The position numbers and the translations under genes are program-made. From positions 1-39,865 of the forward strand of contig CAMCYZ010000009.1 in assembly GCA_945885545.1 (NCBI GenBank): a stretch of 39,865 nucleotides of DNA, written 5' to 3'. The notes beneath the pieces are model-generated. The model had not been told where the DNA came from. It worked only from the letters and a program-made list of their open reading frames with translations, and made no database searches. The DNA is from Spirosoma fluviale. GTDB lineage: Bacteria > Bacteroidota > Bacteroidia > Cytophagales > Spirosomataceae. Below are positions 1-39,865 of this stretch, one piece after another. How positions within the stretch are numbered: the stretch's first letter is position 1; the number at the start of each line of letters is the position of its first letter.

Positions 1-42
1 ATTTATCAATTGAATATTGAACTTAATTGAATGAGAAAATAA

Positions 43-279
43 TTATTTAGCGTTTTCTTCTAAATAAGTTATTGCCTGACCTACAGTTTGGATGTTTTCT
101 GCTTGGTCATCAGGAATAGAAACATTGAATTCCTTCTCAAATTCCATTATTAACTCAACTGTGTCAAGCGAATCCGCTCCCAAGTCGTTTGTAAATGAGG
201 CCTCAGCTGTAACTTCTGTCTCGTCAACGCCAAGCTTCTCAACAATAATTTTCTTTACTTTAGATGCTATATCAGACAT
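43..279 (-). CDS. acpP: Acyl carrier protein
   Basis: This 78-residue acidic protein is the acyl carrier of type II fatty acid synthesis; it carries acyl chains on a 4'-phosphopantetheine arm in the cytoplasm. The attachment motif [13 protein letters not shown] is visible, with the serine of GADSLD as the modified residue. The reading frame stays open upstream to about 564, but the ACP family starts at [10 protein letters not shown], so the start at 279 is chosen and the upstream 95 residues are non-coding. It is divergent from kdsA. In many Bacteroidota acpP precedes fabF; the side toward position 1 shows nothing further here. Identification is secure from length and motif. Confidence 0.97.
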
Positions 280-409
280 TTTAAAAATGTATTTTGGTGA
301 AAAACACTGCAAAGAAATAGATTTTAAATGAAACCAGCAAAATGAATCTATTTTTTTTGAATGAAAGATTGTTCGGATATTTACAGAAATTTTTAAAACA
401 AAAATAATA

Positions 410-1225
410 ATGACACTAAAACTCATTAAAATAGCCAAATACGACAGAAATAACTTTTTCTTGATGGCGGGCCCTTGTGCCATTGAAGAGCGTGATTTGG
501 CTCTGAGAATAGCGGAAAATATAAACACAATCTGCACTAGGCTTGAAATTCCATATATTTTCAAAGGAAGTTACAGAAAAGCCAACCGCACAAAAGCTGA
601 CAGTTTTACTGGAATAGGTGACGAAAAGGCATTGAAAATATTAGAGGAAGTTGGCAAAACTTTTGGAATACCTACGGTTACAGACATCCACGAAACCAAA
701 GAGGCAGAAATGGCAGCGGCTTATGTGGATGTTTTACAAATACCAGCGTTTTTGTGCCGCCAAACAGAGCTTTTGGAAGCCGCCGCCAAAACGGGAAAAG
801 CCGTAAATATCAAAAAAGGACAATTTCTTTCAGGTGCATCGATGGGATTTGCGATAGAAAAAATAAAATCTGTCAATCCTGACGTGCAAGGCATGTTGAC
901 CGATAGAGGAAATAGCTTTGGATATTCTGACTTGGTGGTGGATTACAGAAACTTAGTAGATATGAAAGAATTTGGAGCTCCAGTGGTGATGGACTGTACT
1001 CATTCTCTTCAAAAGCCAAATCAGACTTCAGGCGTAACGGGCGGAAATCCAAAAATGATTAGTACTATAGCCAAAGCAGCAATAGCGGTTGGTGCTGATG
1101 GCCTTTTTATAGAAACACATCCTGACCCTGCGAATGCGAAATCTGATGGAGCAAATATGCTTCATTTGGATAATTTGGAAAAGCTTTTGATGGACTTGGT
1201 AAGGATAAGAGAAGCGATTGGTTAA
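410..1225 (+). CDS. kdsA: 3-deoxy-8-phosphooctulonate synthase (KDO8P synthase)
   Basis: A cytosolic enzyme that condenses phosphoenolpyruvate with arabinose 5-phosphate to KDO 8-phosphate, the first committed step of KDO synthesis for lipopolysaccharide. Its 271 residues match the family length. Visible family motifs are [11 protein letters not shown] near residue 19, [20 protein letters not shown] and [10 protein letters not shown]. The Cys in AGPC (residue 23) sits where metal-dependent KdsA enzymes carry their metal ligand; the metal-independent E. coli type has Asn there, so a metal-dependent enzyme is inferred. The start ATG follows an A-rich leader without a clear Shine-Dalgarno, which is usual for this phylum. 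The presence of kdsA implies a Gram-negative outer membrane with LPS. Confidence 0.96.
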
Positions 1226-1383
1226 TGTGCTAATTTGTTACTTGAATGCACCCCACTTAGTTCAAGCAAAAAAAGCAAGCTTTCTACCACAAGACCAAAT
1301 TGATATTTCGGAATTAGAAATGATTAAAAACGAAAAAAAATAAATTTAGAAACAATATTTAAACTTAAACTTAAAAACTAACA

Positions 1384-2658
1384 ATGAAAAAAACTATCCT
1401 CTTCGCCGTTCTCGCTTCGTTTTCGGCCATTGCCCAAAAAACCTATATCCAATGTGGAAATTTGATTGACACCCGAAACCAAAAGGTGCTGAAAGACATG
1501 ACTATTGTGGTAGAAGGAAACAAAATAGTGGAAGTAAGAAATGGCTTCCAGAAAGGTGAAAAAACAGATAATGTAATAGACCTAAGCAAAAAGTTTGTCA
1601 TGCCCGGGCTTATAGACATGCACGTACACATAGAAAGTCAAACTGCAAAAGATCAGTTTCAGAAAAGAATTCAATACAGTGAGGCTGATGTGGCTTTTGA
1701 ATCACAAAAATATGCCAATATTACGCTAATGGCAGGTTTTACAACAGTCAGAGACATGGGCGGAACCAATGTGAATATTTCGCTAAGAAATGCCATCAAT
1801 AGAGGTGCTGTGGTGGGTCCGAGAATTTTTACTTCAGGCAAAACTATAGCCACAACCGGTGGACACGGCGACCCGAGCAATGGCATAGGCACAAAACTCA
1901 CACTAGCAGACGACGCATCAAACGGCGTAATAAACTCAGCCGAAGAAGCCCGTAGAGCTGTTCGGCAGAGATACCAAGACGGGGCAGACTGGATAAAAAT
2001 AACTGCCACAGGTGGCGTATTAAGTATTGCCAAAAATGGAAAAGGCCCGCAGTTTCAGGATGACGAACTGAATGCGTTAATAGCCACGGCAAATGACTAT
2101 GGATATGGCGTAGCTGCTCATGCACACGGGGCGGAAGGCATGAAACGTGCACTACGTGCTGGTGTTACTACCATAGAGCACGGTTCGTTTCTTGACGATG
2201 AGTGTATTGCTTTGTTCAAAGAAAAAGGTGCGTATCTAGTGCCTACCATCATTGCCGGTAAAACAGCCTCTGACTCTGCAAAGATTCCTGGCTACTATCA
2301 CCCGTTTGTGGTGAAAAAAGCTTTGGAAACAGGGGTTTTAATTCAAGATGCATTTGCGAGGGCTTATAAAGCCGGGGTGAAAATATGCTTCGGAACAGAC
2401 GCTGGGGTGTTTCCGCATGGCTACAACGCCAAGGAGTTTATGTACATGACAGAGGCAGGTATGCCCATTATGGAAGCTTTAAAAGCTGCCACTATCACCA
2501 ATGCTTTTGTGTTAGGTATGGAAAATGAGCTTGGTGCCATAGAAGTTGGCAAATTGGCTGATATTGTGGCCATAGACGAAGATCCCATTAAAGATGTAAA
2601 AGCTCTCATGAAAATGAGTTTTGTGATGAAAGATGGAAAGGTGTATAAATCAAAGTAA
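1384..2658 (+). CDS. Secreted amidohydrolase family metallohydrolase
   Basis: A 424-residue amidohydrolase-superfamily protein of the imidazolonepropionase/Xaa-Pro dipeptidase-like subgroup, probably hydrolysing a cyclic amide or dipeptide in the periplasm. A signal peptide is evident at residues 1-18 (MKKTILFAVLASFSAIAQ). Metal-site residues can be read in order: H80 and H82 in GLIDMHVH, K205 in DWIKITATGG (candidate carboxylated lysine), H246/H248 in AAHAHG, H266 in TIEHGS, and D339 in FGTDAG. The C-terminal GKLADIVAIDEDP strand is typical of the family. It stands alone, 158 nt after kdsA, and is followed by a terminator-like hairpin. The exact substrate cannot be assigned from sequence. 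Confidence 0.88.
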   Translation: MKKTILFAVLASFSAIAQKTYIQCGNLIDTRNQKVLKDMTIVVEGNKIVEVRNGFQKGEKTDNVIDLSKKFVMPGLIDMHVHIESQTAKDQFQKRIQYSEADVAFESQKYANITLMAGFTTVRDMGGTNVNISLRNAINRGAVVGPRIFTSGKTIATTGGHGDPSNGIGTKLTLADDASNGVINSAEEARRAVRQRYQDGADWIKITATGGVLSIAKNGKGPQFQDDELNALIATANDYGYGVAAHAHGAEGMKRALRAGVTTIEHGSFLDDECIALFKEKGAYLVPTIIAGKTASDSAKIPGYYHPFVVKKALETGVLIQDAFARAYKAGVKICFGTDAGVFPHGYNAKEFMYMTEAGMPIMEALKAATITNAFVLGMENELGAIEVGKLADIVAIDEDPIKDVKALMKMSFVMKDGKVYKSK

Positions 2659-2675
2659 TACTTTTTTCTAACCCA

Positions 2676-2710
2676 AAAACCCTTCTGAGTATTCTTAGAA
2701 GGTTTTTTTT
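2676..2710. terminator. Bidirectional hairpin terminator between convergent genes
   Basis: An inverted repeat (CCTTCTGAG / CTTAGAAGG with a short ATT-rich loop) lies between an A-run on the left and eight T on the right. It sits between the convergent amidohydrolase and dehydrogenase genes, so it could stop transcription from both sides. Confidence 0.7.
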
Positions 2711-2731
2711 GTGATTTAGAAATTTTCGAAC

Positions 2732-4990
2732 CTACTGTTTGTCAAAGTCTGTTTCAAGCAGCAGTTTTTCGTTTAAAACACCACTCCCCTCTGGTTTAAA
2801 GGCCCTCATTTTCTTTACTTCTGCGGCAGTTATTCTTTTAGGTTCTTTGGCGTAGGCGTTTTGGGTAAAAGCTATTATGTTTACTATGTCTTGATCGCTA
2901 ACCGAAGTGTTATTGAGCAGTGCTGGCATTTCGTTGTTTAATTCATAACGCTTTCCGCCCACGTGCATAGGGCCACTAATGCCATGCAGAATTATAGCCG
3001 CAAGTCGATTCATAGAACCATCGATATATTCCGAACCTTTCAGTGGCGGTGCTAGGTTTTCTATTCCGTTGCCATCGGCACCGTGACAAGTAGCACAAAT
3101 AGACCTAAACAGTTGCAAACCTTTGGTGCGGGTATCCACTTCATTTTTGGTTTTAACAAAAATCGGATTTAACTCTTTCTTTTGTCTGTTGCCAATGGCA
3201 AGATTCAGGTTTGATTTCAAATTGTCATTTGGCGTCATTTTAGTGATAAAAATTGACTCCTTGCCGTACAGACTATTCGTTACAGCTTCCTGAAAAACAT
3301 TATCAGCACTATATTTCTTTTCGATTATTGAAAGCGTAGGCATAAAATTATTCTCAGAAACATTTACCCAAGAACCCAAAGACATGGCCAAATATAAGTC
3401 GATGATATCGTTATTTTGAGTCTGTAGAAATGCTACCAAGGTCTTGAATTTTATGACATTTACTTCAAGAGCGTATTTTTCTAATAGCCCCAAAACATGT
3501 GCTACGGTTTCAGGTTGTTTCGACTTCTTGGCTATTTCATCCAAAACATTGAAAGAGAGGGCATTGAGGCCCTCTAAAACATATAGGGCATGTATTTCAG
3601 TTGCAAATTCGTTGTTTATTTTTGTAAGATTTCTCAGCTCTTTTACGACTGTCAAATCTTTCTTGAGAATCAATAGGTGTTGTGCACGGTCTCTGACCCA
3701 CCCGTTGGGATGGCTCAATAAATTTACCAAATCCTTACTGTTAGCCTTGACAAAATCAGGCATTTCTAAGCGTTTGGTTGTTTTATGGGTCACCTTTAAT
3801 ATGCGGCCGGCATTTTGGAGTGTATCCAACTTCTTTTTGGCCAAGAGTTCGGTCAAATATTGTGTAATATATGCTTTGTGTTGTATGATTCCCCGGTGCA
3901 TATCTACAATATACATGGCTCCATCTGGCCCATTATAGAGGTTAACTGGCCTAAAACCTTCGTCTTTCGATGCTATGAATTCTTTCCCAGCAATGGCTTT
4001 CTTAGCAGATATTTTAGTGTTTTTTATGTCAAGAACACTCCTCGTAATAAGATTGGCCTCGGGTACACATACAAAAGCATTTTGATTATACGACAACGGA
4101 AAAGCCGAGCCACGGTTTACCAAAGGCCCACAAGAAGCCGTAACTTCTTTCAGAAATCCATTCTCGTCTAAAGTACCTTTGGTATAACCTCTATTTACGG
4201 CAGTTGCGTGAATAGGGTAAACTCGGTTGTCAGTAATCCTTTGATTTTCAGCCGACTTTGGTCTAAAGTATTTATTTTTTATGATTCTGTTGGGCAACAC
4301 AAAGTCGCTTTGAAGCTGCGTGCTGTTGTTGTTATAATACAGCCTTCCGAAGTTATCCTTGGTGATTCCCCATTGCCCACGACGCGAGGTAGGTTCTTTG
4401 AGCCATTTGCCGTTCTGCAGGCGATATCTGAAATTATAGTCGGCATTGTAAATCCAGTTGTCGATGTTCATCATGAGACCATTAGATGCGTGCTCCACGT
4501 TTCCGCCTTCGGCATAAATAGGGTCAACGAGCATCTTTTTGCCCGGTTTGTCGTTTTTTATTTCAACAAACCAAAGCTTGGGGCCATCAACATACAACAA
4601 ACCACCATAAACCAAAGCCATGGCACGGGGAAGAACCAATTTGTCGAGGAAAACTTTTGAATTATCCACCACACCGTCTTTATCTAAATCTTCCAAAATA
4701 GAGATTTTACCAACGGGTTCCTCCTCTCCTATTCCTTCCAGATTGGGCATATAGCCTATCAGTTGCGTTACCCACATTCTTCCTTTATTGTCAAAATCTA
4801 ATGCTACCGGAGCCTTTATGTGGTTTTCTGACGCAATTATTTTTAGGTCAAAGCCTTCCTCAATGGTGTAGTCGTCCAAAGAAATATTCGGCTCGAAAAT
4901 TTCAATTTTTTTAAAGCCCAAAAATGTACAAACTGTAAGAAGGAAAACGAATAATGAATAGGCCAATCGCCTAGATTTTAATTTATGCAT
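2732..4990 (-). CDS. PVC-type membrane-bound dehydrogenase with C-terminal cytochrome c
   Basis: This 752-residue exported protein has an N-terminal signal/anchor (hydrophobic residues 10-26). A six-bladed-propeller dehydrogenase-like region follows (motifs ALDFDNKGRMWVTQ, ISILEDLDKDGVVD and YIVDMHRGIIQHKAY), then a HEAT-like helical region (about residues 410-590, including LLSHPNGWVRDRAQHLLIL). A class I cytochrome c domain with heme motif CATCH is near residue 631 and has a later Met candidate axial ligand. This architecture is known from Planctomycetes, Verrucomicrobia and Cytophagales as a heme-binding dehydrogenase thought to oxidise sugars or alcohols in the periplasm. It is monocistronic, ending in a shared terminator. 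Substrate unknown; family assignment is good. Confidence 0.88.
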   Translation of the reverse strand: MHKLKSRRLAYSLFVFLLTVCTFLGFKKIEIFEPNISLDDYTIEEGFDLKIIASENHIKAPVALDFDNKGRMWVTQLIGYMPNLEGIGEEEPVGKISILEDLDKDGVVDNSKVFLDKLVLPRAMALVYGGLLYVDGPKLWFVEIKNDKPGKKMLVDPIYAEGGNVEHASNGLMMNIDNWIYNADYNFRYRLQNGKWLKEPTSRRGQWGITKDNFGRLYYNNNSTQLQSDFVLPNRIIKNKYFRPKSAENQRITDNRVYPIHATAVNRGYTKGTLDENGFLKEVTASCGPLVNRGSAFPLSYNQNAFVCVPEANLITRSVLDIKNTKISAKKAIAGKEFIASKDEGFRPVNLYNGPDGAMYIVDMHRGIIQHKAYITQYLTELLAKKKLDTLQNAGRILKVTHKTTKRLEMPDFVKANSKDLVNLLSHPNGWVRDRAQHLLILKKDLTVVKELRNLTKINNEFATEIHALYVLEGLNALSFNVLDEIAKKSKQPETVAHVLGLLEKYALEVNVIKFKTLVAFLQTQNNDIIDLYLAMSLGSWVNVSENNFMPTLSIIEKKYSADNVFQEAVTNSLYGKESIFITKMTPNDNLKSNLNLAIGNRQKKELNPIFVKTKNEVDTRTKGLQLFRSICATCHGADGNGIENLAPPLKGSEYIDGSMNRLAAIILHGISGPMHVGGKRYELNNEMPALLNNTSVSDQDIVNIIAFTQNAYAKEPKRITAAEVKKMRAFKPEGSGVLNEKLLLETDFDKQ

Positions 4991-5154
4991 ACCTTATAAA
5001 ACTGAAAAGGAAGGGTGATGTTTTGTTTGAAAAACGAATATTAGCTCAAAAATAGATTTCAGCAACATATTCTCGACAAAACTATACTTAATGACGCCCA
5101 AAGACTACCACAAAAGGTACATATAATGGTAAAATTTTGTCAGTTTCTCGGAGT

Positions 5155-5190
5155 ATTACAGAAATAAAAAATTGAAAATCTTTCTGTAAT
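5155..5190. repeat. Perfect 10-bp inverted repeat in long intergenic region
   Basis: ATTACAGAAA pairs with TTTCTGTAAT across a 16-nt A/T-rich loop. It lies in the 516-nt gap between the divergent dehydrogenase gene and gpx. It has no T-tract, so it is more likely an operator or chance dyad than a terminator. The rest of 4991-5360 shows no gene or other clear signal. Confidence 0.35.
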
Positions 5191-5366
5191 CACCAATTCA
5201 AAGTCCAATCGAACGTAAACCGATATGCTTTTGATATAAATTTCAAAATGAAACAATCATGACTATGACTTTAGTCACACTGAGAAATGATTATTTCTTA
5301 GCGTCTTTCAGCTTAAGCGGTAAATTATAAACATTTGAAAAACCCCTAAGAATTCGAAAAATGACA

Positions 5367-5396
5367 TTTTGACAAAAATCAAAAGCTTTAATTTTG
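5367..5396 (+). promoter_or_regulatory. Bacteroidota-type promoter candidate for gpx leader
   Basis: TTTTG at 5367-5371 and TAATTTTG at 5389-5396 are separated by 17 nt and fit the phylum's -33 TTTG / -7 TAnnTTTG pattern. Transcription would begin near 5403, giving a leader of about 100 nt before gpx. Spacing is at the short end of the reported range, so confidence is moderate. Confidence 0.45.
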
Positions 5397-5468
5397 GAAA
5401 TACATACGTCTTATTTTCTTAAAGGAGTTAATCACTTTGAACAATAAGAATAACAAGGAGGTTTGACA

Positions 5469-5510
5469 ATGGAGATCATCAACATTCCTATTCAAAGAAA
5501 CAAAACATGA
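5469..5510 (+). CDS. Short leader ORF with perfect Shine-Dalgarno, coupled to gpx
   Basis: Thirteen codons (MEIINIPIQRNKT) start with ATG at 5469. They are preceded seven bases upstream by AAGGAGG (5455-5461), a full anti-SD match that is rare in this phylum. The stop TGA at 5508-5510 overlaps the gpx ATG at 5507-5509 as ATGA, the standard arrangement for translational coupling. The peptide has no recognised family. It may be a leader that controls gpx translation, or a chance ORF; the SD plus the exact overlap argue for a function. Confidence 0.42.
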   Translation: MEIINIPIQRNKT

Positions 5511-5989
5511 ATTTTTACGATTTAAGTGCGAAAACACCTTCGGGCAAGATAATAGAGATGGCTGATTTTAAAAATAAAGCTGTTTTGATAGTAAATACAG
5601 CTACAAAATGCGGCTTAGCTCCGCAATTTGATGGCCTCGAAAAACTGCACGAAAAATATGGAAAAGAAGGCCTTGTGGTGTTGGGTTTTCCTTGTAATCA
5701 ATTCTTAAATCAAGAACCCGAAACCAACAAGACAGTGGAAGAGGCTTGTAGAATTAATCATGGCGTTACGTTTCAGTTGACCGAAAAGGTGGACGTAAAC
5801 GGAAGCAATACCCATCCTGTTTTTAAATACCTCAAAAACGAACTTGGTGGCGGAATTTTAGGTAAATCCATTAAATGGAATTTCACAAAATTTCTTATAA
5901 CGCCTCAAGGCAAACCATTTAAAAGATACGCCCCTACCACCGCCCCTAGGGAGATTGAGGGTGATATTAGACGGGTGTTAAGGAAATAG
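5507..5989 (+). CDS. Glutathione peroxidase-family thiol peroxidase
   Basis: A 160-residue cytoplasmic peroxidase that reduces hydroperoxides, most likely using thioredoxin as in other bacterial Cys-type family members. The active-site segment NTATKCG places the peroxidatic Cys at residue 35 (Cys, not selenocysteine). FPCNQFLNQEP carries the conserved Gln, and KWNFTKFL carries the Trp-Asn pair of the catalytic tetrad. C81 in EEACRINHG is at the usual resolving-Cys position. There is no signal peptide. The start is chosen because the protein begins at the family N-terminus (MNFYDLSAKTPSG) and because its ATG overlaps the stop of an upstream mini-ORF. A repeat block with G/C-rich hairpins follows the stop codon. 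Confidence 0.93.
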   Translation: MNFYDLSAKTPSGKIIEMADFKNKAVLIVNTATKCGLAPQFDGLEKLHEKYGKEGLVVLGFPCNQFLNQEPETNKTVEEACRINHGVTFQLTEKVDVNGSNTHPVFKYLKNELGGGILGKSIKWNFTKFLITPQGKPFKRYAPTTAPREIEGDIRRVLRK

Positions 5990-6000
5990 AGGAAGTTAAA

Positions 6001-6288
6001 CCTCACCCCCCGCCCTCTCCACAGGAGAGGGGGCTTAACTGATAGAGTATTTTTGAGAATCTTCAAATATTTCAAACTCCACGCAAATAGGGAACTGTTG
6101 ATACCTCACCCCCCGCCCTCTCCACAGGAGAGGGGGCTATGAGGGAGTCAAACCTCACCCCCCGCCCTCTCCGGAGGAGAGGAAGCTTAACTGAAAAAGT
6201 ATTTTTGAGAATCTTCAAATATTTCAAACTCTACGCAAATAGGGAACTGTTGATACCTCACCCCCCGCCCTCTCCACAGGAGAGGGGG
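6001..6288. repeat. Composite intergenic repeat: four C/G hairpins and a duplicated 103-bp unit
   Basis: Four copies of a motif beginning CCTCACCCCCCGCCCTCTCC and folding back on GGAGAGG occur at about 6001, 6104, 6153 and 6256. A 103-bp segment (hairpin plus an A/T-rich tail ending GGAACTGTTGATA) is present twice, at 6001-6103 and 6153-6255, with only a few differences. The block fills the gap between gpx and the convergent TIM-barrel gene. A related hairpin occurs at 8777. It looks like a mobile palindromic (REP-like) intergenic element, not a gene. Confidence 0.85.
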
Positions 6289-6308
6289 TTTGTTTGGTGA
6301 TATATTTT

Positions 6309-7154
6309 TTACAAACTCTTCAAAAACTGTATGCTTTTAGGCACATTTTCTAGTTCTTTATTACTTTCGTCTTCAATAAAATAATGTTGGATACCTGCTT
6401 TTTTCGAAAGTTTAAAAATTTTCTTCCAATCAGCTTGGCCTGTGCCTAACACCACGTCGTTTTCGGCGGGTTCGTGGCCCGACCCATCACCAACAACGCC
6501 TTTTCTGAGGTCTTTTACGTGCATCAGTTTCCAGCGGTTGCCGTATCTTTTCAACAATTCTTGTGGCGATGCTGCCCCTCCACCGTGAATAGTCCAAAGC
6601 ACGTCCATTTCAAATGAAACATATTTGGGGTCAGTGTTTTGGATAATATAATCCATGTAGGTGCCTTTATCATGTGGCCTGAACTCATACCCGTGGTCGT
6701 GATAACAGAATATAATTCCGTTTTCGGCCAACACTTTTCCCCCGGCATTAAAAACCTCCACCGCTTTTTTGGTGTCTTCCAGCGTAAAGTCATTGCCTTT
6801 GTGAGGAATCCACGCACACATCACATATTTTGCACCCAAGGCTTTGGCTTTGTCTGCCACAGCTTGCGGGTTTTTTTGTAATTCTTCAAAACTACAACCC
6901 GTAGAAGGAATACTGATACCCCGGTCATTGCACATTTTCTTGAATTCTTCAGGGGTTTGTCCTTTTTGTGGTCCACCTTCTAGCTCGGTAAAGCCCATTT
7001 TCTGGATAATATCCAAGGTTTGTTCTACGCCTTTAGGGAAATGATTGCGGAACGTATATGCCTGTACACCTAGCGGATAGGTATAAAGTTTTTTCTGTGA
7101 AAAACCTGGCAGACTAATCATTGAAAGTAAAAAAATAAAACTGAGTTTTTTCAT
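6309..7154 (-). CDS. Secreted sugar phosphate isomerase/epimerase-like TIM-barrel protein
   Basis: A 281-residue AP-endonuclease-2/xylose-isomerase-like TIM barrel. The signal peptide (MKKLSFIFLLSMISLPGFSQ) fixes the start at 7154; the frame is open for 27 more codons upstream, but those lack coding character. Barrel motifs visible are LGVQAYTFRNHFP at the N-terminus, IIFCYHDHGYEF with metal-binding His/Glu candidates, YVSFEMDVLWTIHGG, WKLMHVKDLRKG and a terminal FIEDES. Such exported proteins accompany Gfo/Idh oxidoreductases and ThuA proteins in Bacteroidota and Planctomycetes and may act on keto-sugars. It has a divergent neighbour (the sugar kinase at 7337). Reaction and substrate are not determined by sequence. 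Confidence 0.87.
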   Translation of the reverse strand: MKKLSFIFLLSMISLPGFSQKKLYTYPLGVQAYTFRNHFPKGVEQTLDIIQKMGFTELEGGPQKGQTPEEFKKMCNDRGISIPSTGCSFEELQKNPQAVADKAKALGAKYVMCAWIPHKGNDFTLEDTKKAVEVFNAGGKVLAENGIIFCYHDHGYEFRPHDKGTYMDYIIQNTDPKYVSFEMDVLWTIHGGGAASPQELLKRYGNRWKLMHVKDLRKGVVGDGSGHEPAENDVVLGTGQADWKKIFKLSKKAGIQHYFIEDESNKELENVPKSIQFLKSL

Positions 7155-7336
7155 TTTGGTTAAATGGTTGAATTGAGTTTTAAATTTAAACACAAAAAGT
7201 CGGAATTGATTTATGTTCTTACTTTTTTTCATCATCTCAAATTTTCAGTTGTCGTGAAGGATTTATTTGTGCGAAGCCAAATTCTCAATTGCACACCGCA
7301 CAGATTTCCAATATCTTTGTGGCTTAATCAGAAAAT

Positions 7337-8776
7337 ATGAAGCCTTTAGTTGAGTTAGTTCAAGAATATTTTGAAACCATAATCGCCGAAACAATAAGCC
7401 AAACCGAAATCATTCCCTTGAGTGGTGGCGACAGGCGATATTTTCGCTTTTATACTACCACAAAATCGTATATTGGCTGTTATAATGACAATGTTAAAGA
7501 AAACGAGACCTTTTTCTATTACACCAATCATTTCAGAGCCATTGGTGTTTCTTTGCCCGAAATTATCGGAATACATCCTGAGCAAAAGATATATATTTTA
7601 GAAGATTTGGGAAAAGAATCTCTGCTGAACAATCTCGAAGCCAAGGGCTTTACGCCTGAAGTTTTTGATTTGTACAAAAAAAGCCTAAATGAATTGGCCA
7701 AAATGCAGATTTTAGGAGAAAAAGATCTCAATTTTGACAATGCCCTCACCGCAAAAGAGTTTGGCAAACAGGCCATCATGAGCGATTTGCTGTATTTTAA
7801 ATATTACTTTGTAGATACCCTAAAGATACCTTATGACAAACAACAGCTCCTCGAAGATTTCGATGCATTGGCCACTTACCTGACCAAAACAGAGTATAAA
7901 ATGTTTATGTTCAGAGACTTTCAGAGTCGCAATATTATTGTGAAAGACGGCAAAGTGGGCTTCATTGACTACCAAGGCGGAATGCGTGGAGCTTTACAAT
8001 ATGATGTGGCTTCGCTTCTTTGGCAAGCCAAAGCCGACCTCAGCGAACAATGGAAAAACGAACTTTTGGAATATTACATCACGGTAATCAACGAACTTCT
8101 GCCCTCTCCTGTGCAAAAGGATGTTTTTGTAAATCAATACAACGGATACGTGGTCATCAGGATGCTACAAGTTTTGGGAGCCTATGGTTTTAGGGGACTT
8201 TTTGAGCGAAAAGCCCATTTTCTGTCAAGCATTCCTTTGGCTTTACGCAACCTCAAATGGTTTTTGGATAATCGTAAAGTGGGATTAATTGTGCCTACTT
8301 TGGATGGTATTTTGGCACAAATTACCAACCCAGAAATCATCAAACGTTTTGAGCCGCAAAAAGCAGACGAAAACACGCCCTTAATAGTAAAAGTAAAGAG
8401 CTTTAGCTACAAAAAGAGTGGCATCCCCAAAGACGAAAGCGGCAATGGAGGCGGTTTTGCGTTTGATTGTAGGGGAATTTTGAACCCCGGGAGGTTTGAA
8501 CCCTATAAAAAAATCACGGGTCGAGAAAAAGAGGTGATAGATTTCCTGGAACAACAAACCAAAATGCCGGATTTCATGAACAACGTGTACAATATCGTGG
8601 ACATTACGGTGGAAGATTACCTTGCTCGTGGATTTGATAGCTTAGCCATAAACTTTGGCTGTACCGGCGGCCAACACCGCAGCGTGTATGCAGCCGAGCA
8701 AACCGCTCGCCACCTCCGCAACAAATACAAAGTAAAAGTAGAGCTAGAGCATGTGGAGCAGGGGATTAGGGGTTAA
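7337..8776 (+). CDS. AmgK-like sugar kinase fused to RapZ C-terminal domain
   Basis: A 479-residue two-domain protein. Residues 1-340 are an aminoglycoside-phosphotransferase fold like the anomeric MurNAc/GlcNAc kinase AmgK: nucleotide loop GGDRRYFRF (30-38), catalytic FRDFQSRN with D194 and N199, and metal-binding D211 in FIDYQGG. Residues about 350-479 match the C-terminal domain of the RNase adapter RapZ, including FDCRGILNPGR and GCTGGQHRSV near 441. The next gene is a MurU-like nucleotidyltransferase, which supports a role in salvage of peptidoglycan amino sugars. AmgK normally has no RapZ part; in E. coli RapZ this domain binds small RNA and glucosamine 6-phosphate, so a sensory or regulatory role is possible (inference). 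His in the usual HxD motif is replaced by Phe. Confidence 0.85.
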   Translation: MKPLVELVQEYFETIIAETISQTEIIPLSGGDRRYFRFYTTTKSYIGCYNDNVKENETFFYYTNHFRAIGVSLPEIIGIHPEQKIYILEDLGKESLLNNLEAKGFTPEVFDLYKKSLNELAKMQILGEKDLNFDNALTAKEFGKQAIMSDLLYFKYYFVDTLKIPYDKQQLLEDFDALATYLTKTEYKMFMFRDFQSRNIIVKDGKVGFIDYQGGMRGALQYDVASLLWQAKADLSEQWKNELLEYYITVINELLPSPVQKDVFVNQYNGYVVIRMLQVLGAYGFRGLFERKAHFLSSIPLALRNLKWFLDNRKVGLIVPTLDGILAQITNPEIIKRFEPQKADENTPLIVKVKSFSYKKSGIPKDESGNGGGFAFDCRGILNPGRFEPYKKITGREKEVIDFLEQQTKMPDFMNNVYNIVDITVEDYLARGFDSLAINFGCTGGQHRSVYAAEQTARHLRNKYKVKVELEHVEQGIRG

Positions 8777-8814
8777 CCTCACCCCCCAACCCCCTCTCCG
8801 GAGGGAGAGGGGGA
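8777..8814. repeat. G/C-rich palindromic intergenic hairpin
   Basis: CCCCCTCTCC at 8790-8799 pairs perfectly with GGAGAGGGGG at 8804-8813 over a 4-nt loop. It follows a CCTCACCCCCC lead-in like those of the 6001-6288 block, so this is a fifth copy of that family, placed directly after a stop codon. Confidence 0.8.
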
Positions 8815-8879
8815 GTTAATACTCCTTGTAATTGAAAAAACTATGTGTCCTATGTGACTATGTGTTTAAAACAAAAAAA

Positions 8880-9617
8880 ATGACAAAAATCGCAGGATTT
8901 ATTTTAGCCGCAGGCCTCGGAACTCGCCTGAAACCTTGGACGGATTACCACCCAAAGGCATTGGCGGTGGTGAACGGCAAATCTTTGTTGCAACGCAATG
9001 TAGAATATCTGCAAAAATTTGGGATTACAGAAGTAGTGGTAAATGTCCATCATTTTGCAGAGCAGATCATTGAAGCCATAGCAACCAACAAAGGCTGGGG
9101 GAGCCATATTAGCATCAGCGACGAAACAGACATGGTACTGGAAACAGGTGGCGGGCTACTGAAAGCCAAAAGCCTTTTGGAGGGCCACGAGAATTTCGTG
9201 TTGATGAATTGTGATATTTTGACCGATTTAAATTTGAATTTGTTGATAAACCAACACCAGCAAAACCAAGCTATTGCCACCTTGGCAGTGGCCAACCGAG
9301 AAACAAGTCGTTATTTGCTTTTCAACCAAAACCACGAAATGGTAGGCTGGAAAAACATTAAAACCGAAGAAATAAAACTACCAGGCAAACAAAAACTCGG
9401 AACCGCCGAACCCACCCCAATGGCCTTCAGCGGCATACATGTGTTATCCAAAGCCATTTTTGACAAAATAAATTTCACAGGCAAGTTTAGCATGATAGAC
9501 CTCTACCTCGACCTCTGTGCCCACAACAAAATAATAGGCTACGACCACAGCAACGATTTGGTTCTGGATGTCGGCAAGCCCGAGGCAGTTGTGCGGGCAG
9601 AGGGGTTGTTTAAGTGA
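8880..9617 (+). CDS. MurU-like sugar-1-phosphate nucleotidyltransferase
   Basis: A 245-residue cytosolic nucleotidyltransferase. The signature AGLGTRLKPWTDYHPKAL begins at residue 9 and has the G-x-G-T-R and PK nucleotide-binding elements. NCDILTDL gives the metal-binding Asp, and LVLDVGKPEA is the C-terminal family motif. Placed after an AmgK-like kinase, it most likely makes UDP-MurNAc from MurNAc 1-phosphate in cell-wall recycling, a pathway first described in Pseudomonas. Other sugar-1-phosphate substrates remain possible. The start at 8880 (MTKIAGFILAAG) is preferred over an upstream in-frame ATG at 8832, whose 16 codons are not conserved-looking. About 100 nt and one palindrome separate it from the kinase gene. 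Confidence 0.85.
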   Translation: MTKIAGFILAAGLGTRLKPWTDYHPKALAVVNGKSLLQRNVEYLQKFGITEVVVNVHHFAEQIIEAIATNKGWGSHISISDETDMVLETGGGLLKAKSLLEGHENFVLMNCDILTDLNLNLLINQHQQNQAIATLAVANRETSRYLLFNQNHEMVGWKNIKTEEIKLPGKQKLGTAEPTPMAFSGIHVLSKAIFDKINFTGKFSMIDLYLDLCAHNKIIGYDHSNDLVLDVGKPEAVVRAEGLFK

Positions 9618-9698
9618 CAATGCCTTTGATAAAATTTAACAATTTGTTTATTGCACTTAACGTTTTTGTTTTAAATTTACCACAAACTCAGATTTTGT

Positions 9699-9992
9699 AT
9701 GGTTCAAGAGACAATTGTTAACTACAAAAGCATACTTGCGAATCTTCCGAAGGCTATAGCTGTTTCGGGATATAGGAAAGATTATATCGCCAAAAAACTT
9801 GGAATTTCGCCTCAATCATTCTCAGCCAAGATAAGCCGCAAATCATTTAGCCCTGAAGACGCGGAAAAGTTATTGAAAGTCATTAATAATGAGGATGTAG
9901 AAGAGTTTTTTATGCTTGAGCGAATGCGAGCTTTAAAAAACGACGATAATGTTTCTTATGAAGATGCCAAAAAAGAACTAGGGTGGAAATAA
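9699..9992 (+). CDS. Small helix-turn-helix protein
   Basis: A 97-residue protein with a Cro/XRE-like helix-turn-helix at about residues 22-46 (GYRKDYIAKKLGISPQSFSAKI) followed by an acidic helical tail. It has no membrane or export signal. It could be an antitoxin-type or phage-type regulator. It precedes a toxin-antitoxin pair by 90 nt but is not clearly part of it. Regulatory targets cannot be inferred. Confidence 0.7.
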   Translation: MVQETIVNYKSILANLPKAIAVSGYRKDYIAKKLGISPQSFSAKISRKSFSPEDAEKLLKVINNEDVEEFFMLERMRALKNDDNVSYEDAKKELGWK

Positions 9993-10082
9993 TTCTTAAG
10001 AAGGAATTTATTAAAGGTAAATGTTCTTTTATAAGTACAAAAAATTAAACTTTTCATTGTAATTTAGTAAAAAAATAAGGAA

Positions 10083-10313
10083 ATGGCTTCAGTAACAATT
10101 GATATATTAACCGAAAAATTAAAATATGTTCCGCAAAACATTTTGGATGAAATTAATGGTTACTTGGACTCCATCTCTAAAACCAAAAATGTTGGATATA
10201 AACTTAATCAAGAGCAACAAAACATTCTTGACTCCCAGTTAAACTCCGATAAATCTAAATATCAAGATGCTGAGCTGCTTCACGATTCCTTGAAAAACAA
10301 ATATGCCTTATAA
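10083..10313 (+). CDS. Antitoxin candidate of a ParE/RelE-type module
   Basis: A 76-residue hydrophilic protein: an N-terminal MASVTIDILTEKLKYVPQNILDEINGYLD segment and an acidic, helical C-terminus. It has no recognised DNA-binding motif. It overlaps the following toxin gene by 11 nt (the toxin ATG lies inside the last codons), the classic order and coupling of antitoxin then toxin. The family resembles short Bacteroidota antitoxins annotated only as hypothetical or DUF2281-like. The call rests mainly on context. Confidence 0.7.
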   Translation: MASVTIDILTEKLKYVPQNILDEINGYLDSISKTKNVGYKLNQEQQNILDSQLNSDKSKYQDAELLHDSLKNKYAL

Positions 10314-10602
10314 AGTAATAGTTTCAGAAATAGCCAAACAAAACATTGAAGAATCTATTGGTTATTACATCGAAATGGTTAATAAAAAAGTTGCAACTCA
10401 ATTTTTAAGAGATTTTAGAAAAGTTTATAAAGCCTTACAAATCAATCCATTTTATCAATATCACGATAATAATTATAGATTCTTACCCTTTTCAAAATTT
10501 CCATATATTGCCTTTTTTATTGTTGATGAAAAAGATAAAACTGTTTTAATAAATGCAATTTTTCATACTTCATTAAATCCAGCCAAATACCCTCGACTAT
10601 AA
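10303..10602 (+). CDS. ParE/RelE superfamily toxin
   Basis: A 99-residue protein with the type II toxin fold pattern: PYKVIVSEIAKQNIEESIGYYIE at the N-terminus, a second helix ending in FLRDFRKVYKALQINP, then strands with YRFLPFSKFPYIAFFIVDE and a terminal VLINAIFHTSLNP. These match the ParE/RelE layout of helix-helix-beta sheet. A ribosome-dependent RNase (RelE) or gyrase inhibitor (ParE) role cannot be told apart by eye. It overlaps the upstream antitoxin candidate. Confidence 0.82.
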   Translation: MPYKVIVSEIAKQNIEESIGYYIEMVNKKVATQFLRDFRKVYKALQINPFYQYHDNNYRFLPFSKFPYIAFFIVDEKDKTVLINAIFHTSLNPAKYPRL

Positions 10603-10652
10603 ACGCAATCTTTTCCCAAAAATATCTGTTAAAATAAAAAACGCTTAGAATT

Positions 10653-11633
10653 TTGCTCACAGACAACCACGGACGTCCGATAAACTATCTTCGATTGGCA
10701 GTGACCGACCGATGCAACCTCCGTTGTTTTTATTGTATGCCACACGAAGGCATTGATTTTTTGCCAAAAACACACCTTTTGAGTTTTGAGGAAATGTTGC
10801 GTTTGATCAGCCTTTTGGCCGAAATGGGCATTTCTAAAGTCAGGATAACGGGCGGAGAACCGTTCGTTCGTAAGGAATTGATGGATTTCCTATGGAAAAT
10901 CTCGGAGATAGAAGGCATTCAGAAAATAAACCTGACTACCAATGGCGTGCTTACGGCTCCTTATGTGCCCCAACTCAAGCAATTGGGCATTTCGTCCATC
11001 AATCTCAGCCTGGATTCTTTGGACAGAAAACGGTTTTTTGAAATGACCCGCCGCGACGAACTGCCGAATGTTCTGAAAACATTTGACGCCATTCTCGAAA
11101 ACGATATTCCGCTGAAAATCAACTCCGTAATGATGGCGGGCAAAAACGAAGAAGACATTTTCGGTTTGGTAGATTTGGCTAAAAACCATCCCGTTGGCAT
11201 AAGATTTATAGAAGAAATGCCCTTTAATGGCGAAGGCGAAAAGCCCGAGTATTTTATGTCATACAAAAAAATAATAGAAACCATAAAGGCCAAACATCCA
11301 ACACTTTATAAAATAGCCGACGAGGCCAATTCCACTTCTTACAATTACAAAATTGAAGGTTTTGAAGGAACAATCGGCGTAATTGCGGCCTTTAGTAGGA
11401 CATTCTGTGGCACCTGCAACCGCCTCCGCATTACGCCCACGGGCGACTTCAAAACCTGTCTCTACGCCGACAGCCAAATGAACCTCCGCGATATGCTCAG
11501 GGCCGGACTGAGCAACGAAAACATCAAAGAAAAACTGCAAGCATCCATCTTGCACCGAGCCAAAGACGGCTTTGAAGCCGAGGCTGCTCGAAAAGATATT
11601 ATTTCAGAAAGTATGACCACCATCGGAGGCTAG
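10653..11633 (+). CDS. moaA: GTP 3',8-cyclase (molybdenum cofactor step 1)
   Basis: A 326-residue radical-SAM enzyme that converts GTP to 3',8-cyclo-7,8-dihydro-GTP, the first step of molybdenum-cofactor synthesis. The SAM cluster motif is C21-x3-C25-x2-C28 (CNLRCFYC). The SAM-binding GGEP is at 67-70, the second 4Fe-4S cluster uses C252, C255 and C269, and the C-terminal GG tail required for activity is intact (TTIGG). The first family residues (LTDNHGRPINYLRLAVTDRC) begin at a TTG codon at 10653; no in-frame ATG lies nearby, so a TTG start is called. The next Moco gene, moaC, is 2.1 kb downstream across a repeat region. Confidence 0.96.
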   Translation: MLTDNHGRPINYLRLAVTDRCNLRCFYCMPHEGIDFLPKTHLLSFEEMLRLISLLAEMGISKVRITGGEPFVRKELMDFLWKISEIEGIQKINLTTNGVLTAPYVPQLKQLGISSINLSLDSLDRKRFFEMTRRDELPNVLKTFDAILENDIPLKINSVMMAGKNEEDIFGLVDLAKNHPVGIRFIEEMPFNGEGEKPEYFMSYKKIIETIKAKHPTLYKIADEANSTSYNYKIEGFEGTIGVIAAFSRTFCGTCNRLRITPTGDFKTCLYADSQMNLRDMLRAGLSNENIKEKLQASILHRAKDGFEAEAARKDIISESMTTIGG

Positions 11634-11789
11634 TTTTTGGGAGTATTTTATATTTGCTGGAAAACGGAAGTGAAGAAGATATATTGAGAATCATAGAACT
11701 ACTATTTTCGGGCGAAATTAGCGTAATCTGTTGACTATGATTTTCGTTGAGCCTTCTGTATTGAAAATTCTATTTTACTGGCTTTGAGA

Positions 11790-11838
11790 CCCCTCTTCCC
11801 GATGTCGAAGCTAGATAATGAGGATTTCCAATCCGAAT
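11790..11838 (-). repeat. REP copy 1 with conserved flank
   Basis: Read on the minus strand, GATTCGGATTGGAAATCCTC is followed by ATCTAGCTTCGACATCGGGAAG, the same flank and hairpin start as at 11943 and 12479. It is directly downstream of a decayed transposase tail. This is one of five copies of the family in 11.8-13.1 kb. Confidence 0.7.
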
Positions 11839-11839
11839 C

Positions 11840-11904
11840 ATAAATTTCCAAGGCTAACGGACCGGTTCTTGTGCCATAATAATCACCACAAAGCTTTTTA
11901 AATT
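11840..11904 (-). pseudogene. Relic of REP-associated transposase C-terminal tail (copy 1)
   Basis: Minus-strand translation gives KKLCGDYYGTRTGPLALE. It shares CGDYYGT with relic 2 at 12489 and occupies the same position next to the REP flank. Only the last residues survive, so this is a degraded Y1/IS200-like (RAYT) remnant. Identification rests on similarity to the longer relics. Confidence 0.5.
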
Positions 11905-11942
11905 GCACTATTCGAGCTCACATTCGGCCCAAAATCTATCAA

Positions 11943-12479
11943 AATCGGATTGGAAATCCTATTTTATCTAGCTTCAACGTGCCCTGCGGAACATGTCGAA
12001 GAGCGGAAGGTTATAAAGCAAGACAAATACGTTGCTTTACAAAACATGTGCTTTATAAAGGAAGACGCGTGCGTTGCTTTACAAAACATGTGCGTTACAA
12101 AGAAAGACATGTGCGTTGCTTTACAAAACATGTGCGTTATAAAGAAAGACATGTACGTTGCTTTACAAAGCATGTGAGTTACAAAGGAAGACACGTGCGT
12201 TGCTTTACAAAACATGTGCGTTATAAAGGAAGACATGTACGTTATAAAGCAAGACACATGCGTTGCTTTATAAAACATGTACGTTATAAAGGAAGACATG
12301 TACGTTGCTTTACAAAACATGTGCGTTATAAAGGAAGATATGTACGTTGCTTTACAAAACATGTGCGTTATAAAACAAGACATGTACGTTGCTTTACAAA
12401 ACTAGCTAAAAGATGGTTCTACAGCTCTTCCACATCTTCCCGATGTCGAAGCTAGATAGGGAGGATTTCCAATCCGATT
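11943..12479. repeat. 537-bp element bounded by inverted REP flanks
   Basis: The left end AATCGGATTGGAAATCCT is repeated exactly as its reverse complement at the right end (12462-12479). In both ends a 3-4 nt variable stretch and then TATCTAGCTTC follow inward, giving imperfect terminal inverted repeats of about 33 bp. REP hairpins lie just inside both ends (11968-12006 and about 12423-12455). The interior is the 21-bp alternating repeat array. No coding gene is supported within it. The structure resembles a non-autonomous, MITE-like or BIME-like element. Confidence 0.75.
12010..12402. repeat. Alternating 21-bp tandem array (10 A-type and 9 B-type half-units)
   Basis: The 393-bp array alternates half-unit A (consensus GTTATAAAGGAAGACATGTAC) with half-unit B (GTTGCTTTACAAAACATGTGC), for a 42-bp period. 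The alternation breaks once, at 12220-12261, where two A units stand together; the last B is truncated. Both halves end in the palindrome ACATGT. A contains TTATAAAGCAA or a close variant and B contains TTGCTTTACAA or TTGCTTTATAA, near reverse complements, so neighbouring halves can form a chain of hairpins. Because 21 is a multiple of 3 and the units lack stops, several frames stay open; these are not taken as genes. Confidence 0.93.
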
Positions 12480-12488
12480 AAAGTTCTG

Positions 12489-12599
12489 CTAATTCAATTG
12501 GTCCTTCTTTGTTCCATAGTAATCACCACAACTACTATTTACATATTCTTCCTCTTTTTCTACAATTCCTGCCCGAACAGGATTAAAATGGATATAGCC
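12489..12599 (-). pseudogene. Relic of REP-associated tyrosine transposase tail (copy 2)
   Basis: Minus-strand translation reads GYIHFNPVRAGIVEKEEEYV then NSSCGDYYGTKKDQLN and a stop. The YIHFNPVRAGIV block is the conserved C-terminal region of Y1 (IS200-like) REP-associated transposases. The catalytic HUH and Tyr regions are absent. The coding part begins abruptly at a hairpin-containing repeat (12601). About 10 nt after its stop the REP flank begins, the usual gene-REP association. Confidence 0.8.
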
Positions 12600-12600
12600 T

Positions 12601-12660
12601 GCTGTGCGAAGGCTATTGCCTTCGTACGTGCGTATTTCGGTCTTTGACCGACGAGACACC
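12601..12660 (+). repeat. Two-hairpin palindromic element truncating transposase relic 2
   Basis: GCTGTGC is followed by hairpin GAAGGC-TATT-GCCTTC (12608-12623), a GTACGTGCG spacer and hairpin TCGGTC-TTT-GACCGA (12637-12651), ending CGAGACACC. A related element in opposite orientation lies at 12857-12917. It directly abuts the YIHFN codons of relic 2. Confidence 0.7.
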
Positions 12661-12669
12661 TACAGTTTT

Positions 12670-12845
12670 TTACCATTCGTTTATTTCAATTATACTGTTT
12701 TGCTTCGTAAAATCAATTATTGGTACTGAAGCGACACAAACATCAATAATTCCTTCATTTCTAACATAATTTGATGCACTTGAATACACGTAATCAGATG
12801 CTTTTGTAACCAAACCAGACCTCACTAGGTTCATATGAATATAGC
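12670..12845 (-). pseudogene. Relic of REP-associated tyrosine transposase tail (copy 3)
   Basis: The minus strand encodes RYIHMNLVRSGLVTKASDYV then YSSASNYVRNEGIID and a stop after about 58 codons. This is the conserved C-terminal end of Y1/RAYT transposases. The catalytic N-terminal two-thirds is missing. The frame runs on upstream into a palindromic repeat (to about 12888), but that part is not transposase-like. It differs in sequence from copy 2, so it derives from a different family member, yet it is broken at the same codon position. Confidence 0.8.
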
Positions 12846-12856
12846 GGAGCAGGTGT

Positions 12857-12917
12857 TGGGTTACTGCGGTCAGGAGACCGCTTGACACTCGTGCTTAGTC
12901 CGAAGACTAAGCACAGC
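12857..12917 (-). repeat. Two-hairpin palindromic element truncating transposase relic 3
   Basis: On the plus strand, GCGGTC-AGGA-GACCGC (12866-12881) is followed by GTGCTTAGTC-CGAA-GACTAAGCAC (12891-12914), a perfect 10-bp stem with a 4-nt loop, and then AGC. Read on the minus strand its order (GCTGTGC, hairpin, spacer, GGTC hairpin, ACACC) matches the 12601-12660 element. Confidence 0.7.
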
Positions 12918-12918
12918 T

Positions 12919-13112
12919 GGTAAAATCCTAAAATCAAATAATCTTATGAATCCTAATTCAGACATTTATTCTAGCTTCGACATGCCCTGCGGAACATGTC
13001 GAAGAGCGGGTTAAACACACGGGTAAAATCCTCAAATCAATAATCTTATGAATCCTAATTCAGACATTTATTCTAGCTTCGACATGCCCTGCAGAACATG
13101 TCGAAGAGCGGG
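12919..13112 (+). repeat. Tandem duplication of a 92-bp unit with REP hairpin
   Basis: Two near-identical copies (12919-13010 and 13022-13112) start GGTAAAATCCT, pass through CTTATGAATCCTAATTCAGACA and end in the REP hairpin CTAGCTTCGACATG...CATGTCGAAGAGCGGG, which has a perfect 10-bp stem. These hold REP copies 4 and 5. No coding content is seen between here and the DUF3024 gene. Confidence 0.88.
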
Positions 13113-13160
13113 CATTTGCACAGCGTGGCGTTGAAAATTTAGGTGAGAAAAGGCTAAAAC

Positions 13161-13508
13161 CTAACCCCAAAAACAAGCATATTCATCTTCTTCTATGAGT
13201 TTTATAAGGGCCTTTATGTTTTTAACAGCAGGACATGGCTTATATTTATCCCATTTCAAATTCCCCCGCATCCAATAAACAGCCCATTCATTTTTAGTTT
13301 TCACAAACGTTGTTTTTACCGTATCCAAGTGTTGAATTTTCGAAGGATTATCCCAAAAAGGTCTTATTTCAAAAATAAAAATACTTTGTCCTTCAATTCT
13401 GTATCCAAAATCTAACTTGCTTCTTATTTCTAGCGGCGGTCTTTTCCTTTCTAGGAAATTTTCGAGAACTTCTATAATATCTAAGGTTTGAAGTGGTTCT
13501 AGGCTCAT
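13161..13508 (-). CDS. DUF3024 family protein
   Basis: A 115-residue protein that matches the DUF3024 pattern throughout: ENFLERKRPPLEIRSKLDFGYRI, then IFIFEIRPFWDNPSK, KTTFVKTKNEWAVYWMRGNLKWDKY, and the C-terminal LIEEDEYACFWG. It has no signal peptide or membrane helix. The function is unknown. The gene stands alone between the REP graveyard and moaC and is divergent from moaC. The full length and intact motifs suggest it is a live gene. Confidence 0.85.
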   Translation of the reverse strand: MSLEPLQTLDIIEVLENFLERKRPPLEIRSKLDFGYRIEGQSIFIFEIRPFWDNPSKIQHLDTVKTTFVKTKNEWAVYWMRGNLKWDKYKPCPAVKNIKALIKLIEEDEYACFWG

Positions 13509-13740
13509 TCTAATTTATTATTAATGACATGAAATTACTACAAATTGAAAATTTTATGCTCTTTTTTGTATAATAAAAATTTTTGTGTCTCGTCTAAAAA
13601 ATTCAAGTCATTTAATGCCCGATAACAACATTCTACAATTATAAAAACAATTAAAATCGTGACAACAAACCTTAATTTGGCTTGAAAATAAGCTACAATA
13701 AATTTTTACCCCTATTTTTACCAAAAAAATTAAAGCCAAT

Positions 13741-14223
13741 ATGTCCTCATTCACCCACCTCGACACTCACGGAAATCCATCAATGGTAGATGTTGGCGAA
13801 AAAGCCGTGACCAAGCGGACCGCAACCGCACGAAGTATTGTGGTGGTAGCTGATGAAATCATGGAGAAATTTGTTGGAGAGGAAATTCACTCCAAAAAGG
13901 GTCCAGTATTCCAAACAGCCATTATTGCTGGTGTTATGGCCGCTAAAAAAACGGGTGATTTGATTCCCCTTTGCCATCCGCTAGGACTTGAAAACTGTCA
14001 AATTTTTATAAAAGTCATCGGGAAAAATGACATTGAGATTCTCTGCACCGCTTCGCTTTCTGGCAAAACAGGCATAGAAATGGAGGCCCTCACGGGTGCG
14101 AGTGTGGCTGCCCTCACAATATATGATATGTGCAAGGCAATGTCGCACAATATTGTCATCAAAGAAACAAGGTTACTTGAGAAAACTGGCGGAAAGAAAG
14201 ACTTTAAGCTTTCTGAATACTAA
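13741..14223 (+). CDS. moaC: Cyclic pyranopterin monophosphate synthase
   Basis: A 160-residue enzyme that converts the MoaA product to cyclic pyranopterin monophosphate (cPMP), the second half of Moco step 1. Family motifs are intact: MVDVGEKAVTKRTATA near the N-terminus, HSKKGPVFQTAIIAGVMAAKKT, the LCHPLGLENC active-site segment (about 77-86) and GIEMEALTGASVAALTIYDMCKA. The length is typical. It lies 250 nt upstream of the mobA fusion on the same strand, with a repetitive spacer between them. The 13509-13740 upstream gap holds only A/T-rich sequence, and no confident promoter was picked there. Confidence 0.97.
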   Translation: MSSFTHLDTHGNPSMVDVGEKAVTKRTATARSIVVVADEIMEKFVGEEIHSKKGPVFQTAIIAGVMAAKKTGDLIPLCHPLGLENCQIFIKVIGKNDIEILCTASLSGKTGIEMEALTGASVAALTIYDMCKAMSHNIVIKETRLLEKTGGKKDFKLSEY

Positions 14224-14236
14224 GTGTTTTCGCAAG

Positions 14237-14310
14237 TTGGTAAGGTGGTAAGGTGGTAAGTTTGGTAAGGTGGTAAGGTGGTAAGTTGGTAAGGTGGTAA
14301 GGTGGTAAGT
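14237..14310. repeat. Three tandem 25-bp units built of GGTAAGGT
   Basis: The unit TTGGTAAGGTGGTAAGGT followed by GGTAAGT occurs three times (25, 25 and 24 bp), itself made of a short GGTAAGGT-type repeat. It lies just after the moaC stop. Such a simple repeat is prone to copy-number change. Confidence 0.9.
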
Positions 14311-14379
14311 GTTTGATTGAATAAGTTCACGGCTAAGTTTTTAGATATACAGAGAGTTAATAATCTCTTTGCGACCTAG

Positions 14380-14471
14380 CGTCTTTGCGGTAAACTATAA
14401 AACGTTCAAGAACAAGTTTTTAGAAACAGATAAATAATGAACCCTTTGCGTCTTTGCGGTAAACTATAAAA
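14380..14471. repeat. Direct repeat of 23 bp in the mobA leader
   Basis: CGTCTTTGCGGTAAACTATA plus AAA is present at 14380-14402 and again at 14449-14471, the second copy ending two bases before the mobA ATG. Similar CTTTGCG phrases are common dispersed intergenic repeats, so a regulatory role is uncertain. Confidence 0.7.
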
Positions 14472-14473
14472 AA

Positions 14474-15580
14474 ATGAAAAAACACGAAAAACACGCCAAA
14501 TTAATCAAGCCCGAAATTGGATTTTTCGGTAGAACCGAAATCGCATTTCTAGGTGCTCCGTGTGGACTGATTGAAGCATTGGTTGATAAAATCATAGAAA
14601 ATCTACCTTCAAGTTTAAATGCAATCTATGTCGATGCCGACCATGGAAGCAACGAAATGGAGGTTTTTAGAAAAGCAATACTTCAGGATAAAATCAGCCA
14701 TAAAAGCTTAGAAAAAAAGAGTATATCGGTTTTTGAACAGAAATTTCTGCTTAATGACCAAGACCTCCTATTGGTAAACGGCAATCATTTTGAGGCAAAA
14801 AGTCAGGTCGTTGTTATTCATCCTAAAAAAGAGGCCTCACTAAAAAAGAGAATAGGTCAACTGACCGATATAAAGGCCATTATACTCGATGAAGGCGAAA
14901 CCGAAATTTATGATTGGCTCGAGGTTTCTCCAGAAATTCCCGTTTTTAATATCGCTGAAACCTCAAAAATATCCGCTTTTATTTCCGCCCAAATAACCCC
15001 TGCAGCCTTAAAGGTACTGGTTTTAACAGGAGGAAAAAGCACCCGCATGGGCACAGACAAAGCCAACATTGCATATCACGGCAAACCGCAATATCAATTT
15101 TTATATAAAACGGTGGAGAAGATGGGACTCGAAGCATTTATTTCGTGTCGTGATGACCAAAAAGAAGCGTTTGAAGGAAACATTATCAGCGATAAGTTTA
15201 TGGGATTGGGCCCCTACGGAGCTATTCTTTCGGCATTTCAAACCGACCCTAATGCTGCTTGGCTAGTGATTGCGTGCGATTTGCCCTTGGTGCAAGCAGG
15301 CGACTTAGAATTTTTAAAATCAAACCGAAATCCTTACAAGCTCGCCACTGCTTGTTACAACCCCGCCACCGACTTTCCCGACCCACTTTTTACGATATGG
15401 GAGCCCAAAGCCTACCAAACACTCCTAAACTATCTGGCTTTGGGGTATTCTTGTCCAAGAAAAGTACTCATAAACTCCGAAATAGAGCTTGTGAATTTAC
15501 CCAAACCCGAAATTCTTACCAATGCCAACACCCCCGAAGAACGGGCGATTGTAGAAGGAAAAATCACATCGGCGGTTTAA
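14474..15580 (+). CDS. mobA: MobA-type molybdenum cofactor nucleotidyltransferase with N-terminal MobB-like domain
   Basis: A 368-residue fusion. Residues about 178-368 are MobA, which transfers GMP (or CMP in MocA-type proteins) to molybdopterin: LVLTGGKSTRMGTDK (182-196) is the nucleotide loop, GPYGAILSAF follows, and CDLPLV (268-273) carries the metal-binding Asp. Residues 1-175 resemble a MobB-like P-loop domain, but the loop reads LGAPCGLIEALV and lacks the GK[ST] lysine, so GTP binding is doubtful. An internal LDEGETEIYDWLE is also seen. The last 17 nt overlap the convergent cytochrome-LRR gene. Assignment of the MobA half is firm; the N-terminal identity is tentative. Confidence 0.87.
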   Translation: MKKHEKHAKLIKPEIGFFGRTEIAFLGAPCGLIEALVDKIIENLPSSLNAIYVDADHGSNEMEVFRKAILQDKISHKSLEKKSISVFEQKFLLNDQDLLLVNGNHFEAKSQVVVIHPKKEASLKKRIGQLTDIKAIILDEGETEIYDWLEVSPEIPVFNIAETSKISAFISAQITPAALKVLVLTGGKSTRMGTDKANIAYHGKPQYQFLYKTVEKMGLEAFISCRDDQKEAFEGNIISDKFMGLGPYGAILSAFQTDPNAAWLVIACDLPLVQAGDLEFLKSNRNPYKLATACYNPATDFPDPLFTIWEPKAYQTLLNYLALGYSCPRKVLINSEIELVNLPKPEILTNANTPEERAIVEGKITSAV

Positions 15581-16925
15581 CCAAGCTTGTATCGCTTACT
15601 AAGGTAGGCACTGTATATCCGCCTGTGTCGAGCTTAATTTTAGGAAAATCAGTCATTTTTAATCTAGAAAATTGCACTTTTGACTGGTACAAATACACCT
15701 TTCGTAGTTCATTCAAGCCTTTAATGTTTTCTAGGCCTTTTTCTGTAATGTTGGTGTTGGCCAAATTGAGCATTTGTAAGTGTTCAAGATTTTTCAAAGC
15801 GGCCATTCCATTGTCCGAAAAATTGGTTTTGTTAAGATGTAAAACGCGTATTTCATTCAAGTCTTGAAGAATTGTAGCTAAAGCATCCGCATTTTTAATT
15901 TTGGAGGCATTCAGCCACACAATCTGTTTTTTCAAAGCCTTGAGTGCTCCTAAATCCTTTTCTGAAGGCTCAATTCCCCGTAAGTTTATGAGCAGGTAAT
16001 TAGAATTGGTAGCCACAGGCAATGCCAAAATTCCTCCGTTTTTTAGTAAAGCAATACTTTCTTCAGAGCCTTTTTCAACTTCCTTTTCAGGGATATTCGA
16101 GGCTGTCGAAACCTCAGCTGCATTTCCAGAACCCTGAAATGTCAACAAGGCCAATTTGATTTCGGGCGTTTGGTTAAAGTTTTTTACCAGTTTGTCAAAC
16201 GACGCTCCCTCTTTTATCCACCAATCCAAGACTTTTACCTCCGCTTCAGTCAACTGTGGTTTGCCCTTGGGCGGCATGTGTTCCTCTTCGCCTTCGGGCA
16301 TAAAAATCCTTTTGCTTATCAAACTTTGCTGCGTGTTGTGCGGCACCACACTTTTGCCTTCTTTGCCCCCTGCGAGGATATATTCAGGGCTATCTAGTCT
16401 AAGATTTCCTTTCTGTTTTTTTGAAGAATGACAGCCGTAACATTTCTCTTCCAATATCGGCTGTACCAAATCGGCATATACTTTTGCGTTTTGAATGTCG
16501 GTTATTGGTGCTTTTTCAGCCTTTTGCTGAATGCTCAAAAAATCCTCTCCATGCGTAAGACTACCGCCCAAATGACCCACAAACATCAAAAGAAGGGTGG
16601 AAACTATCCAAGCGGCAAGGCCGAGTTTGGCATTATTTCGAAAAAAATAAACAGCCAATATCAATACCGTAAACACTATCCCACTCCATTGGTGTCTGTC
16701 CACCATTTCTATATCATACTCCCCACTTTGCGAAAGCAAAAAGCCAGTAAGTGAAGAAAATGCCGAAGCCAAAAAGCTCAAAATGAGCATAATAGGCAAA
16801 ATAGCCTCAATAGATTCTTTGTTTTTCCAAAATGAAATAACTTTCAAAACAAAAGCCAAAAGGAAAAATCCGATAGGCAAATGAACCAAAAGTGGGTGAA
16901 ATTTCCCGATGAACTCCGTAATCAT
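15564..16925 (-). CDS. DUF2231 membrane protein with planctomycete-type cytochrome c and leucine-rich repeats
   Basis: A 453-residue protein. About four N-terminal membrane helices start FHPLLVHLPIGFFLLAFVLK (DUF2231-like). A PSCyt1 heme domain follows (LVQPILEEKCYGCHSSKKQKG; CxxCH near residue 183, then MPPKGKPQLTEAEVKVLDWWIKEGA). A C-terminal leucine-rich stretch reads LKNLEHLQMLNLANTNITEKGLENIKGL. The frame is open far upstream to 17342, but that part overlaps the upstream gene. The true start is MITEFIGK at 16925, four nt before the upstream stop (ATGA), which implies translational coupling. It is the last gene of a four-gene operon and probably passes electrons or anchors a redox complex at the inner membrane. 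Confidence 0.88.
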   Translation of the reverse strand: MITEFIGKFHPLLVHLPIGFFLLAFVLKVISFWKNKESIEAILPIMLILSFLASAFSSLTGFLLSQSGEYDIEMVDRHQWSGIVFTVLILAVYFFRNNAKLGLAAWIVSTLLLMFVGHLGGSLTHGEDFLSIQQKAEKAPITDIQNAKVYADLVQPILEEKCYGCHSSKKQKGNLRLDSPEYILAGGKEGKSVVPHNTQQSLISKRIFMPEGEEEHMPPKGKPQLTEAEVKVLDWWIKEGASFDKLVKNFNQTPEIKLALLTFQGSGNAAEVSTASNIPEKEVEKGSEESIALLKNGGILALPVATNSNYLLINLRGIEPSEKDLGALKALKKQIVWLNASKIKNADALATILQDLNEIRVLHLNKTNFSDNGMAALKNLEHLQMLNLANTNITEKGLENIKGLNELRKVYLYQSKVQFSRLKMTDFPKIKLDTGGYTVPTLVSDTSLVKPPM

Positions 16926-17827
16926 TTGGTATATCTGTTTTTGATGAGATTCAACATGTGTACATTTATATCCCACTGATTGGCAACGGGTTGATTGGTA
17001 AATGGTAAGGTTTGCAGATAATTGGGCGGGCCAAATTCGGTCAGAAATGTTATTCTTTTGGCTCCTTCCGCCTCCCGCAATGCTATTACTTTGTCCCACC
17101 AGGCCAGGTGTTGGTCGAGGGCATATTTCCACTCGGGAGCACGTGGGTCGTTTACTTGCGGGCCTTCTTGGTGGCCAATACGTGCGTGTATATGGTAGGT
17201 GCGTGCGAGAGCTAAGTCCACATTTTCTTTCTGATCTGCAAGCATAGACTCGTGCACGTTTGTCCAATGACTGATGTCGAGCGTCAGTCTCATTTTGGGG
17301 TGTTTTTCTAAAAACTCTCTTGTTAGGGGTGCTGAATAACACATTCGGCCTCGGTGGGTTTCGTGCAAAACTTTAATGCCTGTGGCTTCCATGCGTTCTA
17401 CAGTAAACTCCACAATTTTGGCATTTTGCTCAAAACTGAAATAGTCTTTGCCCGAGTGGCTATTGATATACAAAGGCTTTGTGGCCAAAGCCTCATTCAC
17501 TCCTTTTTTATATTGGGCAAAATGCTTTTCAAAATCCGGCCCGCTACCTCCACAGAGAAAACCTATCTTGAGTTGATACTTTTCCAAAGCCGCAAAAAGC
17601 TCTTTTTGGTCGGCTTCTTTTGTAGGCCACCAAAGTTCGAGGCCGTCGTATCCAGCCTTTTTAACCTTTGCACAAAGAGCATCCACGGAGCCCTCAAAAC
17701 CCCAGTTTGTGGCTAAAACGATGACTTCAAGATTGGTTTTTGTACTTTTTTGAGCCAAAACCTCTGCTGATGTTGCCATGGCAGCGGTGGTAGCTAAGGT
17801 GTTGGTTATAAAATTTCTACGGTTCAT
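16922..17827 (-). CDS. Exported sugar phosphate isomerase/epimerase-like TIM-barrel protein
   Basis: A 301-residue TIM-barrel protein with a Tat-like N-terminus (MNRRNFITNTLATTAAMATSAEVLAQ). Motifs include GYDGLELWWPTKEADQKELF, YINSHSGKDYFSF, VLHETHRGRMCYSAP (candidate His/Glu metal ligands), LTLDISHWTNVHES, HIHARIGHQEGPQVNDPRAPEW and FLTEFGPPNY. It is the third gene of the DUF1553-DUF1501 operon and overlaps the following cytochrome gene by 4 nt. It is a distant paralogue of the 6309-7154 protein. The operon suggests it acts on a sugar-like product in the periplasm; the reaction is unknown. Confidence 0.87.
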   Translation of the reverse strand: MNRRNFITNTLATTAAMATSAEVLAQKSTKTNLEVIVLATNWGFEGSVDALCAKVKKAGYDGLELWWPTKEADQKELFAALEKYQLKIGFLCGGSGPDFEKHFAQYKKGVNEALATKPLYINSHSGKDYFSFEQNAKIVEFTVERMEATGIKVLHETHRGRMCYSAPLTREFLEKHPKMRLTLDISHWTNVHESMLADQKENVDLALARTYHIHARIGHQEGPQVNDPRAPEWKYALDQHLAWWDKVIALREAEGAKRITFLTEFGPPNYLQTLPFTNQPVANQWDINVHMLNLIKNRYTK

Positions 17828-17861
17828 TTGGTTTACTTCTCAATAATTATAAAACTTAATA

Positions 17862-17886
17862 CAGGTCTGACCTTCGGTACTAACCT
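17862..17886. repeat. 25-bp dispersed repeat, copy 1
   Basis: CAGGTCTGACCTTCGGTACT plus AACCT in the 73-nt gap between the DUF1501 gene and the TIM-barrel gene. A close copy is at 38819-38842. The first half is a short dyad (AGGTC / GACCT). Confidence 0.55.
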
Positions 17887-17900
17887 AATCATTAACTATA

Positions 17901-19382
17901 TCACCCCACCAATTCTTTTACCACTTTACCTTCCAAATCCGTCAAGCGGAACGAACGGCCTTGGAAGTCGAAGGTGAGTTTTTCGTGGTCGAAGCCCAAC
18001 TGATTCATGATGGTGGCCTGAATATCGTGGGGGTTAACTTTGCCAGCTAAGGCCGAGTAACCTAGTTCGTCGGTTTCGCCGTGACTTACCCCTGGTTTTA
18101 TGCCTCCACCGGCCATGAACATCGTAAATGCCTCGGCATGGTGGTCTCTGCCTTTGAAGGCATTTGGTTTACCGTCACGATTCTCTGCCATGGGCGTACG
18201 GCCAAACTCCCCACCCCAAACAATGAGCGTTTCGTCGAGCAAGCCTCTTTGTTTGAGGTCCAAAATGAGGGCGGTTATGGCCTTATCCACACCTCTGCAC
18301 TTGTTTATTAGGCCAATGTCAATGGCTCCACCAGCATCGGTGCCGTGGGTATCCCATCCCCAATCGTAAAGCTGCACGAATCTTACGCCATTTTCCACTA
18401 ATTTTCTAGCCAATAGCACATTATTCGCAAAGCTTGTTTTGCCTGGTTTTGTGCCATACATTTCGTGGATATACTGCGGCTCGCTGTTGATATTCATCAC
18501 TTCGGGTGCTGAAATTTGCATTTTGTAAGCCATTTCGTATTGGCTTATTCTGCTCAAAATTTCGGGGTCGCCGTATTCCTTAAATTCGGCCTGATTTATC
18601 TCGTTTATGGCATCTATGGATGCCTTTCTAATATCGCGGCTGATGCCGTTGGGGTCTTTGATAAACAATACCGGGTCGCCTTCAGACCTGCATTGCACGC
18701 CTTGATATACCGATGGCAAAAATCCGCTACCCCAAACGCTTTTGCCAGCATCGGGATTATTTCCACCTGATGTAAGCACTACAAAGGCCGGCAAATTGTT
18801 GTTTTCAGAACCCAAACCGTAGGTTACCCACGAACCCATACTCGGGCGGCCTAGCCTTGCACTACCTGTTTGCATCAACAATTGTGCAGGAGCATGGTTA
18901 AATTGGTCAGTGGTTACGGCTTTCAAGAAACTTAAATCATCGGCGACAGTTGACAAATGCGGCAGGTAATTGCTAATTAAAGCTCCCGACTGTCCATGTT
19001 GCTTAAAAACAGCTTGAGAAGCGAGCATTTTAGGAACTCCACGAATAAACGCAAATTTTTTGCCTTCTAGAAACGACTGCGGACAGTCCTGCCCGTCGAG
19101 TTTGGCTAGCTCAGGTTTATAGTCGAAAAGCTCTAGCTGCGAAGGTGCACCCGCCATGTGCAAATAAATGACCGACTTGGCCTTGGGAGCAAAATGTGGC
19201 GATTGCGGAGCCAGTGGATTCTGAGGGTCAAAAATGTTATTAGCTGTTTTTGAACCCGAACTACAACCCATCATAGAACCCAGAGCCAATCCGCCCAAAC
19301 CCATGAAACTACCTTTCAGGAAATTCCGTCGGGTTTCTTTTTCCAATTGCCTAATCAATGCTTCTTTTAATATTTTTTCCAT
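17901..19382 (-). CDS. DUF1501 family exported protein
   Basis: A 493-residue member of the DUF1501 family, related to sulfatase/alkaline-phosphatase-fold proteins. The N-terminus carries a Tat-like signal, RRNFLKGSFMGLGGLALGSM followed by MGC, which may also be a lipobox. Conserved blocks include VIYLHMAGAPSQLELFDYKP, NHAPAQLLMQTGS, GWDTHG, and LIVWGGEFGRTPMAENRDGK with GRDHHAEAF near the C-terminus. In Planctomycetes and Bacteroidota it is nearly always next to DUF1553/PSCyt genes, and here its ATG shares one base with the upstream stop (TGATG). The pair probably acts as a periplasmic unit; the activity is not established. Confidence 0.92.
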   Translation of the reverse strand: MEKILKEALIRQLEKETRRNFLKGSFMGLGGLALGSMMGCSSGSKTANNIFDPQNPLAPQSPHFAPKAKSVIYLHMAGAPSQLELFDYKPELAKLDGQDCPQSFLEGKKFAFIRGVPKMLASQAVFKQHGQSGALISNYLPHLSTVADDLSFLKAVTTDQFNHAPAQLLMQTGSARLGRPSMGSWVTYGLGSENNNLPAFVVLTSGGNNPDAGKSVWGSGFLPSVYQGVQCRSEGDPVLFIKDPNGISRDIRKASIDAINEINQAEFKEYGDPEILSRISQYEMAYKMQISAPEVMNINSEPQYIHEMYGTKPGKTSFANNVLLARKLVENGVRFVQLYDWGWDTHGTDAGGAIDIGLINKCRGVDKAITALILDLKQRGLLDETLIVWGGEFGRTPMAENRDGKPNAFKGRDHHAEAFTMFMAGGGIKPGVSHGETDELGYSALAGKVNPHDIQATIMNQLGFDHEKLTFDFQGRSFRLTDLEGKVVKELVG

Positions 19383-22066
19383 CAGCTTTTTGTGATTACT
19401 TCATCGAGATTTAAAATAGAATTACATACCAACACCAAAGCGGCCAGTTCAGGATTTGAATCGCCCAAAAGCTCCTTGCTTTTGTTTGGAGTTTTTTTGT
19501 ACAGCGTTAAAGTGTTTTGATAAAGTTTCAAAAGAATATCAAACTTCTCCTTTTTTATTTCTTTTCCAGTGGCAAAGACATAAGCCTTTTTTATACTTTC
19601 CTGGAAATTGTTCTTGGCTAATGAAAGAGATTTATTGGCCAATTTTACCGATAAATCTACATAAACAGAGTCATTTAAAGTCACCAAAGCCTGCAAAGGC
19701 GTGTTGGTTCGGATTCTGCGAGAAACACAAATTTCTCTCCCCACGCCATCAAATGACATCATAGACGGATAAGGACTCGTGCGTTTCCAAAAGGTATACA
19801 CCGCACGTCGATATTGGTCTTCATTTGTGGACTTAAGCCATTTGTCGCCACTGTAAGGCGAGTTCCAAATACCCTCAGGCTGATAAGGCATTACGGGCGG
19901 GCCGTACATTTTGGTGTTGAGTACTCCACTGATAACTAAAGCTTGGTCACGAATTTGTTCGGCCGAAAGCCTTACTCTTGGGCCACGAGCCAAATATCTG
20001 TTGGATGGGTCTTTTTCAAGGCCTTCGGGTGTCAGTTTGGAATCTTGTTGATACGTGGCCGAAAGCATAATTTCTTTGATGAGCTTTTTAACCGACCATT
20101 TATAGTCATTCATAAATTTATAACTCAAGTGGTCCAGCAAAGCCTGATTGGTGGGTACAGCACCTTGCGAACCGAGATCTTCGAGGGTTTCTACCAAACC
20201 CATCCCGAATATTTGCTCCCAAACCCTATTGACCATCGTTCTTGCCACCAAAGGATTTTCTTTTGATGTCATCCAAAGGGACAAACCAAGTCTGTTGGAA
20301 GGAGCATCTTCAGGTAATTTTCCTAAAGCAGCGGGTACTGCGGCAGAAACCTCATTGCCTTGAGAAAGCCAGCTTCCACGCTCAAAAATTCGTGTTTTCC
20401 TTGAAAAATCAGCTGGATTTTCGAGCATGATGGGTGTTTGTTCTACTTGAGCATTGAGGAGATTCCAAAAAACCATTTGATCTTCAGGGGAATTCTTGGG
20501 TAGGCCTTTTGTAAAATAAAAATAGTCAAACATAATCCCATTCACGTTGGGGTCCTTTAATTCAGGGCTTTTAAAAGTAAAAAATAAGTCATTAACACCA
20601 GAAGTGGCATTAATCGGCAATTCTATAGTTCGCCAAGCCCCTTTGTCTTTTTCAGGGCTTAGTTTATAGGAGCCCACCGTTTTTCCGTTTAAACCGCCTG
20701 TTTTTATCTCAAAAACACCTTTTACATATACCTTAAAATGCATTATGAGATTTGTTTTTCCTTCTAGATTTACCGATTTCAAGCGTGCCGAAGAATTGTT
20801 TCTCATGGCCAACCACTTGGTATCGGCCAAGGCCGCATTCACCATCTCGTCGCATTTAAGGGAGTTGTGCGAAGGTTGTAGTGTTTTTAGAAAGTTAACA
20901 AGTTCTTTCTTTTCATTGGCTGAGACTGTTTTGGCCAACCAACTGTCTACACGAGTCAAATCTGCCCTTTGTTTTTCGTCAAAATGCCTTAAAACAGGAT
21001 ATTCTGAGTAGGTGTCTTCATCGCGACTGTTGTTGAAAAAGGCTAGAAATTTATAATATTCCTCAAATCTGATGGGGTCATAGGGGTGGCTGTGGCATTG
21101 CACACACGAGAAGGAGGTACCCATCAGCGTTTCCCAAGTAGTGTTTACTCTATCTAAAACGGCTGCCGTCCTGAACTCCTCGTTGTCTGTTCCGCCTTCG
21201 TCGTTAGTCATGGTATTTCGGTGAAACGCTGTGGCAATCAGTTGATTTTCCGTAGGTTCTGGAAATAAATCGCCCGCTATTTGTTCTTTTAAAAACTGAT
21301 CGTAGGGCATATCGGCGTTAAAAGCATTTATGAGCCAGTCGCGGTATCGCCAAATGTTTCGTCCTGCATCTCGCTCATAGCCTTTGGTATCGGCATAGCG
21401 GGCCATGTCTAGCCACATGGAGGTCCATTTTTCGCCGTAGGCCGGTGAAGACAGCAGACTATCAACGTAGGTTTCGTATTGATTATTTTTTAGGAAAAGA
21501 GCCTTGGTTTTATCTGTGGCTGGAAAACCAATGATATCCAAAGCGGCTCTTCTTGCCAAATCTTCTTTAGGTGCCATTGCCGAGGTTTTTAATCCTTGTT
21601 TTTCGGCATTTTCGAAGATAAATTTATCGATATCGTTTTTAGCCCAATCGTTGCTCACTTGAGGAACTTCCTGCTTCTGCACCGGCACAAAAGACCAATG
21701 TTGTTCCCACTCTGCACCTTGGTCAATCCATTTGGTGAGAATGTTTATTTCATCGCTAGAAAGTGGGTCTTTTTCGTGCGGCATCCTTTCTTCAGGGTCT
21801 GAAAGCGTGAGTCTTCTGATAAACTCACTGCCTGCGGCATTGCCAGGCACAATGCCAATTTTGCCAGACTTGCCTTTGGCAAAAGCCTCTTCTTTAAATA
21901 GCAAGCTATAGCCTCCTTGTTTTTTTACGCCACCATGACAGGTAATACAGTTTTTATTTATGATGGGCTTAACCTGCGAACTGTAATCAATTTTTTCCTC
22001 AAATACACTGCAGGAGTATAATCCGAGCATTAGAAAGGCTCCGACAAAATAACGCTGAAAAGACAT
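19382..22066 (-). CDS. PSCyt1-DUF1549-DUF1553 multidomain cytochrome protein
   Basis: An 894-residue lipoprotein candidate (LMLGLYSCS lipobox near residue 19). An N-terminal planctomycete cytochrome domain (CITCHGG near 40; DPEERMPHEKDPLSSDEINILTKWIDQGAEW) is followed by DUF1549 (KEDLARRAALDIIGFPAT; MWLDMARYADTKGYERDAGR; and a second CxxCH in CVQCHSHPYDPI). A carbohydrate-binding-like insert at about 430-540 and the C-terminal DUF1553 (NPLVARTMVNRVWEQIFGMG; RVRLSAEQIRDQAL) complete it. It is the first gene of the operon. Two CxxCH sites indicate heme attachment and a role in periplasmic electron transfer linked to substrate oxidation. The substrate cannot be told. Confidence 0.92.
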   Translation of the reverse strand: MSFQRYFVGAFLMLGLYSCSVFEEKIDYSSQVKPIINKNCITCHGGVKKQGGYSLLFKEEAFAKGKSGKIGIVPGNAAGSEFIRRLTLSDPEERMPHEKDPLSSDEINILTKWIDQGAEWEQHWSFVPVQKQEVPQVSNDWAKNDIDKFIFENAEKQGLKTSAMAPKEDLARRAALDIIGFPATDKTKALFLKNNQYETYVDSLLSSPAYGEKWTSMWLDMARYADTKGYERDAGRNIWRYRDWLINAFNADMPYDQFLKEQIAGDLFPEPTENQLIATAFHRNTMTNDEGGTDNEEFRTAAVLDRVNTTWETLMGTSFSCVQCHSHPYDPIRFEEYYKFLAFFNNSRDEDTYSEYPVLRHFDEKQRADLTRVDSWLAKTVSANEKKELVNFLKTLQPSHNSLKCDEMVNAALADTKWLAMRNNSSARLKSVNLEGKTNLIMHFKVYVKGVFEIKTGGLNGKTVGSYKLSPEKDKGAWRTIELPINATSGVNDLFFTFKSPELKDPNVNGIMFDYFYFTKGLPKNSPEDQMVFWNLLNAQVEQTPIMLENPADFSRKTRIFERGSWLSQGNEVSAAVPAALGKLPEDAPSNRLGLSLWMTSKENPLVARTMVNRVWEQIFGMGLVETLEDLGSQGAVPTNQALLDHLSYKFMNDYKWSVKKLIKEIMLSATYQQDSKLTPEGLEKDPSNRYLARGPRVRLSAEQIRDQALVISGVLNTKMYGPPVMPYQPEGIWNSPYSGDKWLKSTNEDQYRRAVYTFWKRTSPYPSMMSFDGVGREICVSRRIRTNTPLQALVTLNDSVYVDLSVKLANKSLSLAKNNFQESIKKAYVFATGKEIKKEKFDILLKLYQNTLTLYKKTPNKSKELLGDSNPELAALVLVCNSILNLDEVITKS

Positions 22067-22155
22067 TTTATGTAAGGGTTGAAATTCAGATTTAAAATTA
22101 GTAAAAAAATTACTAAAAATAGATTTTTAGATAACAATCTTAAGAATTCTAATTT

Positions 22156-22584
22156 TCAAGGCGTGGCACTCACCCACACTTCGCCATCTTCAAAATACTC
22201 TTTTTTCCAGATCGGAACGGTTTCTTTTAATGTATCAATGGCATATTGACAAGCTTCAAAGGCGGCGGTGCGATGTGACGAAGCAACTGAAATGATAACA
22301 GGAATCTCTCCTATTTCTAAAGTTCCTAGGCGATGATGAATGGCAATTTTTTGAATCGAAAACTTTACGATGGCTTGCTCAGCAATTTTACGCATTTCCG
22401 AAATGGCCATGGGTTCGTAGGCCTCAAAGTCAAGTTTAAAAACGGCTTTGCCTTTGGTTTCGTTTCTCACCGTACCAACAAAATGCACCAATCCGCCGGC
22501 AGTTTCTGAGGCCACAAATTCGGTACAATCATTTAGTGAAAGTACCGAGTTCGTCAACTTTATTTGTATGTTGTTATTCACCAT
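22156..22584 (-). CDS. moaE: Molybdopterin synthase catalytic subunit
   Basis: A 142-residue subunit that, with MoaD, inserts the two sulfurs into cPMP to make molybdopterin. Conserved parts include GGLVHFVGTVRNETKG, the HHRLGTLEIGEIPVIISVAS block, SHRTAAFEACQYAIDTLKE and the catalytic VPIWKKEYFEDGE. K120 and K127 align with the E. coli catalytic lysines 119 and 126. It is the last gene of a moaD-RNA ligase-moaE set and overlaps the ligase gene by 11 nt, so it is co-transcribed and probably coupled. Confidence 0.96.
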   Translation of the reverse strand: MVNNNIQIKLTNSVLSLNDCTEFVASETAGGLVHFVGTVRNETKGKAVFKLDFEAYEPMAISEMRKIAEQAIVKFSIQKIAIHHRLGTLEIGEIPVIISVASSHRTAAFEACQYAIDTLKETVPIWKKEYFEDGEVWVSATP

Positions 22585-23587
22585 ATTTCAATAAAAATTC
22601 AGGATTTATGGCCTTGAAACTTACCCGGGTATTTCCGCCGGCTTCTTGCAGTAAAAAATCGTTAAACTCTTTCATAGGCCTTATAACTATGCCCTCAGCC
22701 CACACTTCTTTACACAGTTGGCTTTTGATAACACTACGTTTTACGATGGCTTCTATGTCGTTCTCGAGCTCATATTCTGTTGTAATTATAGGAACCACAG
22801 GCAAATCCAGAACTTTCATTACTTCGCAGAATTTCTCAAAATCCAGATATTCATATTTGTCGATATCAAAAATATTGAAAACATAAATGGTTTGGGCCTT
22901 GAGTCGGAGTTTGTTGCTTTGAATTCCTTCACCCATCAATTCACCCTGAATGGCAAAATTTCCTCCCAAAGTCCTTAGTTTGTTCTCAATATCAAGTTGG
23001 CGGGCCACTTTCCAAAAGCTATTCTCCTCGTCTTCAATCAGCTCGAGATTTCGGCTGCAAACAACAAATTCTCCGTCTTTAATATAATAAGTAGTAGAAC
23101 TACCGTCGAGTTTTTCGCTGATGTAGCATTTCTGACCTTTGTACTTATCCAAAATCAGCTGTAAGACCTGCACACGGGTTTCGTCTGTTTTGGAGATAAA
23201 GGAAGGAAATTTCCCTTTGGCTATGCCGTTTAAATTTGCCGGAACTGGCGGCTCGTATTTTATAATTCCGAGTTCGTCGGTGCAGTCAGCGTCTTCCACA
23301 ACTGGAAAGTTGTCGGATAAAAAACTAAGCGGAAAACAGATACCTTGCGACACCTGCCCGCGTAAACGGATTGTCCGAACCCGCATTCCCCGTGGTTTCA
23401 TAAATTCGAATTCCGGCCTTTCGGGCAGTAGACTGTCTATTTCGCAATAAACCATAAGGTCGCCTACCTGATATTCACCTTTTTTAACGACCAATTGCCA
23501 ACCCAAAACCGTAGCTTTTTCGATGGCATCGGCACCCTCGATAGGCTCTAGTGCCTTAATTCTCTGAATACTTGCTAGTTTTCTCAT
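22574..23587 (-). CDS. ATP-dependent RNA ligase, DRB0094 (Rnl5) family
   Basis: A 337-residue ligase matching the Deinococcus DraRnl-type architecture: an N-terminal OB-fold-like domain (MRKLASIQRIKALEPIEGAD to about residue 110), then the nucleotidyltransferase domain. Covalent catalysis motif I is EKLDGSS with lysine 159. Motif III is SRN (178-180), motif IIIa FAIQGELMGEG (211-221), motif IV EGIVIRP (298-304) and motif V RVSFKAINPEFLLKY with K325. All key residues are present, so it is predicted active in sealing RNA nicks. It lies between moaD (24 nt upstream) and moaE (11-nt overlap), an unexpected context; it is not a known Moco enzyme. Physiological substrate unknown. Confidence 0.92.
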   Translation of the reverse strand: MRKLASIQRIKALEPIEGADAIEKATVLGWQLVVKKGEYQVGDLMVYCEIDSLLPERPEFEFMKPRGMRVRTIRLRGQVSQGICFPLSFLSDNFPVVEDADCTDELGIIKYEPPVPANLNGIAKGKFPSFISKTDETRVQVLQLILDKYKGQKCYISEKLDGSSTTYYIKDGEFVVCSRNLELIEDEENSFWKVARQLDIENKLRTLGGNFAIQGELMGEGIQSNKLRLKAQTIYVFNIFDIDKYEYLDFEKFCEVMKVLDLPVVPIITTEYELENDIEAIVKRSVIKSQLCKEVWAEGIVIRPMKEFNDFLLQEAGGNTRVSFKAINPEFLLKYGE

Positions 23588-23611
23588 ATTGTGTTTAGTA
23601 ATTTAAACCTA

Positions 23612-23854
23612 TTATCCGCCGCTTACTGGCGGAATCAAAACTACTTCGTCTCGGTGCATTAACTCCAAACTTTCTTCTGCGTACTCCTCATTCACAGCTA
23701 TTCTTAATGAATTTAGTTTTTTTAAAGCTGGAAATTCTCCCTCCAATTGCTCCTTGAAGCTTTTCACCGTGCTGTTTTCTGGCAGCTCAAAAACTTTCTC
23801 AAATGCCCCAATCATTTCTTTGGTTATACCAAAACAAAGCAATTTTATCGTCAT
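23612..23854 (-). CDS. moaD: Molybdopterin synthase sulfur-carrier subunit
   Basis: An 80-residue ubiquitin-fold sulfur carrier. It starts MTIKLLCFGITKEMIG and ends with HRDEVVLIPPVSGG, whose terminal Gly-Gly is adenylated and thiocarboxylated before donating sulfur to cPMP. The adenylating partner (MoeB type) is not in this window. It is the first gene of the moaD-RNA ligase-moaE set and is divergent from xdhC. Confidence 0.95.
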   Translation of the reverse strand: MTIKLLCFGITKEMIGAFEKVFELPENSTVKSFKEQLEGEFPALKKLNSLRIAVNEEYAEESLELMHRDEVVLIPPVSGG

Positions 23855-23944
23855 CGTCTTTTATTCTTTTAAAATTTTGAGGCAAAAACAAAATGCAGAA
23901 AACTTCTTGTTTAAGTCTTAATATGCTTTTCTTTTCCACAAAAA

Positions 23945-23989
23945 TGACCAATTTTTGTTCCTCCTCAAAAAAAATGCGGAAATTGGTCA
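23945..23989. promoter_or_regulatory. Perfect 10-bp dyad between moaD and xdhC
   Basis: TGACCAATTT (23945-23954) is repeated as AAATTGGTCA (23980-23989) with a 25-nt spacer, ending 13 nt before the xdhC ATG. The gap separates two divergent Moco-related transcription units. It could be a regulator binding site or a leader hairpin of xdhC; the match is exact but unproven. Confidence 0.5.
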
Positions 23990-24002
23990 ATTATTTAGCA
24001 AA

Positions 24003-25097
24003 ATGAAGGAAATAACCAAAATCATAGCCTTTTATGAACGTCTGAAATCAACATCTGATACAGCTTGTGCATTGGCTGTGGTGGTGTATGTCGAAGGTTC
24101 GTCTTACCGAAGAACCGGTGCGAGGATGTTGGTTTCGGAGGATGGATTTTGGGAGGGCGGAATTAGCGGCGGATGTTTGGAAGGCGATGCCCTGAAAAAA
24201 GCCAGAATGTCCATTCTGAAATCAAAACCTGAAATGGTAAGATATGATACAACCAAAGACGATGACAGTCAGATTGGCGTAGGCTTGGGCTGCAATGGCG
24301 TGATAGACGTACTGTTTATTCCCGTAGATTTTGCGGATAGCCACAATCCAATAGAAATACTGAAAAATGGGGTAAATCAAACCAAAGGGCCTTTAATCAC
24401 CATCACAAAATCAGAAAATAACGCCAGGCTTTTGGGGAAAATGTTTTATTTTGATTCAAAAGAGAGTTTGGCTTTTTTAGAAAACCAAACGGATGTTTCA
24501 AGTTTCTCTGATGAAATTTCGAATTTGGAAAAGTCTAAAAATTATAATTTTGGAAACGAACTTCGGCTTTTTGTCGAAATTTTGCCCAAACCCATCACGG
24601 TTTATCTTTTCGGAAATCAGTATGACATTTATCCACTGATTGAGCTTTTGAAACTCATGTATTGGGAGGTTAGAATTGTTTCTGAGCCCCACAAGGTACA
24701 GAATAGAAATGACCTGAGAATCATTGCCCCGAATGATTTTCTCGAAAATGATTTAGATGAAAACTCGGCAGTGGTGTTGATGTCGCATTCGCTAGAAACT
24801 GACAAGAAAAATCTGCAAAAACTATCTGGGTCCAAAACAAAATATATTGGAATGCTTGGTCCAAAAACCCGGTCTGAAAGAATTTTGGACGAACTAAGTG
24901 CCGAAGGAATAAAAATAGAGACGCAAAATATCTTTGCTCCTACTGGACTGGATTTAGGGGCATCTACGCCTGAGGAAATTGCCCTATCGATTGTTGCTGA
25001 AATAAAAGCAGTTTTCAGTAGCAGAAACGGTTCTTTTCTTAAAGAACGAGACCTACCTATCAATGAACGAAACCAAGAAATTTTTAAATTTAATTGA
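24003..25097 (+). CDS. XdhC/CoxI family molybdenum-enzyme maturation factor
   Basis: A 364-residue protein of the XdhC family, which binds Moco and helps sulfurate and insert it into xanthine-dehydrogenase-type enzymes. The N-terminal XdhC_CoxI domain shows GSSYRRTGARMLVSEDGFW, GGISGGCLEGDALKKA and GVGLGCNGVIDVLF. The C-terminal Rossmann part shows KYIGMLGPKTRSERIL and LDLGASTPEEIALSIVAEI. The start at 24003 (MKEITKIIAFYERL) is preferred to an in-frame ATG at 23955, because the latter lies across the dyad and adds 16 unconserved residues. The stop is directly followed by the moeA ATG (TGA-ATG), giving an operon. No target molybdoenzyme is encoded in this window. Confidence 0.9.
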   Translation: MKEITKIIAFYERLKSTSDTACALAVVVYVEGSSYRRTGARMLVSEDGFWEGGISGGCLEGDALKKARMSILKSKPEMVRYDTTKDDDSQIGVGLGCNGVIDVLFIPVDFADSHNPIEILKNGVNQTKGPLITITKSENNARLLGKMFYFDSKESLAFLENQTDVSSFSDEISNLEKSKNYNFGNELRLFVEILPKPITVYLFGNQYDIYPLIELLKLMYWEVRIVSEPHKVQNRNDLRIIAPNDFLENDLDENSAVVLMSHSLETDKKNLQKLSGSKTKYIGMLGPKTRSERILDELSAEGIKIETQNIFAPTGLDLGASTPEEIALSIVAEIKAVFSSRNGSFLKERDLPINERNQEIFKFN

Positions 25098-26285
25098 ATG
25101 ATTTCGGTAGAAACCGCCCTTGATCTTATTCTTGAAAATAAGCTTTCCTTAAAAAAAGTGGCCGTTCCATTCGAAGAGGCCTTTGGAAGAGTGCTGGCTG
25201 AAGACCTCATTGCTGACAGAGATTTTCCGCCTTATGATAGAGTCACCATGGACGGAATAGCTATTGATTTTACGGCCTATCTAAACGGAACTAGAGCGTT
25301 CAAAATCCAAGAAATGCAGGGTGCGGGCGATTTGCAAAGCACACTTCAATCGCCAGAAAACTGTATTGAAATAATGACAGGCGGGGTTTTGCCCAGAAAT
25401 ACATCCACGGTTATTCGATATGAAGACCTTACTGTTGAAAACGGGCTGGCCACGATAAACGCTGAGGTGAAACCAAACCAAAACATTCACACCAAAGGCC
25501 AAGACAAAAAAGCGGGTGATTTAGTTTTAGAAAAAGGAGTTCGATTGAATGCTTCGCATTTGGCCCTTGCGGCGTCGTTGGGAAAACAAAAACTTGAAGT
25601 GTTGGAGCTACCCAAAGTGGCTATTGTTTCATCTGGAGATGAGTTGGTAGAGATTTCTGAAAACCCACTTCCGCATCAGATTCGCAAATCTAATGTTTAT
25701 GCTGTAGGTGCTTTGTTACAAAAATTAGATGTTTCGGTTGAATACTTCCATATAGCAGATGATTTAGAAAATTCCATTAAAAAAATTGCTGAGCTTCTTC
25801 AAAACTTCGATGTGTTGATATTCTCTGGTGGTGTGTCAATGGGCAAAAAAGACTTTATTCCTGATGCACTAAAAGCCAATAGGGTTGAGACCATTTTCCA
25901 CAAAATAGCCCAAAAGCCTGGGAAACCAATGTGGTTTGGAAAGACTGCAAAGAATCTGGTTTTCGCTCTTCCAGGAAATCCTGTTTCTACCTATTTGTGT
26001 ACCATCCGTTATGTTTTGCCTTTTTTTGAGAAGTGCTTGGGTATTCCAAAAGACGATTTTCAAAAAGTCATTCTCGGCGAAAGTGTCGTCTTTAAACCAA
26101 AACTTCGCTATTATTTACAAGTAAAGATTAAAAACGAAAAAGGTGCTTTGTATGCATTTCCATTAGAACACAATGGATCGGGCGACTTCATTAGTTTGGT
26201 TGAGGCTGATGGTTTTGTAGAATTACCAAACTCGGAAAATGAACTGTTTGAAAGGGGGCAAATTGTGAATTTCTTCGCTATTTAA
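25098..26285 (+). CDS. moeA: Molybdopterin molybdotransferase
   Basis: A 395-residue enzyme that inserts molybdate into adenylated molybdopterin. Conserved parts are FPPYDRVTMDGIA near the N-terminus, EIMTGGVLPRNTSTVIRYED, VAIVSSGDELVE, the MoCF-domain SGGVSMGKKDFIPDAL, KPGKPMWFG and ALPGNPVSTYLC. Length and order are normal. The gene begins immediately after xdhC and is followed, 18 nt later, by the folate cyclo-ligase gene. Confidence 0.96.
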   Translation: MISVETALDLILENKLSLKKVAVPFEEAFGRVLAEDLIADRDFPPYDRVTMDGIAIDFTAYLNGTRAFKIQEMQGAGDLQSTLQSPENCIEIMTGGVLPRNTSTVIRYEDLTVENGLATINAEVKPNQNIHTKGQDKKAGDLVLEKGVRLNASHLALAASLGKQKLEVLELPKVAIVSSGDELVEISENPLPHQIRKSNVYAVGALLQKLDVSVEYFHIADDLENSIKKIAELLQNFDVLIFSGGVSMGKKDFIPDALKANRVETIFHKIAQKPGKPMWFGKTAKNLVFALPGNPVSTYLCTIRYVLPFFEKCLGIPKDDFQKVILGESVVFKPKLRYYLQVKIKNEKGALYAFPLEHNGSGDFISLVEADGFVELPNSENELFERGQIVNFFAI

Positions 26286-26303
26286 TCAAAAAAGAAACAA
26301 ACT

Positions 26304-26897
26304 GTGATAAAAAAAAATATCAGAACGCATTTTAAAAGCTCAAGAAACGCCCTAAAATTGGAGGAAATTGAAAAAATGAGCATGAAAATACACGATTTGT
26401 TATTCAGCCAATTGATGATGCACCGTTATTCGCCAATTCACTTGTATAAACATATAAAGAGAAATAATGAGGTAGATTCGCAGTTGATTTTTAAGACACT
26501 TCGCCGAGATTTTGCCCCTGATATATTTATTTCTAAAAGTCTCGAAAATGGCGAATTGCTCCATGTAAAATTTGAGGCTACCACCGAGCTAGCAACTAAC
26601 CGATGGGGAATAGACGAACCCGTAGATTTAGCCGATTCCCTAAGCTCCGAAGCCCTCTTTGAACAATATAAAACCGAGGATATTCTGATCTTTGTGCCGC
26701 TTTTGGCTTTTGACAAAAAAGGAAACCGGGTGGGCTACGGCAAAGGTTATTATGACAGATTTCTTCAGCATGCCACCAAAGACACCACCATCGTAGGTCT
26801 TTCGCTTTTTGAACCCATCGACCTGATTGAAGACACTGACCAATTTGACATAAAAATGCATTTTTGTGTTACACCTGAGCGGGTGTGGGCCTGGTAA
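26304..26897 (+). CDS. 5-formyltetrahydrofolate cyclo-ligase
   Basis: A 197-residue enzyme that converts 5-formyl-THF to 5,10-methenyl-THF with ATP in folate metabolism. The signature VPLLAFDKKGNRVGYGKGYYDRFL is complete, and RWGIDEP marks the folate-side motif. Translation starts at GTG (26304); the first ATG in frame would remove conserved N-terminal residues (IKKNIRTHFKSSRNAL). It is spaced 18 nt after moeA and is probably co-transcribed. Confidence 0.93.
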   Translation: MIKKNIRTHFKSSRNALKLEEIEKMSMKIHDLLFSQLMMHRYSPIHLYKHIKRNNEVDSQLIFKTLRRDFAPDIFISKSLENGELLHVKFEATTELATNRWGIDEPVDLADSLSSEALFEQYKTEDILIFVPLLAFDKKGNRVGYGKGYYDRFLQHATKDTTIVGLSLFEPIDLIEDTDQFDIKMHFCVTPERVWAW

Positions 26898-27064
26898 ATT
26901 GATTTTGAAAAATGCAAAATGATTTTTTAAAATCGTTATCGGCTTATTTTTATAGTTTGGCTTGTTGCATCCTTCCAAACACTACTCCTTATGTCATTGT
27001 GATTTGTACTTCTTTCTGTAAAAAGCATTAAAAATGGCGAAGCATCTCTTTTTATAAAACGCTT

Positions 27065-27239
27065 ATGTTTGGAAAAATGTGGTTGATTTTTTACGATTTT
27101 TCCAAATATAAAGTCATGTTTGGAAAAATGTAAATATTTTTTGGTGATTTTTCCAAATATAAAGCTATGTTTGGAAAAATGTGGTTAATTTTTTGTGATT
27201 TTTCCAAATATAAAACTACATTTGAATAAATTTTTTGTA
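27065..27239 (+). repeat. Three 51-bp hairpin repeats plus a degenerate fourth, upstream of AAA ATPase
   Basis: Units begin at 27065, 27116 and 27167 with an exact 51-bp period. Each contains ATGTTTGGAAAAATG, an A/T-rich loop, and GATTTTTCCAAATATAAA, so TTTGGAAAAAT pairs with ATTTTTCCAAA. A decayed fourth unit (ACATTTGAATAAATTTTTTG) runs into the start codon of the next gene. The remaining gap (26898-27064) shows no other feature. The placement and copy number suggest operator sites or a structured leader. Confidence 0.9.
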
Positions 27240-28664
27240 ATGGTTATAGGCAGACACAAAGAAAAACAAATATTTCAACGCCTTCTTACGTCAGATCAGG
27301 CAGAACTACTGGCAGTTTATGGACGAAGAAGGGTAGGAAAGACTTATTTGATACGGGAGTACTTCAAAGAAAACATGGTCTTTGAATTTACTGGAGCATA
27401 CGAGGCCGACACCCAAATTCAGCTCCATAATTTTTTTAATGAGTACCAAAAAGTAGCAACAGACACAAACCTTAAACCTAAAGACTGGACCACCGCTTTC
27501 AAATATCTCAGCGACTATTTATACACCTTAGAAAACTCTCCTACAAAGAATGTTGTATTTCTTGACGAATTGCCATGGCTTGATACGGCTCGCTCGGGGT
27601 TTTTATCGGCATTCGAGTATTTTTGGAACCAACACGGCTCCAGAATGAAAAACCTGCTTCTGATAGTTTGTGGCTCGTCTGCATCTTGGATAATTCAAAA
27701 ACTTATAAACGCAAAAGGTGGCTTATATAACCGAATCACCCAAAGAATAGAGTTAAAGCCTTTCAACCTGGCCGAAACCGAAGAATATTTGGTATCTCGA
27801 AATTTAAAATTTACAAGATATCAAATCATACAATTATACATGGCAATAGGGGGCATACCGTTCTATCTTAAACAAATTAATCCTAGCCTGTCTGTCAATC
27901 AGGTTATAGACCAAATGTGCTTGATGCATGGCGGCATACTTACCAATGAATTCAAACCCCTGTTTCAATCCTTATTCAAAAATGCAGACGCACACATTTC
28001 TATAATAAAATCCTTAGCTAAATCGCCTTATGGTTTAAACCGAACCAAACTTTTAGAAACCACAAAAATACCAAATGGAGGAACATTTTTACGTACCATA
28101 GAAAACCTCGTAGATTGCGGATTTATAGTTGAGCTTAAACCTTTTGGCAAAAAAAACAAAGACACAATTTTCAGATTAATAGACTTCTATAGCCATTTTT
28201 TCATAAAATTTATAGACGGTAAAGTCAGCAACAGACCAAATGTTTGGGAAGGCCTTTCTAACAGCCCAGAATTCAAAGCTTGGACAGGATATGCCTTTGA
28301 AAACCTGTGTTTAATACATACCAATCAGATTCATAAAAAACTTGGCATTGACGGTGTTTACACCGAACTGTCATCGTGGGCATTTAAAGGAAATGAGGAA
28401 ATTGACGGAGCACAAATTGATTTAATAGTAGACAGAAAAGATGGCATTATACACCTATGTGAGGCAAAATTCACCTCTTCCGAGTTTGTGATTTCAAAAG
28501 AATATGCATCAAAACTAAGACAAAAAAGAGCGATTTTTGGTCATGTTACCAAGACTAAAAAATCAGTGGTAAGCACGCTACTAAGCACCTATACAGCCAC
28601 ACAAAACAAATACTATTCAGAAGAGATACACTCAGAAATTAATTTGGAAGATTTGTTTATTTAG
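27240..28664 (+). CDS. AAA ATPase with C-terminal DUF234/PD-(D/E)XK-like domain
   Basis: A 474-residue protein of the archaeal-type ATPase (MNS-clade STAND-like) family. Walker A is GRRRVGKT (28-35), Walker B VVFLDE (105-110), and a sensor-like CGSSAS is at 144-149. A winged-helix segment follows (SPYGLNRTKLLETTKIPNGG, about 262-281). The C-terminal domain carries FENLC (352-356), QIDLIVDRKDG with D394, and CEAK with E408 and K410, matching a PD-(D/E)XK nuclease core. The start MVIGRHKEKQ at 27240 fits the family; 15 upstream codons lie in the repeat array. Its role is unknown; relatives are suspected of defence or mobile-element functions (inference). Confidence 0.87.
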   Translation: MVIGRHKEKQIFQRLLTSDQAELLAVYGRRRVGKTYLIREYFKENMVFEFTGAYEADTQIQLHNFFNEYQKVATDTNLKPKDWTTAFKYLSDYLYTLENSPTKNVVFLDELPWLDTARSGFLSAFEYFWNQHGSRMKNLLLIVCGSSASWIIQKLINAKGGLYNRITQRIELKPFNLAETEEYLVSRNLKFTRYQIIQLYMAIGGIPFYLKQINPSLSVNQVIDQMCLMHGGILTNEFKPLFQSLFKNADAHISIIKSLAKSPYGLNRTKLLETTKIPNGGTFLRTIENLVDCGFIVELKPFGKKNKDTIFRLIDFYSHFFIKFIDGKVSNRPNVWEGLSNSPEFKAWTGYAFENLCLIHTNQIHKKLGIDGVYTELSSWAFKGNEEIDGAQIDLIVDRKDGIIHLCEAKFTSSEFVISKEYASKLRQKRAIFGHVTKTKKSVVSTLLSTYTATQNKYYSEEIHSEINLEDLFI

Positions 28665-28818
28665 TGTTCTGATAGCGACAAAAAAGGACCTTCAAAAGCG
28701 TTCTAGAAAACGTTTATTTCAAAAAAATTCTTATTGCAAAAATATTTTTAGCTGGAAACGATTTCAAAAATCGTTCTACTTAAATCCCCAAGCTATTTTT
28801 ATTAAAAAATCTTTTCCT

Positions 28819-28826
28819 TAATTTTG
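28819..28826 (+). promoter_or_regulatory. -7-type promoter box candidate for asd
   Basis: TAATTTTG matches the Bacteroidota -7 consensus TAnnTTTG and lies about 118 nt upstream of the asd ATG. No clear TTTG at the -33 position was seen, so this is tentative. The rest of 28665-28943 shows nothing else. Confidence 0.35.
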
Positions 28827-28943
28827 CAGCCCATTTACACCCATCAATACCTTTAGAAACGTTTCAACAAAAAGAGAATAGACCTCTCTCTTTATCAATA
28901 ATTTAAATACCCTGCCATGGGTCGGGGGGTAAGATTAATTATC

Positions 28944-29936
28944 ATGAAAGTTGCAGTAGTAGGAGCTACCGGTCTGGTGGGTGGCGAAATCTTGAAAGTA
29001 TTGGCGGAAAGAAATTTCCCAGTTACAGAAATCATCCCAATCGCTTCAGAGCGTAGTATCGGAAAAAAAATCAGTTTTAAAGGCCAAGAATTCACGGTTG
29101 TGGGTTACGACGAAGCCATCAAAATGAAGCCAAATGTGGCCATTTTCTCGGCTGGCGGCGGCACTTCGCTCGAAATGGCACCCAAATTTGCAGAAGCCGG
29201 CATTACGGTTATCGACAATTCATCTGCGTGGCGTATGGATCCTACCAAAAAATTGGTGGTGCCAGAAGTAAATGCTGATGTGTTGACCACAGAAGACAAA
29301 ATCATTGCAAATCCAAACTGCTCCACCATACAGATGGTGGTAGTGATGAAGCCTTTGCACGAAAAATATAAAATCAAACGTGTGGTAGTATCTACCTATC
29401 AGTCGGTTACGGGTACTGGTAAGGCGGCTGTTGACCAACTTTTTGCTGAAAGAGCGGGCGACGATAGCGTAGCGAAGGTATATCCGCACAAAATAGACTT
29501 AAACGTATTGCCTCATATCGACGTATTTCTTGAAAACGGTTATACCAAAGAAGAAATGAAGATGATAAAGGAGACCAACAAAATCATGGGCGACGATAGC
29601 ATCAAAGTTACGGCCACTACTGTTCGTATTCCCACTATCGGTGGTCACTCCGAAGCCATTAATATTGAGTTTGAAAATGACTTTGACCTTACAACTGTTC
29701 GTGAATTACTTGCGGCTACTGAAGGCGTGATTGTGCAAGACGACCCAGCCAATTTCCTTTATCCAATGCCTATCACAGCACACGGCAAAGATGAGGTTTT
29801 TGTAGGTCGTATTCGAAGAGACGAGTCACAAGCCAACACACTCAACCTGTGGTGCGTAGCTGATAACCTCCGCAAAGGAGCGGCAACCAACGCTGTTCAA
29901 ATAGCTGAATATCTAATGAAGAAGGGAATGATTTAA
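28944..29936 (+). CDS. asd: Aspartate-semialdehyde dehydrogenase
   Basis: A 330-residue enzyme that reduces aspartyl phosphate to the semialdehyde for lysine/DAP, threonine and methionine synthesis. The NADP-binding VAVVGATGLVGGE is at the N-terminus. The active-site Cys is in NPNCSTIQM, with later conserved segments YQSVTGTGKAAVDQL and RIPTIGGHSEAINIE (active-site His). The frame extends nine codons upstream to 28917, but family members begin at MKVAVVGATG, so 28944 is the start. A strong terminator follows. Confidence 0.96.
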   Translation: MKVAVVGATGLVGGEILKVLAERNFPVTEIIPIASERSIGKKISFKGQEFTVVGYDEAIKMKPNVAIFSAGGGTSLEMAPKFAEAGITVIDNSSAWRMDPTKKLVVPEVNADVLTTEDKIIANPNCSTIQMVVVMKPLHEKYKIKRVVVSTYQSVTGTGKAAVDQLFAERAGDDSVAKVYPHKIDLNVLPHIDVFLENGYTKEEMKMIKETNKIMGDDSIKVTATTVRIPTIGGHSEAINIEFENDFDLTTVRELLAATEGVIVQDDPANFLYPMPITAHGKDEVFVGRIRRDESQANTLNLWCVADNLRKGAATNAVQIAEYLMKKGMI

Positions 29937-29960
29937 TTTAGAGATGAAATGAATATAGGA

Positions 29961-29992
29961 AAATCCCGCTGAGCAATTGGCGGGATTTTTTT
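29961..29992 (+). terminator. Rho-independent terminator after asd
   Basis: AAATCCCGC (29961-29969) pairs perfectly with GCGGGATTT (29980-29988) over a 10-nt loop and is followed by a run of T, 25 nt after the asd stop. Confidence 0.9.
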
Positions 29993-30090
29993 GTTTCAAA
30001 AAAACAGACAAAAAGTATAATTTGAATTCTTTCAAAATCAAATAGTTTTTAAATCTTATAAAAACTTTAATTTTAGGTAAAAATACATAA

Positions 30091-30930
30091 ATGAGAAAAT
30101 TTTACTCTTTACTAATTATTCTGCTTTCTATGAGGTCTTTTGCTCAAACCACAGACTTAAATGAACAGTTTTCAGAAATCGTAGGAGACAAAAAAGTAAA
30201 AGTAGGCATCTCTGTTTACGATTTCAAAACCAAAAACTCCTTTGGGATTAATCTAAAGGAACATTTTCCGATGCAAAGTGTTTTCAAGTTTCACATTGCT
30301 TTGGCTGTTCTGGATTTGGTGGAGAAGGGAAAATTAAGTCTTTCGCAAAAAGTTTATATTTCAAAAGAACGAATGGAAGCGGATTGGTACAGCCCTTTGC
30401 GAGATAAATACCCAAACGGTAATGTAAAACTCACAATTGCCGAAATCCTGAAACCCACGGTTTCTGAAAGTGACAATGTAGGTTGTGAGGTTCTGCTTGA
30501 CCTCATCGGAGGCCCCAAGAAGGTGGACGATTATCTTAAAAAAATAGGCATGAAAGATGTTCAAGTAAAACATAATGAGACCATTATGCAGGCTTCTTGG
30601 GAGCCACAGTTTGAAAATTACTCTTCTCCCAACTCAGCTGTTGAGCTTTTGAAAGCTTTACACAATGGAAAAATATTATCTCCGAAAAGTAGAGCTTATG
30701 TTCAAAAAATGCTTTTAGAAACCTCCACTGGCCCAAATAGATTGAAAGGATTATTGCCAAAAGGAACTGTCGTTGCACACAAAACGGGAACTTCAGGAAT
30801 CAACAAACAAACTGGCGAAATAGCTGCGGTAAATGATATCGGAATAGTGACTTTGCCAAACGGGAATCAGTTTGCAATAGCCGTTTTAGTGAGCAAATCG
30901 AAAGAAAAATCGAAACCAACGAAAAAATAA
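30091..30930 (+). CDS. Class A beta-lactamase (VEB/PER-like), frameshifted C-terminus
   Basis: A 279-residue periplasmic serine beta-lactamase with a signal peptide (residues 1-19, ending SMRSFAQ). Active-site elements are all present: S63-V-F-K66, S127-D128-N129, E163 in HNETIM, and K231-T-G in VAHKTGTSG. The VAHKTGTSGIN and LPKGTVVAHK phrases are typical of the VEB/PER/CfxA subgroup. The end is abnormal: in the annotated frame it finishes SKEKSKPTKK, while one base out of frame the DNA encodes ETNEKIIAEIAKVSYDYLK and stops at 30971, matching the family's last helix. A one-base loss near 30912 therefore replaces about 19 residues. Activity may be impaired; a sequencing error is the alternative. 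Confidence 0.88.
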   Translation: MRKFYSLLIILLSMRSFAQTTDLNEQFSEIVGDKKVKVGISVYDFKTKNSFGINLKEHFPMQSVFKFHIALAVLDLVEKGKLSLSQKVYISKERMEADWYSPLRDKYPNGNVKLTIAEILKPTVSESDNVGCEVLLDLIGGPKKVDDYLKKIGMKDVQVKHNETIMQASWEPQFENYSSPNSAVELLKALHNGKILSPKSRAYVQKMLLETSTGPNRLKGLLPKGTVVAHKTGTSGINKQTGEIAAVNDIGIVTLPNGNQFAIAVLVSKSKEKSKPTKK

Positions 30931-31058
30931 TTGCTGAAATAGCGAAAGTTAGCTACGATTATTTGAAATGAGCGAATATCAAGATTAGTCCTAGCTATGG
31001 CCTGATTTAGAAACTTTTATAGCAGAAATGAATTAGCCTGAAAAGCAACTTGAGTTAA

Positions 31059-32212
31059 CTAAAAATTACTTTTAAACTCTCCTTTCCTCTCAAAATATTT
31101 GATGATTTCTTCTTCTATTTTGGTTTGTTTTATAGGTATGTTTTGCTTCCAATAAATGGGATTGTAGGCAGTTTCGTTTAAGATTTTAATATCCTTCAAA
31201 ACAAATGCAGGTCTAGAATCTTTAATTTCAAATTCCTGGGATTCATTTATAAAATAGAACCAAATTTTATCCTCGTTTTTATAGTTCTGTAGCCTTCGGT
31301 TGGCTTTATCTGAAATAAACAAATGGTCGAAAACAGAATATCCTTCCTTACTTTCTTTGAAATTGATATCAACATCAGTGGTTATACGCAATCCTTTTTG
31401 AGGTTTTTGGAAGTATGTACCATTTATTCTCCCCAACAAATCTTTTTGAGAATTTACCACAACTTCTCCTTCAAACTTGACTATGTTGATATTAGATTTT
31501 GAAGGTTTGCACTTTATTACCACTAATTCATCTGGTGTTCCGATATTCAAATAGTGCTTTATCGAAAAGTTATAATTGGAGCTAATGTCAATAGCATTTA
31601 ATGGAAAGTTTTTGTGATTTTTAAAAACAGCTGAGTAGAGAAACGGGACTACAATCATATTTTGAGGAAAATGCCTTTGCCTTTCTAATTGGCCATATCT
31701 GATATTCAAAGGTTGCCACCTTTCTACTCCCAACTGACTCCATGCCACGTTTGTAAAAAGCTGCTGAAACTTGGTGTATTTGCCATTGAAATACGACACT
31801 TTCTGATAAAATGCCTTGTAATGTGTTTGTTTGCCGAGTCGCTTACGGCCTTTCGAATAACGGCATTTAATATTGCAACGGCTGGATTTCCGGTTTGAAA
31901 TTCAGGAAGTTGAATAGCTGCGATGGGCAGATTTACTTTTATAAAATCACTTTTTCTTACGTCCAAAATTCTTTTTTTATAGGTCACATGGCTTATGAGA
32001 AGCTTTCCAGGTATATTTTCCAAGACAATGCGAAACTGCCCCTCCTCATTTGTAATAGTTCCTTTTCCTGTTTTTGCGTCTGAAACACTTACACCTACGA
32101 TAGGCTTTTGCGTTAAACTGTCGAGTATTAATCCCGAAATTTGAGTTTGAGCATTACTTTTAAACGAAAAAATAAAGAGCAGCGTAAAAAGTTGGATATG
32201 GCGTAATATCAT
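31059..32212 (-). pseudogene. CarboxypepD_reg-like secreted protein, frameshifted
   Basis: Two minus-strand frames make one protein of about 384 residues. The first (start 32212) has a signal peptide and a CarboxypepD_reg-like domain (ISGLILDSLTQKPIVGVSVS, ITNEEGQFRIVLE). The second begins with HYKAFYQKVSYFNGKYTKFQ and runs to 31059, ending KYFERKGEFKSNF. The frame switches within SANKHITRHF versus THYKAFYQK, near 31822-31834 (a one-base loss in an AAACAAACACA-type run). Such proteins are outer-membrane-associated in Bacteroidota; the function is unknown. It may be a true pseudogene or an assembly error. Confidence 0.78.
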
Positions 32213-32294
32213 AGTTTTATTTAGCGGGTTTTTTTCTAAGTAAAAAACTAATCTGATTAAAAAATATTGTTTGAATAATTCAAATTTTTCAATT

Positions 32295-32927
32295 CTAAAA
32301 TTGAGTTACAAAAACTTTATCCTTAACTGATTCAAGAATTAAATTCAGGTTTGAATTTTTCCCCGAAATCCCATAAAGTTCCGAATAAAGCAATTTTACC
32401 AGAGACTTTATCTCTTCCCCTGAAAACTCACGTTTAAAATTTTGGGGAACAAGCAATAATATTTGTTCGGTATGTTCAGAACCATCCAACGCCGGCAAAA
32501 TATACTTTATGTCTTTCAGCCAAAGTGCACCATTTTTTTGGTAAAAGGCTGTTCGTTTAAGTTTTGAAGTTTTATCCTCTCCAAATTCGGGATCATCCAC
32601 TTCCATCAAAAGATGCTTATTGTGACGCTTGGAATAGCTTTTTAGAAATTCGAAAAGCTGCTCTCCTATTTGTTTGCCACGATGATTTTCCTTGACCGCC
32701 AAGTAGTCTAAAAGCAAAAAATCAGACCCAAGTAAATCAAACAAGAACCCAATGCCAACTATCTCATTTTGAAATTTCGCCGCAAAAAGTACTTCTTTGT
32801 TTTCTTTAAGTCTGATTTTTAATGTTTCTAATGTTTGCCGCTCGTTGGCTGGAAATGAATTTTGATAGATTTTGAAGACCTCATCAAGAGTTTCTTTTTG
32901 GTCTAATTCTATCTTAGTTATTTCCAT
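32295..32927 (-). CDS. GNAT family N-acetyltransferase
   Basis: A 210-residue GNAT-fold protein. VGIGFLFDLLGSDFLLLDYL forms the central strands, and VKENHRGKQIGEQLFEFLK is the acetyl-CoA pyrophosphate loop (Q/R-x-x-G-x-G/A type, here RGKQIG). FYQKNGALWLKD is the substrate-side motif. No signal peptide or partner gene is seen. The acceptor substrate cannot be predicted. Confidence 0.88.
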   Translation of the reverse strand: MEITKIELDQKETLDEVFKIYQNSFPANERQTLETLKIRLKENKEVLFAAKFQNEIVGIGFLFDLLGSDFLLLDYLAVKENHRGKQIGEQLFEFLKSYSKRHNKHLLMEVDDPEFGEDKTSKLKRTAFYQKNGALWLKDIKYILPALDGSEHTEQILLLVPQNFKREFSGEEIKSLVKLLYSELYGISGKNSNLNLILESVKDKVFVTQF

Positions 32928-33094
32928 TTTTTATTCTGTCACAGAGTTACAAAGAGGTTTCTTTTTATTCACTTTGCGATTTTGAATTTCACAAAGTTTT
33001 AGCTTTTCACATTTTGGTTTTTTAAACACATAGTTAACATAGAATATTACTGCCTCCATGTGCCTTAATGCCTCATTGTCTTTGTGCCTAAACC

Positions 33095-33859
33095 TCACTC
33101 AATCCCCTTTCCAGTGGCTGCCCAGTAAATGCCCCCATAGATGTGGTCTAGGAAGGTTAGGTCTGAAAATGTTGCTGGAATATGTCCCAAGGCCGTATAA
33201 AACGCTCTTCCGCCGTCATAAGGGTGATACCAGCTGATGGGATGAACGGCTCCCATGCCTTTGCCTTCGTTTGGTCCCCATTTCGCAGCAGGGTTATAGG
33301 TTTTTTCGTCAACGGTTACCAGAATTTTCAAATCATTCGCTTTTGCGGGTGTTTGAAACTCATACCATTCGTCGGTCCAAAGCAGTTTTTTCGGGAAACG
33401 CTCCATGCCTGGGAAGTTGCTGTCCTGAACTCTCAAATAGGCCGTTTGGTTGGCTGGATGAATTTTGAACATCATGCCCACCATTTTGGTGTACCAAGGC
33501 CATTCGTATTCGGTGTCTGAAGCAGAGTGAATGCCCACCCAGCCTTTGCCCGACTGAATAAACTTCTCCACGGCTTTTTGTTGTTCATCGTTCAAAACAT
33601 CGGCGGTGGTGTTTAAGAAAATAATCACCTGATATTTCTCCAAGTTTTTTTCGTTGATAAACATGGTATTTTCCTGCCAATCTACATCGAAGAAATGTCT
33701 CTCGCCCATTTTTCTTATGGCCTCCACCCCTTCGTGAATAGACTCATGGTGCCAGCCGGCGGTTTTTGTGAAAAGTAAAACTTTGAATTGCTTTTGAGAA
33801 AATACCGAAATGCTACATAAAAACAGCACGGCAAAGGATAAAAAATACTTGTTTTTCAT
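33095..33859 (-). CDS. ThuA-like exported protein
   Basis: A 254-residue ThuA/trehalose-utilization-like protein with a class I glutamine-amidotransferase-like fold. The signal peptide (MKNKYFLSFAVLFLCSISVFSQ) fixes the start at 33859; an upstream in-frame ATG at 33892 is rejected. Motifs include VLLFTKTAGWHHESIHEGVE, IIFLNTTADVLNDEQQ, GKGWVGIHSASDTEYEWPWY, HPISWYHPYDGGRAFYTALGH and a final IYGGIYWAATG. ThuA proteins help process keto-disaccharides in sugar catabolism. The Gfo/Idh gene 1.5 kb away may be a functional partner. Confidence 0.9.
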   Translation of the reverse strand: MKNKYFLSFAVLFLCSISVFSQKQFKVLLFTKTAGWHHESIHEGVEAIRKMGERHFFDVDWQENTMFINEKNLEKYQVIIFLNTTADVLNDEQQKAVEKFIQSGKGWVGIHSASDTEYEWPWYTKMVGMMFKIHPANQTAYLRVQDSNFPGMERFPKKLLWTDEWYEFQTPAKANDLKILVTVDEKTYNPAAKWGPNEGKGMGAVHPISWYHPYDGGRAFYTALGHIPATFSDLTFLDHIYGGIYWAATGKGIE

Positions 33860-33987
33860 AAGATATTGATCGGTTGAATATTTGCTAATCAAAAATACGA
33901 AAAGATTTGGTAATTGGTGATTCTGAAAATCAAAAGACCTTTGAGGCTATGCCCAAAGGTCTTTTTCTATAGATTAATTGCAAGAAA

Positions 33988-35265
33988 CTAAAATATCATT
34001 TTTTGCAACAAAAACACGCCTATCCCGGCAAAATATCCTATCAAAGCCAGCCAACTCATTTTTTTGAGATACCAGAAGAACTCTATTTTGGCTATTCCCA
34101 TGGCGGCTACGCCGGCGGCCGAGCCGATGATTAATATACTACCGCCTGTGCCAGCACAAAAAGCCAAAAGCTCCCAAAATGTGTCATCCATAGGAAATTG
34201 CTCCAGGCTGTACATTCCCATGGCGGCCGCTACCAAGGGCACGTTGTCAACAATAGCTGAAAGCAAACCTATAATGGTTACGACTACCGTTTGGTTTTTA
34301 AGATTATCGGTAAGCCACGTAGCTACCGAAGTTAGCATTCCCATGGTTTGTAATGCTCCCACGGCCAACAGTATTCCAAGAAAAAACAAAATGCTTGGCA
34401 TATCTATTTTTTCTATGACTTTGAATACAGAAAGCTTACTCTTGACGTCTTCTGATTTGCTTTTAATCATCGTTTCGGCTACTGCCCAAATAGTGCCTAA
34501 AGCCAATAACATCCCCATAAATGGAGGCAAATGTGTAATGGACTTGAATACAGGAACAGACAATAATCCTAAAAGACCTACCCAGAATATGATGTTTTTG
34601 CCAAAAGTAACCTCTTCAGATTCCACTTTTTTGTTGCTTTCTGATTTGACTGGTAATGTGCCTTTCATTTGATACGAAAGCACCAGTAAGGGTATCAACA
34701 AACTCACAAGTGATGGTAAAAACAATTGTGAAATAATATTACCCGTTGAAATTTGTCCTCCAATCCAGAGCATGGTGGTGGTAACATCACCAATAGGCGA
34801 CCAAGCACCACCAGCGTTGGCTGCGATAACTATCATTCCTACATACATCAACCTCAATTTACTATCATGTACAATTTTACTTACCAACGTGGCCATTACA
34901 ATTGTTGTGGTCAGGTTATCCAAAAGTGCCGACATAAAGAATGTAATAATGGCGATAATCCACAACAAACTTGATTGGCTCTTGGTGGTTATTCGGTCTG
35001 TTATTATTTCAAAACCTCCATAGGTGGCTATGAGCTCAACGATGGTCATGGCTCCCATTAAAAAGAACAAAATGCCCGCAATTTCGCTCAGATGCTCATT
35101 CAAATGGTGCAAGGTTTCTTCTATGTTGGTCGATACCAAAGCCACTATGGTCCAACAAAGTACACCTGTTAATAAGGCCGACGCCGACTTGTTTATAGAC
35201 AACTTGTGCTCCAACACAATGGCTGCATAGCCTACGATAAAAATTAGAACTATTAGTCCTTCCAT
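33988..35265 (-). CDS. nhaD: Na+/H+ antiporter, NhaD family
   Basis: A 425-residue inner-membrane protein with about 11-12 hydrophobic segments. Conserved IT-superfamily motifs are DNLTTTIVMATLVSKIV and the AANAGGAWSPIGDVTTTMLW segment, with a second DNVPLVAAAMGMYSLEQFP half-repeat. It would exchange cytoplasmic Na+ (or Li+) for protons for pH and salt balance. A single-gene unit. Confidence 0.92.
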   Translation of the reverse strand: MEGLIVLIFIVGYAAIVLEHKLSINKSASALLTGVLCWTIVALVSTNIEETLHHLNEHLSEIAGILFFLMGAMTIVELIATYGGFEIITDRITTKSQSSLLWIIAIITFFMSALLDNLTTTIVMATLVSKIVHDSKLRLMYVGMIVIAANAGGAWSPIGDVTTTMLWIGGQISTGNIISQLFLPSLVSLLIPLLVLSYQMKGTLPVKSESNKKVESEEVTFGKNIIFWVGLLGLLSVPVFKSITHLPPFMGMLLALGTIWAVAETMIKSKSEDVKSKLSVFKVIEKIDMPSILFFLGILLAVGALQTMGMLTSVATWLTDNLKNQTVVVTIIGLLSAIVDNVPLVAAAMGMYSLEQFPMDDTFWELLAFCAGTGGSILIIGSAAGVAAMGIAKIEFFWYLKKMSWLALIGYFAGIGVFLLQKMIF

Positions 35266-35408
35266 ACGATTCCTTCAATTTTTGTATCTCAAAAATAAGG
35301 GGTTTATGTTTATACGTCTTTGTGCACTTTGGTGTTTTGATATAAACCCTCACCCGAAAATTGAAATAAGTATGTTTTTCCAAAGAAAAATTATATTATT
35401 TTAAGTAT

Positions 35409-36698
35409 TCAGGCATTTATGAGGTTCCATTCTTGGCGGTAAGGCCTCCAGAGCATTTTGTTTGCCTTTTTGTTTTTAATGAATTTCTCAGTTTCAGGAT
35501 TCCATTTTAGAGATTTGCCTAAACGATAAGAAATCAAGCCCAGATGCATCGGCATAGTCATATTTCGGGCATATTCTAAGTTACTCTCTGGCTGTTTTCT
35601 GCTTTTTACGGAATCTATGAAGTTTTGCTGATGTCCAAGCGAACGTATTATTGAAATCGGCACTTCAGGAACATCTAGCATGGTGATGCCGTTTATTGTT
35701 ATTTCCTTTGAGCCATAATCGCATATTAGCGTTCCTTTTTCTCCTTCAAAATATGCCCCAATACCTCTAGAAGCAGCTCCAGGGACGTTTGGAGGAGTAG
35801 ATGTCCATAAAATTTTCAAATCGTCAAATTCGTATTCTATTTCAATGGTCTTTGGTGCATCTCCTACTCCGTCGGGTTTTTCGCCATTGGCAGTCACTTT
35901 TCGGAGATTTTGTGGGTTTAATGACATCCAAACTACATCTGCAATGTGGCACCAAAAATCCTGAAAAACTCCTCCCGAATAATCTAAGAAATAACGGTAA
36001 TTAAAATGCACTCTTTCTGCCGAATATTCGTGATAGGGTGCCGGCCCGAGCCACATGTCGTAGTTGAGATTGGCAGGTGGTTTTTGATAATTAGACGGCC
36101 CAAGTACTGGCGGAAGGCCTGTTTTCCAGAGTCTAACGGTATTTATTTTACCCAAAACATTCGACTGTATGATTTCCTGCACACGGTGGTAATTGTCTCC
36201 GGCGTGAATCTGCGTGCCTAATTGAAATATCTTATTGTGCTTTTTTTGTGCCGCCAACATCATTTGGCCTTCTTTCACACTGTATGAAAGTGGTTTTTCG
36301 CCGTAAACGTCTTTGCCTGCTTCAAAAGCCATAATAGCCAATTGGGCATGCCAATGATCAGGCGTAGCTACCGTAATGGCATCAATGTCTTTTCTATCTA
36401 AAACCCTCCTGAAATCATCGAAAAGCTCGAGTTTACGGTCGGGATATTTTGCACCATATTTTTTGGCGGTGCCGTTGAGATGTTCTGAGTCCAAATCGCA
36501 AATGCCCACCACATCAACTTCTGGCAAGGCTGCGAACCAATTGAGGTGTGCATTGCCCATGCCGCCAAGGCCGATATGTGCTACACGAACTTTGTCGCTA
36601 GCCGCTACTCTTTTTGCAAAACTCGGAAAAGCAGCCATACCAAGGGTGGCCAAGGCTGTTTTTTGAAGGAATTCTCTACGAGAAGTAAGATTTTTCAT
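35409..36698 (-). CDS. Exported Gfo/Idh/MocA family oxidoreductase
   Basis: A 429-residue NAD(P)-dependent oxidoreductase with a Tat-like N-terminus (SRREFLQKTALATLGMAAFPSF). The nucleotide-binding loop is VAHIGLGGMGNAHLNW; EKPLSYSVKEG carries the catalytic lysine, and DYSGGVFQDFWCHIADVVWM is a conserved C-terminal-domain segment. Members of this exported subgroup act on sugars or glycosides in Bacteroidota and Planctomycetes. The substrate is unknown. Confidence 0.93.
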   Translation of the reverse strand: MKNLTSRREFLQKTALATLGMAAFPSFAKRVAASDKVRVAHIGLGGMGNAHLNWFAALPEVDVVGICDLDSEHLNGTAKKYGAKYPDRKLELFDDFRRVLDRKDIDAITVATPDHWHAQLAIMAFEAGKDVYGEKPLSYSVKEGQMMLAAQKKHNKIFQLGTQIHAGDNYHRVQEIIQSNVLGKINTVRLWKTGLPPVLGPSNYQKPPANLNYDMWLGPAPYHEYSAERVHFNYRYFLDYSGGVFQDFWCHIADVVWMSLNPQNLRKVTANGEKPDGVGDAPKTIEIEYEFDDLKILWTSTPPNVPGAASRGIGAYFEGEKGTLICDYGSKEITINGITMLDVPEVPISIIRSLGHQQNFIDSVKSRKQPESNLEYARNMTMPMHLGLISYRLGKSLKWNPETEKFIKNKKANKMLWRPYRQEWNLINA

Positions 36699-36889
36699 GT
36701 TTGAAAATAGGGTTGAGTTATTCTGGATATGAAAGTACGTGATTTTTGACTTGGGTAAAACAATTTTCCTAAATTGTTTACAAGACCAAATTGTTGAGGC
36801 CAGATAAGTGAGAACGGAAAAGTTGAATCCGAAGACGTATTTTAGCCCCGAAAATATACTTTTATAACACCGTTTGAAGGTTTCATAAC

Positions 36890-36926
36890 TTTGATTTTTT
36901 AAGAAAAACCAATATCACTACTTTTG
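36890..36926 (+). promoter_or_regulatory. Weak promoter candidate for the LytS/LytTR operon
   Basis: TTTG at 36890-36893 and TACTTTTG at 36919-36926 resemble -33 and -7 elements, but the 25-nt spacing is longer than usual. They sit 21 nt before the sensor kinase ATG. The rest of 36699-36946 shows nothing else. Confidence 0.28.
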
Positions 36927-36946
36927 AAAACATAAATCACTAAAAA

Positions 36947-38044
36947 ATGAAAGAGCTGTATTTGAAAATAAAAAACTCGGTGTTTTGGGAAAAATGGGGG
37001 GTGTGGGTTTTGGTATTCTCGTCCTGTATTTTTTACTTTTTTATGGAATCCCAAGAACTAATATCTGGCTGGAATGCTGGTTGCAATAACGAATTAGATA
37101 ATAACAAAGTCAGTTTAGAATTCTCAAATAGATTAATTGTCGGACTTTTTGCATCTCTATTTATACTTCCAATTTTATGGATTATTTATTTGTTAGGCAA
37201 TATTCATTATTATCTTCTATTCAAGCCTATTTTATCAAAATCCAAAACTGAAAATTATATACTTTACATTATTCTTTCTTTGGTCCTTTATCAAGGAATT
37301 CTTAAAACATTTTTTTTCGTAGACGTCTTAAATATTTTTGATTGGAAAGCAGAGGCTTATAGTGGGTTAATTTGGGCATTTTCTTTAGCTGGTGCATTAT
37401 TAATTTCCTTCAATGAAAATAAAGAGAAACAAACTGCCCAAGAAATACAAAAACAAAAGCTAGAAATAAAAGCCCTGAAAGCTCAAATAAATCCACACTT
37501 CCTTTTCAATACGCTCAACAATCTGATGGGTACGGCTATATCGGAAAATGCTCCACAAACTTCATTGCAGATTCAACAGTTGGCCAGCATTATGCGGCAT
37601 GTGGTAGAGGAAACACAAGCTGAATACACCCCAATAGAAAAAGAACTCAAATTTTTGGGGGACTACATCGAACTTATGCAGTTGAGAGTACCGAAAGAAG
37701 AAAATATAAGAATAAACGTCCGGATAGATTTTGACGAAAATTCGTTCTTGATTTCGCCGTTGATATTGATCACTTTTATAGAAAATGCCTTCAAATACGG
37801 CATTAGTATTAATCAAGCGTGTTTTGTGGATATTTTACTGACCATAGAAAACAAAAAAATAGACTTGGTTTGTAAAAACGCTATCGGGAACGTCGAAAAC
37901 TCTACAGAAACTGGCCTAGAAAGTGTTAAAAAAAGACTTGAACTGACCTATCCTCAAAAACATTCATTAGAGATTTCTAAAGAAAATAATGTTTTCGAGG
38001 TGGTTTTTAAACTAGATTTGAGCCATGAAAATCCTACTGTATGA
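36947..38044 (+). CDS. LytS/YehU-type sensor histidine kinase
   Basis: A 365-residue membrane sensor. Four hydrophobic helices are seen (about 15-33, 62-90, 103-125 and 138-154), followed by a coiled linker rich in Lys and Gln. The His_kinase domain has QINPHFLFNTLNN with phospho-acceptor H184, and an HATPase_c region has N280 in IENAFKYG. It overlaps the response-regulator gene by 4 nt (ATGA), so the two are a coupled two-component pair. Confidence 0.94.
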   Translation: MKELYLKIKNSVFWEKWGVWVLVFSSCIFYFFMESQELISGWNAGCNNELDNNKVSLEFSNRLIVGLFASLFILPILWIIYLLGNIHYYLLFKPILSKSKTENYILYIILSLVLYQGILKTFFFVDVLNIFDWKAEAYSGLIWAFSLAGALLISFNENKEKQTAQEIQKQKLEIKALKAQINPHFLFNTLNNLMGTAISENAPQTSLQIQQLASIMRHVVEETQAEYTPIEKELKFLGDYIELMQLRVPKEENIRINVRIDFDENSFLISPLILITFIENAFKYGISINQACFVDILLTIENKKIDLVCKNAIGNVENSTETGLESVKKRLELTYPQKHSLEISKENNVFEVVFKLDLSHENPTV

Positions 38045-38712
38045 TAAAATGTATTGCGATTGACGACGAACCTTTGGCCCTTGAGGTTATCAAAGATTAT
38101 GCCTCTAAAACACCTTTTTTGGACCTGAAAGCCACTTTTGTAAATACCCAAAGTGCTTTAAAGTTTTTGTTAGAAAACGAGATTGAGCTGGTTTTTCTGG
38201 ATATAAAAATGCCTGACATTTCGGGATTGGACTTTGCCAAAATGATAGGCAACAGGAAGGTTATATTCACCACGGCCTTTGCCGAACACGCTGTGGAGGC
38301 ATTTACACTTGACGTGTCAGATTATCTTCTTAAGCCTATTTCATTCAATAGGTTCTTGATTTCTTGTCAGAAAGTTTACGAGAAAGTTTACAGCTCGCTC
38401 CCCGCCGTCAGTCATATTTTTGTGAAAGACGGCTATAATCTTATCAAAGTAAATCTCGACGGACTCGATTACATTGCCTCAGAGGGCAACTACCTGACCT
38501 TTTTTGAGTCAGGCAAAAAGACATTGTCTCGAATGACTTTTAATGATGCCTTTGAGATTTTGCCAATTGGCAAATTCTTGAGAATCCATAAAACCCATGT
38601 GGTAAACTTAGCCAAAATAACCGTTGTAGAGAAAAACAGCTTGAAATTACAGAATGGCATCGAACTGCCTATTGGCCCCAACTACAAAGACGAACTTTTA
38701 AAACAGCTGTAG
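38041..38712 (+). CDS. LytTR-family response regulator
   Basis: A 223-residue regulator. The receiver domain has D8/D9, phospho-acceptor D54 in VFLDIKMP and K98 in YLLKPI. The C-terminal LytTR DNA-binding domain (about 124-222) contains IFVKDGYNLIKVNLDGLDYI, GNYLTFF, FLRIHKTHVVNL and LPIGPNYKDELL. It pairs with the upstream sensor; the target genes are not evident. Confidence 0.94.
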   Translation: MIKCIAIDDEPLALEVIKDYASKTPFLDLKATFVNTQSALKFLLENEIELVFLDIKMPDISGLDFAKMIGNRKVIFTTAFAEHAVEAFTLDVSDYLLKPISFNRFLISCQKVYEKVYSSLPAVSHIFVKDGYNLIKVNLDGLDYIASEGNYLTFFESGKKTLSRMTFNDAFEILPIGKFLRIHKTHVVNLAKITVVEKNSLKLQNGIELPIGPNYKDELLKQL

Positions 38713-38794
38713 TCCTTGTTTTTGAGGGAAACATAAAATGATGAATAACATCTTAAGCTTTCCTATTTTACTGTGCTCAATTCATAAAGCTTTG

Positions 38795-38842
38795 TAGGTC
38801 TGACCGTTGCTTACTTTGCAGGTCCGACCTGCGGTCTAACCT
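38795..38842. repeat. AGGTC/GACCT dyad repeat, copy 2 of the 17862 family
   Basis: CAGGTCCGACCTGCGGTCTA plus ACCT (38819-38842) closely matches 17862-17886, and a shorter AGGTCTGACCGTT precedes it at about 38796. GCAGGTC-C-GACCTGC is a near-perfect palindrome. It sits between the response regulator and the convergent CCG protein gene. Confidence 0.55.
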
Positions 38843-38846
38843 TAGC

Positions 38847-39626
38847 TTACAAACTTTCCGCCAATAGCTCGGCTAAGTCATACACCTTCACCTCGTATTC
38901 TTTTTCCTTATTTTTCACACCATCAGACATCATCACCATGCAGAATGGGCACGCTACGGCTATGGCTTTTGAGCCGGTGGCTAGGGCATCTTCTATGCGT
39001 TCGATGTTGATGTCTTTTGTGCCTTTTTCGGGTTCTTTAAACATCTGTCCACCACCCGCTCCGCAACAAAGGCCGTTGGTTTTACATTTTTTCATTTCTA
39101 CCAACTCGGCATCTAAAGCTTTTATCAATTCTCGTGGAGCTTCGTAAATGTCGTTGGCTCTTCCCAAGAAACAAGAATCGTGATAAGTTATTTTTTGGCC
39201 TTTAAATGCTCCTCCTTCCACTTTCAGTTTTCCGGAGTTTATCAATTCCTGTAGGAAGGTTGAATGATGGATCACGTCATAATTTCCTCCTAATTCAGGA
39301 TATTCATTTTTGAGAGTATTAAAACAATGCGGGCAGGCAGTTACTATTTTCTTTACGCCATATCCGTTCAAGACTTGAATATTCTGCTGAGCCAGCATCT
39401 GAAACGTAAACTCGTTGCCTGCTCGCCTTGCGGGATCGCCCGTGCAAGCCTCCTCGGTTCCCAAAACAGCAAATTTTATGTCCAAATGATTCAAGATTTT
39501 TACAAAAGCTTTGGTCACTTTTTTATATCTATCATCAAAAGAACCCGCACAACCCACCCAAAACAGTATTTCGGGACTTTCTCCGTTGGCGGCCATTTCG
39601 GCCATGGTTCTTACTTTGTTTTCCAT
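38847..39626 (-). CDS. HdrB-like cysteine-rich (CCG-domain) Fe-S protein
   Basis: A 259-residue protein with two CCG-type cysteine blocks: FWVGCAGSFDD with TACPHCFNTLKNEYP in the first half, and HDSCFLGRAND, NGLCCGAGGG and ACPFCMVMM in the second. Such domains bind Fe-S clusters and occur in heterodisulfide-reductase subunit B, LutA/GlpC-type and lactate-oxidation complexes. In Bacteroidota it normally pairs with a membrane Fe-S protein, which would lie upstream (beyond 39865) but is not visible here. Cytoplasmic, electron-transfer role inferred. Confidence 0.9.
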   Translation of the reverse strand: MENKVRTMAEMAANGESPEILFWVGCAGSFDDRYKKVTKAFVKILNHLDIKFAVLGTEEACTGDPARRAGNEFTFQMLAQQNIQVLNGYGVKKIVTACPHCFNTLKNEYPELGGNYDVIHHSTFLQELINSGKLKVEGGAFKGQKITYHDSCFLGRANDIYEAPRELIKALDAELVEMKKCKTNGLCCGAGGGQMFKEPEKGTKDINIERIEDALATGSKAIAVACPFCMVMMSDGVKNKEKEYEVKVYDLAELLAESL

Positions 39627-39865
39627 ATTGTCTTTCTATTTCTAACAAAAATAGTATGCTTGCATAACATTTGCAAATTAGATTTATGATTTAATCTTTA
39701 AAAATTATGAGTTATCAAATGTCAATGCCTAAATAACGTTGACCGTTTTTAAACTATTTTTAATATCATTTTCAGAGATGATATCTTGATTCCGAGATTT
39801 GTTTTGCACTGATGATTGGGGGCTGTTGACCCCCAAAATCAGATCTTTTTCGTCGATTGACTCTG
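39627..39865. other. Terminal intergenic stretch with one G/C hairpin
   Basis: No gene is supported. TTGGGGG (39816-39822) pairs with CCCCCAA (39830-39836) over a 7-nt loop but is not followed by a T-tract on either strand, so it is not called a terminator. Confidence 0.4.

Follow-up and report, generated by a model that had tools for sequence, protein, structure and literature searches.

An array of 21-bp units in Lacihabitans, probably a member of a class of intergenic minisatellites with a common step

The nearest described system that we found for the array discussed here is BrickBuilt of Porphyromonas gingivalis, a MITE minisatellite whose 23-nt units follow one another in tandem without spacers at 19 intergenic places in strain ATCC 33277 (PMC4596501). 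A single unit sequence is used in BrickBuilt, which also carries a leader, a tail and inverted ends resembling those of IS5; 4 of its 19 copies keep both ends intact. In the same species, MITE464/PgRS likewise occurs at many genome places, with 41-nt tandem units in PgRS (PMC4596501). Intergenic direct repeats of the heptamer TAACTGA are reported from Beggiatoaceae, Cyanobacteria and five Bacteroidetes (PMC4679880), and the RAYT subclasses of Bacteroidetes are treated in a further paper (PMC6006769). BrickBuilt is also the kind of system that a preliminary description of our locus would predict, as it had proposed a REP-bounded and possibly REP-derived non-autonomous element filled with a tandem array.

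The locus lies in a stretch of 39,865 nucleotides, hereafter the window, which is contig C9 of G000, a draft genome (3.92 Mb, 314 contigs). This genome and G001 to G009, the last being Lacihabitans sp. CCS-44, make up the set of ten Lacihabitans (Cytophagales) genomes compared here. We put at roughly 0.64 the probability that the array at 12009-12407 is an intergenic minisatellite and one locus of a Lacihabitans class with 21-bp units, which would have grown and been homogenised in whole units by slipped-strand replication or unequal exchange and is not cargo of a RAYT element. The features of the locus are as follows, with RAYT elements assigned according to our best reading.

10653-11633, plus strand: moaA, left neighbour gene of the array (Pfam Radical_SAM and Mob_synth_C)
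11794-11836, plus strand: R-type REP forming the outer end of the decayed RAYT element on the left (95% identical to 12435-12477)
11849-11890, minus strand: probable remnant of a RAYT C-terminus, left element (weak tblastn match with the RAYT of a relative, E 0.007)
11943-12004, plus strand: L-type REP forming the inner end of that decayed RAYT element, previously taken as the left inverted end (from sequence matches)
12009-12407, strand not assigned: 21-bp tandem array of family S1 (from the unit cut, TRF and lag identities)
12424-12479, plus strand: R-type REP with which the decayed RAYT element on the right starts, previously taken as the right inverted end
12492-12659, minus strand: ORF with a RAYT C-terminal remnant, right element (match at 12495-12596, YIHFNPVRAGIVEKEEEYVNSSCGDYYG...)
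12964-13009, plus strand: L-type REP of the right element (second copy at 13066-13111 in a 102-bp tandem duplication)
13741-14223, plus strand: moaC, right neighbour gene of the array (Pfam MoaC)

Cut into 21-mers, the array consists of 19 units and contains no other unit length; 10 units are of an A type (GTTATAAAGGAAGACATGTRC-like) and 9 of a B type (GTTGCTTTACAAAACATGTRC-like), as the preliminary description had stated. The two types alternate with a 42-bp higher-order period, and TRF returns 42-bp arrays across 12009-12407. The sole break in the alternation, an A-A junction that had been noticed before, is found at 12219-12260, and the last B unit (12387-12407) matches over its first 16 bp only. 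Lag identities within the array are far above chance (0.84 at lag 42 and 0.57 at lag 21, with 0.21 at lags 20 and 22). Units of constant length (within the 10-100 bp of minisatellites) that follow head to tail with no spacers between them make this a minisatellite and separate it from CRISPR arrays, in agreement with the earlier view. The partial reverse complementarity claimed for A and B is weaker than stated, as an ungapped comparison against shuffled units gives 12 of 21 matches in inverted orientation (p 0.07), about the same as in direct orientation (12 of 21, p 0.05). Likewise, the ACATGT palindrome said to end both types is present in many units, though not in all.

Inverted ends do exist beside the array, with 18 bp perfect (11943-11960 and 12462-12479) and 76% identity over 62 bp. 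What they belong to is where we depart from the preliminary description. The order R-type REP, RAYT remnant, L-type REP is found twice in the window in decayed form, at 11794-12004 and at 12424-13009; the array would thus be the gap between two decayed RAYT elements, and the two REPs beside it are best read as the facing ends of these. A copy of the left element at G000:C23 has 88.6% identity over 210 bp, and the right element, which spans 12424-13009, has in its remnant at 12495-12596 a tblastn match with 76% identity over 34 aa (E 2.7e-15). A second Y1-type transposase C-terminal remnant was observed inside the right unit at 12673-12894, with 52% identity to the RAYT tail over 31 aa.

When relatives were searched for both the ends and the array, REP matches appeared in six of the nine other Lacihabitans genomes (7/10 with our own), and the window array itself had a blastn match only in G009 among them. 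An R-type REP lies ahead of an L-type one on the same strand, about 60-700 bp apart, at G008:C4, G008:C8, G002:C185, G006:C11 and G003:C98, and RAYT-like ORFs on the opposite strand lie between R and L in all three places that were translated (G006:C11, G002:C185 and G008:C8). At G006:C11 this ORF reaches 116 bits with NCBIfam NF047646 (cut-off 80), i.e., a REP-tyrosine transposase gene stands between two REPs in the order R, RAYT, L. The ORFs at G002:C185 and G008:C8 are RAYT-like pieces, and the window has decayed remnants only.

These observations bear directly on the proposal that the array belongs to a non-autonomous element (MITE) derived from REP or RAYT sequences, comparable to BrickBuilt. 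The 18-bp perfect inverted ends speak for such an element, as does the precedent in Bacteroidota (PMC4596501). At G009:C58:181282-182416, an L-type REP is followed about 1 kb on by an R-type REP, the reverse of the RAYT order, with other ORFs and neither a RAYT nor an array between them; an L...R pair around foreign DNA is therefore not unique to the window, and this could also be counted in favour of the MITE. However, the REPs of the window fit the ends of two flanking RAYT remnants, and among 26 arrays with a 21-bp step only that of the window has a REP within its flanks of up to 300 bp. It is also the only one with inverted flanks beyond shuffles, the next lowest reaching 3/60, in a comparison where some flanks are shorter than 300 bp and some matches are adjacent arrays with overlapping flanks. 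With 25 of 26 arrays lacking both marks in the examined flanks and RAYT remnants on either side of this one, the REP-bounded or REP-derived element is largely refuted, and we regard it as highly improbable. The lesson is that two adjacent dead transposons can imitate one bounded element.

In G008, the stretches matching moaA and moaC of the window are separated by about 165 bp, and G002 and G003 cease to resemble the window at 11747, ahead of the array. The island between moaA and moaC is therefore either a gain in our own lineage or a loss elsewhere. The best explanation is that this island holds the array and also received two RAYT elements, since decayed, without the array being their cargo. 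Several further features were observed in the window. An 8-bp AAGGTGGT array lies 3' of moaC at 14234-14309 and has similar stretches elsewhere in the genome, while a ParE-like toxin upstream of moaA (10303-10602) scores 22.6 bits in Pfam, just under the cut-off of 23. A TRF-type repeat search of the window gave a 51-bp tandem repeat at 27065-27214, and a 152-bp direct duplication is found at 5989-6288.

Other arrays of the same family, which we labelled S1 (the labels S1 to S4 are coined here), are present at G000:C83, G009:C62, G006:C5 (two), G006:C11, G006:C10 and G008:C4, all without a REP in the examined flanks; that at G009:C62 is 84% identical to the window array. Three more unit families have a 21-bp step, namely S2 (CGGCGATTTCGTGTTCAACAT-like), S3 (TTGATTCAACATATACCAAAC-like) and S4 (AGCTTTTACACTTTGTCTTAC-like). 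Their arrays came up beside S1 arrays or at loci chosen for other reasons, those of S2 later by similarity too, and one S2 array used as blastn query gave matches in six of the ten Lacihabitans genomes, our own included. On the sequence comparisons made here, the Lacihabitans arrays are a class of intergenic minisatellites with a common 21-bp step, for which we found no earlier description. Among the literature matches listed, titles and abstract openings gave no account of 21-bp arrays in the group, and of the works naming Lacihabitans none was, by its title, on its repeats.

How many families the class contains depends on the unit consensus. In tests of 22 arrays, p <= 0.05 was obtained in 37 of 63 within-family pairs versus 12 of 168 between-family pairs, where about 8 are expected. 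Pairs of S1 and S2 remain at chance (3/64 at p <= 0.05), whereas the S4 array at G009:C42 resembles S1 in four pairs and S2 and S3 share four pairs (p <= 0.05). There are therefore at least two independent families, S1 and S2, and not surely four; judged by these resemblances, a distant kinship of S3 and S4 with S1/S2 is possible, which would reduce the four families to two.

In the Lacihabitans DNA examined (loci outside the genus excluded), 41 distinct arrays have a period between 5 and 64 bp. The common step is seen in 25 of these, with a period of 21, 42 or 63, although this share overstates the bias because many S1 and S2 arrays were gathered by resemblance to known ones. A blind sample of 1.94 Mb, filtered for a TRF score of 120 or more and cleared of long-unit rows that had fewer than 2.5 copies, had period 42 in 2 of 13 TRF arrays. 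Lag scans of samples gave no 21-bp multiple in G001, G004, G005, G007, G008, two genomes from other genera or, apart from the window, G000; in G002 and G003 they gave only weak lag-126 signals. Arrays were later located by follow-up searches elsewhere in G000, G002, G003, G007 and G008, while neither lag scans nor later searches found 21-bp-step arrays in G001, G004 or G005. Indels are few (0-4%, at 70-93% matches) in seven long arrays of 21-bp step from outside the window, all with TRF scores of at least 257, and many arrays of the class are 42-bp higher-order repeats. Weak TRF rows of 2-3 copies, with periods of 20-63 and up to 15% indels, also exist and are not counted as members. Arrays of 7 or 14 bp account for 6 of the 41. 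No 7-bp substructure is found in S1 (p 0.42-0.88, six arrays), and p < 0.05 is reached in only 2 of 18 arrays; descent from heptamers is thus unsupported for S1.

The array had also been expected to fold as a chain of hairpins. With both strands folded, this holds for the minus strand as RNA (z -6.9; 0/100 shuffles and 0/60 column-permuted arrays equally stable) and fails for the plus strand (z -0.45; 5/60 column-permuted arrays equally stable), while the minus strand folded as DNA has a weak excess (z -1.4). Against 60 column permutations, six of eleven arrays are beaten by at most two (window, G000:C83, G009:C62, G009:C60a, G008:C4a and G009:C60b); for the remaining five, 4, 21, 24, 29 and 46 permutations are as stable, i.e., there is no clear fold excess. 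The minus-strand fold in the window could mean that a transcript of this strand forms a hairpin chain and acts as RNA, either as a 3' UTR stabiliser or as a small RNA. The related array at G009:C62, in the same orientation, has the same strand bias (0/60 versus 4/60), which would fit such a role. However, the two arrays are homologous and amount to a single observation, five of the eleven arrays have no clear fold excess, and Rfam gives no match in the window at gathering thresholds, so that we consider an RNA function very unlikely.

Open reading frames of 158 aa and 139 aa span the window array on its two strands, as expected from a stop-poor unit of 3n bases. Since 21 bp is seven codons, they could be taken for a sequence encoding heptapeptide repeats, and a 36-bit match to the CCT motif points the same way, although no single stretch passes. 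Across arrays, however, stops fall in differing frames, and no codon position is consistently favoured for variation in 16 arrays, which have neither a codon-position bias nor an open frame in common. Stop-to-stop frames of at least 250 aa enclose none of 25 arrays with a 21-bp step. With no single conserved open frame and no consistent third-position bias of variation in the 16 arrays, a coding heptad repeat was rejected and seems to us scarcely credible; the window array is apparently non-coding.

The unit length of a minisatellite is usually regarded as an accident of the first duplication, and 21 bp corresponds to two turns of B-DNA. In the minisatellite reading that we prefer, growth and homogenisation would proceed by slipped-strand replication or unequal exchange of whole units. 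Such exchange would require units in register, so that indels would be purged; slippage may in addition be helped by hairpins, as several arrays are quasi-palindromic. That the array grows and decays by unit duplication, as proposed earlier, is supported by the A-A junction, by homogenisation at the level of dimers and by an orthologous array of another family whose unit make-up differs in two species. Slippage alone leaves unexplained why unrelated units share 21 bp; therefore, common descent too old to see, a two-helical-turn ruler or selection would be needed. The blind sample, with period 42 in just 2 of 13 TRF arrays, and the samples in which lag scans met no 21-bp multiple also count against our favoured explanation.

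A ruler of this kind could be provided by a helically phased platform, in which quasi-palindromic units that all show one face would be bound by a protein of nucleoid or regulatory type, possibly homodimeric, so that the spacing is selected and the sequence drifts in concert. The 21-bp step common to S1 and S2, families without detectable kinship, agrees with this, as do the few indels of the long arrays and the fold excess in 6 of 11 arrays (at most 2/60 permutations as stable), which indicates units rich in inverted symmetry. On the other hand, the binder is only putative, the arrays have no common position relative to neighbouring genes, and five of the eleven have no clear fold excess. Phasing of A/T at 10.5 bp within units was significant (p < 0.05) in no more than 2 of 22 arrays; as a general unit property it was therefore rejected. 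We consider the phased platform possible, though rather doubtful. If unkindred families do share exactly 21 bp, a physical ruler or selection would set the unit length in this bacterium, and these arrays would offer a system in which this is testable.

Turnover of units can be followed where two genomes share a site. At the 3' end of a LytTR gene, both G003:C111 and G007:C115 carry an array, and the flank beside it is 89% identical between them. The array in G003 is a 42-bp higher-order repeat with a single 1-bp register slip near its end, and that in G007 is partly of the same 42-bp type and otherwise of a 21-bp type, still in register. Unit make-up thus differs between G003 and G007 at this shared S2 site; at the window site, similarity ends before the array in G002, G003 and G008. 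The DUF1572 gene adjoining the array G006:C5e has no 21-bp-step array at any of nine matching loci in eight other genomes, and a tenth locus, in G000, ends too early to judge. The right flank of the S4 array at G009:C60 has none at its four matching loci, and in G002 a related S4 array lies about 3.4 kb from the stretch that matches this flank. At G006:C16:73108-73397, an 86% match to the array G006:C5e, located elsewhere, covers the array only; going by this match, arrays may disperse within a genome. The left flanks of the S2 arrays at G000:C157 and G007:C124 match with 82% over 98 bp, which suggests an orthologous site. In G007 this site borders cas9, and in G000 the contig ends shortly past the array.

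Beyond the genus, the S1 search of 200 genomes of the family gave three with matches including our own, of which the third (G014) is a 55-bp match and not an array. S2 matches were found in 13 of 390 genomes of the order, our own and three congeners included, and outside the genus those longer than 68 bp occur only in G276 (two places, 92-98 bp, 74-75%). This search drew genomes evenly with two candidates each and missed the S2 carriers G002, G003 and G007, so its absences mean little. The S2-like matches at G276:C122 and C119, from another family of the order, may represent arrays outside the genus. A pattern scan of GTDB gave four stretches, of which only the one in Lacihabitans sp. CCS-44 is an array. 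Viral contigs had no match to either pattern, and plasmids gave seven records, six with moaC and one unannotated match. An inverted repeat in Arachidicoccus (L077) that resembles S1 has no 21-bp lag signal and was discarded.

With the N-terminal 207 aa of Cas9 from G006 as query, which more divergent Cas9s would escape, we found cas9 in four of the ten Lacihabitans genomes and detected none in our own. All four cas9 loci found have a 21-bp-step array 5' of the gene: G006:C5, G007:C124, G008:C4 and G009:C1 (L281-L284, L250). Measured from called ORF starts, the gap between array and cas9 is 213 bp in G006, 163 bp in G007 and 228 bp in G008, and in G009, where a WYL-like regulator gene intervenes, the distance is about 1.6 kb. 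The unit families are S3 and S1 in G006, S2 in G007, S2 and S1 in G008, and S2 in G009. The outer neighbour genes differ between G006 and G008, where from sequence we take them to be epimerase-like and CoaBC-like, respectively, and G007 runs to the contig start. A 58-aa stretch of Cas9 is 74% identical between G006 and G008, and the compared pieces of G007 and G008 are only 31% identical; the pattern hints at exchange at the 5' end of cas9. The position of arrays beside cas9 suggests non-random placement, which we count against our favoured explanation.

Further neighbours of this kind are Cas10, 493 bp from the array at G006:C11, and a type III methyltransferase, 400 bp from that at G009:C62. 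Most other arrays, that of the window included, have no such neighbour among the scanned proteins, which cover part of the neighbours; such neighbours are therefore a lead and not a rule. No array position relative to neighbouring genes is shared. We also observed a family of proteins of about 118 aa, present in 4 of 10 genomes and with seven copies in all (L153:11135-11482, L062:601-957 and L285-L291), of which five have a 21-bp-step array within the surrounding locus. It has no match above cut-off in Pfam (one copy scanned), PADLOC (two) or NCBIfam (two).

A more far-reaching reading would be that Lacihabitans keeps largely sequence-independent, 21-bp-ruled intergenic arrays at the borders of accessory modules, above all CRISPR-Cas9, as phased landing or recombination platforms, with the helical register and not the letters under selection and with modules exchanged across arrays. 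Its basis is the array 0.2-1.7 kb from the cas9 start at all four loci, with differing unit families and, where comparable, differing outer neighbours. We consider it unlikely. If it were true, the arrays 5' of every cas9 found in the genus would tie tandem repeats to the exchange of defence modules.

Compared with known systems, the window array shares direct repeats with CRISPR arrays, and some arrays of its class adjoin cas9 or cas10, but it consists of 21-bp head-to-tail units without spacers. RAYT/TnpA-REP elements (NCBIfam NF047646; PMC6006769) account for the REPs next to the array and for the remnants with YIHxNPVRAG, while the array is no part of them. The TAACTGA heptamers (PMC4679880) are likewise dispersed intergenic tandem repeats of fixed unit length and patchy occurrence, and 21 is 3 x 7; the Lacihabitans unit length is nevertheless different, and S1 lacks a 7-bp substructure. 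Like BrickBuilt and PgRS, the Lacihabitans arrays occur in Bacteroidota as spacer-free tandem units at many places per genome. Unlike BrickBuilt, they have several unit sequences on a common 21-bp step and no inverted ends of their own, those in the window belonging to RAYT remnants.
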